Shown piece by piece: positions 1 through 64,000 of a DNA stretch of 64,000 bases; the stretch's first letter is position 1, and every line of letters starts with the position of its first letter. The stretch is from assembly GCA_019747815.1 (NCBI GenBank), contig JAIEQJ010000042.1, positions 1 through 64,000 on the forward strand, written 5' to 3'. The position numbers and the translations under genes are program-made. The notes below the pieces were generated by a model, which saw only the letters and a program-made list of their open reading frames with translations, made no database searches and was not told where the DNA came from. This DNA comes from Hyphomonadaceae bacterium (GTDB lineage Bacteria > Pseudomonadota > Alphaproteobacteria > Rhizobiales > Hyphomicrobiaceae).

Positions 1-155
1 GTGGTGGCGATCGACCAGTAGGCGGCGTTGTCGGATGCGTCGGCAACGCGATAGCCGGTGGAGATGCGGTTCTGCGTTTGAACCAGTGCCTTGTTGGTGG
101 CGGAGAGCGACTGCAGCGCCGTCATCGCTGCGACGTTGGTGTTGATGCTAGCCAT
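1..155 (-). CDS. Flagellin, N-terminal fragment (runs off the left edge)
   Basis: The minus strand from 155 reads M-A-S-I-N-T-N-V-A-A-M-T-A-L-Q-S-L and goes on through an NRISTGYRV segment followed by ASDNAAYWSIA. This is the conserved D0/D1 coiled-coil start of bacterial flagellin, the subunit polymerised into the filament after export by the flagellar type III system. About 51 residues are present; the rest lies outside the window. The start is fixed by the canonical N-terminus, which has no cleaved signal peptide. The Shine-Dalgarno is weak. Which flagellin paralogue this is cannot be told. Confidence 0.9.
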   Translation of the reverse strand, partial: MASINTNVAAMTALQSLSATNKALVQTQNRISTGYRVADASDNAAYWSIAT

Positions 156-326
156 TTACTCGTGACCCCATGCTGACTTGAGCGCACAGAGTGCAACGGC
201 ACCGATTAACTTTTACCAACCAGACCGGGCAAGCCTGACGTCCCGGCTCGGATAGTGGAATGCATGGTTAACGGGCGCCTAATCCCGACCCGGCGCAAGG
301 CATGGGCTCGCCGTTGCAGGGGCCAC

Positions 327-2810
327 TCATTTCAGGCTGAAGACGTCGTCACTGACAGGCACGTTCCAGGCTGCGCTGTTGACCCTGACAACCGTCGTGA
401 GGCCCACGCTCGCCTGCTGCTCCACCTGCTCAAAGGGAAGGCGGACGCCATCGACCGTTCGCCACTTGCGTAGAAGCGTGACCGTCTCAATCTCCTTGTC
501 GGAGCTGCCCAGGCTCTTGAGGCCGGAGGCCCCGGCGGGAAGGTAGGTCGCTGCATCATAGTAAGCGGTCACCACACGGCCCGACCGCAAGGTGAGCCGC
601 AGCGCATAGCACTCCTTGCCATCGAATTGGGTGCGGCCGGCCACCGTGACATCGCTGTAGAGCCGGCTCCAGTTGAGCGGCTCGTGCACCGAGCCCAGGT
701 GCTGCCAATCAACTTCGCCCGGCTTGTAGGGCTGCGGCGGCTCGCCGCTCTTGATGTGCTGTCCCTTGGTGCCGTCAAACACCGAGCGGATGCTGATCTG
801 ATGCTCTTGCCCGAGCACGCGGAGCGCCACCTCGCTTGCCATGGCGAAGGGCGCCTTCCAGTAGAATTTCCCGCGACCGGATAGTCCAGCGCCCTGCATC
901 TCGGCTTCGAACTCCTGCACCAATGTGCGCTTGGCCGCCAAGGCGGCCTCCCCGCCCAGCGCGGATACCATGCGCCGATGCAATTCACCCGCCGACATGC
1001 TCGTCGCCACGGGGCCGGCGCTGGCGAACTCGACCGTGCCGTGGGGCTGCTTGAGAGAGAAGCCGGCAATGCGGCCCTGCTGGCGACGCAGCGTGATCAC
1101 CCAGCCGCCGACCGGCTCCAGGTCGGACAAGTGGAAGACATCGTTGCCCTTCGGCAGCAGCGCGTAGGCGGGCTGCATGGCGGCAATGAACGCAATATTG
1201 CCCGATATGTTGGCAATCTCGGTCGTTTGTGCGCCATCGGCCGTCTTGTAGACGCCGATGGCGTCGGCGTAGGTGGCCGACATGGCATCGAGCGATGCGG
1301 CAACTCGCTTGGGCAGCACAACATCGCCGTGCGGCTGCTTCAAGAACAGCTCCGTTGCCGTCGGGTCGGATCGCGCCGGCCGGAATGTGGCGATGAACCC
1401 GGAGGGCGCCACGCCTCCCAGCCGATAGCGCCGGTCACCGAGAGCGATCAGTGGATAGTCGGGCTGGCCGGGCACCTTCAGCGTAAGCTTGCCGCGGTCG
1501 GCAACGACGACGAAATCAGATCCTCCCGGGACGGCATAGGGCCCCGCCTCGGACGCGGGATCGGTGCCGGCCGCTGCCTGGGACTGTTGCGGCGGGCGAG
1601 CCTCCGCAGCGACCGGTGCAGGCAGCCGCGGACTGAGCAGGCGCGACCAGATCGCCTGTCTCACCGCCGCCTCGTTCATCGCGGAATTCGACGCATTGGT
1701 GAGCAAGGCGAAACCCACGCCCTTCTCGGGGATGGCGGCGACGAGCGCGCTGTAGCCGAAGACGTTGCCGCCATGATCGATCACCCTGAGCCCGTTCCAC
1801 TTGCGCAGGAAGAGCCCAAGGCCATAGTCGACCTCGCCGGCAATATTGATCTGAGGCGTCGTCATGCTCTTGAACTGGGCGCTCGACACAATGGTGCGTC
1901 CGTTGTGTTGTCCCCCCGCGATCAGCAGGCGAACGAACTCGCCCATGTCGCGCGCGGTGGAGACGACACCGCCTGCCGGTGCGATGGAATCAGTGGTCAG
2001 CAATTGCACCGGAGCCGGGGCCGTGATGTCGGCGGTGTAGCCGGCGGCGCGGTCGGAATCCGCATTGAAGCGCGCGATCGAGACATGCGAGCGGCGCATG
2101 CCGAGCGGACCGAATATGCGGCTTTCGACCAGAGCCTCATAGGTTTGGCGCTCGGCGCGCGCGGCGACCTCCCCTGCCACCACATAGAGATAGTTGTTGT
2201 AGTTGAACGACGCCCTGATCGGCGCCATTTGATTGAGGCTGGCGACACCCTTGATGAGGTCCGTGCGTGTGAGCTTGAAGGCGATCCATGCGAGGTCTGC
2301 CCGTTCAAGGCCGGTGCGATGCGCCAGCAGATCGCGCAGTGTGGCGCGGATGTCGGCATCCGGATCTTTGAGCTTGAACTCGGGTAGGAACTTGCGTGGC
2401 GCGTCATCCAGCGACAGCACGCCATCATCGATCCCCAGCAGGACGGCGAGAGCCGTGAACGGCTTGGAAACCGAGCCGACCGGGAACATCGTGTCGGTCG
2501 TGACAGGAAGTTTCTTGTCGACGTCGCGGACGCCGAAACCCTTGATGAGCACAACCCGGTTGTCTGCGATGATGGCGAGAGCCGCTCCGGGCACTCCGGC
2601 GTCCCGCCGCATCCGCTCGATGACGTTCTCGATCGACTCGAGACGCTCGGCGAGCGTCGTCTCGTTTGCGCCGGCCGGGCCCTGTCTGCCACCTGCCTGC
2701 TCCTGCGCCGCGGTCTGCAATCCCCAGAGCCAGGGGATGCAGAGGATGGCGCCGGCGATCGACCGCGGCAACAATCCAGCATGCCGCCGACCGGTGCGGC
2801 TTCCAGGCAT
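327..2810 (-). CDS. Exported beta-lactamase-family serine hydrolase with a C-terminal extension
   Basis: About 827 residues. The start at 2810 is chosen because GAGGATG sits just upstream and the protein then begins with a basic N-terminus and a hydrophobic stretch (about residues 14-34) that reads as a signal peptide; the frame is open further upstream without such support. The penicillin-binding-protein-like fold shows SVSK (113-116, nucleophile Ser and Lys), YNN (205-207) and HGG (347-349), the class C beta-lactamase/esterase/D,D-peptidase triad. After about residue 480 there are further beta-rich segments, and the last 200 or so residues, with a GRGKFYWKAP segment, resemble periplasmic lipoprotein-like domains. 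It is far longer than the usual 350-450 residue catalytic unit. Substrate unknown: esterase, peptidase and lactamase are all possible. Confidence 0.8.
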   Translation of the reverse strand: MPGSRTGRRHAGLLPRSIAGAILCIPWLWGLQTAAQEQAGGRQGPAGANETTLAERLESIENVIERMRRDAGVPGAALAIIADNRVVLIKGFGVRDVDKKLPVTTDTMFPVGSVSKPFTALAVLLGIDDGVLSLDDAPRKFLPEFKLKDPDADIRATLRDLLAHRTGLERADLAWIAFKLTRTDLIKGVASLNQMAPIRASFNYNNYLYVVAGEVAARAERQTYEALVESRIFGPLGMRRSHVSIARFNADSDRAAGYTADITAPAPVQLLTTDSIAPAGGVVSTARDMGEFVRLLIAGGQHNGRTIVSSAQFKSMTTPQINIAGEVDYGLGLFLRKWNGLRVIDHGGNVFGYSALVAAIPEKGVGFALLTNASNSAMNEAAVRQAIWSRLLSPRLPAPVAAEARPPQQSQAAAGTDPASEAGPYAVPGGSDFVVVADRGKLTLKVPGQPDYPLIALGDRRYRLGGVAPSGFIATFRPARSDPTATELFLKQPHGDVVLPKRVAASLDAMSATYADAIGVYKTADGAQTTEIANISGNIAFIAAMQPAYALLPKGNDVFHLSDLEPVGGWVITLRRQQGRIAGFSLKQPHGTVEFASAGPVATSMSAGELHRRMVSALGGEAALAAKRTLVQEFEAEMQGAGLSGRGKFYWKAPFAMASEVALRVLGQEHQISIRSVFDGTKGQHIKSGEPPQPYKPGEVDWQHLGSVHEPLNWSRLYSDVTVAGRTQFDGKECYALRLTLRSGRVVTAYYDAATYLPAGASGLKSLGSSDKEIETVTLLRKWRTVDGVRLPFEQVEQQASVGLTTVVRVNSAAWNVPVSDDVFSLK

Positions 2811-3002
2811 GACATCCTCGCGCGATGTTAGGCCTGCAATATAGCCCCCGCCGCCGGCACTGAGAACCGGCATTCTGATGTCGGATAAGTACCTTTGCCT
2901 GCCAGCTTTCGCGCCTGCGAATGAGCGCGCCATGCCGGGACGCGAGCTTCCCCGCTGCCGCAAGACACGCCCGGTCAACGTCCAAGCGCGTCGCGCACGC
3001 GG

Positions 3003-3683
3003 CTAGATGACGGTCACTTCCAGATCGCCGATGCCGTCGATGTGGGCGCGCATGACATCGCCCTTCTTGATGGCGCCGACGCCCGAGGGCGTGCCGGTAA
3101 AGATCAGATCGCCGGCCTTGAGCTCGAACAGCCCGGACAGGAACTCGATCTGGTGGGGAATGTCCCAGATCATCTGGCGGAGATCGCCGGTCTGTTTGCG
3201 CTGGCCGTTGACATCGAGCCAGATCGCGCCCTTGCCGGGGTTCTCGACGTGCGGCGCGGGCACCAGCGCGGTGCACGGGGCAGATGCCTCGAACGCCTTG
3301 GCGACTTCCCAGGGACGCGACATCTTCTTGGCGACGTCCTGCAAGTCGCGTCGCGTCATGTCGATGCCGACGGCATAGCCGAACACATGGCTCATCGCGT
3401 CCGCGGCCTTGATGCTCACGCCCCCTGATTTGAGAGCCACCACCAGCTCCACCTCGAAGTGTACGTTGCTGGTCTGGGCCGGATAGGGAAACTTGCCATC
3501 CGTGACGGCATTGTCGGCGTTCTTCTGGAAGAAGAACGGCGGGTCCTTGGTGTCGCCGCCCATCTCCTTGGTGTGCTCGGCATAGTTGCGGCCCACGCAG
3601 TAGATGCGGTGGATGGGAAACAGCTTGTCGGAGCCCTTGACCGGCAGGGTCGGCTGCGGCACAGGCGTGAAGACATAGGTCAT
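3003..3683 (-). CDS. Fumarylacetoacetate hydrolase (FAH) family protein
   Basis: 226 residues, the size of the short FAH enzymes such as YcgM/acylpyruvate hydrolases. IYCVGRNYAEH at 27-37 is the family signature. The acidic residues expected to bind Mg or Mn are visible as E77 and E79 (in HFEVEL) and D108 (in GID). FTGTPSGVG near residue 196 is also typical. The family cleaves C-C bonds in 2,4-diketo or acylpyruvate-type acids. It ends a minus-strand run after a sugar-acid dehydratase gene (99 bp gap). In some non-phosphorylative sugar pathways a FAH-family enzyme cleaves 2,4-diketo-3-deoxy acids, so a role in the same pathway is a reasonable inference but not shown. Confidence 0.85.
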   Translation of the reverse strand: MTYVFTPVPQPTLPVKGSDKLFPIHRIYCVGRNYAEHTKEMGGDTKDPPFFFQKNADNAVTDGKFPYPAQTSNVHFEVELVVALKSGGVSIKAADAMSHVFGYAVGIDMTRRDLQDVAKKMSRPWEVAKAFEASAPCTALVPAPHVENPGKGAIWLDVNGQRKQTGDLRQMIWDIPHQIEFLSGLFELKAGDLIFTGTPSGVGAIKKGDVMRAHIDGIGDLEVTVI

Positions 3684-3782
3684 GGAGCGTGCCCTTGTTA
3701 GCGCTTCGGCCCCTTCCTAGCAGAAACGCTGCCCTACGTCAGGCGGGCGATTGCTCCCGCCTTCGCGTCGCAGACATGTGAT

Positions 3783-5504
3783 CTAATGAATCTCCGGCTC
3801 GGGTGTTGGCGCCCCGTGCTCGAGGAAATCGAAGTCGCAGCCCTCGTCGGCCTGGCCGATGTGCTCCTGGAACATGCGGCCGTAGCCCCGCTCGTAGCGC
3901 GGTGGCGGAGGCACAAAGCCCGCGCGGCGGCGCGCCAGCTCCTCGTCCGGCACGTGCAGGTGCAGGCGCCGTGCGCCTACGTCCACCTCGATCTCATCGC
4001 CCGTCTTGACCAGCGCGAGAGGCCCGCCGACGAAGCTCTCCGGTGCCACATGCAGGATGCAGGCGCCGTAGCTGGTGCCTGACATGCGCGCGTCGGAAAT
4101 GCGCAGCACGTCGCGCACCCCGGCTTTCACGAGCTTGCGCGGGATCGGCAGCATGCCCCACTCCGGCATGCCGGGCCCGCCCTTGGGTCCCGCGTTCTGC
4201 AGCACCAGCACGTGGTCGGGCGTCACATCGAGATCGTCACGCTCGACCTCTGCCGCCATGTGATTGTAGTCGCCAAACACGATCGCCTTGCCGCGATGCT
4301 GGCGCAGCCGCGGCTCTGCGGCCGACGGCTTCATGACGGCCCCGCGCGGCGCGAGATTGCCCCGGAGCACCGCGGTTGCGCCCTCGGCGTAGATGGCCTT
4401 GTCGAGCGAGCGGATGACATCGGGATGGAACACGTCCGCGCCTGCAATGTTCTCGCCCACGGTGCGGCCGCTAACGGTGAGGGCATCGCCATCCAGCTTG
4501 TCCGCCAGCAGCTTCATGAGGGCAGGCAGGCCGCCGGCATAGAAGAAGTCCTCCATCAGATAGGCGCCCGACGGCCGCACATTGGCGATCACCGGCACCT
4601 GGCGCGAAAGATGATCGAACTGCTCCAGCGACAGGGCTATGCCCGCACGCCGCGCCATGGCCACGACGTGGATGATGGCGTTGGTGGAGCCGCCCATCGC
4701 CATGTGCACCTTGATGGCGTTGGCGAACGAGGCGGGCGTGAGGAGCGTCTCCGGCGTCAAATCCTGCCACACCATCTCCACGATGCGCCGGCCGGCCTGC
4801 GCGCACATGCGCGGATGCGCGGCATCGGCCGCGGGAATTGAGGATGCGCCGGGCAATGTCAGTCCGAGCGCCTCGGCAATCGCCATCATGGTGGCGGCCG
4901 TGCCCATGGTCATGCACGTGCCGAACGAGCGCGCGATGCCGCTTTCCATCTCGCTCCAGTCGGCTTCGCTCATCCGGCCGGCGCGCTTCTCGTCCCAGTA
5001 CTTCCACACGTCCGAGCCCGAGCCCAGCGTCTGCCCGCGCCAGTTGCCGCGCAGCATGGGTCCCGCCGGGCAGAAAATCGCCGGCAGCCCCATGGAGATG
5101 GCGCCCATGATCAGGCCCGGCGTGGTCTTGTCGCAACCGCCCAGCAGCACTGCGCCGTCGATGGGGTGCGAGCGCAGCAGCTCCTCCGTCTCCATGGCCA
5201 GGAAGTTGCGATAGAGCATGGTGGTCGGCTTGACGAAGGGCTCGGCCAGGGAGATGGCCGGCAGCTCGAGCGGGAAGCCGCCCGCCTGCAGCACGCCGCG
5301 CTTCACGTCCTCGGCGCGCGCGCGCAGATGCGCATGGCAGGCGTTGATGTCGCTCCACGTGTTGATGATGCCGATCACCGGCTTGCCGTGCCAATCGTCT
5401 GCGTCATAGCCGATCTGGCGCAGCCGCGAGCGATGTCCGAACGAGCGCAAGTCCTGCACGCCGAGCCAGCGGTACGAGCGCAGGTCTTGCGGGCGCTTGC
5501 GCAT
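3783..5504 (-). CDS. IlvD/Edd family dehydratase, likely a sugar-acid (aldonate) dehydratase
   Basis: 573 residues, close to known L-arabonate dehydratases. Three cysteines sit where that subfamily binds a [2Fe-2S] cluster: C56 (in SDINACH), C124 (in GGCDKTTPG) and C197 (in GTCMTMG). The QIGYDADDW segment near residue 30 and the long C-terminal half with GGPGMPEWGMLPIP favour the aldonate branch over dihydroxy-acid dehydratase (ilvD of branched-chain synthesis). The reaction would be aldonate to 2-keto-3-deoxyaldonate. GAGAGG precedes the ATG. It lies downstream of a TAXI-TRAP transporter and upstream of a FAH hydrolase on the same strand, so uptake and breakdown of a sugar acid is the likely unit. 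The exact substrate (arabonate, xylonate, fuconate) is unknown. Confidence 0.85.
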   Translation of the reverse strand: MRKRPQDLRSYRWLGVQDLRSFGHRSRLRQIGYDADDWHGKPVIGIINTWSDINACHAHLRARAEDVKRGVLQAGGFPLELPAISLAEPFVKPTTMLYRNFLAMETEELLRSHPIDGAVLLGGCDKTTPGLIMGAISMGLPAIFCPAGPMLRGNWRGQTLGSGSDVWKYWDEKRAGRMSEADWSEMESGIARSFGTCMTMGTAATMMAIAEALGLTLPGASSIPAADAAHPRMCAQAGRRIVEMVWQDLTPETLLTPASFANAIKVHMAMGGSTNAIIHVVAMARRAGIALSLEQFDHLSRQVPVIANVRPSGAYLMEDFFYAGGLPALMKLLADKLDGDALTVSGRTVGENIAGADVFHPDVIRSLDKAIYAEGATAVLRGNLAPRGAVMKPSAAEPRLRQHRGKAIVFGDYNHMAAEVERDDLDVTPDHVLVLQNAGPKGGPGMPEWGMLPIPRKLVKAGVRDVLRISDARMSGTSYGACILHVAPESFVGGPLALVKTGDEIEVDVGARRLHLHVPDEELARRRAGFVPPPPRYERGYGRMFQEHIGQADEGCDFDFLEHGAPTPEPEIH

Positions 5505-5588
5505 GATCTTGTAACCTCTCGTTTCGGGCGGCTGCCGGCTTGAACGTCTCGGTGGCTTGTGATGGGCCTCCGGCCTACGCAGCGGGGC

Positions 5589-7742
5589 TCATGCGCTCGG
5601 CTCCTGCCCGGCCCTGGCGGCCGTCGCCGCGCCGATGGAGGCCTGTTTGGCTGCGCCCTGTCCCAGAAGCTGAATTGCAAGCACCGCCCCGGCGAGGCCG
5701 AAGCCGATCAGGTCGGCCGTGAACGCGGGCGCAACCAGAAACAGCGCCGCCGCAATGGCCAAGCCGCGCTGCCACAGCGGCATAGGCCGCAACAGGTATC
5801 CGTGCAGGCCCGCTGCCAGGAAGCCGATGCCGATGATCGACACGACCGTGCGCCACACGATGAGCGGCCAGTCGCCGATCATGAGCAGCGCCGGCTCATA
5901 CACGAACATGAACGGCACCACGAAGCCGGCTGCCCCGATCTTCACGGCGGCCCAGCCAGTCTTCCACAGATCGGACTTGGCGAGCCCCGAAGCGGCATAG
6001 ACCGCCAGCGCCACCGGCGGCGTGATGGCCGAGAGGATCGCAAAATAGAACGCGAACATGTGGGCTGCGGGCGTGACGACGCCCAGCTTCACCAGCGCGG
6101 GCACCAGCAGCGACACCATGATGATATACGCCGGCGTGGTCGGCATCCCCATGCCCAGGATGATGCCGGCGGCCATGGTCAGCAGCAGGGCGAGCAGCAG
6201 CACGTTCTGCGACAAACCCACCACCCATTGCGTGAAGGTGATGCCAAGGCCGGTGAGGATGACGATGCCGATGATGATGCCCGCGGCCGCGCAGGCCAGC
6301 GCCACGGGGAGCGTGTTGCGCGCCCCGTCGATCATGGCATCGATGACGGGCCTCATCTCGATCCTGAGCAGAATGATCGTGTGCCGCACCATCCACATCC
6401 AAAAACCGACGACAGCAGCCACGAGGGCCGCCTCGATCAGCGGGTGCATGCCAAAGAGAGCCGGAATGATGGTCGGCACCGTGGGGATCACGTATGGCAG
6501 GACCATCAGCGCCGGCAGCGCCAGCAGCACCACCGGTCCAAACCACGCCACGGGGAAGCACAGCAGCGTTCCGGTCAGCGCGGCCAGGGGCGCGCTGTAG
6601 CCCGAATACATGACGAACAGAATGGAGCACACGGGAATGAACAGGTGCCCGCGCGCGCTCAGCACCCGGCGCAGCACCGGCAGCTCGGAACGCGGCACAC
6701 CCAGCAACCCCTGCCGCTTGGCCTCGAAGTGCACGGCGGCAAAGCACGCCACGTAGTACAGAACCGCCGGGATGGCGGCCCAGATCACCACCTGTGCGTA
6801 GCTCACGCCCTGGAACTCGGCCATGACAAAGGCGGCAGCGCCCATGATGGGCGGCATGATCTGCCCGCCGGTGGACGCGGTCGCCTCCACGGCGGCGGCA
6901 AAATGTGGCCTAAAGCCCGTCCGCTTCATGAGCGGAATGGAGATCGGCCCGTCCACCATCACGTTGGCGACGGCAGAGCCCGAAATCGTGCCGAACAGCG
7001 AGGACGACACCACCGACACCTTGCCGGGGCCGCCAGCCGTATGGCCGGTGATGCCCATGGCGAAGTCCATGAACAGCTGGCCGGTTCCGGTCCGCTCCAT
7101 GAACGCCCCGAACAGGACGAAGATCATCACATAGGACGCCGACACGGCGAGCGGCTGACCAAAGATGCCTTCGGTCGACAGGTAGAGCTGGTCGATGAAA
7201 CGGATCGGCTCGATGCGGGTGAAAAAGTAGGCGTAGAGGCCGAAGGCGATGCAGGTCAGCGGCAGCGCCGGGCCAAGCACGCGCCGCGTCGCCTCGAGCA
7301 CCAGCAGGATCAAAGTGACGCTGAGGATGATATCCGACCACGCCATGTCATCGACATAGATGATGCGGTCAATGATGTAGTCGTAGTACCAGAAGATGTA
7401 TCCAACCGAGATCACGCTCGCCGCCACCAGCAGCAGGTCCAAAGGCGACGGCAGCTTGGTCTTCCGTTCCAGCTCCGCGCGTGCCTCCGGCAGCAGCATG
7501 GCGAGCTGATCGTCGGTCGGCGACTTGAGGCGGAACCACAGGAACGTCAGCACCAGCGCAAACATCAGATGCACGCCGCGGAAGATGTAGTCCGTCGGCG
7601 GCCCCCGAAAGACCTCGCGCAGCGACGGCGAGATGAAGTCCATCGGCGGGATGATGACGTAGATGTGGTAGAGCGCCATCGCCAGTGCGATCGCAGCCGC
7701 CAGCTTGCGCGGCATCTCCCGCATGGCTGCGCTGAAACTCAT
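5589..7742 (-). CDS. TRAP transporter permease, fused small and large membrane subunits (TAXI type)
   Basis: 717 residues, very hydrophobic, with many membrane segments. The N-terminal part corresponds to the four-helix DctQ-like subunit and the rest to the DctM-like permease. The GMGMPTTPAYIIM segment in the C-terminal third is typical of fused TRAP permeases that work with TAXI binding proteins. It imports an organic acid by Na+ or H+ gradient in the inner membrane. AGGAAACC precedes the ATG. The TAXI receptor gene lies 71 bp upstream on the same strand and the dehydratase 84 bp downstream, which fits one operon. Confidence 0.9.
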   Translation of the reverse strand: MSFSAAMREMPRKLAAAIALAMALYHIYVIIPPMDFISPSLREVFRGPPTDYIFRGVHLMFALVLTFLWFRLKSPTDDQLAMLLPEARAELERKTKLPSPLDLLLVAASVISVGYIFWYYDYIIDRIIYVDDMAWSDIILSVTLILLVLEATRRVLGPALPLTCIAFGLYAYFFTRIEPIRFIDQLYLSTEGIFGQPLAVSASYVMIFVLFGAFMERTGTGQLFMDFAMGITGHTAGGPGKVSVVSSSLFGTISGSAVANVMVDGPISIPLMKRTGFRPHFAAAVEATASTGGQIMPPIMGAAAFVMAEFQGVSYAQVVIWAAIPAVLYYVACFAAVHFEAKRQGLLGVPRSELPVLRRVLSARGHLFIPVCSILFVMYSGYSAPLAALTGTLLCFPVAWFGPVVLLALPALMVLPYVIPTVPTIIPALFGMHPLIEAALVAAVVGFWMWMVRHTIILLRIEMRPVIDAMIDGARNTLPVALACAAAGIIIGIVILTGLGITFTQWVVGLSQNVLLLALLLTMAAGIILGMGMPTTPAYIIMVSLLVPALVKLGVVTPAAHMFAFYFAILSAITPPVALAVYAASGLAKSDLWKTGWAAVKIGAAGFVVPFMFVYEPALLMIGDWPLIVWRTVVSIIGIGFLAAGLHGYLLRPMPLWQRGLAIAAALFLVAPAFTADLIGFGLAGAVLAIQLLGQGAAKQASIGAATAARAGQEPSA

Positions 7743-7813
7743 GGATGGTTTCCTGCCCGGTAGCCCATACGCCTTTGGGGCGGCTTGTTGCCGCCCCCGC
7801 GTTCTTTGCTCGG

Positions 7814-8767
7814 CTATTTAACGGCTATTCCCTGCTCCTTGTACCACTTGGCCGCACCGGCATGGAACGGCACGCCGATCTCCTGCGCCATGATCTGCGG
7901 TGTCAGCTTGGCCATGTCTCTGTAGACCGCGGCCAGGCCATTCTTGTTCGGCATGATGGCGGCGGTCATCTTGTAGACCGTATCTTCGGGCAGCGTGCAC
8001 GCGGCAACGAGGTGGGTATAGTAGCCGATCACCTGCACGTCCTTGTCCTGCTTGGGGTAGGTGCCTTTCGGGACCGTGACCAGCTTGTAGGCCGGATTGA
8101 TCTTGCGCATGTCCTCGTAGATGGCGCTCAAGTCCAGCAGGCGAATGTCGCGCGCCGACGCCAAATCCATCAGCGAGCTGGCCGGGATGCCGGTGCCTAG
8201 CGCGAACATGTGCATCCGGTTGTCTTTCACCTGCTCGACGCTGTCGGTGTAGCTGTTGGTGAAGCTGGCCCTGACGTCGTTGTAGGTCATGCCCGACACG
8301 CGCAGCACATGGCGGGCGATCAGCTCACCGGTATTGCCTTTGACCTGGGTGGCGAAGCCCTTGCCTTTGATGTCCTTGATCGTGGTGATGCCACTGTCCG
8401 CCGGCACCACCACCTGGAAATATTGAGGATAGAGCGTCGCGACGTTGCACACCTTGCCGTGCTTCTTGTCGAGGGGTGCCTCGCCCGTGCCGGCCGCCGC
8501 ATCCGCCGTCGTGATGGTGTTGCCGAAGCCGACCTCGGCCTTGCCTTCCTCGATGCCCCGCACGTTGGCAATGCCGGCGCCCGGCAGCGACTGCACCTTG
8601 AGATCGGGGACCGCCTTTTCCCAGATGTCCTTGAGCTGCCCGCCAAGCGGCACCCAGAACCCGGCCTGCGGGCCGGTCATCATGCGGACCTCCGCTGCGC
8701 CGACCGCACCCATGAAGCCAAACAGCGCAGCCAGTGCGGCAGCCGCGGTGCATCCAATCCTGCGCAT
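7814..8767 (-). CDS. TAXI family TRAP transporter solute-binding protein
   Basis: 317 residues with a clear signal peptide (basic MRR, hydrophobic 7-22, cleavage near GAAEV). The mature protein has the TAXI-family pattern: MMTGPQAGFWVPLGG near the start, an SLPGAGIANV segment around 60, and LYPQYFQVV around 110. It would bind a carboxylate substrate in the periplasm and deliver it to the fused permease encoded next. It is the first gene of the minus-strand group. GGGAGAAACTCC precedes the ATG. A neighbouring sugar-acid dehydratase suggests an aldonate as substrate, although most studied TAXI proteins bind glutamate-like or other organic acids. Confidence 0.9.
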   Translation of the reverse strand: MRRIGCTAAAALAALFGFMGAVGAAEVRMMTGPQAGFWVPLGGQLKDIWEKAVPDLKVQSLPGAGIANVRGIEEGKAEVGFGNTITTADAAAGTGEAPLDKKHGKVCNVATLYPQYFQVVVPADSGITTIKDIKGKGFATQVKGNTGELIARHVLRVSGMTYNDVRASFTNSYTDSVEQVKDNRMHMFALGTGIPASSLMDLASARDIRLLDLSAIYEDMRKINPAYKLVTVPKGTYPKQDKDVQVIGYYTHLVAACTLPEDTVYKMTAAIMPNKNGLAAVYRDMAKLTPQIMAQEIGVPFHAGAAKWYKEQGIAVK

Positions 8768-8965
8768 GGAGTTTCTCCCTGTACGTCGATTTGTGCTTTG
8801 GTCCGGGATGGACGGCCAACAGTATCGCTCGCCGGCGAGATTTGCCAGCCTCCTGGCGGCTGCGCCGCGGCTCAGGGCCCATATTGGCCGTGCAAGGATC
8901 AGGTCAGGCGCAACACAATGCGCGTCGGCTCGGGCATGGCTGGCACAATGGCGCGCCGGCCATGC

Positions 8966-10021
8966 CTAGCGCAGCCGGGCGTTGATGGCCTCGAGCGCCC
9001 TCGACCCCGGGCACAGCTCCGACATCGGCACCGCATTGAGCGGCCGCGCATCCGTCGCCAGGATGTCGTGCATGTCCTGCTGGGTCTCGTTGATATGGAG
9101 CAGTCCGGTGGCGACGGCGCCCTTGGCCGCGTTGGTGCGGATGGCCATCAGGGCCGCGTCGGCATCGCGCGGGTCGTGCTGCTCGTCGAGTTTGTGCAAC
9201 AGCAGGCGCGAGCCGTCGTGCATCTCCACGGCCAACGAGGTGCCTTCAGCGTAGCTCGCCGTGATCTCTTCCTTCTCCTCGATGAAGTCGAGGCTGTCGA
9301 CCGCCTGGTTGTGCGCGCGCACGTAGTCGTAGCTCTTGGTGGATGTGGGATGGTTGTTGAACGTGACGCACGGGCTGATCACGTCCAGGAAGGCAAAGCC
9401 GTTGTAGCTGAGGGCGGCCTTGATCAGCGGTATGAGCTGGGCCTTGTCGCCCGAGAACGAGCGCGCCACGAACCCGGCACCGAGCTGGATCGCGAGCTGG
9501 CACAGGTCGATGGCGTCGAACGGATTGGCCTCCCCCTTCTTGGAGGGCGAGGCCTTGTCGTTGGTGGCGGAAAACTGGCCTTTGGTCAGCCCGTAGCAGC
9601 CGTTGTTCATGACGATATAGGTCATGTTCAGGCGCCGGCGCACGGCGTGGCAGAACTGCCCGAGCCCGATCGAGGCCGTATCGCCGTCTCCGGACACGCC
9701 GATGTAGACGAGATCGCGGTTGGCGATCGCCGCGCCGGTGGTGATGGACGGCATGCGCCCGTGCACCGAGTTGAAGCCGTGGCTGCGATTGAGGAAATAG
9801 GTGGGCGCCTTCGACGAGCAGCCGATGCCGGAGACCTTGGCGATGCGGTGCGCCGGGATATCCAGCTCGAAGCACGATTCGATCAGCGCCGCGGTGATGG
9901 AATCGTGTCCGCAGCCCGCACACAGCGTCGACATGGTGCCTTCGTAGTCACGCCGCGTGAGACCCAGCGTATTGCGCGGCAGGGCGGGGTGATGGGCGGA
10001 GGGTTTTGGAATGTAGCTCAT
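8966..10021 (-). CDS. korB: 2-oxoacid:ferredoxin oxidoreductase, beta subunit
   Basis: 351 residues. This is the thiamine-pyrophosphate subunit. CAGCGH (34-39), GIGCSS (65-70) and C218 (in ISPCV) supply the four cysteines C34, C37, C68 and C218 that hold the single [4Fe-4S] cluster in this family. GDGDTASIGLGQF from 111 is the TPP/Mg motif, closed by MNN at 138-140. With the alpha subunit it converts a 2-oxoacid plus CoA to acyl-CoA, reducing ferredoxin. Only 8 bp separate it from the alpha gene. Sequence alone does not say whether 2-oxoglutarate or another oxoacid is the substrate, so the symbol is provisional. Confidence 0.88.
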   Translation of the reverse strand: MSYIPKPSAHHPALPRNTLGLTRRDYEGTMSTLCAGCGHDSITAALIESCFELDIPAHRIAKVSGIGCSSKAPTYFLNRSHGFNSVHGRMPSITTGAAIANRDLVYIGVSGDGDTASIGLGQFCHAVRRRLNMTYIVMNNGCYGLTKGQFSATNDKASPSKKGEANPFDAIDLCQLAIQLGAGFVARSFSGDKAQLIPLIKAALSYNGFAFLDVISPCVTFNNHPTSTKSYDYVRAHNQAVDSLDFIEEKEEITASYAEGTSLAVEMHDGSRLLLHKLDEQHDPRDADAALMAIRTNAAKGAVATGLLHINETQQDMHDILATDARPLNAVPMSELCPGSRALEAINARLR

Positions 10022-10029
10022 CGTCGATC

Positions 10030-11850
10030 CTATTCAGCCGCCACCTGGGCCGGCCGCAGTTCCTTCAGGATGGCGCCGCGCACGAACGCCGCCGTCATGG
10101 GCATGCCGTCGTAATTGAGCGTGGCGATCAGCTTCGGGCCGGGCACGTTGGCTTCGGTCATCAGCAGCGCGCGCATCTGCGCGTCGCGGTTCTGCTCCAC
10201 CACGAACACGCGCTCGTGCGCGGCGCAGAACGCCAGCACATCGCGCGTGAACGGGAAGGCCTTGAGCCGCAGCGCGTTCACCTTGGTGCCCTCGCGCTCG
10301 AGCCCGTCGAGGGCCTCGTGCACGGCCGGCGTCGTGGCGCCGAAATAGATGAGGCCGACCTTGCCGCTCTTGTCGCGGATGCTGATCTCGGGCTTCGGCA
10401 CCAGCGTCGCTGCGGTGTCGAATTTGCGGCGGATGCGATCGATGACCCGTGCATGAATGTGCCCGTCCTCGGTATAGCGGGCATTCTCATCGTGCGATGT
10501 GCCGCGGGTGAAGAACGCGCCCTTGGTGGGATGGGCGCCTGGCAGCGTACGATAGGGAATGGCATCGCCGTCCACATCCTGATAGCGGCCCCAATCCCGG
10601 CCCTTGAGCTCCTTGAACGTGTCGAGCATCGCAGCGTCCAGCACCTTGCCGCGGTCGTGCACGTGCGCGTCGTCCCAAACGAACGGATCGGTCACCCAGT
10701 CGTTCATGCCGATGTCCAGGTCCGACATGACGATCACCGGCGTCTGCAGCTTCTCCGCCAGCTCGAAGGCTTCCGCCCCCAGCGAGAAGCATTCGGTGGG
10801 GTCGTTGGGGAACAGCAGCACGTGCTTGGTGTCGCCGTGCGAGGCATAGGCGCAGGCGAGGATGTCGGACTGCTGCGTGCGCGTCGGCATGCCGGTCGAC
10901 GGGCCGCCGCGCTGGATGTTGAACAGCACGACCGGCACCTCGGCAAAGTAGGCCAGGCCCAGAAACTCGCTCATCAGGGAGATGCCGGGGCCGGAGGTGG
11001 CGGTGAACGACCGCGCGCCGTTCCAGCCGCCGCCGATGGCGACGCCGATCGCCGCCAGCTCATCCTCGGCCTGCACGATGCCGTAGAGGCGCCGGCCGTC
11101 CTTGGTGACGCGCAGGCGCTTGGCATGTCTCTCGTAGGCCTCCGCCAGCGAGGTCGACGGCGTGATGGGATACCAGGCGCACACCGTGGCGCCGGCATAG
11201 ATCGCGCCGAGCCCTGCCGCGTCGTTGCCCGACACGAGGATCTTGCCTTTGGCGCCCTGCGCCGGCCGCACGTGGATCGGGAGAGGGCAGTCGAAGTTGC
11301 CGGCGGCGTAGTCGCGTCCCAGGGCGATGGCCTCCATGTTGGCGGCGACCAGCTTCTCCTTGCCCTTGAGCTGATCGGCCACCGCGGTCTTCAACACCTC
11401 CACGTCGATGTCGAGCAGCGCGGTCAGCGCGCCCACATAGACCATGTTCTTGAACAGTTGGCGCTGGCGCGGATCGGTCCACTTCTTGGCGCACATCTCG
11501 GCAATGGGGATGCCCAGCACGTTGATGTCGTCGCGCGGCCAGACGCGCGGCAGCGTCGAATCGTAAATGAGCCAGCCGCCCGGCACGACCTCGACCAGGT
11601 CCTCCCTGTAGGTCTGCGCGTTCATCGCCACCATCAGATCGATGCCGTCGCGCCGCGCGAGATAACCGGCTTCCGACACCCGCACCTCATACCAGGTCGG
11701 CAGGCCCTGGATGTTGGATGGGAAGATGTTCTTGGGGCTGACGGGAATGCCCATGCGGAACAGCGTCTTGGCGAAGATGCCGTTGGCGCTCGCCGAGCCC
11801 GAGCCGTTCACGGTGGCAAACTTCACGACAAAGTCGTTGATGCCGCTCAT
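10030..11850 (-). CDS. korA: 2-oxoacid:acceptor oxidoreductase, fused gamma-alpha subunit
   Basis: 606 residues. Residues 1 to about 190 are the gamma domain (CoA-handling), followed by the pyrimidine-binding alpha domain with YPITPST (227-233), QAEDE (260-264), TSGPG (285-289) and NIQRGGPSTG (311-320). These are standard marks of the KorA/ForA type. It pairs with the beta subunit encoded 8 bp downstream. It follows the FAD/Fe-S partner gene by 18 bp, so the three genes form one tight minus-strand operon. GAGAGG lies about 11 bp before the ATG. Confidence 0.9.
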   Translation of the reverse strand: MSGINDFVVKFATVNGSGSASANGIFAKTLFRMGIPVSPKNIFPSNIQGLPTWYEVRVSEAGYLARRDGIDLMVAMNAQTYREDLVEVVPGGWLIYDSTLPRVWPRDDINVLGIPIAEMCAKKWTDPRQRQLFKNMVYVGALTALLDIDVEVLKTAVADQLKGKEKLVAANMEAIALGRDYAAGNFDCPLPIHVRPAQGAKGKILVSGNDAAGLGAIYAGATVCAWYPITPSTSLAEAYERHAKRLRVTKDGRRLYGIVQAEDELAAIGVAIGGGWNGARSFTATSGPGISLMSEFLGLAYFAEVPVVLFNIQRGGPSTGMPTRTQQSDILACAYASHGDTKHVLLFPNDPTECFSLGAEAFELAEKLQTPVIVMSDLDIGMNDWVTDPFVWDDAHVHDRGKVLDAAMLDTFKELKGRDWGRYQDVDGDAIPYRTLPGAHPTKGAFFTRGTSHDENARYTEDGHIHARVIDRIRRKFDTAATLVPKPEISIRDKSGKVGLIYFGATTPAVHEALDGLEREGTKVNALRLKAFPFTRDVLAFCAAHERVFVVEQNRDAQMRALLMTEANVPGPKLIATLNYDGMPMTAAFVRGAILKELRPAQVAAE

Positions 11851-11868
11851 CGCAGATAAGGCCTCTCG

Positions 11869-13716
11869 TCAGCGCAGATAGGCATTGTGATGGGTCAGGC
11901 AAGCCTGCGCGGCCTGCGCCTCCACGTACATGAATTTCTGCATGTCCCAGGCCCCCGTCGGGCAGCGCTCGGCGCACAGCCCGCAGTGCAGGCACACGTC
12001 CTCGTCCTTGGCCATGATGCGCCCGGTCTTGAGGTTGTCGGAGACATAGATGTCCTGCGTCTTGTTGTGCGCCGGCACCCGCAGCTTCTCGCGCAGCAGG
12101 GGCTCCGCCTCGTTGTTGAGGAAGTTGATGCAGTCCACGGGACAGATGTCCATGCACGCGTCGCACTCGATGCACAGCGGCGCCGAGAACACGGTCTGCA
12201 CGTCGCAGTTGAGGCAGCGCTCGGCTTCCTTGAAGGCCAGCTTGTCGTCGTAGCCGAGCTCCACCTCGACCTTGAGGTTGCGCAGCGCCTGCGCCTTGTC
12301 GGCATGGGGCATGGCCACGCGCTTGAGTGGGGCGTAGTCGTTCTTATACGACCACTCGTGAATGCCCATCTTCTGGCTGATGAGATTGGCGCCCGGCTGC
12401 GGCCGCTCCGTGAGCCGCTTGCCATGGCAGAAGTGATCGATCGAGATCGCCGCCTGATGGCCGTGCGCCACCGCCCAGATGATGTTCTCAGGACCCCAGG
12501 CGGCATCGCCGCCGAAGAACACGCCGGGCCTGGTCGACATCATCGTCACTTCGTCGACCTTGGGCATGTCCCATTCATTGAACTCAAGGCCGATGTTGCG
12601 CTCGATCCAGGGAAAGCTGTTCTCCTGGCCGATCGCCATGAGAACATCGTCGCACTCCAACACGACCTCTTCGCCCGAGGGCTCCAGCCTGGGCCGCCCG
12701 CTCTTGTCGAGCCCCACTTCCTTCATTTTCTGGAAGCGTACACCCTTGAGCCTGCCCTTCTCGACCAGAAATTCCTTGGGCGCATGATTGTCCAGGATCG
12801 GGATGCCCTCATGCTCGGCGTCCTCGATCTCCCACGGTGAGGCCTTCATCACGCGCCGCGGCGAGCGCACGGTAACCGTCACCTGCATGCCGCCGAGACG
12901 CAGGCTCGTGCGGCAGCAGTCCATGGCGGTATTGCCGCCGCCGATCACGACCACACGCTTGCCGACCGTGTGCACATGCTCGAAGGCAACCGAGGTCAGC
13001 CAGTCGATGCCGATATGAATGTTGGCGGCGGCTTCCCTGCGGCCCGGAATGTCCAGGTCCTTGCCCTTGGGCGCTCCGGTGCCGATGAAGACCGCGTCGA
13101 AGCCCTCCGTCTTGAGCAACACATCGAGGCTCTTGATCTCGTGACCAAAACGCGCCTCGACGCCGAAGCCCAGAATGCGCTCGACCTCCTCGTCCAGCAC
13201 CCCCACCGGCAGGCGGAAGGAGGGAATGTTGGTCCGCATCAAGCCGCCGCCTCGGGGATCTTTCTCAAACAGCACGCAGCTGTAGCCGAGCGGCATGAGA
13301 TCGCGCGCAACCGTGAGCGAGGCGGGTCCCGCCCCGATCAGCGCAATGCGCTTGCCGTTCTTCTCTTTCGGGATCTCGGGCATGAACGCGTCGATCTCGC
13401 CCTTGTAGTCGGCGGCGACACGCTTCAGCCGGCAGATGGCGACAGGCTTCTCCTCCACGCGGCCGCGCCGGCAGGCGGGCTCGCACGGGCGGTCACAGAC
13501 GCGGCCCAGGATGGCAGGAAAGACGTTGCTTTCCCAATTCAGCATGAAGGCCGCAGCGTAGCGGCCTTGGGCGATCAGTCGGATGTATTCTGGAACGGGA
13601 GTATGGGTCGGGCACGCCCACTGGCAATCGACGACCTTGTGGAAGTACTGCGGACTGGAAGTATTTGTCGGGGCCGTGCGGCCCCTGCTTCGTGCCTCGA
13701 TTTGGCTCGGCGCCAT
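11869..13716 (-). CDS. GltD-like FAD/NAD(P) oxidoreductase with C-terminal 2x[4Fe-4S] ferredoxin domain
   Basis: 615 residues. N-terminal cysteines C31, C35, C74, C78 and C82 match the Fe-S region of glutamate synthase small-subunit-type proteins. FAD binding is seen at GAGPAS (128-133). A second Rossmann motif (VVVIGGGNTAMD) binds NAD(P)H. Two ferredoxin motifs follow, CIECDACMDICP from about 515 and CLHCGLCAERCP from about 575. It is first in the operon with the 2-oxoacid oxidoreductase, so it probably passes electrons between the KorAB Fe-S cluster and NAD(P). GGAGG precedes the ATG. It is not glutamate synthase: no large subunit is nearby and the C-terminal ferredoxin is extra. Confidence 0.87.
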   Translation of the reverse strand: MAPSQIEARSRGRTAPTNTSSPQYFHKVVDCQWACPTHTPVPEYIRLIAQGRYAAAFMLNWESNVFPAILGRVCDRPCEPACRRGRVEEKPVAICRLKRVAADYKGEIDAFMPEIPKEKNGKRIALIGAGPASLTVARDLMPLGYSCVLFEKDPRGGGLMRTNIPSFRLPVGVLDEEVERILGFGVEARFGHEIKSLDVLLKTEGFDAVFIGTGAPKGKDLDIPGRREAAANIHIGIDWLTSVAFEHVHTVGKRVVVIGGGNTAMDCCRTSLRLGGMQVTVTVRSPRRVMKASPWEIEDAEHEGIPILDNHAPKEFLVEKGRLKGVRFQKMKEVGLDKSGRPRLEPSGEEVVLECDDVLMAIGQENSFPWIERNIGLEFNEWDMPKVDEVTMMSTRPGVFFGGDAAWGPENIIWAVAHGHQAAISIDHFCHGKRLTERPQPGANLISQKMGIHEWSYKNDYAPLKRVAMPHADKAQALRNLKVEVELGYDDKLAFKEAERCLNCDVQTVFSAPLCIECDACMDICPVDCINFLNNEAEPLLREKLRVPAHNKTQDIYVSDNLKTGRIMAKDEDVCLHCGLCAERCPTGAWDMQKFMYVEAQAAQACLTHHNAYLR

Positions 13717-13911
13717 AGCCTCCGTCCTTGGTTGTCTGGCTGCAACCGGGCATACTAATGGATCGCGACGCGTTATCCCACTTCTAGAACCGATCCAGAG
13801 CGGATTTGCAACGGACTGGGTATGCCAGCTCTTGCGGGCAGAGCAAAACTCCTCGCCGCATGAGCATGAACATTGTGCGGTGCAAAATCCCCTTGGCAGG
13901 CGGACACGGCC

Positions 13912-16065
13912 TCAGTTCAGTTTAACAATACCATAAAGTCGCACGGTGCGCCCGGGCTGCAGCACCTCGTCCTTCAGGAACGAGACATGATTGCGCACGT
14001 CGTCATCGAGCAAATTCTCCCCTTTCAATCCGATGGTCATCTCGGGGATGACGCTGCCTTGGCTGTCGAGCTTGAAGGTGTAGGCAAACTCGGCATTCAG
14101 CAGCGTATAGCCGTCGGTCGGCGTCTCATGCTCGCCAATCCTGGTCTGCGCGAAGGCGTGCAGCAGGCCCAGGCGGGCGAACCAATGGGTGTCGCGATAG
14201 TAGACGCCGGCACCGACGCGATGCGGCGGAATACGGGGCACGTTGCCGCCCAGCGCATCATCGAACCTGGCCCGCACGAAGTCGTACTGCCCATCGATGC
14301 CCCACACGCCGCGCCAGATCGGCGCAATATCAAGCTGGGCCTGAAGCTCCGCGCCGGTGAACGTGGCATCGCGCTGTGAAAACAGGACCTCGTTGAGCGC
14401 GCTGCCGGAACCGCACGATGCGAACGTCGCATCGCACACGCGCCCGGTGCGCTGCTTGAAGATGAATCCGTCGAATTGCGTGCGATAGAGCGAGGCATCA
14501 AACCGCAACCGGCCGTCCGCCTTCCTGAAACCCAACTCGACCGTCTGGGCCCTCTCCTTGGCAAGGAAGGGGTTGCCGATATCGAATGTCTCGGTCGCCT
14601 CGTGCACGCCCTTGGAAAACAGCTCGGCATCCGCTGGCGCCCGCTCGACGTATTGGCTTGCCAAGCGCGCCACGACGCCCAGTGGCAGCTCATAGAGAAT
14701 GCCGGCACTGGCACTGACCGGCCGGAAAGTTCTTGCCTCGACGATGGGGATGGAGGGAGCGGTCAAGTCCAGGCCCGTGCCGTCAATTCGGGTTTGCTCA
14801 ATGCGCGCGGCGGCCTGCAGGCGCAGCCGCTTGGTGACCTGCAGCTCCTCGAACCAGAAGGCCGCGATGCTTTTGGTGCGCGCGGGATCGAGCAATGAGT
14901 CGCCCTCAAAGCTCGTTGCCACCAACTTGCGCTGCCCGAGTTGCGTGCCGACCGCGCCCCTCAACTCGCCGAAGGCCGTCTGGACGGGCAGGTGCTGCAC
15001 CTCGACGCGGCCTTCGTTCTCCCGGTTGGTGAAGCGAGAGCCGATCTCGGGCGGGCCGGCCGCGAACCCGATCTCATTGTGGGCGTAGCTCGACGCGCCG
15101 AACCAGAAGCGGATCGCCTCGATGCCATGGTCGCGCACGCGCCATTCACCGCGCGATTGGACCTTGTCCTGCTGCATGTCGATGCGCGTGCGGTTGTCGA
15201 TCGCATCCTTGCCGGGGATGCCATACAGGCTGTTGGTGCGCGAGAAGGCGACGCCCATGAAGCCGTCGAGACCGATCGCCGATGCGCCGACGGCGAAGCC
15301 ATCGCTGTCGACGAAGGTATTGAACTGCCGGCCGGCAGGTGTTGCGTAGTCGCCGGCGCGACGCTTGAAGGCATCGGCGTGCACGGCAAAGTTGCCCGCG
15401 CCGGCCGTCGCCTTGAAGCCACCGTCGGCGCCTCCATCCACCGAGCTCAGCCCGCCTCTCGTCTCGATGCTGAACCCGCGCGGCGGGATGATTTCCGGAA
15501 TGCGATCGTTGATGGCGTTGACCACGCCGCCGATCGCTTGCGAGCCATAGCGCAGGGTCGCCGGCCCTCGCACCACCTCGATGCGATCGGCCGCGAAGGG
15601 GTCGATGGGGACGGCGTGATCCTCGCTCAGTGCCGAAACGTCGTGCGCGCCGATGCCGTTCTCCTGCACGCGCACCCGGTAGCTGTCCAAGCCGCGAATG
15701 ACAGGGCGGTTGGCGCCGGGTGCGAAATTCGAGCCGGTGATCCCGGGCCGGTACTGGAGCGTGTCCGCCAGATTTGATCCGCGTGTGCCGGTGATCTCGC
15801 TCGAGGGGATAACGGTCATGGGCGCGAACGCGTCTTCGAGGATGATGCCCGTCGGCATCGGCGGGGTCGGTACCGCGGTTTCGGCGGGCGTTGCGATGGG
15901 GGCCGGCGCCGCCTTGCGGGACGGCCTGACGACGGGGCTCGGCGTGGTCACGACGATGCCGGGAAGCTCAGTCTGCGCTCGCAGCTCCGTCGCTGGCGTA
16001 GCAGCGATCGTGACAAGAACGCCAACAAGGGCCTTGCGCAGTGGATTGAAGGAAGCGGTTGTCAC
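13912..16065 (-). CDS. TonB-dependent outer-membrane receptor, ZnuD-like
   Basis: 717 residues with a signal peptide (cleavage near residue 30, before QTELPG). The start is GTG, with GAGG five bases upstream. A proline-rich linker (42-72) precedes the plug domain, which has PVIRGLDSYRVRV (121-133) and IEVVRGPATLRYGS (162-175). The plug wording, including a DHAVPIDPF segment near 149, is closest to ZnuD-type zinc or metal receptors rather than siderophore receptors. Two cysteines in a late loop may pair. A near-palindromic Zur-like site lies 14 bp upstream of the start. A TonB gene is divergent. Zinc uptake under zinc limitation is the inferred role; another metal chelate is possible. Confidence 0.85.
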   Translation of the reverse strand: MTTASFNPLRKALVGVLVTIAATPATELRAQTELPGIVVTTPSPVVRPSRKAAPAPIATPAETAVPTPPMPTGIILEDAFAPMTVIPSSEITGTRGSNLADTLQYRPGITGSNFAPGANRPVIRGLDSYRVRVQENGIGAHDVSALSEDHAVPIDPFAADRIEVVRGPATLRYGSQAIGGVVNAINDRIPEIIPPRGFSIETRGGLSSVDGGADGGFKATAGAGNFAVHADAFKRRAGDYATPAGRQFNTFVDSDGFAVGASAIGLDGFMGVAFSRTNSLYGIPGKDAIDNRTRIDMQQDKVQSRGEWRVRDHGIEAIRFWFGASSYAHNEIGFAAGPPEIGSRFTNRENEGRVEVQHLPVQTAFGELRGAVGTQLGQRKLVATSFEGDSLLDPARTKSIAAFWFEELQVTKRLRLQAAARIEQTRIDGTGLDLTAPSIPIVEARTFRPVSASAGILYELPLGVVARLASQYVERAPADAELFSKGVHEATETFDIGNPFLAKERAQTVELGFRKADGRLRFDASLYRTQFDGFIFKQRTGRVCDATFASCGSGSALNEVLFSQRDATFTGAELQAQLDIAPIWRGVWGIDGQYDFVRARFDDALGGNVPRIPPHRVGAGVYYRDTHWFARLGLLHAFAQTRIGEHETPTDGYTLLNAEFAYTFKLDSQGSVIPEMTIGLKGENLLDDDVRNHVSFLKDEVLQPGRTVRLYGIVKLN

Positions 16066-16078
16066 GGCAGCCTCACAA

Positions 16079-16095
16079 ATGTAATACTATAACAT
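16079..16095. promoter_or_regulatory. Zur-box-like palindrome upstream of the TonB-dependent receptor
   Basis: The 17-mer ATGTAATACTATAACAT is an inverted repeat with 7 of 8 bases matching in each arm around a central C. Its core fits GTTATAnTATAAC, the zinc-uptake regulator (Zur) core, at all but one defined position. It sits just upstream of the receptor's ribosome binding site, where a repressor would block transcription. Confidence 0.6.
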
Positions 16096-16182
16096 CACCT
16101 TAGGATGATGTTTGAGGCCGAGCAAGGTCACAAGACCCGATTTGGTCCCCGCAGCCATGAGCTCCGGTGGAGCGTGTCTGGA

Positions 16183-16199
16183 GCGTAACACTATATCAT
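16183..16199. promoter_or_regulatory. Second, weaker Zur-box-like site upstream of tonB
   Basis: GCGTAACACTATATCAT matches the first site at 13 of 17 positions. It lies about 27 bp before the TonB start codon, on the tonB side of the divergent region. The match to the Zur core is poorer (three mismatches), so this is a suggestion. If both sites are real, receptor and TonB are co-regulated. Confidence 0.4.
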
Positions 16200-16225
16200 A
16201 ACGTCCAAATGGGAGCGTCGCGGTG

Positions 16226-17005
16226 ATGATGTCCGTCGGGCCTGCGACGGCGGGAGCCTCCGCAGGTGCGGTTGCGGACCGCCTGATCGTGGGCGCCGCA
16301 TCCCCACGACTGCGCCTGGCTGCGTTCGGGTTTGCGGTGGCTGTCCACGCAGGCTTGCTCTACGTGCTCGCACACCCGGCGGCGGACACGCTGGCTGGAG
16401 GCGATGGCCGGCACTTCGATGCCGTCGGCGTGACCATCGTCAGCTCCGCGGCTCTGGAGTCGCGGCATGCAGATCTTGCTGAGCCGCCTGCAGCAGGTCC
16501 GGTCGAGGACGATGCGGGAAGCACGCCGGTAGCGTCGCCGCAAAGCGAGCAAAGAGAAAGCCAGGGTCAGCAGGAGCAGCCGGAGCCGGTAGAGGCACCA
16601 GCAATGGTTCCCGCGCTCCGCGAAACGCCAGACCACAACGGCAAGGACGCAAGCACGCCTGCGTCCGCCGGTGGCGTCACCTCGCGTGGCGACACAGCCA
16701 AGCCCGCCAACGGCCGTGCAGCGGCTGCGGCAAGCCCGGGTGCTGTGCGCGAGTACGAGCGCTATGTGGCGCAGGCGCTCGCCAAGGCCAAGCCGAAGGG
16801 CATCGGCACCTTCGGCACGGTCAAGGTCAAGCTGGTCATCGCGCCGGGCGGTGGGCTCGCCTCGGTGGAGATCGCTGGATCGAGCGGCAGCAAGAGGTTG
16901 GATGCCATGGCCATTGCCGCCGTGCAGCACGCCGTGCTGCCTGCGCCTCCGCCGGGCCTTGCTCCAGCTCAGCTAACCTATGTGGTGCCGTACCACTTCC
17001 GCTAA
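16226..17005 (+). CDS. TonB family energy transducer
   Basis: About 259 residues. Three start codons follow each other (GTG 16223, ATG 16226, ATG 16229); GGAG at 16212 best fits 16226. A single membrane segment lies around residues 28-46. A long periplasmic linker rich in P, E, Q and A runs to about 165, and the C-terminal TonB domain shows KPKGIGTFGTVKVKLVI and a final YVVPYHFR. It couples the proton-motive force to outer-membrane receptors, here presumably the divergent ZnuD-like one. ExbB and ExbD genes are not in the window, so they must be elsewhere. Confidence 0.85.
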   Translation: MMSVGPATAGASAGAVADRLIVGAASPRLRLAAFGFAVAVHAGLLYVLAHPAADTLAGGDGRHFDAVGVTIVSSAALESRHADLAEPPAAGPVEDDAGSTPVASPQSEQRESQGQQEQPEPVEAPAMVPALRETPDHNGKDASTPASAGGVTSRGDTAKPANGRAAAAASPGAVREYERYVAQALAKAKPKGIGTFGTVKVKLVIAPGGGLASVEIAGSSGSKRLDAMAIAAVQHAVLPAPPPGLAPAQLTYVVPYHFR

Positions 17006-17119
17006 GCGACCCGTCATCGGGCTGAAACCTTTAGCTTCGATTAAGTGTTTATGACATCGGCATGCACCTTGGCTGCGCGGTGGGCGCTACCTATGGTTCC
17101 GCGCGCTGAGGATTCGCAG

Positions 17120-18814
17120 ATGATTCGCCTGGCACGCTCGTTCGACAGTTTGCGACGGCACTACGATGTGGTGGTCGTGGGCTCGGGCTACGGGGCGGGG
17201 GTCGCCGCGTCCCGTCTGGCACGCGCCGGCAAGCGCGTCGCCATTCTCGAGCGGGGACGTGAGTTCCTGACGGGCGAGTTTCCGAGCCGCTTTCCGGACC
17301 TGCGCCAGCAGATGCAGGTCACGGGCAGGCGTTTGCGCATCGGTGCTCCAACCGGTCTCTATGACGTGCGCCTCGGCGAGGACATGCATGTGCTCGTCGG
17401 CTGCGGCCTGGGCGGCGGCTCGCTGATCAACGCGGGCGTGACGCTGAGGCCCGATCCCCGCGTCTTTCGCGACGAGGTTTGGCCGACCGAGTTCGCGCGC
17501 GACGGGCTCGTCGCGGAAGGCTATGCGCGCGCCGCCCGCTGGATCAGGCCCGCACGCGATCCCGACGCCGCCCAGCGCACCAAGTTCAAGGCGCTGGCAT
17601 TGTCCGGAGCTGCATTGGGCGAGGAGCCGGTCGTCGCGCCGGTTGCCGTGAGTTTCAGGGAGACCATCAATCCGGCCGGCATCCGGCAGCCGGCCTGCAC
17701 CGGTTGCGGCGACTGCTGTGGGGGCTGCAATGTCGGCGCCAAGAACACGGTTGCGCTCACCTACCTGCCGGATGCCGTGCAGCATGGGGCGCACGTCTTC
17801 ACCCATGCGGCAGTGCGCCATGTCGCGCAAGCGGCGAGAGGGCGCTGGCGTGTGCATTTCGCGCGTCAGGACAAGGAAGCGCCCGGCAAGACGGCCGACA
17901 CCATGTCGGTCAGCGCCGACATCGTCGTGCTGGCGGCCGGCACGCTGGGGTCGACCGAGATTTTGCTGCGCTCGCGGGAGCGGGGGCTGGCTCTGTCCGA
18001 TCGGCTCGGGCGCCGCTTCTCGGCCAACGGTGACATCATTGCCTTCGGCTATGGGGCGGGCCTTCCGGTCAATGCGATCGGCGTCGGTCATCCGGCCAAG
18101 GTCAGCGACCTCGATGTCGGAGCGGCGGTCTCCGGCCAGCTTGAGATCGTCGACGAGGATGATCTCGCCCGCAGCCTGACCATTCAGGAAGGCGTCCTGC
18201 CCTCGGCGCTGGCGCCCATTCTTCCGGCCCTGTTCCTCCCCAACGGCCGCCTGCTGGGGGCGCTGCAAAGCCTCATCTCGGGCGTCTACAAGGGCCCGTT
18301 CTCCAGCCTGCAGACCTTCTTTGCGGTGTCCCACGACAGCGCCGGCGGCCGCCTTGCGCTGGAGGACGACCGCCTCGCTCTGCAATGGCCCTCAGCCAAG
18401 GACGAGCCCGTCTATCAGCGGGTCGATGCGGCACTGGAAGCTTTGGTCAGGCGCGCGGGCGGCCGCTACGTGAAAAATCCGCTGGCCGGCACCATGATGG
18501 GGCATCAGCCGGCCACCGCGCATCCGCTTGGGGGATGCAGTGTAGGCCGGGAGCGCGAAGACGGCGTCGTGAACCACAAGGGCCAGGTGTTCGACGGCAA
18601 TCCGCATGCGGGATCGGCCGACGTGCACGAGGGCCTTTACGTCATCGACGGCTCGGTCATCCCGCGCTCCCTGGGCGTCAATCCGCTGCTCACGATCACG
18701 GCGCTGGCGGAGCGGGCCCTGATCCACCTCGCGCGCGATCTCAACCTGACCTTCGACGATGCGCCCAGAGATCGGGAGCGTGCCGCGGCAGCAGACGCGC
18801 CATTGCTCACTTAG
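17120..18814 (+). CDS. GMC (glucose-methanol-choline / cholesterol oxidase-like) FAD oxidoreductase
   Basis: 564 residues from the ATG at 17120, which has GAGG at the right distance; the frame is open upstream but without signals. The FAD-binding GSGYGAG is at 21-27, LVGCGLGGGSLINAG at 92-106, and a late HPLGG followed by NPLLTITALAERA is typical of GMC enzymes. A cysteine-rich segment, C193, C196, C199, C200 and C203 within TGCGDCCGGCNVGAKNT, marks the cholesterol-oxidase-like branch found in proteobacteria. It would oxidise an alcohol, possibly a sterol or terpenoid. Its stop overlaps that of the convergent SDR gene by 3 bp. Confidence 0.8.
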   Translation: MIRLARSFDSLRRHYDVVVVGSGYGAGVAASRLARAGKRVAILERGREFLTGEFPSRFPDLRQQMQVTGRRLRIGAPTGLYDVRLGEDMHVLVGCGLGGGSLINAGVTLRPDPRVFRDEVWPTEFARDGLVAEGYARAARWIRPARDPDAAQRTKFKALALSGAALGEEPVVAPVAVSFRETINPAGIRQPACTGCGDCCGGCNVGAKNTVALTYLPDAVQHGAHVFTHAAVRHVAQAARGRWRVHFARQDKEAPGKTADTMSVSADIVVLAAGTLGSTEILLRSRERGLALSDRLGRRFSANGDIIAFGYGAGLPVNAIGVGHPAKVSDLDVGAAVSGQLEIVDEDDLARSLTIQEGVLPSALAPILPALFLPNGRLLGALQSLISGVYKGPFSSLQTFFAVSHDSAGGRLALEDDRLALQWPSAKDEPVYQRVDAALEALVRRAGGRYVKNPLAGTMMGHQPATAHPLGGCSVGREREDGVVNHKGQVFDGNPHAGSADVHEGLYVIDGSVIPRSLGVNPLLTITALAERALIHLARDLNLTFDDAPRDRERAAAADAPLLT

Positions 18815-19578
18815 CTGCTGATCGTCACGCCGCCGTCGGCCACGATGACCGATCCGGTCATGAACGTCGCCGCCCTGGAGGCGAGGAACGCGACGATCCC
18901 GCCAATCTCGTCGGGCTCGCCGATGCGGCGCAGGGGCGTTGTCTGAAGCCGGGGTTTCAGGTTCTTCTCGTCCTCCCACAGCGCGCGGGCGAAGTCGGTC
19001 CTCACGAGCCCCGGAGCGATGCAGTTGACGCGGATGTTCTTGGGGCCCCACTCGACCGCAAGGTTGCGTGCCAACGCGAAATCCGCGGCCTTCGAGATGC
19101 CGTAGGCGCCGAGGATGCCGGTGCCGCGCAGGCCGCCGATGGACGACACGATGATCACGCTGCCGTCTCCCCTCTCGGCCATCCCCGGAATGGCGAGATT
19201 GGTGAGCCAGATATTGCTCTTCACGTTCGAGCTCATGATCTTGTCGAACGCCTCGTCCGAGAGCCCGCCGAGCGGACCGTAGTAGGGGTTGATGGCGGCA
19301 TTGCAGACCAGGGTGTCGATCCTGCCCCAGTGCTTGAGTGTGCCGCTGATCAGAGCCTCGACCTCGTTCTTGCGCCCGATGTTGCAGGGAATGGCGATCG
19401 CCTCGCCGCCGGCCGTCTTGATCGCAGCCACAACCTCCTCGCAGGCATCCGCCTTGCGGCTGGACACAACCACCTTGGCGCCGAGTGCGGCCATGACTTC
19501 GGCGGCCGAGCGGCCGATGCCGCGGCTGGAGCCCGTGATAACGGCCACTTGGCCGGTCAGATCGAATGGGTTTTTCAT
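18811..19578 (-). CDS. Short-chain dehydrogenase/reductase (SDR)
   Basis: 255 residues, normal for classical SDRs. The cofactor motif TGSSRGIG is at 15-22, NAA at 93-95, and the catalytic Ser (145/146), Tyr159 and Lys163 (YGISK) are all present. The R41 that follows the second strand suggests NADP(H), although this is weak evidence. It is divergent from the acyl-CoA ligase gene (112 bp apart) and is likely a member of the surrounding lipid or xenobiotic degradation cluster, for example a 3-hydroxyacyl or alcohol dehydrogenase. Substrate unknown. Confidence 0.88.
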   Translation of the reverse strand: MKNPFDLTGQVAVITGSSRGIGRSAAEVMAALGAKVVVSSRKADACEEVVAAIKTAGGEAIAIPCNIGRKNEVEALISGTLKHWGRIDTLVCNAAINPYYGPLGGLSDEAFDKIMSSNVKSNIWLTNLAIPGMAERGDGSVIIVSSIGGLRGTGILGAYGISKAADFALARNLAVEWGPKNIRVNCIAPGLVRTDFARALWEDEKNLKPRLQTTPLRRIGEPDEIGGIVAFLASRAATFMTGSVIVADGGVTISS

Positions 19579-19690
19579 GGCTGCCGGCGGCCCTCCTTGC
19601 CCTATACGTTAACTTGGTTGCCAAGCGCGCAATCCGCGCCTAGTTTCGGCTCATCATAGTAATCAGCCGGACAATCAGACAAGGTCGGCG

Positions 19691-21373
19691 ATGGGTGAGG
19701 ACCGTCTCTGGGACAAGAGCTATCCGCCCGGCACACGGTGGGACACGCCCATCGAGACGACACCGCTGCCGCTTCTGTTCGACGCCTTCACGGCGCGGTG
19801 GGCGCCCAAGCCTGCGCTCGAATACCGTGACCAGGCGACGACTTACGCGCAGTTGCGCGGAGCGGTCGAGGCGGTTGCATCGGGTTTGATGGAGATGGGC
19901 GTCACTCCCGGCACGGCGATCGCGCTCTATCTCCCCAACACGCCCTACCACCCCATCACGTTCTTTGCCGCGCTCAAATTGGGCGCCCGCCTCGTGCACC
20001 TGTCGCCGCTCGATGCGGAGCGCGAGCTCGCCTTCAAGCTCAAGGACTCCGGCGCGCGCATCCTGGTCACGACCAACATCGGCTTCATGGCGCTGATGGC
20101 GCAGAAGCTCAAGACCGACGGGCTGGTGGATCATCTCATCGTCGGCGACGATACGGCCTTTGGTCCATCCGCCGTCCCCACGACGCCGATTGCAGCCGAC
20201 GCTGCCGTCATCCGCTTCGACGAGCTGCGCGAGGCGGGCGCAGCCAGGCTGCCGCGGCAATGGCCGCGCATCGGCGTCGATGACATCGCGCTGCTGCAAT
20301 ACACCGGCGGCACGTCGGGCAAGCCCAAGGGCGCGATCCTGACCCACGGCAACCTCTCGGCGGCGTGCGCCATCTACAAGGCCTGGTCCGATCCGCAGCG
20401 CATATCCGAGCCCGGCGAGGACAAGATCATCTGCGTGCTGCCGCTGTTCCACATCTATGCCCTCACCGCCGTCATGCTGCGGGGCTTAAGCGAGGGCAAC
20501 GAGCTGCTGCTGCGCTTGCGCTTCGATGTGGCAACGACGCTCAACGACATCGAGGTCAAGAGGGCCACGGTGTTTCCCGGCGTGCCGACCATGTGGATCG
20601 CGCTTGCCAATACGCCGGACATCGACAAGCGCGACTTTTCCTCGCTGCACTATGCTGCTTCGGGCGGCGCCGCGTTGCCCGTGGACGTGGCCGACCGGTT
20701 CGAGAGGCTCACCGGCCAGCGGCTGGGCGGCGGCTGGGGCATGACGGAAACATCCCCCGCCGGTACCGGATTGCCGCGAGTGTCGACCGGCAAGGCCGGC
20801 TCGGTGGGCCTGCCGCTCCCTGGCATCACGATGGACATCGTGGCGCTCGATGATCCGCGCCGGCGCCTGCCGCCGGGTGAGAAGGGCGAGATCCGCATCA
20901 AGGGCCCGAATGTGACCAAGGGCTATTGGAACGCGCCGGAGGAGACGGCGGCCGCCTTTGTCGATGGCTATCTTCTCACGGGCGACATCGGCACCATGGA
21001 CGAGGACGGCTATTTCTATCTCGTCGACCGCAAGAAGGACATGATCATCTCCGGTGGCTTCAACGTCTATCCGCGCACCATCGAGGAGGCGATCTATGAA
21101 TATCCCGCCGTGGCCGAGGTGAGCGTGATCGGCGTGCCGGATGCCTATCGCGGCGAGGCGGCCAAGGCGTTCGTGCAATTGAAGCCGGGAGCTGCCGCGT
21201 TTACGCTCGAGGAGCTGCGTGCTTTCCTCGGCGACAAGCTCGGCCGGCACGAGCTGCCCGCACAGTTGGAGTTCCGCGACGCTTTGCCGAAGACCGCCGT
21301 CGGCAAGCTGTCCAAGAAGGAGCTGATCGAGGAAGAGCGGCAAAGGCTGAAGGGCAAGGCTGCCGCCGAATAG
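19691..21373 (+). CDS. AMP-binding acyl-CoA synthetase (FadD-like)
   Basis: 560 residues. The ATP/AMP motif [13 protein letters not shown] is at 204-216, GWGMTETS near 350 and TGDIG near 427. [16 protein letters not shown] is the hinge region, and the adenylation lysine is in the C-terminal [10 protein letters not shown]. It activates a carboxylic acid to its CoA thioester via an acyl-adenylate. It starts a plus-strand run with a thiolase and two acyl-CoA dehydrogenases, so the product is probably fed to beta-oxidation. Chain length or ring structure of the substrate cannot be told. Confidence 0.9.
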
Positions 21374-21404
21374 AGACTTCACGTGGATGCAGAAAGGACC
21401 CGCC

Positions 21405-22586
<1,182 letters not shown>

Positions 22587-22597
22587 GGGAGAGAGAC

Positions 22598-23806
22598 ATG
22601 GACCTCCGCTTCAGCCCCGAAGAGAACGCCTTCCGCCAGGAGCTGCGCAGCTTCTTCCGGTCCGCCGTGCCGGAGACGATCCGCGCCAAGGTGAGCGAGA
22701 ACCGCCATCTCAGCAAGGAGGAGATGGTCACCTCGCACAAGATCCTGCACGCCAAGGGATATGCGGTGCCGCATTGGCCCAAGGCGTGGGGTGGCGCCGA
22801 CTGGACCCCGGTGCAGCACTACATCTACACCGAGGAATTGCAGTACAACGGCGTGCCGCAGCCGCTGCCCTTCAATGTCAGCATGTGCGGCCCGGTCGTG
22901 ATCGCCTTCGGCACGCCCGAGCAGAAGAAGCGCTTCTTGCCCCGCATGGCGGCGCTCGACGACTGGTGGTGCCAGGGTTTTTCGGAGCCGGGTGCCGGCT
23001 CAGATCTCGCCAGCCTCAAGACCACCGCGGTGCGGCAGGGCGACCACTACATCGTCAACGGCCAGAAGACCTGGACCACGCTGGCGCAGCATGCCGACTG
23101 GATCTTCTGTCTCTGTCGCACCGATCCGGAGGCCAAGAAGCAGCTCGGGATCTCGTTTCTGCTGATCGACATGAAGACGCCGGGGATCACCGTGCGCCCG
23201 ATCCAGACCATGGATGGCGGGCGCGAGGTGAACGAGGTGTTCTTCGATGACGTCAAGGTGCCGGTGGAGAATCTGGTCGGCCAGGAGCATCGCGGCTGGG
23301 ACTGCGCCAAGTTCCTGCTGGGCAACGAGCGCACCGGCATTGCCCGCGTCGGCTACTCCAAGCAGCGCGTGCAGCGCATCAAGGAGCTGGCGTCGCGCGT
23401 CATGGCCGGCGACAGGCCGCTGATCGAGGACGAGCGCTTCCGCGAGAAAGTGGCTGCGGTGGAGGTGGAGCTGAAGGCGCTGGAGATGACGCAGATGCGC
23501 GTGCTGGCCGAGGACCGGCATCGCAAGGACAGGCTGCCTAATCCGAAGTCATCCATTCTCAAGATCAGGGGCAGTGAGATTCAGCAGGCCACCACCCATC
23601 TCCTGCTCGAGATTGCCGGCCCGCTCGCCGTGCCTTATCAGGCCGACAGCGACGATGCGCAGTTCGGCTCCAACGAGCCGCCCGAGGATCTGGAATGGGC
23701 GGCGCCGGCGGCACCCGCCTATTTCAACTATCGCAAGACCACGATCTACGGCGGCTCCAACGAGATCCAGCGCAACATCCTGGCCAAGGCCGTGCTGGGC
23801 TTCTGA
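22598..23806 (+). CDS. Acyl-CoA dehydrogenase (first of two)
   Basis: 402 residues. ATG 22598 is preceded by GAGGGAGAGAG and gives the usual MDLRFSPEE start; the open frame runs much further upstream but overlaps thiolase. GFSEPGAGSDLASLKT near 126-141 binds FAD, and GGSNEIQRNILAKAVLG ends the protein, as in FadE-type dehydrogenases of the large-alpha-subunit kind used for steroid or branched acyl-CoAs. It is paired with a second, more divergent dehydrogenase 169 bp downstream; such pairs often form heteromers. Confidence 0.9.
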   Translation: MDLRFSPEENAFRQELRSFFRSAVPETIRAKVSENRHLSKEEMVTSHKILHAKGYAVPHWPKAWGGADWTPVQHYIYTEELQYNGVPQPLPFNVSMCGPVVIAFGTPEQKKRFLPRMAALDDWWCQGFSEPGAGSDLASLKTTAVRQGDHYIVNGQKTWTTLAQHADWIFCLCRTDPEAKKQLGISFLLIDMKTPGITVRPIQTMDGGREVNEVFFDDVKVPVENLVGQEHRGWDCAKFLLGNERTGIARVGYSKQRVQRIKELASRVMAGDRPLIEDERFREKVAAVEVELKALEMTQMRVLAEDRHRKDRLPNPKSSILKIRGSEIQQATTHLLLEIAGPLAVPYQADSDDAQFGSNEPPEDLEWAAPAAPAYFNYRKTTIYGGSNEIQRNILAKAVLGF

Positions 23807-23818
23807 TTGCGACGTGGC

Positions 23819-23959
23819 TCCCTCTCCCCGTGCTTGCGGGGAGAGGGTTAGGGTGAGGGGCAACCAAAAACTCCCCGGTGGCGTCGGTTTCTTGCCCTCA
23901 CCCCGGCCCTCTCCCCGCCCGTGGCGCTTGTGGAGAGGTCGGCGGTGGCGGGGAGAGGG
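23819..23959. repeat. CTCTCCCC/GGGGAGAG dispersed palindromic repeat
   Basis: The gap between the two acyl-CoA dehydrogenases is filled by inverted GC-rich blocks. CCTCTCCCC (23821-23829) pairs with GGGGAGAGG (23838-23846). A second set has CCCTCACCCC, CCTCTCCCC and a final GGGGAGAGG. The GGTTAGGGTGAGGGG wording is common as an intergenic repeat in proteobacteria. It would form hairpins in the mRNA and may tune expression of the second gene. Confidence 0.7.
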
Positions 23960-23975
23960 AGAGAAAGTTAGAACC

Positions 23976-25124
23976 ATGGACTTCGATCTCAACGACGAGC
24001 AACGGCAGCTCAAGGACAGCGTGGATCGGCTGCTCGCCGACTCCTACGGCGATCTTGCCCAGCGCATGGGCTACATGAAGGAGCCGAAGGGCTACAAGGC
24101 CGCGCTCTGGCAGCAGTATGCCGAGCTGGGGCTGCTGGGCATTCCCTTTGCCGAGGAGCACGGCGGCCTGGGCCAGGGCCTCACCGAGACCATGATCGTC
24201 GCCGAGGCGTTCGGCCGGGCGCTGGCCATCGAGCCGTACCTGGCAACCGTGGTGCTGGCGGGCGGGGTGCTGCGCCATTCCGGCAACGCCGCCCTGCTCG
24301 AGGAGTTGGTGCCGGCCATCGTCGAGGGCAAGCTGACACTCGCCCTGGCGCATCAGGAGCGGCAGGCGCGCTTCGATCTTGCCGATATCGCGACCACCGC
24401 GCGGGCCGACGGCAAGGGCGGCTATACGCTGGAAGGTGAGAAGGCTGTGGTGCTTGCGGGCGACAGCGCCGACAAGCTGGTCGTGACCGCACGCGTCTCG
24501 GGCGCGCGCGCCGACCGCAGCGGCATCGGGCTGTTCCTCGTCGATGCCAAGGCCAATGGCGTCACGCGACGCGGCTATCCCACGCAGGACGGCCAGCGTG
24601 CCGCGGACGTCACGCTGTCGGCCGTGCGGGTGACACCCGAGGCCGTGGTCGCGGGCCCCGACAAGGGGCTGCAGGTTTTGGAGCGCGCGGTCGACGAGGC
24701 CATTGCCGCGCTCTCGGCCGAGGCCGTCGGCGCCATGGGAGGCCTGCACGAGCTCACCGTCGACTACCTCAAGACGCGCCAGCAGTTCGGCGTGCCGATC
24801 GGCTCCTTCCAGGTGCTGCAGCACAAGGCCGTCGACATGTTGACCGCCCTCGAGGAGGCGCGCAGCATGGCCTACTACGCCACCATGATGGCGGCCGAGC
24901 CCGACGCCAGGGAGCGGCGCAAGGCCATGGCGGCGGCCAAGGTGCAGATCGGCAAATCGGCGCGGTTCCTCGGCGAGGCGGCGATCCAGCTGCACGGCGG
25001 CATCGGCATGACCATGGAGTACAAGGCCGGCCACTACTTCAAGCGGCTCACCATGATCGACATGGCATTCGGCGACACCGACCATCATTTGCGCGAATTG
25101 GCGAAGATGGGCGGATTGACTTAG
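23976..25124 (+). CDS. Acyl-CoA dehydrogenase (second of two)
   Basis: 382 residues from ATG 23976 (GGGAGAGAAAG upstream), beginning MDFDLNDEQRQL. GIPFAEEHGGLGQG near 49-62 and the C-terminal LHGGIGMTMEYKAGHYFKRL are family signatures. The central FAD region is less conserved than in the first dehydrogenase, as is usual for the partner subunit in alpha2beta2-type acyl-CoA dehydrogenases. It likely forms a complex with the first protein, which is an inference from gene order. Confidence 0.88.
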   Translation: MDFDLNDEQRQLKDSVDRLLADSYGDLAQRMGYMKEPKGYKAALWQQYAELGLLGIPFAEEHGGLGQGLTETMIVAEAFGRALAIEPYLATVVLAGGVLRHSGNAALLEELVPAIVEGKLTLALAHQERQARFDLADIATTARADGKGGYTLEGEKAVVLAGDSADKLVVTARVSGARADRSGIGLFLVDAKANGVTRRGYPTQDGQRAADVTLSAVRVTPEAVVAGPDKGLQVLERAVDEAIAALSAEAVGAMGGLHELTVDYLKTRQQFGVPIGSFQVLQHKAVDMLTALEEARSMAYYATMMAAEPDARERRKAMAAAKVQIGKSARFLGEAAIQLHGGIGMTMEYKAGHYFKRLTMIDMAFGDTDHHLRELAKMGGLT

Positions 25125-25128
25125 CTGC

Positions 25129-25236
25129 TGTCATCCCGGAGTTTCGCGGTAAGCGAAACATCCGGGACCCAGTGAGCGACGAATGCACGGCCCTGGGTCT
25201 CCGCTCGCGGGCTGACGCGCTTGGCCGGGATGACAA
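25129..25236. repeat. CATCCCGG dispersed repeat, copy 1 (perfect terminal inverted repeat)
   Basis: TGTCATCCCGG at the left is the exact reverse complement of CCGGGATGACA at the right (11 bp). Inside, GGGACCCAG and CCTGGGTCTCCGC repeat the pattern seen at five other intergenic sites in this window. The right end contains the first ATG available to the epoxide hydrolase gene. Confidence 0.75.
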
Positions 25237-26357
25237 CAATGGCACCGACCCCGTTCACACTGCACGTCCCCGACGCCGACATCGCCGACCTCGAGGAGCG
25301 GCTCGCCCGCACGCGCTGGCCCGACGAGCCGCCGCTCGCGCCGTGGTCGACCGGCACCAGCGTGGCATATGCCAAGGTGCTCGCCGACCACTGGCGCACA
25401 GGTTTCGACTGGCGCGCCTGGGAGGCGAAGCTCAACGGTTTCCGGCAATTCACGGTGCCGGTCGGCGGCATCGACCTGCATTTCATCCACGAGCCGGGCC
25501 GCGGGCCCAATCCACTGCCGCTGCTGATCTCGCACGGCTGGCCGGGATCGGTCTTCGAGTTCCACAAGCTGATCCCGATGCTGACCGAGCACTTCACCGT
25601 GATCGCCCCGTCTCTGCCGGGCTACACGCTGTCGTTCAAGCCCGGACAGAGGCGGTTTGGCATCCGGGACATCGCCGGCATCTATGCCGAGCTGATGACG
25701 GACGTGCTCGGCTACAAGCGTTTCGGCGTGCAGGGCGGCGACTGGGGCGGGTTCGTCGCCTCGGTGATGGGGCAACGCTATCCGGACCGCGTGCTGGGCA
25801 TCCACCTCAATCTCCTGGCCGTGCGTCGCGATCCTGCAATGCTCACGAACCCGACACCGGAGGACAAGGCCTTCCTCAAGGAGCTCAACCACTGGCTCAA
25901 GGAGGAGATGGGCTACCAGTGGATCCAGGGCACCAAGCCCCAGACGCTCGCCTTCGGCCTGACCGACTCGCCGGCCGGCCTTGCCGCTTGGGTGATCGAG
26001 AAGTTCCGTGCCTGGACCGACTGTAACGGCAACCCCGAAAACGCGGTCAGCCGCGACGAGATGCTGGCCAACATTTCGCTCTACTGGTTCACCGGCGCGA
26101 TCGGCGCGTCGTTCTGGCCCTACTACGACCGCATGCACGGGCCCTGGCCGATTGCCGAAGGGGAGACCGTCGACGTGCCGATGGGCTATGCCGAGTTCCC
26201 GAAGGAGATCCTGCGTCCACCGCGGTCCCTGGCCGCCAAGACCTATACCAACATCCGCCGCTGGAGTGTGATGCCGAAGGGCGGGCACTTTGCGGCACTG
26301 GAGCAGCCCGACGCGCTCGCCAAGGAGATCTGGGAGTTCTTCGGGGCGCTGGGGTGA
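25230..26357 (+). CDS. Epoxide hydrolase, alpha/beta fold with N-terminal EHN domain
   Basis: 375 residues from ATG 25230; ATG 25239 is an equally possible start and neither has a clear ribosome binding site. Residues 9-40 and beyond match the N-terminal epoxide hydrolase domain (HVPDADIADLEERL, RWPDEPP). HGWPGS at 102-107 is the oxyanion region, D171 (GGDWGG) the nucleophile and H353 (GGHFAALE) the base. It would hydrolyse an epoxide to a diol. It follows the acyl-CoA dehydrogenases, so an epoxide intermediate or an epoxidised lipid or terpenoid may be part of the same degradation scheme. Confidence 0.87.
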   Translation: MTTMAPTPFTLHVPDADIADLEERLARTRWPDEPPLAPWSTGTSVAYAKVLADHWRTGFDWRAWEAKLNGFRQFTVPVGGIDLHFIHEPGRGPNPLPLLISHGWPGSVFEFHKLIPMLTEHFTVIAPSLPGYTLSFKPGQRRFGIRDIAGIYAELMTDVLGYKRFGVQGGDWGGFVASVMGQRYPDRVLGIHLNLLAVRRDPAMLTNPTPEDKAFLKELNHWLKEEMGYQWIQGTKPQTLAFGLTDSPAGLAAWVIEKFRAWTDCNGNPENAVSRDEMLANISLYWFTGAIGASFWPYYDRMHGPWPIAEGETVDVPMGYAEFPKEILRPPRSLAAKTYTNIRRWSVMPKGGHFAALEQPDALAKEIWEFFGALG

Positions 26358-26411
26358 GCTGGCAACGGCAGGCCGCTATGGCGCCATATCAACCCCATTG
26401 CGCACTGCGCT

Positions 26412-27986
26412 CTATGGCATCGGCAGAGCCTCGTGCTCCTTGAGCACGCGGCCGCCGCCATTCTCCGTTTCCACCAGCTTGACGCGATAGCCCCAAAGCT
26501 GGGCGAGGTATTGCAGCGTGCGCTCCGCCTCGGCCTTTTCGAGCAGCACGCCGTTGCGCACATGATGCGTCAGAATGAGGCGTCGGCTGCCCGACAGGTC
26601 CGCGTCCGTGACCTGCAGGTCAGGGTCCTGCGTGGCGACATCGTAATGCCGCGCCAGCCGGCGCCGCAGGTCCCTGTAGCCCTGCTCGTTGTGGATGGCG
26701 GCGACGTCCATGGAGCTTTCCTTGGCATCGTCGTCGACGGCAAACAGCCGGAAATCGCGAATGAGCTTGGGGCTCAGAAACTGCAGGATGAAGCTCTCGT
26801 CCCGATAGTCCGCCCAGGCCTGGCGCAGCGTCCCCATCCAGTCGCCGCAACCTGCAAACTGGGGGAACCATTGACGATCCTCGTCCGTCGGATCGGTGGC
26901 GATGCGCCGGATGTCGTTCATCATGGCAAAGCCGAGCGCATACGGGTTGAGACCGCTGAAACGGCGGTCGTTGAACGCCGGCTGGAAGATGACCGAGGAA
27001 TGCGAATGCAGAAACTCCAGCATGGTGCCGTCGGTCAGCAGACCGCGCTCGTAGAGGCGGTTCAGAATCTCATAGTGGATGAACGTGGCGCAGCCCTCGT
27101 TCATCATCTTGGTCTGGCGTTGCGGATAGAAATATTGTGACAGCAGGCGCACGATGCGCAGCAGCTCGCGCTGCCAATCCTCGAGTTTCGGCGCATTCTT
27201 CTCAAGAAAGTAGAGCAGGTTCTCCTCCGGCAGGCCCAGCCGGCGATGCTCGGCCTGCACGTGCGTCGGCTCTTCCGGCCCCTCACGCGTGATCTCAGGC
27301 AGCGTGCGATAGATCGGATCGAACGTGGCCTCCTCGTAGGCCCGACGCTGGGCGGCGCGCTCACGCTCGCGCTGCATCACGTTGCGCGGCCTCGGTCGCA
27401 GGTCGCGACTGACGCCCTGGTTCATCAGCGCATGCGCCGCATCGAGCACGCTCTCGACGGCGCCATCGCCATAGCGCTCCTCGCATTCGGCAACGTAGCT
27501 CTTGGCAAAGCTCAGATAGTCGATGATGTGGTCCGGCTGCGTCCACATGCGGAACTGGTAGTTGTTCTTGAAGAAGTGGTTGTGGCCGTAGGCCGCGTGG
27601 GCAATCACCAGCGCCTGCATGGTCATGGAATTCTCCTCCATGACGTAGCTGATGCAGGGGTCCGCATTGATGACCAGCTCGTAGGCCAGGCTGCGCATGC
27701 CGCGCTTGTAGTAGGCCTCGTCACGGGCGAAGCGCTTGCCGAACGACCAATGCCGATACATGAGCGGCATGCCGATCGACGAGTAGGCGTCGAGCATCTG
27801 CTCGGCGGTGATGACCTCGATCTGATTGGGGTAGATGTCGAGGCCGAGCTCGCCGACGGCGATCTCGCCCATCACGTCATGGACCTTGCGGATCAGCTCG
27901 AAGCTCCACTCGGGCCCATCGAACAGCGGCCGCACCTTGGAGGTTTTGCGCTTGGGAAGCTTCGTCGCCTGTGTCACCGCGAGCAC
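26412..27986 (-). CDS. SpoVR family protein (YcgB-like)
   Basis: 524 residues, the usual length. The N-terminal GPEWSFELI and the DIYPNQIEVI, MYRHWSFGKRF, ELVINADPCISY and AHAAYGHNHFFKNN blocks are diagnostic. Function is not settled; in Bacillus the name comes from cortex formation, while in non-sporulating proteobacteria the gene belongs to the general-stress group yeaG-yeaH-ycgB. It is the last gene of that operon here, 9 bp after the yeaH homologue. Confidence 0.92.
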   Translation of the reverse strand: MLAVTQATKLPKRKTSKVRPLFDGPEWSFELIRKVHDVMGEIAVGELGLDIYPNQIEVITAEQMLDAYSSIGMPLMYRHWSFGKRFARDEAYYKRGMRSLAYELVINADPCISYVMEENSMTMQALVIAHAAYGHNHFFKNNYQFRMWTQPDHIIDYLSFAKSYVAECEERYGDGAVESVLDAAHALMNQGVSRDLRPRPRNVMQRERERAAQRRAYEEATFDPIYRTLPEITREGPEEPTHVQAEHRRLGLPEENLLYFLEKNAPKLEDWQRELLRIVRLLSQYFYPQRQTKMMNEGCATFIHYEILNRLYERGLLTDGTMLEFLHSHSSVIFQPAFNDRRFSGLNPYALGFAMMNDIRRIATDPTDEDRQWFPQFAGCGDWMGTLRQAWADYRDESFILQFLSPKLIRDFRLFAVDDDAKESSMDVAAIHNEQGYRDLRRRLARHYDVATQDPDLQVTDADLSGSRRLILTHHVRNGVLLEKAEAERTLQYLAQLWGYRVKLVETENGGGRVLKEHEALPMP

Positions 27987-27995
27987 CCCTGCTTC

Positions 27996-29282
27996 TCATG
28001 CTGCCGCGTCGCCGGCCGAGAACAACTCGTGGAAGACCGGATAGATGTCCTCCGGCGCCGCCACGCGCCGCATGGCAAAGTTCCTGTGCCGCCGGCCGAC
28101 ATCCGCATACCCGTGCCACACGGGCGTCTCCTGCGACTCGTTGAAACGCTCGCCGTGGGTCGTTTCGATGTAGGCGAAGTACTGGCAGATGGGCAGCACC
28201 TCCTTGTCGAGGAGCTGGATGCAGCGCGGCATGTCGTCGTGGAAATTGTCGCCGTCTGACGCCTGCGCCGCGTAGATGTTCCAGTCGGCAGGCGAATAGC
28301 GCGCCTTCACCACGTGCAACATCTCCTCCAGTGCCGTGGAGATGACCGTGCCGCCCGTCTCGGTGCCGCGGAAGAAGGTGTCCTCGTCGACCTCGGCCGC
28401 CGTGCTGGTGTGGCGGATGAAGACGAGGTGCACCTCGCGGTAGTAGCGGGTCAGGAACACGTGCAGCAGCATGAAGAACCGCTTGGCGAGGTCCTTGAGC
28501 GGCTCAGTCATGGAGGCGGACGCATCCATGAGACAGAACATCACCGCCTGGGTGGTCGGCTTCGGCACCCGCTCAAAGCGATTGTACTGCAGATCGATCG
28601 GATCGATGTAGGCGATCGTGCGCCTAAGCCGCCGTTTGTGCTCCAGGGCAGAGCGGAGTGTCGCAATCTTGGCCGCGCTCGGCGGATCCTCGGCTTCGGC
28701 CGCCGCCAGCTCCTCCTCCAGCCGTTTGATCTCGGCCTCGCTCGGGCGGCGCAGCGCCATGCGGCGCCCCAGGCTCTTGCGCATCGTGCGGGCCTGATTG
28801 AGCCGGGCCGGCGGACCCTCCGTCGTGAACCCGGCCCGCGCCGTCTTCGGCGCCTTGAGATCCTTGAGCTTCACCTTGACCAGGTTGGGGAGCTTGAGGT
28901 CGTCGAAGAACAGGTCGAGGAACTCTTCCTTCGTCAGGGTAAAGGTGAACTCGTCGTGGCCTTCGCCATCCGGGCTGCCTTGGCTGCCGCGACCACCTCC
29001 TCCGCCCTGCGGCTTGGGGATCTCGTCGCCAACCTTGTACTCCTCGTTGCCGGGCAGCACGTAATCGCGCACGCCGGTGTTGCGGCTCGTGGAGAACGAG
29101 GGTTCGCGCAGGCTCTTGGAGCGGATGGTGACCTTCTCGGAGCCCTCCGCCTCCGAGACCTTTCTGGTCTTGAGCGAATCCTTGACCGCTTCGCGGATCT
29201 CGGCCTTGACGCGGCGAAGGAACCTCTGGCGGTTGCCGAGGCTCTTGGCTTTCGGATTGAGACGCCGATCGACGATCTGCAT
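27996..29282 (-). CDS. YeaH/YhbH family protein (DUF444)
   Basis: 428 residues. It begins QIVDRRLNPKAKSLGNRQRFL, typical of the family. A glycine-rich stretch around 93-100 and a helical, charged region at 165-225 follow. A von Willebrand factor A-like metal site DASAS starts at D253. It is co-transcribed between prkA and spoVR and is thought to act with the PrkA kinase in starvation and stress responses. Confidence 0.92.
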   Translation of the reverse strand: MQIVDRRLNPKAKSLGNRQRFLRRVKAEIREAVKDSLKTRKVSEAEGSEKVTIRSKSLREPSFSTSRNTGVRDYVLPGNEEYKVGDEIPKPQGGGGGRGSQGSPDGEGHDEFTFTLTKEEFLDLFFDDLKLPNLVKVKLKDLKAPKTARAGFTTEGPPARLNQARTMRKSLGRRMALRRPSEAEIKRLEEELAAAEAEDPPSAAKIATLRSALEHKRRLRRTIAYIDPIDLQYNRFERVPKPTTQAVMFCLMDASASMTEPLKDLAKRFFMLLHVFLTRYYREVHLVFIRHTSTAAEVDEDTFFRGTETGGTVISTALEEMLHVVKARYSPADWNIYAAQASDGDNFHDDMPRCIQLLDKEVLPICQYFAYIETTHGERFNESQETPVWHGYADVGRRHRNFAMRRVAAPEDIYPVFHELFSAGDAAA

Positions 29283-29400
29283 GATGCCTGTCCGCTACAG
29301 CGTCAACGCCGCGCCGATCGGCGCGGCCTGTCACGATGCGCCGCCCCGGCCGCCGCGAGCCCCGGGTGTAGCATGAGGACGTGTTCCCCGCATCCGCCGA

Positions 29401-31347
29401 TCAGCTCGATTTCTTCACCCGCATATACCATTCGACAAGCCGGCGAACCTGGCGCGGCGTATACCCGCGCTCGACCATGCGCTGCACGAACTCCTCGTGC
29501 TTCTTCTCGGTCTCGCTGTCCTGCTTCTTGCCGAAGCTGATGACGGGCAGCAGGTCCTCTACCTGACTGAACATGCGCCGCTCGATGACCTCGCGGATCT
29601 TCTCGTAGCTGGTCCAGCTCGGGTTCTTGCCGCCGTTCTTGGAGCGGGCGCGCAGCGAGAACTTCACGACCTCGAAGCGGAAATCCTTCGGGTTGGCGAT
29701 GCCCGCCGGCTTTTCGATCTTCGACAGCTCCTGCTCCAGCACCTGCCGGCTCATCAACTGGCCGGTATCGGGATCCTTGAAGTCGTGATCCTCGATCCAG
29801 GCATCGGCGTAGGCCACATAGCGGTCGAACAGGTTCTGGCCGAAATCGTTATAGGACTCCAGATAGGCCTTCTGGATCTCGTTGCCGATGAACTCCGCAT
29901 ACTTGGGCGACAGCTCCTCCTTGAGGAACTCCAGCCAGCGGGCCTCCGTCTCATCGGGGAGCTGCTCGCGGCGCACCGCCTGCTCGATCACGTACAGGAG
30001 ATGCACGGGGTCGGCCGCCACCTCGTGCGTGTCGAAGTTGAAGGTCTCCGACAGGATCTTGTAGGCGAACCGGGTGGAGGCGCCATCCATGCCCTCCGCC
30101 ACGCCGGCAGCATCGCGATACTCCTGGATGGTCTTGGCGTGGGGATCAGTATCCTTGAGGCTTTCTCCGTCATACACGCGCATCTTGGAGAACAGCGAAG
30201 AGTTCTCGTGCGGCTTGAGGCGTGTAAGAACCGAGAAGCGCGCCAGCATATTGAGCGTACCCGGCGCGATGTTGGCATCCTTGAGCTCGCTGGAGGCGAG
30301 CAGCTTCTCGTAAATCTGCTTCTCCTCGGTGACGCGCAGGCAATACGGGACCTTGATCACGCTGATGCGGTCGAGGAACGCCTCGTTGTTCTTGTTGGCA
30401 CGGAAGCCCTGCCACTCGCTTTCATTGGAGTGGGCGATGATCAGACCCTGATAGGGCATCGCACCGACGTTCTCCGTGCCGACATAGGTGCGGTCCTGGG
30501 TGGCCGTGAGCAGCGGGTGCAGCATTTTCAGCGGCGCCTTGAACATCTCGACGAACTCGAGGACGCCCTGGGTCGTGCGGTTGAGCCCGCCCGAATAGGA
30601 GTAGGCGTCGGCATCGTTCTGGCCGAAATGCTCGAGCTTGCGAATGTCGACCTTGCCGACCAGGGCCGAGATGTCCTGGTTGTTCTCGTCACCCGGCTCC
30701 GTCTTGGCCACGCAGATCTGGCGCAGCTTGGAGGGGTGCAGCTTCACGACGGAGAACTTGGAGATGTCGCCGCCGAACTCATCGAGCCGCTTCACCGCCC
30801 AGGGCGACATGTTGCCCATCAACAGGCGCGCTGGGATGCCGTAGCGGTCCTCCAGCATCCGCCCCATGGAGGTGGGATCGAAGAGACCGAGCGGACTTTC
30901 GAAGATGGGGCTGATGCCGTCGTGGGTGGCGAGCACGTAGACGGGGCAGTTCTCCATCAAGTCCTTGAGGCGGTCCGCAAGGGAGGACTTGCCGCCTCCG
31001 ACCGGTCCCAGCAGGTACAGGATCTGCTTCTTCTCCTCCAGACCCTGCGAACCGTGGCGGAAGAAGCCGACGATCCGCTCGATCGTTTCCTCCAGGCCGT
31101 AGAAATCCTTGAAGGCCGAATAGACCTTGAGCGTGCGGTTCATAAAGATCCGCCCGAGGCGCGGATCCTTCGCGGTGTCGACCAGCTCAGGCTCGCCAAT
31201 GGCGCGCAGCATGCGCTCGGCGGTGCCCGCATACATCGAAGGATCGGAGCGGCAGCCCTCCAGGTACTCCTTCAAGCTCATCCGATGCTGCTTCTGGCTC
31301 TCGTAAGCCTGCGCGTAGACGTCGAAGATGTTTTCCTTAGTCGTCAT
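29401..31347 (-). CDS. prkA: PrkA family serine protein kinase (YeaG)
   Basis: 648 residues. The Walker A motif GPVGGGKS is at 114-121 in an AAA+-like domain, and the C-terminal half carries the PrkA kinase-related domain. The N-terminal HRMSLKEYLEGCRSDPSMYA is characteristic. It is the first gene of the prkA-yeaH-spoVR operon, 118 bp before the yeaH homologue. In enteric bacteria it phosphorylates targets in nutrient stress and stationary phase. I looked for a stress-sigma promoter upstream and found no convincing one. Confidence 0.93.
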   Translation of the reverse strand: MTTKENIFDVYAQAYESQKQHRMSLKEYLEGCRSDPSMYAGTAERMLRAIGEPELVDTAKDPRLGRIFMNRTLKVYSAFKDFYGLEETIERIVGFFRHGSQGLEEKKQILYLLGPVGGGKSSLADRLKDLMENCPVYVLATHDGISPIFESPLGLFDPTSMGRMLEDRYGIPARLLMGNMSPWAVKRLDEFGGDISKFSVVKLHPSKLRQICVAKTEPGDENNQDISALVGKVDIRKLEHFGQNDADAYSYSGGLNRTTQGVLEFVEMFKAPLKMLHPLLTATQDRTYVGTENVGAMPYQGLIIAHSNESEWQGFRANKNNEAFLDRISVIKVPYCLRVTEEKQIYEKLLASSELKDANIAPGTLNMLARFSVLTRLKPHENSSLFSKMRVYDGESLKDTDPHAKTIQEYRDAAGVAEGMDGASTRFAYKILSETFNFDTHEVAADPVHLLYVIEQAVRREQLPDETEARWLEFLKEELSPKYAEFIGNEIQKAYLESYNDFGQNLFDRYVAYADAWIEDHDFKDPDTGQLMSRQVLEQELSKIEKPAGIANPKDFRFEVVKFSLRARSKNGGKNPSWTSYEKIREVIERRMFSQVEDLLPVISFGKKQDSETEKKHEEFVQRMVERGYTPRQVRRLVEWYMRVKKSS

Positions 31348-31710
31348 GTCTCTGTCGCCTCTGGGGCCGGCATGCTCAGCAAAAGATTAGACCAAAAAAA
31401 TGCGGCGGGCATAAGTAGCCAAACTCGTGGCCGTCTTGACTGGGGGCCTATGGCCGATTCGCAACGCCTGCTGCTCATCCTACAAAGATGGTGTTGTAAC
31501 GTCCCGAATCAAAGGACTTTTCTGCACCGCTTTCAAAGCAAGCCGGACGTGTCGCGACAGCACCATTTGGCAGTCCAAGGACAACCCCTGCGATGCATTG
31601 AACGGTTGTTCGCCACCTTGGGATTACAGAAAGGACAGACTGTGCCATTAGTATTCCCGCAAGCACGAATCGCCCACGTGCAACCTGCGGGTTTGGTTTC
31701 CGCCCCCTGT
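31348..31710. other. Intergenic stretch between prkA and hisF
   Basis: 363 bp without a supported gene. It is more AT-rich than its neighbours, with an A-tract at about 31394-31400. It must hold the prkA promoter, but no sigma-70, sigma-32 or EcfG-type pair could be defined by eye. Confidence 0.5.
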
Positions 31711-32502
31711 TCAGGCGGTGGCCCTGCCGTCGAGCCGCACCGGAATGCCGGCCTCGGCCAAACGCCGCTTGGCGGCGCCGATCGTGAACGTTCCGTAATG
31801 AAAGATCGAAGCCGCCAAAACGGCACTGGCGTGACCTTGCTCAACGCCCTCGACCAGATGCTCAAGCGTCCCCACGCCACCTGATGCAATAACCGGCACG
31901 CTGACGGCATCGGCCACAGCGCGTGTCAGCGCCAGATCGAAGCCCGTCTTGGTGCCGTCGCGATCCATGGACGTGAGCAAGATCTCGCCCGCTCCGAGCG
32001 CCGTCACCTCGCGCGCGTAGGCAATCGCCTCCAGGCCGGTGGGGTTGCGACCGCCATGGGTGAAGACCTCCCACCGTGCGGGTTCACCGGTCTTGGAAAC
32101 CCTCTTGGCATCGATGGCCACGACAATGCACTGCGCCCCGAACTTGTCGGCGCCCTCCGCCACGAGCTGCCGGCGGCTCACGGCGGACGTGTTGATGGAA
32201 ACCTTGTCGGCGCCGGCCTGGAGCAGTTTGCGCATGTCGTCGGTGGTTCGCACGCCGCCGCCGACCGTCAAGGGCATGAAGCACTGCTCAGCCGTCCGTT
32301 GCACGATGTCGAAGATGGTGTCACGGTTCTCGTGGCTGGCCGTGATATCCAGGAAGCAAAGCTCATCGGCCCCTGCCGCATCGTAGGCCGCGGCGGCCTC
32401 GACCGGGTCGCCCGCATCTCTCAGATCGACGAAATTGACGCCCTTGACGACCCGGCCGTCCTTGACGTCGAGGCAGGGGATGATGCGAATTTTCAATGTC
32501 AT
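31711..32502 (-). CDS. hisF: Imidazole glycerol phosphate synthase, cyclase subunit
   Basis: 262 residues. The start at 32502 gives [21 protein letters not shown], the normal HisF beginning; the frame continues 15 codons upstream. The catalytic aspartates are D12 (CLDV) and the one in [14 protein letters not shown] and SGGVG phosphate-binding loops are seen. It forms the HisHF complex that makes IGP and AICAR from PRFAR and glutamine-derived ammonia. The partner hisH is on the same strand about 3.5 kb away, separated by hisA and inserted genes. Confidence 0.95.
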
Positions 32503-32689
32503 GGGCAGGCGACGGGCTCTTCCGGATGGGCCGACGAATATTGTCATAGCACCAACAACTCATGGCACCAACGACGCCTGCGGGCATTATAGAGCTGAAT
32601 GGGGATGCCGCTCCTTGCGATCGAGCTCCGAAATGAGGCCGGACGCGGACCGCCCGGCCAAGTCCTGCAAAGCTCAATCGATCGGTGGA

Positions 32690-32983
32690 TCAATTCCGCT
32701 GACCTTCGCCGCTCGGCTTGTCGAGCTTCTTGAGGTCGGTCGTGTTCTTATCGCCAGGCGTTCCGGGCTTGGCGTCAGCAGGCGCATTCCCAGCCGGGGG
32801 GCCGATCGGCCGCGAGCCCACGCCGGGCCCCGGCGATGCCTTGTTGTCGGACGGCTTGGGGTTTGCCCCGTCCTGCGCCGACGGCCGCTGATCATGGCCC
32901 TGATGCTGGGTCTGCGCTGTGACATAAGTCGCGCCAGCCATCAGCAGCGCTGCCGCTGCAGTCGCCTTCACGATCGTGCTCAT
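32690..32983 (-). CDS. Small exported Pro/Gly/Asp-rich protein of unknown function
   Basis: 97 residues. GAGGAGA before the ATG supports translation. Residues 1-23 form a signal peptide (VKATAAAALLMAGATYVTAQ). The mature part is hydrophilic and disordered, rich in P, G, D and K, with a QHQGHDQ start. No family is recognised. It lies between hisF and an MBL-fold hydrolase gene and does not look like part of histidine synthesis. Confidence 0.65.
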   Translation of the reverse strand: MSTIVKATAAAALLMAGATYVTAQTQHQGHDQRPSAQDGANPKPSDNKASPGPGVGSRPIGPPAGNAPADAKPGTPGDKNTTDLKKLDKPSGEGQRN

Positions 32984-33159
32984 TAGCGTTTCTCCTCATC
33001 AATCGATGGTGTGCGGCACGTTGGCCGCCTGGATATGCAGTCAACGGCGTAGCGCTCCCTCCGTTCCGCGACGACTCGTCTCACGCAGACTGCAACATGA
33101 AGGCGCCAGCCCGACGGCCTTGCGCCTTGGGCGCCCAAAGAAGCGCGAGCGCTGCGGAC

Positions 33160-33187
33160 AAAAAAGAAGGCTCGCGGTCAGCGAGCC
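33160..33187 (-). terminator. Rho-independent terminator after the MBL hydrolase gene
   Basis: On the minus strand GGCTCGC, a five-base loop and GCGAGCC form a 7-bp stem (33169-33187), followed by TTCTTTTTT. It lies 36 bp beyond the stop codon at 33223. Confidence 0.8.
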
Positions 33188-33222
33188 TCAGGGAGATCGC
33201 GCGCAGCCGCGTTTGCCGAAGC

Positions 33223-34233
33223 TCAACCCTTCTGGTCCAGCACCATCTGCAGCGGTGTCGGGTAGTATCGGAAGCCGTCGCCCTGCTTGGCCACGTGGCC
33301 GACGCCCGGCCAGGGGAAGTGATAGGCGATCAGCGGAATTCTGTTGGCCGCGAGCATGTCGAGAATGCGCACGCGGGTGTTGGCCGACTGCTTGGGGTCG
33401 GTGTCGAAGGCAAATTCGATGCGCGGCTTCTCGAGCAGCAGCACCTGGTGATGCGTGAGATCGCCGATGGCGGCGAGGGTTTTGCCGTCGGAGGTGATCA
33501 TGTAGATCGTGTGGCCGACGGTGTGGCCGGGCGCGGAGATGGCCTGAATTCCCGGCAGGAACTCCTGCCCGTCCTTGACGAAGACCAGCCGATCGCGATT
33601 GGGCAGCAAATTCTTCCGCGCGCCGGCGATGAACGCATTCATGAACGCCGGCTCCTTGATCGCCAGCTTGGCCTCGTCCGTCCAGTAGTCGAAGTCGGCC
33701 TGCGAGATGTAGATCTGCGCGTTCGGGAAATTGCGGCTGCCGTCGTCGCTCATGATGCCCCACACGTGGTCGCAGTGGGCGTGCGTGGCGACGACCGCGT
33801 CGATGTCCTTGGGGTCGATGCCCGCCGCCTTCAGGTTGGCCAGCATCTTGCCGGGCGTCGGCCCGAACAATTGCGAGCTTCCCATGCCGGTGTCGAACAA
33901 CACGAGCCGGTCACCCGTATTGAGCACGAGAATATTCTGCTCGAGCACCACGCTGGCCGTCGAAAGGAAGTTGTCGGTCAGCATCTTGCCGATCTCCTCC
34001 TTGGACGTGCCAAGGAAGGTGCCGGAGGGATCGCCGAGGGGGAGGATGCCGTCCGACACCACGGTCGCCTGCATCTTTCCGTGCGCAAAGCGATAGTAGT
34101 AGGGCGCCTGTGCGGCGGCGAAGGGCGCTCTGGCGAGCGTTCGGGACGGCGGCAGTCCGCTCAGCGCGGCGGCCGCTGCAACGGTGGCGGTGCCCAACAG
34201 CGCCTGGCGGCGCGATACGGTGATCGCCGGCAT
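33223..34233 (-). CDS. MBL-fold metallo-hydrolase with Tat-like signal
   Basis: 336 residues. The N-terminal VSRRQALLG followed by an Ala-rich stretch looks like a twin-arginine signal, so the enzyme is probably exported folded. The zinc motif HAHCDH is at 151-156, with a further GHTVGH and a D in GDLTHHQ as metal ligands. The fold hydrolyses esters, lactones or thioesters; related exported proteins include quorum-quenching lactonases, but the target here is unknown. It sits between hisA and hisF with its own terminator, so it is an independent unit in the histidine region. Confidence 0.88.
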   Translation of the reverse strand: MPAITVSRRQALLGTATVAAAAALSGLPPSRTLARAPFAAAQAPYYYRFAHGKMQATVVSDGILPLGDPSGTFLGTSKEEIGKMLTDNFLSTASVVLEQNILVLNTGDRLVLFDTGMGSSQLFGPTPGKMLANLKAAGIDPKDIDAVVATHAHCDHVWGIMSDDGSRNFPNAQIYISQADFDYWTDEAKLAIKEPAFMNAFIAGARKNLLPNRDRLVFVKDGQEFLPGIQAISAPGHTVGHTIYMITSDGKTLAAIGDLTHHQVLLLEKPRIEFAFDTDPKQSANTRVRILDMLAANRIPLIAYHFPWPGVGHVAKQGDGFRYYPTPLQMVLDQKG

Positions 34234-34331
34234 GGGGTTCCTCCATGGAATTTGCTTGGCCCAGTACCCGCACCGTCGCGATCATGGGCAAGAAATGCGG
34301 CCGCCTGAGGGAGGCGCGGCCAATCGCGCCC

Positions 34332-35075
34332 TCAGGGGCGTGCGGTGCGTGCGCGTCGGATCATGGCCAGCGCCGCGGCGGCATCGAGCCGTCCGTCGTA
34401 GAGGGCACGCCCGGTGATCGCGCCTTCGAGAATTTGGCACTCCGGCTGCAGCAGGGCTTCGACGTCCGCGATGCCGGCGAGGCCACCCGAGGCGATCACG
34501 GGAATGGCCGTGGCTTGGGCCAGCGCCACCGTGGCCGGCAGGTTGAGACCCTTCAGGATGCCGTCGCGATCGATGTCCGTATAGATGATGGCCGCCACGC
34601 CGGCGTCCTCGAAGCGCCGCGCCAACGCGACGGCCGACAGCTCGCTGGCCTCGGCCCAGCCTTCCACGGCCACCTTGCCGCCCTTGGCGTCGATGCCGAC
34701 CGCAACGCGACCGGGGAACGACTTGCAGGCCTCCCGCACCAGGCCGGGATTGCGGACCGCGACGGTGCCGAGGATGACGCGGCGGATGCCCTTTGCGAGC
34801 CATGCCTCGATCGTGGCCAGATCCCTAATGCCGCCGCCCAGCTGCGTCGGCATCTTGACCGCCCCGAGGATGGCCTCGACGGCCGGCGCGTTGACCGGCC
34901 TGCCGGCGAACGCCCCGTTCAAGTCGACGATGTGCAGATATTCGAAGCCCTGCGCCTCGAAGAGGCGCGCCTGGGCCGCCGGGTCGTCGTTGAACACGGT
35001 GGCCTGCGCCATGTCGCCGAGCTTGAGGCGCACGCATTGGCCGTCCTTGAGGTCGATGGCCGGAAACAAGATCAC
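34332..35075 (-). CDS. hisA: Phosphoribosylformimino-5-aminoimidazole carboxamide ribotide isomerase
   Basis: 247 residues, a beta/alpha barrel like HisF. D8 (PAIDLKDG) and the Asp in YTDIDRDG are the catalytic pair. GGGIR and SGGLAG are the phosphate loops. It converts ProFAR to PRFAR, the substrate of HisHF. It is on the minus strand between hisH and hisF, but with an MBL hydrolase gene downstream and two plus-strand genes upstream. Confidence 0.95.
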
Positions 35076-35184
35076 GTGCGCACCCCTGCTGCTGTCGGGC
35101 TATCCCGCCAGGGGAAGCCATCAGTTCGCTATCTTCTCGTGCGATCAATCGTGAAGCGTTGCCTGTCCGTCAAGCGAGTGTGTT

Positions 35185-35517
35185 GTGGTCACTGCCGCCT
35201 TTCCGATCATCGCCGGCCCGCCAAGGCGCCTCTTGACCGAGGCGGATGCCATCGACATCTGGATTGCGCGCTGGCTCAGGATCCGCCGCAAGGACCTGCT
35301 GGCGCGCTACGGCTGCGATCCGCGCAGGCTATACGAGATCTGGGAGGAGAAGCGCTTCGCCGGCAGCCGGGGCAAGGCGCTGGCGGTGTTCCACGCGCGT
35401 CATCCGAGCCTGGCCGACCGGGTCGATTTCGGCCTTCACCGGCGGGTCCCCAAGGCCATTCCGGCCGATCTGCAGCCCAGCCTGTTCGATGCTCGAGCGC
35501 GGTCGGAACAAAATTAG
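35185..35517 (+). CDS. Conserved-looking small protein of unknown function
   Basis: 110 residues from a GTG start. The middle is rich in helices and basic residues (IWIARWLRIRRKDLL, CDPRRLYEIWEEKRF), which could be a DNA-binding helix-turn-helix, and the end carries LQPSLF. No named family is recognised. It is divergent from hisA, 109 bp away, and followed by the Cas2-like gene 127 bp downstream. Codon use looks normal for the region, which supports it being a real gene. Confidence 0.6.
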   Translation: MVTAAFPIIAGPPRRLLTEADAIDIWIARWLRIRRKDLLARYGCDPRRLYEIWEEKRFAGSRGKALAVFHARHPSLADRVDFGLHRRVPKAIPADLQPSLFDARARSEQN

Positions 35518-35577
35518 AACATCCACTCGACACGCGCCCCGAATCGCTGCATGTTCTCTCTACGTTCCGCTGCGGTC

Positions 35578-35595
35578 GTGTGTGTGTGTGTGTGT
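35578..35595. repeat. (GT)9 dinucleotide tract
   Basis: Eighteen bases of uninterrupted GT lie 49 bp upstream of the Cas2-like start codon. Such tracts are rare in high-GC bacterial DNA and can change length by slippage. Confidence 0.9.
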
Positions 35596-35644
35596 ACAGC
35601 GGCGACGCAAGATGCCGGATCCCTCGCTGCCCACGAGACACCCC

Positions 35645-35965
35645 ATGCGCACCTACCTCATCACCTACGACATCGCCGCCCCGACCCGTCACCAGATCGC
35701 CAGCGCCATCATGGCGCTCGGCGACGCCTGGGCCCGGCCGCTCGACACCACCTGGTATGTCCAGTCGACCGACCGGGCTGCCGCCCTGGAAGGCAAGCTC
35801 AGGGCCCATCTCGACAGCGAGGACGGCCTTCTCATCCAGCAGGTGGAGGCCAGCGCCGTGATGCTCAACACCGCGCTGCGCTGGTTCAAGAAGCGCCGCC
35901 AGGACGCCCCAACCAATGTCGTCGCGTTCCCGGTGCCTGCCTTGCCCGAGGCGCGCGCAGCCTAG
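35645..35965 (+). CDS. Small Cas2/VapD-like ferredoxin-fold protein
   Basis: 106 residues from ATG 35645; the frame is open upstream but overlaps the preceding gene. The start, MRTYLITYDI with D9 at the end of strand 1, then a helix with a LGDAW turn and the TTWYVQS strand, follows the layout of Cas2 and VapD-type proteins. A later SEDGLLIQQV strand matches the fourth strand position. No CRISPR repeats or other cas genes are present, so it is not part of an adaptation module; VapD-like RNases or SinR-type orphan relatives are the likely kin. The family call is by pattern only. Confidence 0.55.
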   Translation: MRTYLITYDIAAPTRHQIASAIMALGDAWARPLDTTWYVQSTDRAAALEGKLRAHLDSEDGLLIQQVEASAVMLNTALRWFKKRRQDAPTNVVAFPVPALPEARAA

Positions 35966-35978
35966 CCCGCTGCCCGGC

Positions 35979-36632
35979 TCAAGGCCGCCACGTCAGGAAA
36001 TTGGCGATGAGCCGCAGTCCAAGCATCTGGCTCTTCTCCGGGTGGAACTGCGTGCCGGCGATGTTGTCCCTGCCCACCATCGCGGTCACCGGTCCGCCGT
36101 AGTCGGTTTCCGCCACCAGCGCCGCGCGGTCGGGCGTGGCGAGGTGGAAGGAGTGCACGAAATAGGCGTGCAGTCCCTGCGGCCCGGTGTCGATGCCCGC
36201 GAGCAGCGGATGCTCGTTGATCACGTTGAGCGTGTTCCAGCCCATGTGCGGGATCTTGAGACCGGGATCTTGGGGCACAATCGCCTGCACGTCGCCCTTG
36301 ATCCAGCCGAAGCCCGGTGTGGTGCGGAACTCGAGCCCGCGCTCGGCCATCAGCTGCGCGCCGACGCAGATGCCGAGGAACGGCCGGCCTTTGCGGCGCA
36401 CGCTGGTCTCCAGCGCCTCGCGCATGCCGGCAACGGCATCGAGACCGGCCTTGCAGTCGGCGAAGGCGCCAACCCCGGGCAGCACGATGCGGTCCGCAGC
36501 CTCGACGTCCACAGGATCGGCCGTCACGGCAACGCCGACGTCGGCTTCGCTCTCGCGCGCGGCCCGCTCGAATGCTTTCGCCGCCGAGTGGAGATTGCCC
36601 GAACCGTAATCGATGATGACGAGACGCTGCAT
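35979..36632 (-). CDS. hisH: Imidazole glycerol phosphate synthase, glutamine amidotransferase subunit
   Basis: 217 residues. Class I glutaminase: C89 (FLGICVGAQ) is the nucleophile, and H197 and E199 (in QFHPEKSQ) complete the triad. IDYGSGNL at the start is standard for HisH. It supplies ammonia to HisF. It lies 9 bp after the DUF2628 gene on the same strand and may be co-transcribed with it. Confidence 0.95.
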
Positions 36633-36641
36633 GGCGGTGGC

Positions 36642-37124
36642 TCAGGAGCGAACGCCCAGCAGCGAGCCGATGATGGGCGTCGTGCGGCCCGTTGCGACAC
36701 CTGGAGCGCTCGGGCCGGATGCCGAGGCAATGAGCGGCTGGCGCGGCAGCCACTCCTGAAAGAAGCGGCGCTCGCACTCGGCGGCATTGCGGTCCGACAC
36801 CGATCCCAGAGTGCGCCAGCCGCGGCGATCGAGCGCCCAGCGGCGCAGCGTGTCCGCCTCAAACCCGATCAGCAGGTGCAGCGCAACCCCGGCCAGGGTG
36901 AGCCATCCTGGTCCCATGGCGGCGCTCCATCGCGCCAGCTCGAAGAGGCCGCTTACCACAACGTAGCCCAGCAGCGGCCACCATAGCCGGTGCATGAGCA
37001 GCCAGATCGGGGAGAACAGCGCCGCGGTCCACGAGAACCCGTCCTTGATGAACACGAGGCTCTCCGCCCGGTCGATGCGATCGGCCGGCGGATGGGGCGG
37101 CTCATGCACGGTGAACGTGAGCAT
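36642..37124 (-). CDS. DUF2628 domain inner-membrane protein
   Basis: 160 residues. The N-terminal half has FIKDGFSWTAALFSPIWLLMHRLWWPLLGY, the DUF2628 pattern, with two or three membrane segments between about 34 and 88. The C-terminal third is polar and disordered. Proteins of this kind are found next to hisH in many Hyphomicrobiales. Function is unknown; there is no sign of an enzymatic role in histidine synthesis. Confidence 0.8.
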   Translation of the reverse strand: MLTFTVHEPPHPPADRIDRAESLVFIKDGFSWTAALFSPIWLLMHRLWWPLLGYVVVSGLFELARWSAAMGPGWLTLAGVALHLLIGFEADTLRRWALDRRGWRTLGSVSDRNAAECERRFFQEWLPRQPLIASASGPSAPGVATGRTTPIIGSLLGVRS

Positions 37125-37204
37125 GGGTTCGGGTCCGGTGGTCTGGTGCCCGTTCTAATCGCCTGCGGCGCAGAAGGCGAGGGGATTTGGCGCCAGCCGT
37201 CGCG

Positions 37205-37765
37205 TCAGTGATGCGAATGGCCGCCGCCACGGGTCTGGGCGCCGATCGGCGCCACGCGATATTCGACCTCGACGGTTCCGGCCCTGAGGAACACCAGCGT
37301 GCCCTTGATGGTTTCGCCGGCCTTCAAGCCGCTGCGCAACTCCATGAACATCAGGTGATGGCCGCCCGGCTTCAATTCCACGCTCTGGCCGGGCTTGATC
37401 TCCAGACCGTCGGCCAGGCGGCGCATCTTCATGACGGTGCCCGACACGCTCATTTCGTGCACCTCGACCCCGCCAGCGACCGGCAAGGTTCCGCCGATCA
37501 GCCGATCCGCGAGCTTGCCCGTGTTGGTGATCTTCATGAAGCCGCCTGCAACCCGCGCGCCGCCCGGCGTCGCCCGGGCCCACGGTGCCTCGATCACCAG
37601 CGGCCCGAGCTTGAAGGATTGCGCCGCATTGGCCTTGTCGACCACGGGCACCAACGCCATCCCCGGCGCCGCAGCCTGCTGCGCCTGGACCAACGGCTGA
37701 GCCTGAGCGGTGAGTGCAGCCAGGCACAACGATGCAGCAACAAGAGCGATAGGCTTCAATTTCAC
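37205..37765 (-). CDS. PCu(A)C-type periplasmic copper chaperone
   Basis: 186 residues from a GTG start at 37765 with GAGG eight bases upstream; the open frame extends further upstream but the signal peptide (residues 1-22) begins here. The copper-binding pattern H103-x-M105, M112/M114 and H137-x-M139 (in GGHHLMFM) is complete, and the protein ends in HSHH, which may bind more metal. Such proteins deliver Cu(I) to the CuA site of cytochrome oxidase. It lies between the L,D-transpeptidase and DUF2628 genes; no oxidase genes are nearby. Confidence 0.88.
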   Translation of the reverse strand: MKLKPIALVAASLCLAALTAQAQPLVQAQQAAAPGMALVPVVDKANAAQSFKLGPLVIEAPWARATPGGARVAGGFMKITNTGKLADRLIGGTLPVAGGVEVHEMSVSGTVMKMRRLADGLEIKPGQSVELKPGGHHLMFMELRSGLKAGETIKGTLVFLRAGTVEVEYRVAPIGAQTRGGGHSHH

Positions 37766-37940
37766 AGAGGATACCTCTCGGACTGGCCTCAGCATCCGGT
37801 CCCTTGGAAGGTGACAGGAACCATCCATCGTCACAGCGCCATCGAATAGCGAGACTTTGGTCAATAAAGTCCGTGCAAGACCGCTTTTCGACCGCGAGCG
37901 GCGGTCGACCTTTTGCCGCACCATCCGCCGCGCGCCGAGG

Positions 37941-39515
37941 TTACCAGAACGAAGGGCCCAAGCCATAGGGCCCGCGCCGAAGAAGCCGCTCGTAGCGGGT
38001 GCGCTCTTCCGGTTGGCGGCTGCGGATCTTGATGCCGCCCTGCGGCTCGCCGCTCATGACGACGATGAATTCGGTCGCGGGACCCGTCTCGCGGCTGAGG
38101 GGTTCATCCGAGATGATCAGCGCCGAGCCCGGCGAGATCAGGGCCTGGATCCGATCGAGCGCCGCCTCGGGAATTGATATCCGCTCCAAGGCCGATTTGG
38201 CTGTGCGGGTATCGGTTCTGAGCGCCTCCGAGCCGGACGCGACACCATGGCGTCCCTTTGATGGCGGCGGCGATGCGTGCACGCCGCCGTACATGGAGAT
38301 GGCGCTCCAGCGCAGGTCCGTCTCCTCGTTCGCAAACTCGAGTGCGGTGAAGACGTAGGTGCCCATGGGCGTGTCGGGATTGGCGATCGCGACGGGGCTT
38401 TCAAACAGCGGCTCGCGCGCCTGCCGCACATGGAGGCGCTGGGTCTGCCGACTGATGAAGACCGAGATGGGCGCCATCCTGCGCGTCGCCTCTCTGGCGG
38501 CCTCCTCGGCGTCCGCCTTGGCCTTCTGGGCGGCGATGGCGGCCTGCCGCATGTGCACCACCGCATCCTGGGTTGGCCGGACCTCGGTCTGCACGGCGTC
38601 GAGCCGAGATTGCGCCTCGGCAAGCGTCGCAAGGGCGTTCGTCTTGACGGTTTCGAGCTCGGTCACCGCCGTCGGGTCCGTGGCCGCCTCGCGCCGGCGC
38701 TCGATCTCCCTCAGGTGCGCCTCGGCCCTGAGCTTTGCGCTGGCGGCAATCCGCAATGCCTTGTTGGCAGCGGCCGCTTCACGGTACATCGCCGCCGCGG
38801 CACGTCGCGTTGCCTCCAGCTGGCTCGCGGCGGCGTCTGCCTCCGCCGTCTTCGCCGCGGCGATCATGCGCAAGGCTCGGAACGACGGGATGGGCCGTGG
38901 CTCGGCATCCAGTGCGACGGCGCTGGGTCCTTCGGCCGTTCTGGTGCTGCGCTCGCCGGATGCCGGCTTGAAGAGCATCGGATGGGAGAGGTCGGCGGGA
39001 CCGATGTCATCGCGCATGACAATGACCCGCATGCCGAGCCGGGTCGCCTCGAAGAGGCGCTCGGCAAACTCGCTGGGCATGCGCACGCAGCCGTGCGAAG
39101 CCGGATATCCGGGCAGGACGCCGGCATGCAGGGCGATGCCCGACCAGGTCAGGCGCTGCATGAACGGCATGGCGGCATCGTCGTAGAGATTGGAGAAGTG
39201 CTCGGCCTTCTTCTGCAGGATGCTGTAGATGCCGGCCGGCGTCTCGTAGCCGGCGGCACCCGTCGACACCGGAGCGCGCATGATCCAGCCGCTGGCGTCG
39301 TAGACGGTCACGCGCTGGCGGCTGAGCGAGACGACCGCCATCACCGGCGCCCCCGCCGGCCGCGATTGGACATAGTCGTCGCGCTTCGCGTCCCGGATGT
39401 CGCGGGCGGATGCTGACGCATCGAGCATGCAGACGCCCGCCAAACCAGCCAGCAGGGCCATGGTCGCTTTGCGCCGCGTGCGCCGGGCAGGGTGGAAAAG
39501 AGGAACGGAGGTCAT
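37941..39515 (-). CDS. Periplasmic L,D-transpeptidase with coiled coil and second degenerate YkuD-like domain
   Basis: 524 residues. A membrane or signal segment lies at about 17-36. The YkuD catalytic domain (about 57-167) has H130, S140, H141, G142 and C143 (SHGCVRM), the cysteine nucleophile for 3-3 peptidoglycan cross-links or lipoprotein attachment. A long Ala/Glu/Arg coiled coil runs from about 213 to 345. From 349 a second YkuD-like start (ISVFISRQTQRLHV, then NPDTPMGTYVF) is seen, but it lacks the HGC motif and is presumably a non-catalytic binding copy. Its promoter must lie in the AT-rich stretch upstream. Confidence 0.85.
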   Translation of the reverse strand: MTSVPLFHPARRTRRKATMALLAGLAGVCMLDASASARDIRDAKRDDYVQSRPAGAPVMAVVSLSRQRVTVYDASGWIMRAPVSTGAAGYETPAGIYSILQKKAEHFSNLYDDAAMPFMQRLTWSGIALHAGVLPGYPASHGCVRMPSEFAERLFEATRLGMRVIVMRDDIGPADLSHPMLFKPASGERSTRTAEGPSAVALDAEPRPIPSFRALRMIAAAKTAEADAAASQLEATRRAAAAMYREAAAANKALRIAASAKLRAEAHLREIERRREAATDPTAVTELETVKTNALATLAEAQSRLDAVQTEVRPTQDAVVHMRQAAIAAQKAKADAEEAAREATRRMAPISVFISRQTQRLHVRQAREPLFESPVAIANPDTPMGTYVFTALEFANEETDLRWSAISMYGGVHASPPPSKGRHGVASGSEALRTDTRTAKSALERISIPEAALDRIQALISPGSALIISDEPLSRETGPATEFIVVMSGEPQGGIKIRSRQPEERTRYERLLRRGPYGLGPSFW

Positions 39516-39952
39516 TGCTGCTTGACACCCTCGCGTTGGCCCAACGGCCTCGATCGCTTCCGCAAGATCATAAGGACATTCACGGATCTACGATGCATTT
39601 CCGACAGTGATGTTTAGCATTGCGGCAAATCGAATTCTCCAAGTCCCAAGACGCCCGGCCATTCGACCGCACGCACGCCAGCACTCGCTGATCGAAATGC
39701 TTGCAGTAATCGGGAAGACCGAATGAAACCGACACTGGTTACCACGACCTTGCTTTGCATCCGTTGTAACGACGCTCAGCAATCCCAGGATGCCGCCACA
39801 ACACACATCTGCGACCCTGCCAATGGCCTGACGGAGTCGCTCCACCCGAGAGATCACGCTCTAGCAGTTGGCGCTTGCAATCTCTGAACTCAGCCTGTCG
39901 GTCCAGTATCACATATGAGGAAATAGATATAGATCAGTGGACTGAAGTATGC
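39516..39952. other. AT-rich gap upstream of the radical-SAM peptide locus
   Basis: 437 bp with no supported gene, followed by the promoter of the peptide locus. Base composition is clearly lower in GC than the flanking genes. An 89-codon minus-strand frame (39588-39857) lacks a ribosome binding site and recognisable content. Confidence 0.6.
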
Positions 39953-39980
39953 TTGACCCGCTTATCGCGCTCATTATTAT
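39953..39980 (+). promoter_or_regulatory. Putative sigma-70 type promoter of the peptide locus
   Basis: TTGACC (39953-39958), a 16-bp spacer and TATTAT (39975-39980) resemble -35 and -10 boxes. The predicted leader to the precursor start is about 70 nt. Confidence 0.45.
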
Positions 39981-40055
39981 TGCTCTGCGATCGGACACTC
40001 GCGGCACTGATCGCTCGATATTATTGCCACTGGATTTATTCTAAGGAGGCTGTTC

Positions 40056-40334
40056 ATGGCCGGCACGTTCAAACCCCTCGACGCCAAGAAACTCCTCGAC
40101 GAGATTAGAGCCGACCCGAAGAAGAACGAGCTCTTGGAGAAGGCGATTGCCTCAGCTCAGGCCGAAGCCTGGAAACGCGGAGCGACGCGGGACAAACTGG
40201 CTGGCGAGAGCGGAGGCTTGCGCGAAGCGGGCGGTGACAATTGCGGCGGGTGCTTCTCGTGCCTCGCCTGCGGCGCCACACCGACGCCGGACATTGAGGT
40301 GGGTGCACTTTTTACAGCTTTCTACGTGACTTGA
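40056..40334 (+). CDS. Predicted Cys-rich RiPP precursor peptide
   Basis: 92 residues. AAGGAGG, six bases before the ATG, is the best Shine-Dalgarno I noticed in the window. Residues 1-60 are a charged, helical leader (KPLDAKKLLDEIRAD, NELLEKAIASAQAEAW). Residues 63-72 hold C63, C66, C69 and C72 in the pattern C-x2-C-x2-C-x2-C with Gly, Phe, Ser, Leu and Ala between. A hydrophobic, Cys-free tail (VGALFTAFYVT) ends the protein. A radical SAM/SPASM maturase gene begins 72 bp downstream on the same strand. The gene looks like a substrate for Cys-based radical crosslinks (thioether type). I do not recognise a named family, and no leader cleavage motif such as GG is obvious except the GG at 59-60. 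Confidence 0.7.
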   Translation: MAGTFKPLDAKKLLDEIRADPKKNELLEKAIASAQAEAWKRGATRDKLAGESGGLREAGGDNCGGCFSCLACGATPTPDIEVGALFTAFYVT

Positions 40335-40406
40335 ATGGCCGCTCGAGCCTGAGTTTGGCGCTCTAGCCGACGTTCGCGCTTCAGCCAGCCGTTCGGAGCA
40401 TCTTTC

Positions 40407-41846
40407 ATGTCTGACACCCTACTCGACAGCTATCCAGCCTTCACGGATCAAGGCCGACTACACCTCGTTCCCTCCGGCGCCCGAGCCTACCTTGCGATTC
40501 CGCGCGGCGAACGCATCGAACCCCAGGACGCCGATCTCGACCATTGGGCGACGCGGATCGCCATGCAAATGGACGGCAGCAACACGGTTCGCAGCCTGTG
40601 CGAGACGGCGATTGCCGCCCCGGATGGTGATGGCACGCCGAAGCCGGCAGATATCGCCATTGCGGGCCTTGTCGAGCTCATCAACGGCCTGGTTGAGCGA
40701 TCCATCGTAGAGCTGCGTGAAGGGCATGCGCCGCGGCCCATCAGGACCAGCGGCGCGCACGATCGCTACAGCCCGGTGCACGCCAGCATCGAGCTGACGG
40801 ACTACTGCAACATCATGTGCCGGCATTGCTATCGAGATTCGTCGCCGATGCGCACGAGCTTCATTCCAACCGACAAGCTCCTGTCTTGGCTGGAGGAGTT
40901 CAGGCAAGTGGGCATCGGCGTCGTAGAGCTCACCGGCGGCGAGCCGACCTCGCATCCAGCGTTCGGCTCCTTCCTGCAAAGATGCGGGGAGCTCTTCCAG
41001 ATCACGGCCGTCATTTCCAACGGCACGTTGTGGACGGATGAGCTGCTCGATATTCCGGCCAAGTTCAAGGACCGCATTTTCATCCAGATCGACTTGGACG
41101 GCTCCAACGCCGAAAGCCACGACTTCCTGCGCGGTGCCGGTGTGTTCGCCAAAGCGACGCAGACGATCCGGCAATTGGCGGATCGCGGCGTGAAATGCCG
41201 CGTGGCCATGTCCGTGCACGGGCGCAATGCGCACGAAATCATGGATACGGCGAGATTGGCGAAATCCCTCGGCGCGTTCTGGTTTGGATTTGCCCCGGTG
41301 ATGCAGCTGGGGCGCGGCCACCATGCGCCGCCGCTGCTGCCGGAGCACGGCCATCATCTCAAGCATGCGCAAGAGGCGCTCGCCAGCGAGCTTCCCGGGT
41401 TCTACTTCGCGGCCAATGACCTGATGCAGAGCTTGAGCAAGCCGGGGGAAAACTGCGGTGCCGGCTGGCGCGGAATTGTGGTTGGCCCGGACGGGCGCGT
41501 CCGCGCGTGCCTCACCCACAGGGTCGAGTACATGGACTTCGGCAAGCTCGATGACATCGGGCTCGATGGCGTGCTGAAGGCGATACCGGGCGAGGCCCTC
41601 CGCAGTGTCCCATCACCGAACCTGATGGACTGCGCCGGGTGCATGCATTTGGTGTTCTGTGCTGGCTGCGCCGCTCGCGCCATGCAGGCAATCGAGTTTC
41701 ATCGCGGCAAGAACGACGGATTTGTGTGCAATTGGGACAAGAAGTACGACGCGGTCAAGGTGTATGCGCCCAACATGTACAAGATGAAACCAAAGAGCAG
41801 CTTGAAGCGCGTGGACACGACGGCGTTCGGCCGCGTGGTGGAGTAG
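40407..41846 (+). CDS. Radical SAM/SPASM peptide maturase
   Basis: 479 residues; GGAG lies eight bases before the ATG. Residues 15-105 look like a PqqD-type peptide recognition domain, which binds precursor leaders. The [4Fe-4S]-SAM motif is C134-x3-C138-x2-C141, followed by TGGEP at 176-180. The C-terminal SPASM region has seven cysteines: C350, C368 (with G363 four residues before it), C409, C412, C418, C421 and C441, enough for two extra [4Fe-4S] clusters. This is the set-up of enzymes that install thioether or C-C crosslinks in RiPPs (sactipeptide/ranthipeptide types). The substrate is probably the 92-residue protein encoded just upstream. A heme-d1 or PQQ-type role is less likely, since no matching genes are present. 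Confidence 0.9.
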   Translation: MSDTLLDSYPAFTDQGRLHLVPSGARAYLAIPRGERIEPQDADLDHWATRIAMQMDGSNTVRSLCETAIAAPDGDGTPKPADIAIAGLVELINGLVERSIVELREGHAPRPIRTSGAHDRYSPVHASIELTDYCNIMCRHCYRDSSPMRTSFIPTDKLLSWLEEFRQVGIGVVELTGGEPTSHPAFGSFLQRCGELFQITAVISNGTLWTDELLDIPAKFKDRIFIQIDLDGSNAESHDFLRGAGVFAKATQTIRQLADRGVKCRVAMSVHGRNAHEIMDTARLAKSLGAFWFGFAPVMQLGRGHHAPPLLPEHGHHLKHAQEALASELPGFYFAANDLMQSLSKPGENCGAGWRGIVVGPDGRVRACLTHRVEYMDFGKLDDIGLDGVLKAIPGEALRSVPSPNLMDCAGCMHLVFCAGCAARAMQAIEFHRGKNDGFVCNWDKKYDAVKVYAPNMYKMKPKSSLKRVDTTAFGRVVE

Positions 41847-41879
41847 TTCGCCGTCCCGAGTTGTCGCCGGAGATGCGGC

Positions 41880-42470
41880 CTACAGCGTTCCCTTGGTCGA
41901 AGGGACGCGGCCGCCCTGGCGCGGATCGATCGCCACCGCCTCGCGCAGGGCGCGGGCCAGCCCCTTGAAGCAGGTCTCGGCGATGTGGTGGTTGTTCTCG
42001 CCGTAGAGATTTTCCACGTGCAGCGTGATGCCGGCGTTCTGGGCGAACGCCTGGAACCACTCGCGGAACAGCTCGGTGTCCATGTCGCCGAGCTTGGGGC
42101 GGGAGAATTCAACCTTCCACACCAGATGCGGCCGGCCCGAGACATCCACTGCCACGCGCGTCAGCGTCTCGTCCATGGGCAGGTAGGCGCTGGCATAGCG
42201 GGTGATGCCCTGCTTGTCGCCCAACGCCTTGGCCACCGCCTGGCCCAGCACGATGCCGCAATCCTCGGTCGTGTGGTGGAAATCGATGTGCAGGTCGCCC
42301 TTGGCCTTGAGCGTGATGTCGATCAGGGAATGGCGGGCGAGTTGCTCCAGCATGTGATCCAGAAAGCCTATGCCGGTGGCGACATCATAGGCGCCAGTGC
42401 CGTCGAGGTCGACGGTTGCCTTGATCTTGGTCTCCTTGGTGGAGCGCTCGATAGTGGCTTGCCGTTTCAC
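41880..42470 (-). CDS. hisB: Imidazoleglycerol-phosphate dehydratase
   Basis: 196 residues, the monofunctional form without a phosphatase domain. [31 protein letters not shown] and the late [13 protein letters not shown] carry the metal-binding histidines. It converts IGP to imidazole acetol-phosphate. It heads the histidine gene group on the minus strand and is divergent from hslV, a gene order common in Hyphomicrobiales; the downstream radical-SAM gene is convergent, ending 33 bp away. Confidence 0.95.
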
Positions 42471-42607
42471 GGGAATTTAGGCCTTGCTTGCAGGGCGGAA
42501 ACCAAGCCTTTATCAGCTTGACCCCACGGTTTCCAGAGCGTGCGGCCCCATAATCACCCCCCTTGATTTACGGGCCGTTCATGCCGACATCGCGCAAGAG
42601 ATTTTTC

Positions 42608-43168
42608 ATGACCGATCCAGCAGCATCCTCACACCTCTGGCACGGGACCACCATCCTGACCGTGCGCAAGGCCGGCCGGGTCGTCATCGCCGGCGACGGC
42701 CAGGTGAGCCTCGGCGCCACCGTCATCAAGGCCAACGCCCGGAAGGTGCGCTCGCTCGGCAAGGGCGACGTGATCGGCGGCTTCGCCGGCGCCACGGCCG
42801 ACGCCTTCACGCTGTTTGAGCGCCTGGAGAACAAGCTGGAGCAGTATCCCGCGCAATTGACCCGCGCCTGCGTGGAGCTGGCCAAGGACTGGCGCACCGA
42901 CCGCTACCTGCGGCGGCTGGAGGCCATGATGATCGTCGCCGACCGGCAGGTGACGCTGGTGCTGACCGGCACCGGCGACGTGCTGGAGCCGGAGGGCGGC
43001 GTGATGGGCATCGGCTCCGGCGGCAACTATGCGCTGGCTGCCGCCAAGGCCTTGATCGACACCAACCAGAGCGCAGAGGAGATCGCCCGCAAGGCGATGG
43101 CAATTGCGGCCGAGATCTGCGTCTATACCAATCGCAACATCATCATCGAGGCGCTGGAAAGCGCGTGA
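42608..43168 (+). CDS. hslV: ATP-dependent protease subunit HslV (ClpQ)
   Basis: 186 residues from ATG 42608 (alternatives at 42563 and 42581 exist). The N-terminal propeptide is removed before T14 in [10 protein letters not shown], the catalytic threonine of this proteasome-like peptidase. [23 protein letters not shown] and [13 protein letters not shown] are family blocks. It forms a dodecamer that is activated by HslU. A decayed acetyltransferase remnant separates it from hslU. Confidence 0.95.
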
Positions 43169-43170
43169 CA

Positions 43171-43367
43171 ATGGCGTGTCGCGGCTATGACGTCCGCCCC
43201 CTGTCGCCCGGCGATCTGCCGCTGGTGCGGCGCTGGCTGGAGACGCCGCATGCGCACTGCGGGCCTGTGCGAGAGCCGGGCTCCGCGCCATTCCCAAGCT
43301 TCTGGGCCGGACCGGCGACACGCTCATCATGCAGTATGAATTGAAAGGCAACGATCCTCTCCAATGA
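43171..43367 (+). pseudogene. Remnant of a GNAT acetyltransferase between hslV and hslU
   Basis: A short frame from ATG 43171 begins M-A-C-R-G-Y-D-V-R-P-L-S-P-G-D-L and LVRRWLETPH, which is how GNAT or aminoglycoside acetyltransferase-type proteins start, then loses sense. In another frame, from about 43284, [20 protein letters not shown] reads as a GNAT C-terminus and ends TGA overlapping the hslU ATG. The acetyl-CoA binding core is missing, so a large internal deletion with frame loss is likely. A complete GNAT gene often occupies this place in related bacteria. Confidence 0.6.
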
Positions 43368-44668
43368 CCAGCTTCTCTCCGCGCGAGATCGTCTCCGAGC
43401 TCGATCGCTTCATCGTCGGCCAGAAGGACGCCAAGCGCGCGGTGGCCATCGCCCTCAGGAACCGCTGGCGGCGCCAGCAGCTCGCCGACGACCTCAAGGA
43501 GGAGGTGCTGCCCAAGAACATCCTCATGATCGGCCCCACCGGCTGCGGCAAGACCGAGATCTCGCGCCGTCTCGCCCGGCTCGCCGGCGCGCCCTTTCTC
43601 AAGGTGGAGGCCACCAAGTTCACCGAGGTCGGCTACGTCGGCCGCGACGTCGATTCCATCGTGCGCGACCTCGTCGAGGTCGGCATCGGCCTGATGCGCG
43701 AGACCAAGCGCCGCGAGGTCAAGGCGCAGGCCGAGAAGAACGCGGAAGAGCGCGTGATCGACGCGCTCGTCGGCGCCGAGGCGCGGCCGGCTACACGCGA
43801 GGATTTTCGCAAGCGGATCCGCGCCAACGAGCTCAACGACAAGGAAATCGAGATCCAGGTGGCGGACGCAGGCCCGCAACTGCCGACCTTCGACATCCCC
43901 GGCGGCCAGGTGGGCATGATCAACTTGAACGAGATGCTGGGCAAGGCGTTCGGCCAGCGGACCAAGCCGCGCAAGATGACCGTGGGCCAGGCCTACGACG
44001 TGCTGGTGGCGCAGGAAAGCGACAAGCTGCTCGACCAGGATCAGCTCGTGGGCGATGCCATCCGCAGCGTCGAGGACGACGGCATCGTGTTTCTCGACGA
44101 GATCGACAAGGTGTGCTCGCGCTCGGAGGGCGGCCGCATCGGCGCCGATGTGTCACGCGAAGGCGTGCAGCGCGACCTGCTGCCGCTGCTGGAGGGCACC
44201 ACCGTGTCCACCAAGTACGGTCCGGTGAAGACGGACCACGTGCTGTTCATCGCCTCGGGGGCCTTTCACCAGGCCAAGCCGTCCGATCTGCTGCCCGAGC
44301 TGCAGGGCCGGCTGCCGATCCGCGTGGAGCTGAAGCCGCTGACCAAGGAGGACTTCCGGCGCATCCTGGTCGAGCCCGAGGCGAGCCTCATCAAGCAGTA
44401 CGTGGCCCTGATGAAGACGGAGAACGTGACGCTCACATTCGCCGACGACGCCATCGACGCGCTGGCCGACATCGCCGCGCAGGTGAACGCGACGGTGGAG
44501 AACATCGGTGCGCGGCGCCTGCAGACGGTGATGGAGCGGGTGCTCGACGAGATCTCCTTCGAGGCCACCGACAAAGGCGGCGAGACCATCAAGATCGATG
44601 CCGCCTATGTGCAGGCCCGCATCGGCGACCTGGCGAAGAATGCGGATTTGAGCAAGTTCATTCTGTAG
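43364..44668 (+). CDS. hslU: ATP-dependent protease ATPase subunit HslU (ClpY)
   Basis: 434 residues. It begins with [20 protein letters not shown]. Walker A is GPTGCGKT at 57-64, and Walker B is in [10 protein letters not shown]. The GYVGRDV pore motif is at about 88-94. It unfolds substrates and feeds them to HslV. The start codon overlaps the end of the decayed acetyltransferase frame (ATGA), which suggests former translational coupling. Confidence 0.96.
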
Positions 44669-44700
44669 CGCTGAGGCTGTAGGCTACAGACCGACCTCGA

Positions 44701-44730
44701 CCCAACACGGGGGTTCTCGTGTTGGGCTTT
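44701..44730 (+). terminator. Terminator-like hairpin after hslU
   Basis: CCCAACACG (44701-44709) pairs with CGTGTTGGG (44718-44726) across an eight-base loop and is followed by CTTT. It lies 32 bp after the hslU stop. The T-run is short, so strength is uncertain. Confidence 0.65.
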
Positions 44731-44792
44731 GGCTGTTCCGGCGCAGCCGTCAGCCGGGAGCGGCGATCCTCTGGCTCTGGAGGCACCCAGAT

Positions 44793-45740
44793 ATGACCCC
44801 AGATATGACCCAAGTCTGGCCCGATATTCCCTTTCCACCCTGGAAGGACACCTGCGCCACCCTGCATCTGTGGACGCAGATCGTGGGCAAATACCGGCTG
44901 GCGCGCACCCCATGGATGAACCATTCCTGGCATGCGACGCTCTACGTGACCCCGCGCGGCCTGACGACATCGCTCATTCCGGCGGGAGACCGCAGCGTCG
45001 CGTTCGACTTCGATCTCATCGACCATCACCTGAGCGGCAGTGTCAGCGACGGCGCAAGGACGTCGTTCGCGCTGGAGCCGATGACGGTCCGCGACTTCCA
45101 CGCGCGGTTCCTGGCGCTCACGCAGGCACTCCGCGTCGGCACGGCCTTCAACGGCACGCCGAACGAAGTCGCCGACCCGATCCCGTTCGCGCAGGACACG
45201 ACGCACGCCGCCTACGATGCCGATGCGGTGACCCGGTTCTGGCGCGCGCTGGTGCAGGCCGACCGCGTGCTGAAGGACTTCCGCACCGCCTTTCTCGGCA
45301 AGGTCAGTCCCGTGCACCTCTTCTGGGGCAGCTTCGATCTCGCCGTCACGCGCTTTTCCGGCCGCGCCGCACCGGTGCACCCGGGCGGCATCCCGGCCCT
45401 GCCCGACGCCGTCACCCGCGAGGCCTACTCGCACGAGGTGAGCTCGGCGGGCTTCTGGCCGGGCGGCGGTCCGGTCGACTATCCTGCGTTCTATTCCTAC
45501 GCCTATCCGGCGCCGCGGGGCTTCTCCGAGCAGCGCGTCCTGCCGGATGCGGCCTTCTTTCACGAGCGGGCGGGAGAGTTCATTCTGCCCTACGAGGCCG
45601 TGCGGACTGCGGCCGATTCCGACCGGACGCTGCTCGGCTTTCTGGAGGTGACCTACGATGCGGCGGCGCGCCTTGGCCATTGGGACCGCGCGTCCCTGGA
45701 CTGCGCCCGCGGCCGCATCGGCGTGCCGCGACCGGTCTGA
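44793..45740 (+). CDS. DUF5996 family protein
   Basis: 315 residues. GGAGG at 44779-44783 supports the ATG at 44793. WPDIPFPPWKDTCATLHLWTQIVGK is the signature opening of DUF5996, followed by NHSWHATLYVTPRGL. The middle LFWGSFDLAVTRFSGR and the late HERAGEFILPYEAVR are also conserved in that family. It has no signal peptide and is presumably cytoplasmic. Function unknown. Confidence 0.85.
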   Translation: MTPDMTQVWPDIPFPPWKDTCATLHLWTQIVGKYRLARTPWMNHSWHATLYVTPRGLTTSLIPAGDRSVAFDFDLIDHHLSGSVSDGARTSFALEPMTVRDFHARFLALTQALRVGTAFNGTPNEVADPIPFAQDTTHAAYDADAVTRFWRALVQADRVLKDFRTAFLGKVSPVHLFWGSFDLAVTRFSGRAAPVHPGGIPALPDAVTREAYSHEVSSAGFWPGGGPVDYPAFYSYAYPAPRGFSEQRVLPDAAFFHERAGEFILPYEAVRTAADSDRTLLGFLEVTYDAAARLGHWDRASLDCARGRIGVPRPV

Positions 45741-45796
45741 CGTTCCAGTCCGATTCATTCCACGGTCGGTGCGCCGCCATTCCGGCATGACAGAAA

Positions 45797-45845
45797 TTTG
45801 TCATGCCGGCCGGAGCGGAGCGACGAGCCGGCACCCAGGGCAAAG
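45797..45845. repeat. CATCCCGG-type dispersed repeat, divergent partial copy
   Basis: TTGTCATGCCGGCCGGAGC...GAGCCGGCACCCAGGG resembles the left half of the repeats at 25129 and 54965. It lies between the DUF5996 gene and a convergent lipoprotein gene. Confidence 0.5.
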
Positions 45846-45925
45846 GGCGGGCGTGGCGCCATAAGCCATTGTTTCACGTGAAACATCGGCTCAGGATCGC
45901 TGGCACTGCCCTGTCAATCGAAGCC

Positions 45926-46405
45926 TCATCGACGCAGCGGCTTGGTCTCGGCCACTCGGATCTGGAACGGGCCGCCGTTCTCGTTCACGACGGCCTCCAC
46001 CACGGCGCCGACCAGCCCGAAGAGAATGCCCGCCGCCACCGGCTCTGAGCGGGGAGAGACCTCGAGCACGTACGACATGCCGGCCTTTGCGTGCAGGGTC
46101 ATGCTGTAGGAATTGGGGTGGCCCCACCCATCGACGACGATCTTGCGAGACCCCGCCGGAACGTCCAGCAAGATCGAGCCGCCAATGCCGAGGCTGGCAA
46201 TCTTGCGGCCGTCGACCCTGATGTCGGCGGCCACGCCGGAGGTTATGAACTCCTGGGTGCGATAGATCTTGAGCTGCGCCTTCGGTCCGTGGAGCTTCGT
46301 TCCCGCCTGTGGCGTACTCTCACCGGCCGTTGTGCCGCACCCCGATGCGAGCACACTGGCCGCAACCACAACGCACACCAAAGCCTTCCGCAGCGCAGGA
46401 CGCAC
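45926..46405 (-). CDS. Putative lipoprotein with DUF2846-like domain
   Basis: 159 residues. A signal peptide ends at LASG-C23, a reasonable but not perfect lipobox. The mature part is beta-rich (LKIYRTQEFI, ADIRVDGRKIASL, LLDVPAGSRKIVV), as in DUF2846 proteins, with a hydrophobic stretch near 120-140. It is likely anchored in the outer membrane or the inner-membrane surface. Function unknown. Convergent with the DUF5996 gene. Confidence 0.75.
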   Translation of the reverse strand: MRPALRKALVCVVVAASVLASGCGTTAGESTPQAGTKLHGPKAQLKIYRTQEFITSGVAADIRVDGRKIASLGIGGSILLDVPAGSRKIVVDGWGHPNSYSMTLHAKAGMSYVLEVSPRSEPVAAGILFGLVGAVVEAVVNENGGPFQIRVAETKPLRR

Positions 46406-46642
46406 GGCAATCCTCCCCCAAAAGATGATCCGTCGGCATCAAATCAGGGAGGGGTGGGCGTGGCTAGGACAATTGCGCCACAATCAGCCTCGAACACCCA
46501 CTGCCGGAGCTGTGCGCCTGGGGTGCGGCGGGTTCGATTCGCTGGATTTTTCATAGGCTGCCCGCGCCCCGTGCCCCTCTGTGCCCTTCCGGTAGCCCCC
46601 GTTCATCGCTAAATAGGCATCGATCCAACAAGCACGGCCAGC

Positions 46643-47842
46643 ATGCACGCCGCTCTCGACATCCACCCGCCGCAGGAGGGAAACGCCGCCCTACCGTCAC
46701 TCGCCGGCCTCGGCCGCGTGGGGCTGGCGGCCCGGTTGCGCGCCATCGGCGTGCCCGACAAGCAGATCAGGATGCGGGTGGGCCAGCTGTGGAGCTGGAT
46801 CTATGCGCGCGGTGCCACCTCGTTCGATCAGATGTCCGACGTGTCGAAGGAGCTGCGCACCACCCTCGCCCGGGCCTACACGCTGGCGCGGCCTCAGATC
46901 GCCGCCGAGCAGGTGTCGACCGACGGCACGCGCAAATGGCTGCTCAGGCTCGCCAAGCGCGGCCACGAGGCGAAGGCGCCGGAAATCGAGACGGTCTACA
47001 TTCCCGAATACGACCGCGGCACGCTGTGCATCTCGAGCCAGATCGGCTGCACGCTCACCTGCACGTTCTGCCATACCGGCACGCAGCGGCTGGTGCGCAA
47101 TCTGGAACCCGAGGAGATCGTGGGCCAGATCCTATTGGCCCGCGACCGCATCGGCGACTGGCCGGGCGCTGCCGCGCCAACCGACGGCGGCCTGCTGCCC
47201 ACCGCCGAGCGCAAGATCACCAACGTGGTGCTGATGGGCATGGGTGAGCCGCTCTACAACTTCGACAACGTCAGAGACGCCATGGCGATTGCCGCCGACG
47301 GCGACGGCCTAGCCCTGTCGAAGCGGCGCATCACGCTCTCCACCAGCGGCGTGGTGCCGGAGATCCCGCGCTGGGGCGCCGAGGCCGGCACCATGCTGGC
47401 GATCTCGCTGCATGCCACGCGCGACGCGCTGCGCGACACGCTGGTGCCCATCAACCGCAAGTATCCGATTGCCGAGCTGATGGCGGCCTGCCGCGCCTAT
47501 CCGGGCCTTTCCAATGCCCGGCGCATCACCTTCGAATACGTCATGCTGAAGGGCATCAATGACAGCCTCGCCGAGGCCAAGGCCCTGGTGAAGCTGCTGG
47601 CCGGCATTCCCGCCAAGATCAATCTCATTCCGTTCAATCCCTGGCCCGGCACCGCCTATGAATGCTCGGACTGGGAGCAGATCGAGCGCTTCGCCGAGAT
47701 CATCAACCAGGCCGGCTACGCCAGCCCGGTGCGCATGCCGCGCGGCCGCGACATCATGGCGGCCTGCGGACAGCTCAAGTCGGAGAGCCTCAGGATACGG
47801 GCGCGCGAGCGTGCGGCGACCGAGGGAACGGGGGCGGTGTGA
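46643..47842 (+). CDS. rlmN: 23S rRNA (adenine-2503-C2)/tRNA methyltransferase
   Basis: 399 residues. The radical SAM cysteines are C136, C140 and C143 (CTLTCTFC), and the second catalytic cysteine, C375, is in [18 protein letters not shown] and [11 protein letters not shown] are family blocks. It methylates A2503 of 23S rRNA and A37 of some tRNAs. The start at 46643 gives a slightly long N-terminus, with a first family match from about residue 27. The stop overlaps the next gene's ATG by one base. Confidence 0.95.
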
Positions 47843-48264
47843 TGAGAGCCATCGGGCGGGTCCTGTGGCTGCCGTTTGCTTTCCTGCTGGCGGCGGCCGT
47901 GGCGGTTTATGTCGTCATATCCCTCGGCCAGGAACGCATCGTGCAGGCCGTCACCGGACGCGGACCCGACGATGTGACGCTCACCGCGGGCTTCGACCTT
48001 CTCAGGCTGGGCTATGCCTTCCTGTCGATCAATACGCTGCTGCCGGCGCTGCTGCTCGTGATCATCGGGGAGGTGGCACGCATTCGCAGCTCGCTTTACT
48101 ACGTGGTCGGCGGCGGCGCGGCGCTTGCCATTGTGCCGCTGATGTCGCGCCTCGCCCAGCCGCTGACGGTGCTCGATCTCTCGCCCGTGGTGTGGCAGGT
48201 GCTGGCCACCGCGGGCTTTGCCGGCGGGTTCGTCTACTGGCTGCTGGCGGGCCGCAACGCTTGA
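47842..48264 (+). CDS. Four-helix membrane protein, unknown (first of a tandem pair)
   Basis: 140 residues, four hydrophobic segments (about 7-30, 55-78, 83-105, 118-136). It starts within the rlmN stop codon and is co-transcribed. The ends, MRAIGRVL and GFVYWLLAGR, match those of the next gene. No family is recognised. Confidence 0.75.
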   Translation: MRAIGRVLWLPFAFLLAAAVAVYVVISLGQERIVQAVTGRGPDDVTLTAGFDLLRLGYAFLSINTLLPALLLVIIGEVARIRSSLYYVVGGGAALAIVPLMSRLAQPLTVLDLSPVVWQVLATAGFAGGFVYWLLAGRNA

Positions 48265-48380
48265 GTGCGACGTCCGCTTCCGGGGGCATCGGCTGCGCTG
48301 TGACACTGAAAAAGACGTTGAGCACTCTGGGGAAGCGCCGGTAGATTGACAGCCTGACTGAAAGTCTTGCGGGTCGAGCG

Positions 48381-48863
48381 ATGCGTGCCATTCGAGTTCT
48401 GTTCGGCTTTGTATTGGCTTGCCTGGCCGCCGCAGCGACCCTCGTGCTGTTCGTCTACACGCCGGCCGAGCTGGCGAGCTTGCCGTCCGGCATGGGCGCC
48501 GACCGAATGTCGGAAGCCGGCCTCTTCGCCTTGGCGGTGACGCCGCATGTCGCCACCTTCGCGGCACTGCCCGCTCTGATCGGCGCCGTCTTCGCCGAGA
48601 GCCGGGGCATCTCGAGCTGGGGCTACTACGCCATGGTCGGCATCGGCATCGCCGTGCTCGGCTTTCTGGCTCAGCATGTCAGCGAAGCGCCGGGGCAGAC
48701 CAGCATCCTGCACAACTACGCCCTGACGGCGTTTCTGACGGCCGGCTTGACCGGGGGGTGGGCCTACTGGTTGTTCTCGGGTCGATACGTAATGCCGCGG
48801 GCTGGCACCCCGGCTCGCGAGGCCGGCCCCGAGGCCTCTTCCAGCGCCCCCCACGAGGCCTGA
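48381..48863 (+). CDS. Four-helix membrane protein, unknown (second of a tandem pair)
   Basis: 160 residues with the same layout as the preceding gene: MRAI start, four hydrophobic segments, GGWAYWLFSGRYV near the end, then a short hydrophilic tail. The pair looks like an old tandem duplication. The gap between the two is 116 bp. Function unknown. Confidence 0.72.
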   Translation: MRAIRVLFGFVLACLAAAATLVLFVYTPAELASLPSGMGADRMSEAGLFALAVTPHVATFAALPALIGAVFAESRGISSWGYYAMVGIGIAVLGFLAQHVSEAPGQTSILHNYALTAFLTAGLTGGWAYWLFSGRYVMPRAGTPAREAGPEASSSAPHEA

Positions 48864-48998
48864 GGCGCGGCAATCTGTCCGACTGCCAAAGTTTCCCTGC
48901 CACGTCTCAGACCCGCCGCTGAAGCGATCCTGGCGCCGTTCCAGAGGCTTGGACTCGCCGCGTAACCATGCTGATGCTGCGTCGCGCCTAAATTATTG

Positions 48999-49009
48999 CT
49001 GCAATGCAA
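48999..49009. promoter_or_regulatory. PhaR-like CTGC-N3-GCA site
   Basis: CTGCAATGCAA is close to CTGC-N3-GCAG, a motif reported for PHB-responsive PhaR repressors in alphaproteobacteria. It is 81 bp upstream of the phasin-like gene. One mismatch and a short motif make this tentative. Confidence 0.35.
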
Positions 49010-49089
49010 AAAATGGGGTAGGGTGTCCCGTTTCGGAGGCCTTACCCAACACGCGCTTTGTATCTGCACAAGAAGAGGGATCAGCGGCC

Positions 49090-49428
49090 ATGCTCGACAT
49101 CAAATTCCAGGCCCAGCTTGCTGAAGCCACCGCCGGCATGATGCGGGCGTGCGCGCTGGCCACGGCGCGGGCTGCCGGCACGTCGATGGCGCAGGGCATG
49201 TCGATCTGGTCGCGCTGGCTGCAGGCCTCGACCGCGCCCACCGCACGGGCCGACGCCACGGTTGCATGGGCCGCCTGGCCCCAGGCCTGCGCCGCCGAGG
49301 ACAGCGTGCCCACGCAAGACCCGCCGCCGGCGCCCGCCGAGCCGCCGGCGGATGCCGCCTTTTCCAGCTATCGCTCGTCGAGCGGCTACGCCGTGGCGCA
49401 GGTCATCGTTCCTGAGCCGGCGTCGTAG
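49090..49428 (+). CDS. Small phasin-like protein
   Basis: 112 residues. Residues 1-60 form an amphipathic Ala/Met/Trp-rich helix (FQAQLAEATAGMMRACALAT, WSRWLQ), like short phasin domains that coat polyhydroxybutyrate granules. Residues 75-95 are Pro/Ala-rich. No known catalytic motif. The phasin idea is supported only by composition and a possible PhaR site upstream; a generic structural protein is the alternative. Confidence 0.45.
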   Translation: MLDIKFQAQLAEATAGMMRACALATARAAGTSMAQGMSIWSRWLQASTAPTARADATVAWAAWPQACAAEDSVPTQDPPPAPAEPPADAAFSSYRSSSGYAVAQVIVPEPAS

Positions 49429-49454
49429 GCGGTTTGCCTATCGCTGTTGGGCTT

Positions 49455-49685
49455 CTACTTCTTCTTTTTTGCCGGCTTGGTGCGGCAGTAGGGTTTTTGC
49501 TTCCCGGTCTTGGGCGCCACCCACGTGCATTCCGTGGCCTTTGCCGTGCAGGCCGTCTGTGCGAGACCCTTGCACGCTGACGCTTTTGCCTGAGCGTGTG
49601 CCGGAGCCGTCAGGCCCAGCGGCAAAAGCAAGGCCGCGGCAGCCAAAACGTATCGCCCTGTCGTGATCCTGCTGCGTGTGCACAT
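49455..49685 (-). CDS. Small exported Cys-containing basic protein
   Basis: 76 residues. A signal peptide ends near AHAQ (residue 32). The mature part has four cysteines (SACKG, TACTAK, ECTW, YCRT) and a Lys-rich tail (PAKKKK). Similar short proteins are common in Hyphomicrobiales, always unnamed. Two disulfides are likely. Function unknown. Convergent with the phasin-like gene. Confidence 0.65.
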   Translation of the reverse strand: MCTRSRITTGRYVLAAAALLLPLGLTAPAHAQAKASACKGLAQTACTAKATECTWVAPKTGKQKPYCRTKPAKKKK

Positions 49686-49771
49686 GAATCAATCCCCCCT
49701 GGTTCAAGGGGCGAATCCTAGCATGCGCAAAGTGCGCCTGCAGAGCACTTTCTACAGCGCCTGCCCGCACG

Positions 49772-50377
49772 CTAGCCGTTCTGCAGATGCGCAATCGCCT
49801 GCTCGAGCCGGTCGTCGCCCCAGTAGAGCTCGTCGCGCGCCAGAAACGAGGGCGCCCCGAAAATGCCGAGCTCCTCGGCCTCCTCCGTCCGCTGACGCAG
49901 GCGCTCCTTGAGCTCGGGCGGCTCGATGCGCGCCAGCAGCGCCGGCCGGTCGACGCCCAAGCCGTCCAGGATATCCCCGAGCACCCGCTTGTCCGAGATG
50001 TTCGCCCCGTGCGCGAACTGCGCCGTGTAGACGGCGCGCGTGAAGGCGGGCCCCCAGCCCTCGTCGTGGCCGATCAGGGCCAGGCGCGCGGCGTAGAGGC
50101 TGTTCTGCGGGAACGGCGAGGGCATCTTGAACGGCAGGCCGCGCTCGGCCGTCAGCCGCTGCATCTCGCGCACCATGTAGCGGCCCTTGGCCGGATAGAT
50201 ATTGAACGGCGACGTGCTCCAGCCCTGGGCATGAAAGATCGGCCCCAGCACGAACGGCTTCCAGACGATGTCGACGCCGGCCGCGTGCGCCAATGCCTCG
50301 ATGCGCATGGCGCTGAGATAGGAATAGGTCGAGGCCAGCTCGTGCCAGAACCCCAGCCGTGGACGCGAGGCGCGCAT
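49772..50377 (-). CDS. DsbA-fold protein, 2-hydroxychromene-2-carboxylate isomerase-like
   Basis: 201 residues from ATG 50377, which precedes the first family match; the frame is open to 50458. FWHELASTYSYLSAMR (10-25) corresponds to the start of the kappa-class GST/HCCA isomerases, with S16 in the place of the catalytic serine. FNIYPAKGRYMVREMQR and GIFGAPSFLARDELYWGDDRL are further matches. It is a glutathione-dependent isomerase fold; no naphthalene genes are nearby, so its substrate is open. Divergent from argG. Confidence 0.85.
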   Translation of the reverse strand: MRASRPRLGFWHELASTYSYLSAMRIEALAHAAGVDIVWKPFVLGPIFHAQGWSTSPFNIYPAKGRYMVREMQRLTAERGLPFKMPSPFPQNSLYAARLALIGHDEGWGPAFTRAVYTAQFAHGANISDKRVLGDILDGLGVDRPALLARIEPPELKERLRQRTEEAEELGIFGAPSFLARDELYWGDDRLEQAIAHLQNG

Positions 50378-50489
50378 TCCGTGTCGTCCCGCCCAGCGCT
50401 GGCGGAGCCGCCTCGCCGTGCTTGCCGGGGCAGCGTTCTCGCCTATAGTGCGCCGCAATTTCGCGACCTAAGAGAAAGTGAGCCGTTTC

Positions 50490-51734
<1,245 letters not shown>

Positions 51735-51756
51735 GGTCGCGGGACAAGCAAATGCC

Positions 51757-51847
51757 GTCATCACGGGCCCTGTGCCCAAGATCCATGTGTCGGCTTGCTC
51801 CGGCGCTCATTGATGGCTGGATCCCGGCAACACGTGCCGGGATGACA
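51757..51847. repeat. CATCCCGG dispersed repeat, divergent copy
   Basis: GTCATCACGGGCCC at the left and GTGCCGGGATGACA at the right form imperfect inverted ends; an inner GGATCCCGGC also fits. It separates argG from the M50 protease gene. Confidence 0.6.
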
Positions 51848-51894
51848 GCGTGCCGCGCGCAGCTACCGGCCGGCGACTGATCAGGAGCACGCCC

Positions 51895-52566
51895 ATGTTC
51901 ACGCGCATGGAGATCGGCCGCATCGCCGGCATCCCGATCTACCTCGACATGATGTTCGTGCTGGTGCTGTTGATCTTCAGCTATCCCTACTTCACCACCG
52001 GCAACACGCAGCTCATGTCGGCGGGGTTCATCATCGTGGTCGGATTGCTGCTGTCGATCCTGCTGCACGAGCTTGGCCATGCCTTCGCCGGCCGATTGTT
52101 CCAGGCGCATGTCTCGCACATCGAGCTGACGGGCCTTGGCGGCATCGCCCACTTCGAGCGGACGCTGCCGCGTTCGGCCTTCAAGCGCTCTGTCATCTAT
52201 CTGGCGGGGCCGGCGGTGAACCTGCTTTTGTGGTTCCTGCTGGATGCGCTGGCTATCGGGGCTGCCGGCGCCGGCAATCCGATGGTGGCGCTGCCGCTGG
52301 CCGTGCTGTCCTACAGCAACTTCATCCTGATGTGCTTCAACCTGCTGCCCGCCTACCCCTTGGACGGCGGCCACACGCTCGATGCCTGGCTCGGTGCGGT
52401 GTTGGGCGGGCAGTGGGCAACCCGCATCGTGGCCTCTCTCGGCCTCGCCGTTGCGGCGCTTCTGATGTACCTGGCGATCCCGAGCGCGTTCTTCCTGATG
52501 CTCGTAGCCCTGGTGATCGGCCTCGCCAACTGGCAGGCTCTGCAGAGCCTGGGCCGGTGGCGGTGA
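51895..52566 (+). CDS. Site-2 protease family (M50) membrane metalloprotease
   Basis: 223 residues from ATG 51895, with AGGAG upstream. HELGH at 58-62 gives two zinc ligands, and NLLPAYPLDGGH near 147-158 supplies the third (Asp). About six membrane segments. It is the short form without PDZ or CBS domains. It would cleave a membrane substrate within the bilayer; the target is unknown. Confidence 0.88.
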   Translation: MFTRMEIGRIAGIPIYLDMMFVLVLLIFSYPYFTTGNTQLMSAGFIIVVGLLLSILLHELGHAFAGRLFQAHVSHIELTGLGGIAHFERTLPRSAFKRSVIYLAGPAVNLLLWFLLDALAIGAAGAGNPMVALPLAVLSYSNFILMCFNLLPAYPLDGGHTLDAWLGAVLGGQWATRIVASLGLAVAALLMYLAIPSAFFLMLVALVIGLANWQALQSLGRWR

Positions 52567-52625
52567 GGTAATCCAGACCTCCCGATGCAAACCGACAGCC
52601 CGCGCCGAAGGGATGGGCCGCCTGT

Positions 52626-53408
52626 CTATCTGTCCTTTCCTTTCGCCGCAAAGAACGCCTTGATCGCCCCCTGGGGCTCGCCGGTCTTGTAGGCATCGGA
52701 GAGCGCGTCGATGCCGGCATAGATGCCTTCCTCCACCGAGACGCGCTCCCAGCGGTTCATCAGCGCCTTCTGGGCGCGGACGGCTTCGGGGGTCGCGCGG
52801 CAGATGGCGTCGAGCCAATGGTCGACGGCCCCGTCCAGCTCCGCCGCCATCACCACCTTCTGCACGAAGCCCATGGCCAGAGCCTCGCGCGCCGGATACA
52901 TGGCCCCCGTCAGCAGCATCTCGCGCGTCCGGCCCCAGCCGATGAGGCCCGGCAGCAGCGCGGCCTCGATCACCGAGGGAATCCCCATGTGCACCTCCGG
53001 CATGCCGAACTGCGCCGTGTCGGAGGCCACGCGCATGTCGCAGCTCGCCGCCACCTCCAGGCCGGCGCCAAGGCAGAACCCGTTGATGCGCCCGATCACC
53101 GGCACCGGACATGTGCGGATCGCCGCGCAGGCCTGATGCAGCCGCGTGATGAACAGCCGCGCGCTGTCGGCGCACAGGGCGCCGAGTTCGTTCAAATCCG
53201 CGCCGCCGATGAAGGCCCGCTCGCCGGCGCCGGTCAGCACCACGGCCCGCAGCCCCTTGTCTCCTGCAAGCTTGGCGAACGCGCCGGCGATTTCCAGGAT
53301 CAGCGGCGTCGCCAGGCAGTTGAGTCGCCGCGGGTTGTCGATGGTCACGCGGGCCACGCGCCCGGCGCTCCGCTCGTTGATTTCCACGTGTACGATCGCG
53401 TCCGCCAT
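52626..53408 (-). CDS. Enoyl-CoA hydratase/isomerase family protein
   Basis: 260 residues. The oxyanion-hole segments AFIGGADLNEL (about 65-75) and GFCLGAGLEVAASCD (about 110-124) are present. MPEVHMGI carries one of the usual glutamates. It adds water to an enoyl-CoA or isomerises one. It is convergent with the M50 gene, and no other beta-oxidation gene is next to it. Confidence 0.88.
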   Translation of the reverse strand: MADAIVHVEINERSAGRVARVTIDNPRRLNCLATPLILEIAGAFAKLAGDKGLRAVVLTGAGERAFIGGADLNELGALCADSARLFITRLHQACAAIRTCPVPVIGRINGFCLGAGLEVAASCDMRVASDTAQFGMPEVHMGIPSVIEAALLPGLIGWGRTREMLLTGAMYPAREALAMGFVQKVVMAAELDGAVDHWLDAICRATPEAVRAQKALMNRWERVSVEEGIYAGIDALSDAYKTGEPQGAIKAFFAAKGKDR

Positions 53409-53452
53409 CCAACTCTCCTGGTTATGCGGCCGTGAGTTTGGCAGATTGCAGC

Positions 53453-54103
53453 ATGCCGCTCCAGAACCGCGTTACGCCCGAAGGCGAGATCATCGCCACG
53501 CCCCACCGTGGCCTCTTGATGGGCAACCGGGGCGGTGCGTTCCACGCCCCCGATCAGTCGCTGGGCAGCCGCCGCTGGGCCAGCAAGCAGTGGATCGCCT
53601 GCGTGCTGGAGTTCAAGGGCCGGCACCGCGAGGTCATGCAGCCGAACCGCTATACCGAGCTGTTCTTCCTCGACGAGGCCACAGCGCTGGCTGCCGGCCA
53701 CCGGCCCTGCTTTGAATGCCGCCGCGCCGATGCGGACCGGTTCGCCGATCTGTGGGCGAGGACCCACGGCGACCCGGATCGCGCGCGGGCCCCTGTCATG
53801 GATGAGGTGCTGCACGCCGAGCGTGTGGACCGCGACCGCAGCAAGGTCACATTCCCCGCCCGGCGCGCCGATGTTCCCAGCGGTGCCTTTGTCCGCTATG
53901 CGCAGGATGCCGATGCCGCGCGGCCATATCTTGTTGTCGGCCATAATCTTTTGGTGTGGGAGCCGGGCGGCTACAGTGCCCTCGTCTCGCCGGCGGCGAT
54001 CACCGAGGAGGTGGAGGTGCTCACGCCGGCTTCCATCGTTGCCGTACTTTCAGCCGGTTATCGTCCGATGCTGCACCCTTCGGCCGCAGCACTGCTCGGC
54101 TGA
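53453..54103 (+). CDS. Conserved protein with Ada-like CxxC segment, unknown function
   Basis: 216 residues from ATG 53453. The TALAAGHRPCFECRRADADRF segment (about 75-95) looks like the zinc-binding turn of Ada-type domains, although only one CxxC pair is seen. The rest (GNRGGAFHAPDQSL, RYTELFFLDEA, YLVVGHNLLVWEPGGYS) is conserved in proteobacterial hypotheticals I recall without a name. No signal peptide. Function unknown. Confidence 0.7.
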   Translation: MPLQNRVTPEGEIIATPHRGLLMGNRGGAFHAPDQSLGSRRWASKQWIACVLEFKGRHREVMQPNRYTELFFLDEATALAAGHRPCFECRRADADRFADLWARTHGDPDRARAPVMDEVLHAERVDRDRSKVTFPARRADVPSGAFVRYAQDADAARPYLVVGHNLLVWEPGGYSALVSPAAITEEVEVLTPASIVAVLSAGYRPMLHPSAAALLG

Positions 54104-54124
54104 GCGCAGAGGGAAACCGCCACC

Positions 54125-54949
54125 ATGACCAGGTCCACGCTGCGACGCACCCTGCGGCGCGTCTATGCCACCATCGTGACCGTGCTGGTGATCTCGCTCG
54201 TCGCCAAGTTCGTCGATCATATTCCCCTGCTCAAGGCCTCGGGCCCGAGCGCGGTGCTGAAGGACCTCTACGAGTTTCTGCGCGACATGTCGCTGCTGAT
54301 TGCCACCGGCGGCGTCGCCTATGTCGCCAATATCTATCAGAAGCGCGCCAGCTTCATCGCCGCGCTCAAGGAGGAGTGGCGCGACATCATCGCCGCCAAG
54401 TCCGCCCTGTTCTCTTACACGCAACTGGAGAAGCCGACGCTTGAACAGTATCTGGCGGCCTTCTGCCGGCTTTCCGAGACCATCGACAACATGCGCTCGG
54501 TCTATCAGAACGTCGGCGAGACCGGCGACCTCATCGGTCTCTATCCTTATGCGCCGCTGCACGATATGCGCCGCGCGCTGCAGACCCTCGACCCGCGCAA
54601 GACGCCCAATGTCGAGGCCGAGGCGCGCTCCCTGGCCCGCGACGCCATTCTCCAGTCGTTCTATGCGCTGCGCGAAACCTTCCTGGAGGAGTTGGACCTC
54701 GAAGCCCCGGATCATCCGTTGCTCATCTCGGGCGGCCGCCGCAGCAAGGCGAGCGGCGCAACGCGCACGGCGCGAAGAGCGCAGGAGCGGCAGCGCGCCG
54801 CGCAAGATCGCATGCCCCCACCTGATCCGCGCATCGACACGCTGCTGGCGGAGCTCAATGCCAAGGAGCAGACCACGACCAAGCCCTGGCGCCAGCCCGC
54901 TGGCGATGGCGCCACAGCCTCGCCCAACGGCCGCGGAACTTTAGCCTAA
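54125..54949 (+). CDS. Membrane-anchored protein of unknown function
   Basis: 274 residues. A basic N-terminus and one membrane segment (about 13-30), perhaps a second near 55-72, are followed by a helical soluble domain (75-200) and a disordered, basic C-terminus (200-274). It follows the previous gene by 21 bp, so they may form an operon. No family recognised. Confidence 0.65.
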   Translation: MTRSTLRRTLRRVYATIVTVLVISLVAKFVDHIPLLKASGPSAVLKDLYEFLRDMSLLIATGGVAYVANIYQKRASFIAALKEEWRDIIAAKSALFSYTQLEKPTLEQYLAAFCRLSETIDNMRSVYQNVGETGDLIGLYPYAPLHDMRRALQTLDPRKTPNVEAEARSLARDAILQSFYALRETFLEELDLEAPDHPLLISGGRRSKASGATRTARRAQERQRAAQDRMPPPDPRIDTLLAELNAKEQTTTKPWRQPAGDGATASPNGRGTLA

Positions 54950-54964
54950 GGTCTTGGCGATGCA

Positions 54965-55099
54965 GTCATCCCGGAATTGCGAGGCAAACGCGATCTCCGG
55001 GACCCAGGGGCCCACGAGCGATCGCGGGTCGGCCCTCGGCCCCGGGGTCGCGGCTCTCCACACTCGCGCCTCCGGTGCAACCACTCGGCCACGATGACA
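54965..55099. repeat. CATCCCGG dispersed repeat, copy with long inner part
   Basis: GTCATCCCGGAATTGC at the left, CTCCGGGACCCAGGGGCCC inside, and GATGACA at the right mark another copy. It sits between two convergent genes. Confidence 0.65.
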
Positions 55100-55106
55100 A
55101 AGCCGC

Positions 55107-55631
55107 TCACCCTCCCGGCGCGACGAACACCGGTGCCGCCCTGGCCGTCCGTTGCCGCTCCTCGACGGTCAGTGCCGAATGCGCGGCATTGATCCGGCGT
55201 GCCATGGCGAACAGGTACTCGATCACCTCGTTGGGCAGCTCCGCCGCGGCGTAACGGTCGGGATGATAGGCCTTGGCGAGCGCGACATAGGCTTGGCGGA
55301 CGTCCTCGCGCGGCGCACCGGGCGCCACGCCGAGCACGGCGTGGGGATCGAACCCGTCGAGGTCGCGCACGCGGGCCTTGAGATTGGGCAGCTTCGGCAC
55401 GCCCATCAGCTTGAGGGAGACGACCTGCGCCTTGGCGATATAGCTGCGCTCGCCGCCGTAGGGCTCGAATTCCAGGAAGGGGCCCGGGCCGTTCAGCGCC
55501 TCGCCCAAGGTCTTGGTTGTAGGGATCAACAATTTGCCTCGCATCGTCGTGCCGTCGGCAAGCGCCGCTTCGACCGGCATGGCCGTCAGATCGGGGGGGC
55601 TGTCAGTCCTGGACCGGTCGAACATCGCCAT
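55107..55631 (-). CDS. J-domain (DnaJ-like) protein
   Basis: 174 residues from ATG 55631, with AAGGAAG upstream; ATG 55625 is an alternative with better spacing. Residues 20-90 are a beta-rich segment (ADGTTMRGKLLIPTT, EPYGGERSYIAKAQVVSL) of PilZ-like look. The J-domain follows with VLGVAPGAPREDVRQAYVALAKAYHPD, the HPD motif intact. It would stimulate an Hsp70 ATPase. It lacks zinc-finger and client domains, so it is a specialised co-chaperone. Divergent from typA. Confidence 0.8.
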   Translation of the reverse strand: MAMFDRSRTDSPPDLTAMPVEAALADGTTMRGKLLIPTTKTLGEALNGPGPFLEFEPYGGERSYIAKAQVVSLKLMGVPKLPNLKARVRDLDGFDPHAVLGVAPGAPREDVRQAYVALAKAYHPDRYAAAELPNEVIEYLFAMARRINAAHSALTVEERQRTARAAPVFVAPGG

Positions 55632-55828
55632 ATGCTTCCTTGCTGCGTTCCGCTTCGGGACACGGGGTGGTTCCCTGCCCTGGGATAGGCAAGAATCGTG
55701 CTGCGGCGGGGGTGGCTGGCGGTGCAACCCGAACTGTGCTACCTCGCGGGCCAATTGGTGCGGCGCAGCATGGGCTGGCGCCGCTTTCCCTTGCTTGCAG
55801 CAGGGCCTCGACCCCCAAGGACCCTCGT

Positions 55829-57664
55829 ATGGACCTTCGCAATATCGCGATCATCGCGCACGTCGATCACGGCAAGACCACGCTGGTCGATGCGCTGCTC
55901 AAGCAGTCGGGCGCCTTCCGCCAGAACCAGAAGGTGGAAAGCCAGGCGCTCGACAGCAACGACCTGGAGCGCGAGCGCGGCATCACCATTCTTGCCAAGT
56001 GCACGTCGATCCTGTGGCACGACACGCGCATCAACATCGTCGACACGCCTGGCCACGCCGACTTCGGCGGCGAGGTCGAGCGCATCCTCAACATGGTGGA
56101 CGGCGCCATCGTGCTGGTGGACGCTTCCGAGGGGCCGCTGCCGCAGACCAAGTTCGTTGTCTCCAAGGCGCTCAAGCAGGGCCTGCGCCCCATCGTGGTC
56201 ATCAACAAGATCGATCGGCCGGACGAGCGCCACAACGCGGTGCTGAATGAAATCTTCGATCTGTTCGCCAACCTCGACGCCAGCGACGAGCAGCTCGACT
56301 TCCCCGTGCTTTACGGCTCGGGCCGCGACGGCTGGATGGCCGCCGACCCCGCGGGCCCCAAGAATGATCTCGAGCCGCTGTTCGACCTCGTGCTCCGCCA
56401 CGTGCCTCAGCCGGCGGTCGAGGACGGCCCCTTCCGCATGCTTGCGACCACGCTGGAGGCCGATCCCTATCTCGGGCGCGTGCTCACCGGGCGTATCCGC
56501 TCCGGCAGCGTCAAGCCGAACCAGACCATCAAGGCTCTGCGTCGCGACGGCTCGCTGATCGAAACTGCGCGCGTCACCAAGGTGCTGGCCTTTCGCGGCC
56601 TGGAGCGCACGGCGGTCGATGTCGCGGAAGCCGGCGACATCGTGGCCCTGGCCGGCATCACCGAGGCGACCGTCGCCGACACCCTGTGCGATCCGGCCGT
56701 CGATGCCGCGCTCTCCGCCCAGCCCATCGATCCGCCGACGCTCGCCATGATGTTCCGCATCAACGACGGGCCGTTCGCGGGCCAGGAGGGCGACAAGGTG
56801 CAGAGCCGTGTCATCCGCGACCGGCTGCTCAAGGAGGCCGAGCGCAACGTCGCCATCCGCGTCACCGAGCATCCCGAGACCAAGGACGCCTACGAGGTGG
56901 CGGGCCGCGGCGAGCTGCAGCTCGGCATCCTGATCGAGACCATGCGTCGCGAGGGCTTCGAGCTCACCGTGTCGCGCCCGCGCGTGGTGTTCAAGACCGA
57001 TCCCGCCACCCGCCAGCGGCTCGAGCCGATCGAGGAGGTGATCATCGACGTCGACGAGGAGCATTCCGGCGTGGTGGTGCAGAAGCTTTCCGAGCGGCGC
57101 GCCGATCTGCGAGACATGCGGCCCTCGGGCGGCGGCCGCCAGCGTCTCGTCTTCCATGCGCCGACGCGCGGACTGATCGGCTATCAGAGCGAGCTCTTGA
57201 CCGACACGCGCGGCACCGCCGTCATGAACCGGCTGTTCCACGACTACGCGCCGTTCAAGGGCGAGGTCGCCGGCCGCCGCACCGGCGTGCTGATCTCCAA
57301 CGCTGCCGGCGAAGCGACCGCCTACTCGCTCTTCTATCTGCAGGATCGCGGCGCCATGGTCATCGATCCGCAGACGCGCGTCTACGAGGGCATGATCGTC
57401 GGCCAGCACGCGCGCGAGAACGACCTCATCGTCAACGTGATCCAGGGCAAGAAGCTCTCCAACGTGCGCGCGGCCGGCAAGGACGAGAACATGATCCTCA
57501 CCCCGCCGCTCAGGATGACGCTGGAGCGCGCTCTGTCCTACATCCAGGACGACGAGCTGGTGGAGATCACGCCCAAGTCGATCCGGCTCAGGAAGCGCTG
57601 GCTCGATCCCAACGAGCGCAAGAAGCGCGAGCGCGCGCGCGAGGCCGAGAGGGAGGCGGTTTGA
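55829..57664 (+). CDS. typA: Translational GTPase TypA/BipA
   Basis: 611 residues from ATG 55829 (AAGGA upstream), giving [18 protein letters not shown] as in other TypA proteins; the frame extends upstream without support. [15 protein letters not shown] and NKIDR complete the G-domain. [24 protein letters not shown] in the C-terminal half is diagnostic. It binds ribosomes and acts in stress and low-temperature growth. Confidence 0.96.
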
Positions 57665-58259
57665 TTCTGCGGTCCCGCAGGTGCGCCAGCGGCTAAACGC
57701 CCGCAGCGGCTTGTCCGCTCGAGGTTTTGCGACAGGAGGAGCCGGGCATCCCGAGCCCGTTTGACCTCAAGTGTGCTGATGGGCAGGGGATGCCCATGCT
57801 CGCCGCATCCGGGCCCATGCACGGCGATCTGCTGGTCTGGCGGCCACGCCCGGTGAGGCTTGCGGACTGCGGGCCCTCGGCTCCTAGTCGAGACCAGACA
57901 GCCTTGGCGCTGCCGGCCTCGCTTCCGAGGTGAAAACCACATAGGCACGTCGATCACGAATGTCATCCTCCGTGCGCAGATATTTTTTTGCCGAAACCTA
58001 TCCTCGCCGCCAAAAGCTGTGGTGTCGCCTTCCCGCCCCTCGCGGGCAGAGCCAGCATGCAGGCTTCCCTCTCGCCGTCTTTCGCGGGGAGTGGGTTTGG
58101 GTGGGGCAGTGAGCGTGAGGGCAGCCAGGGCGTGTTGCGCCCCTGTCATCCGGGAATTGCGCTGACTGCGCGATATCCCGATCCAGGGGACGACGACAAT
58201 GCGCCATCACGTCTTTCCAACTGCGTCGCCTATAATGCGTCGAGCCGGTCGAAAATGGG
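57665..58259. other. Long intergenic region between typA and the Pif1-like helicase
   Basis: 595 bp with no supported gene. It contains one CATCCCGG-type repeat at its right end (58145-58198), a T-tract (about 57983-57989) and GC-rich blocks near 58037-58115 that resemble a degraded CTCTCCCC repeat. Confidence 0.6.
58145..58198. repeat. CATCCCGG dispersed repeat, divergent copy
   Basis: GTCATCCGGGAATTGCGC at the left, GATATCCCGATCC inside and GACGACGACA at the right match the left half of the copies at 54965 and 62398. It ends about 60 bp before the helicase start. Confidence 0.55.
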
Positions 58260-59609
58260 ATGAGCTCCGTGCCCCTGCCACCTGTTGTTGCCTCGCCCCC
58301 TCCTGCCCTGGCCAAGGCTTGGCCCGCCGGCGTCGAGCCTACGTCCGAATTTCTCGCCGCCCACACCCACCTGCGCGAGGGGGGTGGGCATTTGTTCGTC
58401 ACCGGGCGCGCCGGCACGGGCAAGTCGACGCTGCTCAGGTGCCTCAGGGACCTCGTCGCCGACGAGATGGTGATCGTCGCCCCCACGGGCCTGGCGGCCG
58501 TCAACGTCGGCGGCCAGACCATCCATTCATTCTTCGGCTTTCCACCCCGCCTCATCCGTCCCGACGACATCCGCCGCAGCCGCAATGGCCGCATCATGCG
58601 CCGCCTCAAGTTCCTGGTCATCGACGAGGTGTCGATGGTGCGCTCCGACATCATGTGGGCGATCGACCAGTCGCTGCGCGTCAACCGCGGCCGCCCGCGC
58701 GAGCCGTTCGGCGGTGTCAGGCTCGCCATGTTCGGCGACCTGCACCAGCTTCCCCCGGTCATCGACGAGGCCGAGGTGGCCGCACACCTGGAGTCGGAGC
58801 ACGGCGGGCCGTTCTTCTTCAGCGTCGCGGCGCTGCGCGAGGGCACCGGCACGGCGCTGATCGAGCTCACGCAGGTTTTCAGGCAGAGGGACGAGGCGCT
58901 GATCCGGGTCCTGAACCGCGTGCGCGACGGCGATGCCGACGAGGACGATCTGGCCATCCTCAACGAGCGCGTGCATCCCATCCGCACGCTGTCCGAGGGC
59001 GAGCCCTATGTCATCCTCACGCCCACCAACGCGGCGGCGCGGCGCATCAACATGGCCTACCTCGAGGCGCTGCCGAGCCCGGCGCATGAATTCCAGGCGG
59101 GGGTGACCGGCGACTTCAACGAGAGCGCGCAGCCGACGGATGCCGTGTTGATCCTGAAGCGCGGCGCCAAGGTCATGCTCCTGCGCAACGATGCCGACCG
59201 CCGCTGGGTCAACGGCACCATCGCCCGCGTCGCCCGGCTGGAGGAGGATCGCGTCTGGGTGGACGTCGACGGCAAGGAGCACGAGATCGAGCGGGTCGCC
59301 TGGGAGAACCGGCGCTACGCCTACGACAAGGCCGAGGAGAAGATCGTCGAAACGGTGGCCGGTACGTTTCGCCAGTTCCCGCTGCGGCTGGCTTGGGCCC
59401 TCACCATCCACAAGAGCCAAGGCCTCACCCTCGACAAGGTATACATCGATCTGGGACGCGGCACTTTCGCGCACGGCCAAGCCTACGTTGCGCTGTCACG
59501 CTGCCGGACGATGGAGGGCCTTGCCTTCGCCCGGCCGCTGCGTCCCTCCGACATCCTCTTCGACCGCTCGGCCATGGGCTACCGGCAGGTCTTCGACGCC
59601 CTCGCTTGA
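58260..59609 (+). CDS. Pif1-like superfamily 1B DNA helicase
   Basis: 449 residues. Walker A GRAGTGKST is at 49-57, motif II LVIDEVSMV at about 119-127, and motif III GDLHQLPPV near 159. A late HKSQGLTLDKV and YVALSRCR are motifs V and VI. The layout fits the PIF1/RecD-like AAA_30 family; such helicases unwind G-quadruplex or R-loop DNA with 5'-3' polarity. It is a single gene in its operon. Confidence 0.9.
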   Translation: MSSVPLPPVVASPPPALAKAWPAGVEPTSEFLAAHTHLREGGGHLFVTGRAGTGKSTLLRCLRDLVADEMVIVAPTGLAAVNVGGQTIHSFFGFPPRLIRPDDIRRSRNGRIMRRLKFLVIDEVSMVRSDIMWAIDQSLRVNRGRPREPFGGVRLAMFGDLHQLPPVIDEAEVAAHLESEHGGPFFFSVAALREGTGTALIELTQVFRQRDEALIRVLNRVRDGDADEDDLAILNERVHPIRTLSEGEPYVILTPTNAAARRINMAYLEALPSPAHEFQAGVTGDFNESAQPTDAVLILKRGAKVMLLRNDADRRWVNGTIARVARLEEDRVWVDVDGKEHEIERVAWENRRYAYDKAEEKIVETVAGTFRQFPLRLAWALTIHKSQGLTLDKVYIDLGRGTFAHGQAYVALSRCRTMEGLAFARPLRPSDILFDRSAMGYRQVFDALA

Positions 59610-59696
59610 CCTGGCCGCAATCGGCACCGGCACATGGCAAGCCGCCTCACAAAAAATGCCCGAGGCAGACGCCGGCCGACCGGCTATAGTGGAGCC

Positions 59697-60206
59697 ATGT
59701 TGGGATCTGGCTCAAAGGTGTGCATACGCCCCGGCAAGACGGCTGATGCGGCGGCATTGTCGCACGTGTTCCAGGAGTCGTGGCTCTACGCCTATCGCGG
59801 CATCATCCCCCACCTGCACCTCGACAGCATGATCCGCCAGCGCTCGCCGGAGTGGTGGCGCAGCGCCGTGCGGTCCGGCGACAGCACCCTGGTGCTCGAG
59901 CATGATGGCAGGCTCGTCGGGTATGCCACCTTCGGCGCCGCCCGCCAGCGCGGCCCCTTCCAGGGCGAGATTTACGAGCTTTATCTCGATACCGTCTGCC
60001 AGGGCGTGGGATTTGGAGAGCACCTGTTCGAGGGCTGCCGCCATGCGCTCGATATGCGCAAATTGCGCGGGCTCGTCATCTGGGCCCTGCTCGACAATAC
60101 GCCAGCCTGCGATTTCTACTGGCGGCGCGGCGGCCGGCCGGTGGCCAGCACCTTTACCAGGATCGGCGGGGCAAAGCTCGAGAAGGTCGCCTTCGCTTGG
60201 CGCTAG
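59697..60206 (+). CDS. GNAT family N-acetyltransferase
   Basis: 169 residues from ATG 59697 (GGAG just upstream). ICIRPGKTADAAALSHVF-type start, then ELYLDTVCQGVGFGEHLFEGCRHAL, which is the acetyl-CoA binding loop (Q-x-x-G-x-G). NTPACDFYWRRGG is the C-terminal motif. Substrate unknown. It lies 82 bp before dapB, on the same strand. Confidence 0.85.
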   Translation: MLGSGSKVCIRPGKTADAAALSHVFQESWLYAYRGIIPHLHLDSMIRQRSPEWWRSAVRSGDSTLVLEHDGRLVGYATFGAARQRGPFQGEIYELYLDTVCQGVGFGEHLFEGCRHALDMRKLRGLVIWALLDNTPACDFYWRRGGRPVASTFTRIGGAKLEKVAFAWR

Positions 60207-60288
60207 AGGACCAGCCGCTCCTCCCCTTGACCTTGCTTGCGCGACGCGCCGGCGTTGCTATACCCCTGGCGCGGCGGAGGTGTGACCC

Positions 60289-61107
60289 ATGAACAGGATG
60301 AAGATTGCCGTCACCGGCGCGGCGGGACGCATGGGCCGTGAGCTTATTCGCGCCGTGCACGCCATGGAAGGCTGCGTGGTCGGCGGCGCCATCGAGCAGG
60401 AAGGCTCGCTCGCGCTGGGGCAGGATGCCGGCCAGCTCGCCGGTCTGGGCAGGCTCGGCGTCGCCATCACGGATGATGCGCTGGAGCTGTTCGCCAAGGT
60501 CGATGGCGTGGTGGATTTCACGGTTCCCGCGGCGAGTGTGGAGTTCGCAGGCCTCGCCGCCAACGCGCGCATCGTGCATGTGCTGGGCACCACCGGCCTG
60601 CAGCCCGAGGATGACGCCAAGATCGCCGCGGCCGCCCGCCATGCCGCGATCATCCGGTCGGGCAATATGAGCCTCGGTGTCAATTTGCTGGCGGCTCTGA
60701 CGCGCAAGGTGGCGCAGGCCCTCGATCCGGACTTCGACATCGAGATCCTCGAGATGCACCATCGCCACAAGATCGACGCTCCCTCCGGCACGGCCCTGAT
60801 GCTGGGCAAGGCCGCCGCAGATGGCCGCGGCGTCAAGCTGGATGATGCCGGCGTGCGCGTGCGCGACGGGCACACCGGTGCCCGGCGCCGCGGCGACATC
60901 GGCTTTGCGACTTTGCGCGGCGGCAGCGTCGTCGGCGAGCACACCGTGGTCTTTGCCGCCGACGGCGAGCTGATTGAGCTCACCCACCGGGCCGCCGATC
61001 GCGGCATCTTTGCCCGTGGCGCCGTCAAGGCCGCCCTGTGGGGCCGCGGCAAGCCGCCGGGGCTCTATTCAATGTCGGACGTGCTCGGCATCGAAGGGCC
61101 TCGGTAG
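60289..61107 (+). CDS. dapB: 4-hydroxy-tetrahydrodipicolinate reductase
   Basis: 272 residues. GAAGRMGR (10-17) binds NAD(P)H, and [19 protein letters not shown] carries the catalytic His and Lys. It makes tetrahydrodipicolinate in the lysine and diaminopimelate pathway. ATG 60298 is an alternative start. Followed by gpmA after 28 bp. Confidence 0.96.
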
Positions 61108-61135
61108 CAGCCGCACGCGAGAACCAGGGGTCGCA

Positions 61136-61768
61136 ATGAACAACGTGCTTGTCCTCGTGCGCCATGGCGAAAGCGAGTGGAACAGACTGAACCTGTTCAC
61201 GGGTTGGAAGGACCCAGGCCTCACCGACAAGGGCATCGCCGAAGCGCGGGCTGCGGGCCGGCTGCTGAAGGCGCAAGGGTATCGGTTCGATGTCGCCTTC
61301 ACCAGCGACCTTGTCCGCGCCCAGCGCACGTTGACGCTCATCCTGGAAGAGCTGGGCCAGACGGGGCTCACCACCCACCAGGACCAGAGGCTGAACGAGC
61401 GCGACTATGGGGAGCTGTCTGGCCTCAACAAGGACGAAGCGCGCAAGAAATGGGGGGAGAGGCAGGTGCACCTCTGGCGACGCAGCTTTGATGTCGCTCC
61501 GCCCGGCGGCGAAAGCTTGAAGGACACGGCCGCCCGCGTGCTGCCCTACTACCAGGCTGAAATCTGGCCCGCGGTGAAGGCCGGACGCAACGTGCTTGTC
61601 GTCGCGCACGGCAATTCTCTGCGCGCGCTGATCATGCAGCTTGAAGGCCTCAGCGGAGAGCAGATCGTCGCCCGCGAGCTCGCCACTGGCGCGCCCATCG
61701 TCTATCGCCTGAACGACGACGGCACCGTCAAGGATCGCCGCGATCTGTCGGCAGCACCCGTTTCCTGA
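61136..61768 (+). CDS. gpmA: 2,3-bisphosphoglycerate-dependent phosphoglycerate mutase
   Basis: 210 residues from ATG 61136. R9-H10-G11 is the phosphohistidine motif, and [15 protein letters not shown] and [14 protein letters not shown] are family blocks. It is shorter than the enteric enzyme (about 250), as in other alphaproteobacteria. It interconverts 2- and 3-phosphoglycerate. Co-directional with dapB, 28 bp apart. Confidence 0.95.
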
Positions 61769-61793
61769 TCGATCGTCCCTCGGGGGAGGAACC

Positions 61794-62387
61794 ATGTCCG
61801 TCGATGATGCCGTCGAGCGCCTGTCCGAATCCAACAGCGGGCACAACAAATGGGTCGGGGTCTACATCGGCCTGCTTGCCGTCGCGCTCGCCATTTGCAA
61901 CGTCGGTGGCGCCAACGCCGCCAAGGATGCCAACCGCGCCAACATCGAAGCCTCCAACACGTGGGCCTTCTTCCAGGCCAAGAACATCCGCCGCACGGCC
62001 ATCACCATGGCGGCCGAGGAGCTGGAGCTGCAGCTCAAGGCGCAGCCGGCCATGCCGGCCGAGGCGCGCCAGGCCTTCGAGGCCAAGATCAAGGACTACC
62101 GCACGACGGCGCAACGGCTCACGACCGATCCGGAGAGAAAGGAAGGCCTCGACGAGCTGTTCTTGAAGGGCAAGGCGCTGGAGGCCGAGCGCGACGTGGC
62201 GATGCGCAAGGATCCCTACTTCGATTGGAGCCAGGCGCTGCTGCAGATCGCCATCGTGCTGGCGTCCGTTCACCTCATCATTGGCAATGCGACGATCCTG
62301 GGCCTCAGCGGCGGGCTGGCTGCCCTCGGCTTTCTGCTGATGCTCAACGGCTTCACCCTGGCCTTCAGCCTGCCCCTTCTCGGCTAG
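61794..62387 (+). CDS. DUF4337 family membrane protein
   Basis: 197 residues. One membrane segment near 21-38, two near the C-terminus (about 145-190), and a central charged coiled coil with NTWAFFQAKNIRRT, the DUF4337 signature. It follows gpmA by 25 bp. Function unknown. Confidence 0.85.
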   Translation: MSVDDAVERLSESNSGHNKWVGVYIGLLAVALAICNVGGANAAKDANRANIEASNTWAFFQAKNIRRTAITMAAEELELQLKAQPAMPAEARQAFEAKIKDYRTTAQRLTTDPERKEGLDELFLKGKALEAERDVAMRKDPYFDWSQALLQIAIVLASVHLIIGNATILGLSGGLAALGFLLMLNGFTLAFSLPLLG

Positions 62388-62397
62388 GCTTGCGCGC

Positions 62398-62447
62398 CTG
62401 TCGTCCCGGAATTCGCGATCAGCGAATATTCCGGACCCAGGATCGCA
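62398..62447. repeat. CATCCCGG-type dispersed repeat, short copy
   Basis: TGTCGTCCCGGAATTCGCG followed by GCGAATATTCCGGACCCAGG matches the left half of the copies at 25129 and 54965. CGGAATTCGC and GCGAATATTCCG form a small hairpin. Confidence 0.6.
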
Positions 62448-62584
62448 AACGCCGCGCATCGCCCTGGCCCTGCGACCCTCCCCGCACTCGATCCCAAGCC
62501 CGCGGCAGACATGCCATCTTGCGCGGCCGGGCCGGCCCGGCTAGCTATGCCCGGCAACACTTCCACCTGCGCTCGGGGGCGCCC

Positions 62585-63697
62585 ATGACCACCTATTCTC
62601 TCCTGCTCCTGCCGGGCGATGGCATCGGTCCTGAAGTGATGGTCGAGGTCGAGCGGCTGGTTGCCTTCTTCAACAAGAAGGGCAAGGCCAAGTTCGAGAC
62701 CTCGACCGGCCTCGTTGGCGGTGCTGCCATCGACAAGTTCGGCGTGCCGCTCGACAGCGAGACGCTGGCCAAGGCGCAGGGCGCGGATGCCATCCTCTTT
62801 GGCGCCGTCGGCGGACCCAAGTGGGACAAGGTTCCCTATGAAAAGCGCCCCGAGGCCGGCCTGCTGCGGCTGCGCAAGGACCTCGACCTGTTCGCCAACC
62901 TGCGGCCGGCGATCTGCTATCCCGCCCTTGCCGAGGCCTCCTCGCTGCGCCGGGAGATCGTGGAGGGCCTGGACATCCTGATCCTGCGCGAGCTCACGGG
63001 TGGCACCTACTTCGGCGAGCCCAAGGAGATCGTCACCCTGGAGAATGGCCAGAAGCGCGCCGTCGACACCACGGTCTACACCACGCACGAGATCGAGCGC
63101 ATCGCCCGGGTGGCCTTCGACCTCGCCCGCAAGCGCCGCAACAAGGTGCACTCCGCCGAGAAGCGCAACGTCATGAAGACGGGTGTGCTGTGGAACGAGG
63201 TGGTGACGGCAACGCACGCCCGCGAGGCCAAGGACGTGGAGCTGCAGCACATCCTGGCCGACGCCTGCGCCATGCAGCTCGTGCGCGATCCCAAGCAGTT
63301 CGACGTCATCGTGTGCGACAACCTGTTCGGCGACATGCTGTCCGACGAGGCGGCGATGCTGACGGGCTCCATCGGCATGCTGCCGTCGGCCTCGCTCGGC
63401 GCCCCCGACCCCAAGACCGGCAAGAGGAAGGCGCTCTATGAGCCCGTGCACGGCTCGGCGCCCGACATCGCCGGCAAGGGCCTCGCCAATCCCATCGCGG
63501 CCATCGCCAGCTACGGCATGGCGCTGCGCTACTCCTGTGGCCTCGCCAAGGAAGCGGATATGATCGACATGGCCATCGCCGGCGCCCTCGGCCGCGGCCT
63601 GCGCACCGGCGACATCATGCAGCCCAACATGCGCAAGGTCGGCACCGCCGAGATGGGCACCGCCATCCTGGACGAGTTGGAGAAGCTCGCAGGCTGA
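62585..63697 (+). CDS. leuB: 3-isopropylmalate dehydrogenase
   Basis: 370 residues from ATG 62585. LLPGDGIGPEVM starts the family fold, and the substrate-binding LLRLRKDLDLFANLRP and the signature DNLFGDMLSDEAAMLTGSIGMLPSASLG are present. It oxidises and decarboxylates 3-isopropylmalate in leucine synthesis. leuC, leuD and leuA are not in the window. Confidence 0.97.
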   Translation: MTTYSLLLLPGDGIGPEVMVEVERLVAFFNKKGKAKFETSTGLVGGAAIDKFGVPLDSETLAKAQGADAILFGAVGGPKWDKVPYEKRPEAGLLRLRKDLDLFANLRPAICYPALAEASSLRREIVEGLDILILRELTGGTYFGEPKEIVTLENGQKRAVDTTVYTTHEIERIARVAFDLARKRRNKVHSAEKRNVMKTGVLWNEVVTATHAREAKDVELQHILADACAMQLVRDPKQFDVIVCDNLFGDMLSDEAAMLTGSIGMLPSASLGAPDPKTGKRKALYEPVHGSAPDIAGKGLANPIAAIASYGMALRYSCGLAKEADMIDMAIAGALGRGLRTGDIMQPNMRKVGTAEMGTAILDELEKLAG

Positions 63698-64000
63698 GGC
63701 TCCCAGCGCACGGGACCACGCGCATCCGGCCTGCGCAAGGTCGCAACGCCAGCGGGCCACGCTGGACAAATTGGAAAAGCTCCCGGCTTGCGATACTGTC
63801 ACGCCAGCTAGCAGGCTTGGAGCACGGCCGCCCACATGACCCTGGAATGTCTCGATCTCGAGCGGCGGGAATCGTTTGTCCCCGAACGCCGGCTGCTTTG
63901 TCGCGCCGAGGATGGCTGTAGTCGCATTCTGCGTGTCGTCCATGGCCGACGGCTTGGGAGCAAGCTGCGCGGCCCCTTTGAAGAAGCAGCACAGGAAGCC
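63698..64000. other. Right edge, no gene supported
   Basis: 303 bp after leuB with no supported gene. A minus-strand frame starting at 63943 continues far into the leuB antisense strand and has no recognisable content. Confidence 0.5.

What the first reader, a model, noticed from the sequence alone, without database searches (positions are those of the whole stretch)
39953..41846. Minimal radical-SAM peptide (RiPP) locus with an unnamed Cys-rich precursor
A 92-residue protein with a helical leader and four regularly spaced cysteines near its end is followed by a radical SAM protein with a PqqD-like N-terminus and a seven-cysteine SPASM domain. The gene pair has its own putative promoter and a strong ribosome binding site. 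Radical SAM/SPASM enzymes beside small Cys-rich genes usually install thioether links. No transporter or protease gene is next to them. I do not recognise the family, so this is the leading candidate for an undescribed peptide natural product or cofactor.
Basis: partly seen in the sequence, partly recalled or inferred. Interest (0 to 1): 0.85.

Follow-up and report, generated by a model that had tools for sequence, protein, structure and literature searches.

The report
Subtilosin-like sactipeptide locus in alphaproteobacterium
Two neighbouring genes in an alphaproteobacterium probably make a small hairpin peptide stapled by four sulfur bridges, a bacteriocin type chemically known only from Gram-positive bacteria, and relatives found here show the same plan in another alphaproteobacterium and in termite-gut methanogens.

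Summary
In detail: a 92-aa ORF ending in CGGCFSCLAC + 20 aa, with a perfect Shine-Dalgarno, lies 72 bp before a radical SAM/SPASM gene. It is the only Cx2Cx2Cx2C stretch in the six-frame translation of the 64 kb window. The maturase's best curated match is AlbA, the subtilosin sactisynthase (176.8 bits, well below the equivalog cut-off), and its top structural match is SkfB. Searches found AlbA-like maturases next to the same i+3 cysteine ladder (4-7 Cys) in another alphaproteobacterium, Candidatus Methanovirga archaea, an Anaerococcus plasmid and a human faecal contig. The other alphaproteobacterial precursor passes the Pfam Subtilosin_A cut-off, and a ladder profile built without the window ranks the window precursor first of 1310 ORFs (E 2.6e-5). 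Cysteines 4-7-10-13 are those of thurincin H, whose four Cys-to-C-alpha thioethers form a nested hairpin. Best explanation: a sactipeptide locus, horizontally acquired, with two unusual features, a leader of about 60 residues (known sactipeptides 8-29) and no adjacent transporter or protease. The chemistry, processing and activity are inferred. Promoter evidence is at chance level.

The parts
40042..40049 (+). Shine-Dalgarno TAAGGAGG, 6 nt before the precursor ATG
   Evidence: sequence read directly
40056..40334 (+). precursor peptide gene, 92 aa: leader residues 1-60/62, core from about residue 61
   Evidence: ORF; ladder profile built without it ranks it first of 1310 window ORFs, E 2.6e-5, next 0.13
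40056..40235 (+). leader, about 60 residues, Lys/Glu/Ala-rich; Gly-Gly at residues 59-60 is a possible but unproved cleavage site
   Evidence: translation; similar length in the L018 precursor (94 aa), no sequence similarity between the two leaders
40242..40271 (+). four-cysteine ladder C63-x2-C66-x2-C69-x2-C72 (CGGCFSCLAC)
   Evidence: only C(x2C)3 in six frames of the window
40272..40331 (+). acceptor arm GATPTPDIEVGALFTAFYVT (residues 73-92); predicted partners I80, G83, F86, F89
   Evidence: inference from alignment of PxPDxE with subtilosin and the L017 core
40395..40398 (+). GGAG ribosome-binding site of the maturase gene
   Evidence: sequence
40407..41846 (+). AlbA-like radical SAM/SPASM maturase, 479 aa
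   Evidence: NCBIfam AlbA NF012164 176.8 bits, E 5.2e-52, cut-off 850 not reached; PF04055; top PDB fold match SkfB 6efn
40407..40721 (+). N-terminal region, probable PqqD-like RiPP recognition element (about residues 1-105)
   Evidence: 4 of 10 aligned proteins hit PqqD PF05402; L017 relative over the cut-off; not detected in this protein itself
40806..40829 (+). radical SAM motif C134-x3-C138-x2-C141
   Evidence: invariant in 10 aligned proteins
41454..41729 (+). SPASM region with seven cysteines C350-C441; C412-x5-C418-x2-C421 has the spacing reported for ThnB C449/C455/C458
   Evidence: PMC8172795

Best explanation
The locus makes a sactipeptide of the nested-hairpin (subtilosin A / thurincin H) type. 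The 92-aa precursor is bound through its leader by the N-terminal recognition domain of the maturase (inferred). The [4Fe-4S]-bound SAM makes a 5'-deoxyadenosyl radical that abstracts the C-alpha hydrogen of acceptor residues in the C-terminal arm, and the four cysteines are joined to them one by one with the help of the SPASM clusters (established for AlbA; inferred here). The product is a four-rung hairpin, predicted C72-I80, C69-G83, C66-F86, C63-F89 (this register about 40% likely), 8.06 Da lighter than the unmodified peptide. A protease and exporter encoded elsewhere would cut off the leader and export the core. The likeliest role is a narrow-spectrum antibacterial or signalling peptide. 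The pair looks horizontally acquired.
For: AlbA is the best NCBIfam match of the window maturase and of all four relatives scanned. Cys-ladder precursors precede AlbA-like maturases on the same strand in L018, L019-L021, L036, L037, L055, L057 and, with two precursors, L044. The L017/L018 precursor passes the Pfam Subtilosin_A cut-off (34.4 vs 25 bits) and aligns to subtilosin A without internal gaps (z 9.5). Its maturase is the window's sister in the tree (95/90). A ladder profile without the window ranks the window peptide first (E 2.6e-5). Cysteines 4-7-10-13 equal thurincin H, whose four C-alpha thioethers are known (PMC8172795). Top fold match is SkfB. In all the ladder peptides found here (4-7 Cys) the tail is long enough to give every cysteine a partner.
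Against: The window core alone does not match subtilosin beyond its cysteines (p 0.15), nor PF11420. The AlbA score is far below the equivalog cut-off (176.8 vs 850). Window and L017 maturases share only about 34%. The window protein shows no PqqD hit of its own. No protease, exporter or immunity gene is adjacent. The AlphaFold model is weak (mean pLDDT 54). No chemistry was tested.
Confidence: 0.77

Rival explanations
1. The product is a ranthipeptide: the same kind of maturase links cysteine sulfur to C-beta or C-gamma of acceptors.
For: Sequence alone cannot separate the two chemistries; SCIFF peptides were first wrongly called sactipeptides (PMC7470986). PapB is among the NCBIfam matches of relatives.
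Against: AlbA outscores PapB by a wide margin in every relative where both appear. The ladder plus C-terminal arm is the sactipeptide hairpin, not the Cx3D/E repeat of PapA/freyrasin or the six-Cys SCIFF pattern (patterns from general knowledge).
Confidence: 0.12
2. The small protein is a metal- or Fe-S-binding peptide, or a redox peptide, and the radical SAM enzyme modifies something else.
For: CxxC repeats bind metals in many proteins; a copper chaperone gene (PCuAC) lies 2 kb away.
Against: Ladder peptides co-occur with AlbA-like maturases across domains, but only 1 was found in 360 kb around other radical SAM genes. PCuAC is not found in this interval in genus relatives and none was seen beside the other ladder loci.
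Confidence: 0.06
3. A degenerate, non-functional horizontally acquired remnant of a larger bacteriocin cluster that lost its transporter and protease.
For: No export, protease or immunity genes adjacent; absent from genus and order relatives; variable spot between hisB and hisH.
Against: Both ORFs are intact with good ribosome-binding sites, all catalytic cysteines are kept, and the L018 alphaproteobacterial locus has the same two-gene form.
Confidence: 0.1

Closest known systems
Thurincin H (ThnA/ThnB, Bacillus thuringiensis)
   Same: Four cysteines at core positions 4, 7, 10, 13 (Cx2Cx2Cx2C); similar acceptor arm (18 vs 20 aa after the last Cys); radical SAM maturase with C-x5-C-x2-C in the auxiliary-cluster region
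   Different: Firmicute host; 40-aa precursor in three gene copies; protease and ABC transporter in the cluster; the window arm carries PTPDIE, closer to subtilosin's PIPDFE
Subtilosin A (SboA/AlbA, Bacillus subtilis; Pfam PF11420)
   Same: AlbA is the best maturase family; same i+3 spacing with one rung missing; PxPDxE turn; the sister locus L018 passes PF11420
   Different: Three cysteines, 8-aa leader, head-to-tail cyclised, full alb cluster; window peptide itself misses PF11420
Sporulation killing factor (SkfA/SkfB)
   Same: SkfB is the top solved-structure match by sequence and by fold
   Different: One thioether and a disulfide; different cysteine pattern
Ranthipeptides (SCIFF, freyrasin, PapB)
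   Same: Radical SAM/SPASM thioether RiPPs
   Different: Non-alpha attachment and other Cys patterns; lower profile scores here

Membership tests
Sactipeptide | Cys sulfur to C-alpha thioether in the mature peptide | not testable with these tools
   needs MS/MS or NMR
Sactipeptide | Radical SAM maturase with SPASM/Twitch auxiliary-cluster cysteines next to a Cys-containing precursor gene | tested here: met
   ORFs 72 bp apart
Sactipeptide | Maturase closest to a characterised sactisynthase | tested here: met
   best NCBIfam match AlbA, E 5.2e-52 but below the equivalog cut-off; best PDB match SkfB by sequence and fold
Sactipeptide | PqqD-like recognition element in the maturase | tested here: inconclusive
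   not hit in the window protein; 4 of 10 aligned proteins hit PF05402
Sactipeptide (nested-hairpin type) | Donor cysteines in the N-terminal half of the core, acceptor arm long enough to pair all of them | tested here: met
   ladder span 9, tail 20 residues; also met by the other ladder peptides
Sactipeptide | Leader of 8-29 residues (range of characterised members, PMC8326336) | tested here: not met
   leader about 60 residues; the range is empirical, not definitional
Subtilosin A family (PF11420) | Precursor core over the Pfam gathering score | tested here: not met
   window core no hit, L017 precursor 34.4 bits vs 25; so the window peptide is not filed as a subtilosin
AlbA equivalog (NF012164) | Score over curated cut-off 850 | tested here: not met
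   176.8 bits
Ranthipeptide | C-beta or C-gamma thioether | not testable with these tools
   needs MS/MS or NMR

The most novel reading that the evidence does not exclude
AlbA-like maturases and cysteine-ladder peptides form one interdomain superfamily of variable-rung sactipeptides (4 to 7 nested thioethers), including a Gram-negative branch with long leaders and no dedicated exporter whose products act inside or close to the producing cell instead of as secreted bacteriocins.
Probability: 0.25. Interest if true: 0.75.

Novelty: new variant of a known kind. Interest (0 to 1): 0.52.

Why it matters
By the 2021 reviews read here, chemically characterised sactipeptides came only from Gram-positive bacteria. 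A two-gene, export-free version in Alphaproteobacteria, together with ladders of up to seven cysteines beside the same maturases in methanogens, would extend their host range, give small heterologously expressible systems, and make testable how a single enzyme counts rungs in a hairpin.

Tried and rejected
Heterocycloanthracin (TIGR03601, 16.7 bits, under cut-off) was rejected: the hit covers only residues 51-74, around the cysteines. A precursor search in the order gave only chance-level hits, several with internal stops. Leader homology between the two alphaproteobacterial precursors: none detectable. Core similarity of the window peptide to subtilosin beyond cysteines: not significant. Terminator or attenuator between the genes: no terminator-like site, fold z -1.26. 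Rfam: nothing. tRNA as integration site: none in the window. Viral contigs: two scans found only distant radical SAM proteins, used as a negative control. A clean empty site could not be shown because the hisB-hisH interval holds different genes in the relatives.

Full report
What is there. The window carries two intact genes on the + strand. The first (40056-40334) encodes 92 residues: a Lys/Glu/Ala-rich stretch of about 60 residues, then DNCGGCFSCLACGATPTPDIEVGALFTAFYVT. It starts 6 nt after a full TAAGGAGG. The second (40407-41846) encodes a 479-residue radical SAM/SPASM protein. The gap between them is 72 bp. Codon-position G+C of the maturase (0.62/0.46/0.80) is that of a real gene. Neighbours are an L,D-transpeptidase, a PCu(A)C copper chaperone and hisB on the other strand, then hslV and hslU (his and hsl names by eye). 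The promoter-like site at 39953 is not more than chance.

Is the cysteine pattern chance? C(x2C)3 occurs once in the six-frame translation of the window, in this ORF. It is absent from 194 kb of unrelated loci and occurs once in 360 kb around 60 other radical SAM genes, there inside a 168-residue frame that does not resemble these peptides.

What the maturase is. Among NCBIfam models AlbA, the subtilosin maturase, scores best by a wide margin (176.8 bits, next SkfB 91.0), though far under the 850-bit equivalog cut-off. Sequence and fold searches of the PDB both rank SkfB first. The AlphaFold model is of low confidence at both ends (mean pLDDT 54), so the recognition domain rests on relatives: 4 of 10 aligned proteins hit PqqD. 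The seven SPASM cysteines and the radical SAM triad are invariant in the ten-protein alignment. The C-x5-C-x2-C spacing of the last cluster cysteines is that reported for ThnB (C449, C455, C458; PMC8172795).

Relatives and co-occurrence. The gene is absent from six other species of the genus and from 296 other genomes of the order sampled; one relative was found among 385 genomes of the class and none more in 398 of the phylum. That relative, Alphaproteobacteria MAG IP29b_bin.98 (L017/L018), has a 94-residue precursor (GTG start after GAGGAG) ending in TGCAACAACAICLADGPIPDAEPLGIAGLLGLA. A genome-collection scan found close maturases in three Candidatus Methanovirga archaea, each with CDSCxGCVxCxxC peptides upstream. 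Plasmid and phage collections gave an Anaerococcus prevotii plasmid (CKLCAGCTGCMFC) and a human faecal contig (CWGCLGCASC). More Methanovirga loci carry five to seven cysteines (L055, L057, L044). Several other Methanovirga maturase loci show no ladder of four or more cysteines, so the association is strong but not universal.

Linking the peptides. The L017 precursor passes the Pfam Subtilosin_A cut-off (34.4 vs 25 bits). L017, L055, L057 and L036 align to subtilosin A above cysteine-preserving shuffles (z 9.5, 5.2, 3.2, 3.5). The window core does not (p 0.15). However, a profile built from ten peptides (nine ladder peptides found here plus subtilosin) without the window ranks the window precursor first among 1310 ORFs (E 2.6e-5; next 0.13), and its maturase is sister to L017's (95/90; both branches long). 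The subtilosin sequence used was entered from memory and validated by its own Pfam match (E 5.8e-26).

How it probably works. In thurincin H, C4-S28, C7-T25, C10-T22 and C13-N19 are C-alpha thioethers (PMC8172795); in subtilosin A C4, C7 and C13 pair with F31, T28 and F22 (pairing from general knowledge; donor and acceptor residues). In both, donor plus acceptor numbers are constant (32 and 35), the signature of a nested hairpin. The window ladder is identical to thurincin H's, with the turn motif of subtilosin. Aligning PTPDIE with PIPDFE predicts C72-I80, C69-G83, C66-F86, C63-F89. Glycine acceptors are on record (PMC8326336). These steps are inferred; what is shown is gene anatomy, homology and co-occurrence.

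How it differs. Characterised leaders are 8-29 residues (PMC8326336); both alphaproteobacterial ones are about 60 and share no detectable sequence. Neither alphaproteobacterial locus has a transporter or protease directly alongside, whereas L020, L021 and L036 have ABC transporter genes.

Origin. The interval between hisB and the DUF2628-like/hisH genes is a variable spot: the window holds this locus with PCuAC and the L,D-transpeptidase, G299 an acyltransferase, a GNAT-like protein and a metallopeptidase-like protein, G297 a chemotaxis-type receptor and a SulP-like transporter (names without a Pfam run are read by eye). The 500 bp before the precursor has 53% G+C against 66% for the window. 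Horizontal gain is likely; no mobility gene or clean empty site was found.

Known or new. Archaeal and rumen sactipeptide clusters have been predicted before by antiSMASH (PMC12144867; PMC8241843), and Anaerococcus pAPRE01 was mined in 2011, though the gene described there (Apre_1837, 518 aa) appears to be a different one (PMC3132745). No paper found in the held library describes sactipeptides of Alphaproteobacteria, but subscription literature was not searchable, including the 2019 survey of radical SAM RiPPs. I rate it a new variant of a known kind.

Noticed in passing
L020, L021 genomes (G1021, G1022): Candidatus Methanovirga australis and procula MAGs hold about 10 and 14 AlbA-like maturase genes each, some beside peptides with 5-7 laddered cysteines; a large sactipeptide-type expansion in archaea. 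Binning quality of the MAGs is unknown.
   Followed up: partly
window 35979-42470: The interval between hisB and the DUF2628-like/hisH genes holds different cargo genes in the species of the genus compared: a gene-gain hot spot.
   Followed up: partly
L017 1-4179: The sister sactipeptide locus sits inside a photosynthesis gene cluster, between LH1 antenna genes (after a bchZ-like end) and a bchJ-like V4R gene.
   Followed up: partly
L044 3428-3775: Two tandem precursors with 6 and 7 cysteines at i+3 spacing upstream of one maturase in a Methanovirga MAG.
   Followed up: no
L037 (MT836680.1): Record labelled Bacteriophage sp. carries an AlbA-like maturase, ladder peptide, ABC transporter and what looks like a mobilisation protein; more likely a plasmid or integrative element than a phage.
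   Followed up: no
L019 4215-5045: A Cas4-like nuclease gene directly precedes the ladder peptide in all three Methanovirga loci.
   Followed up: no
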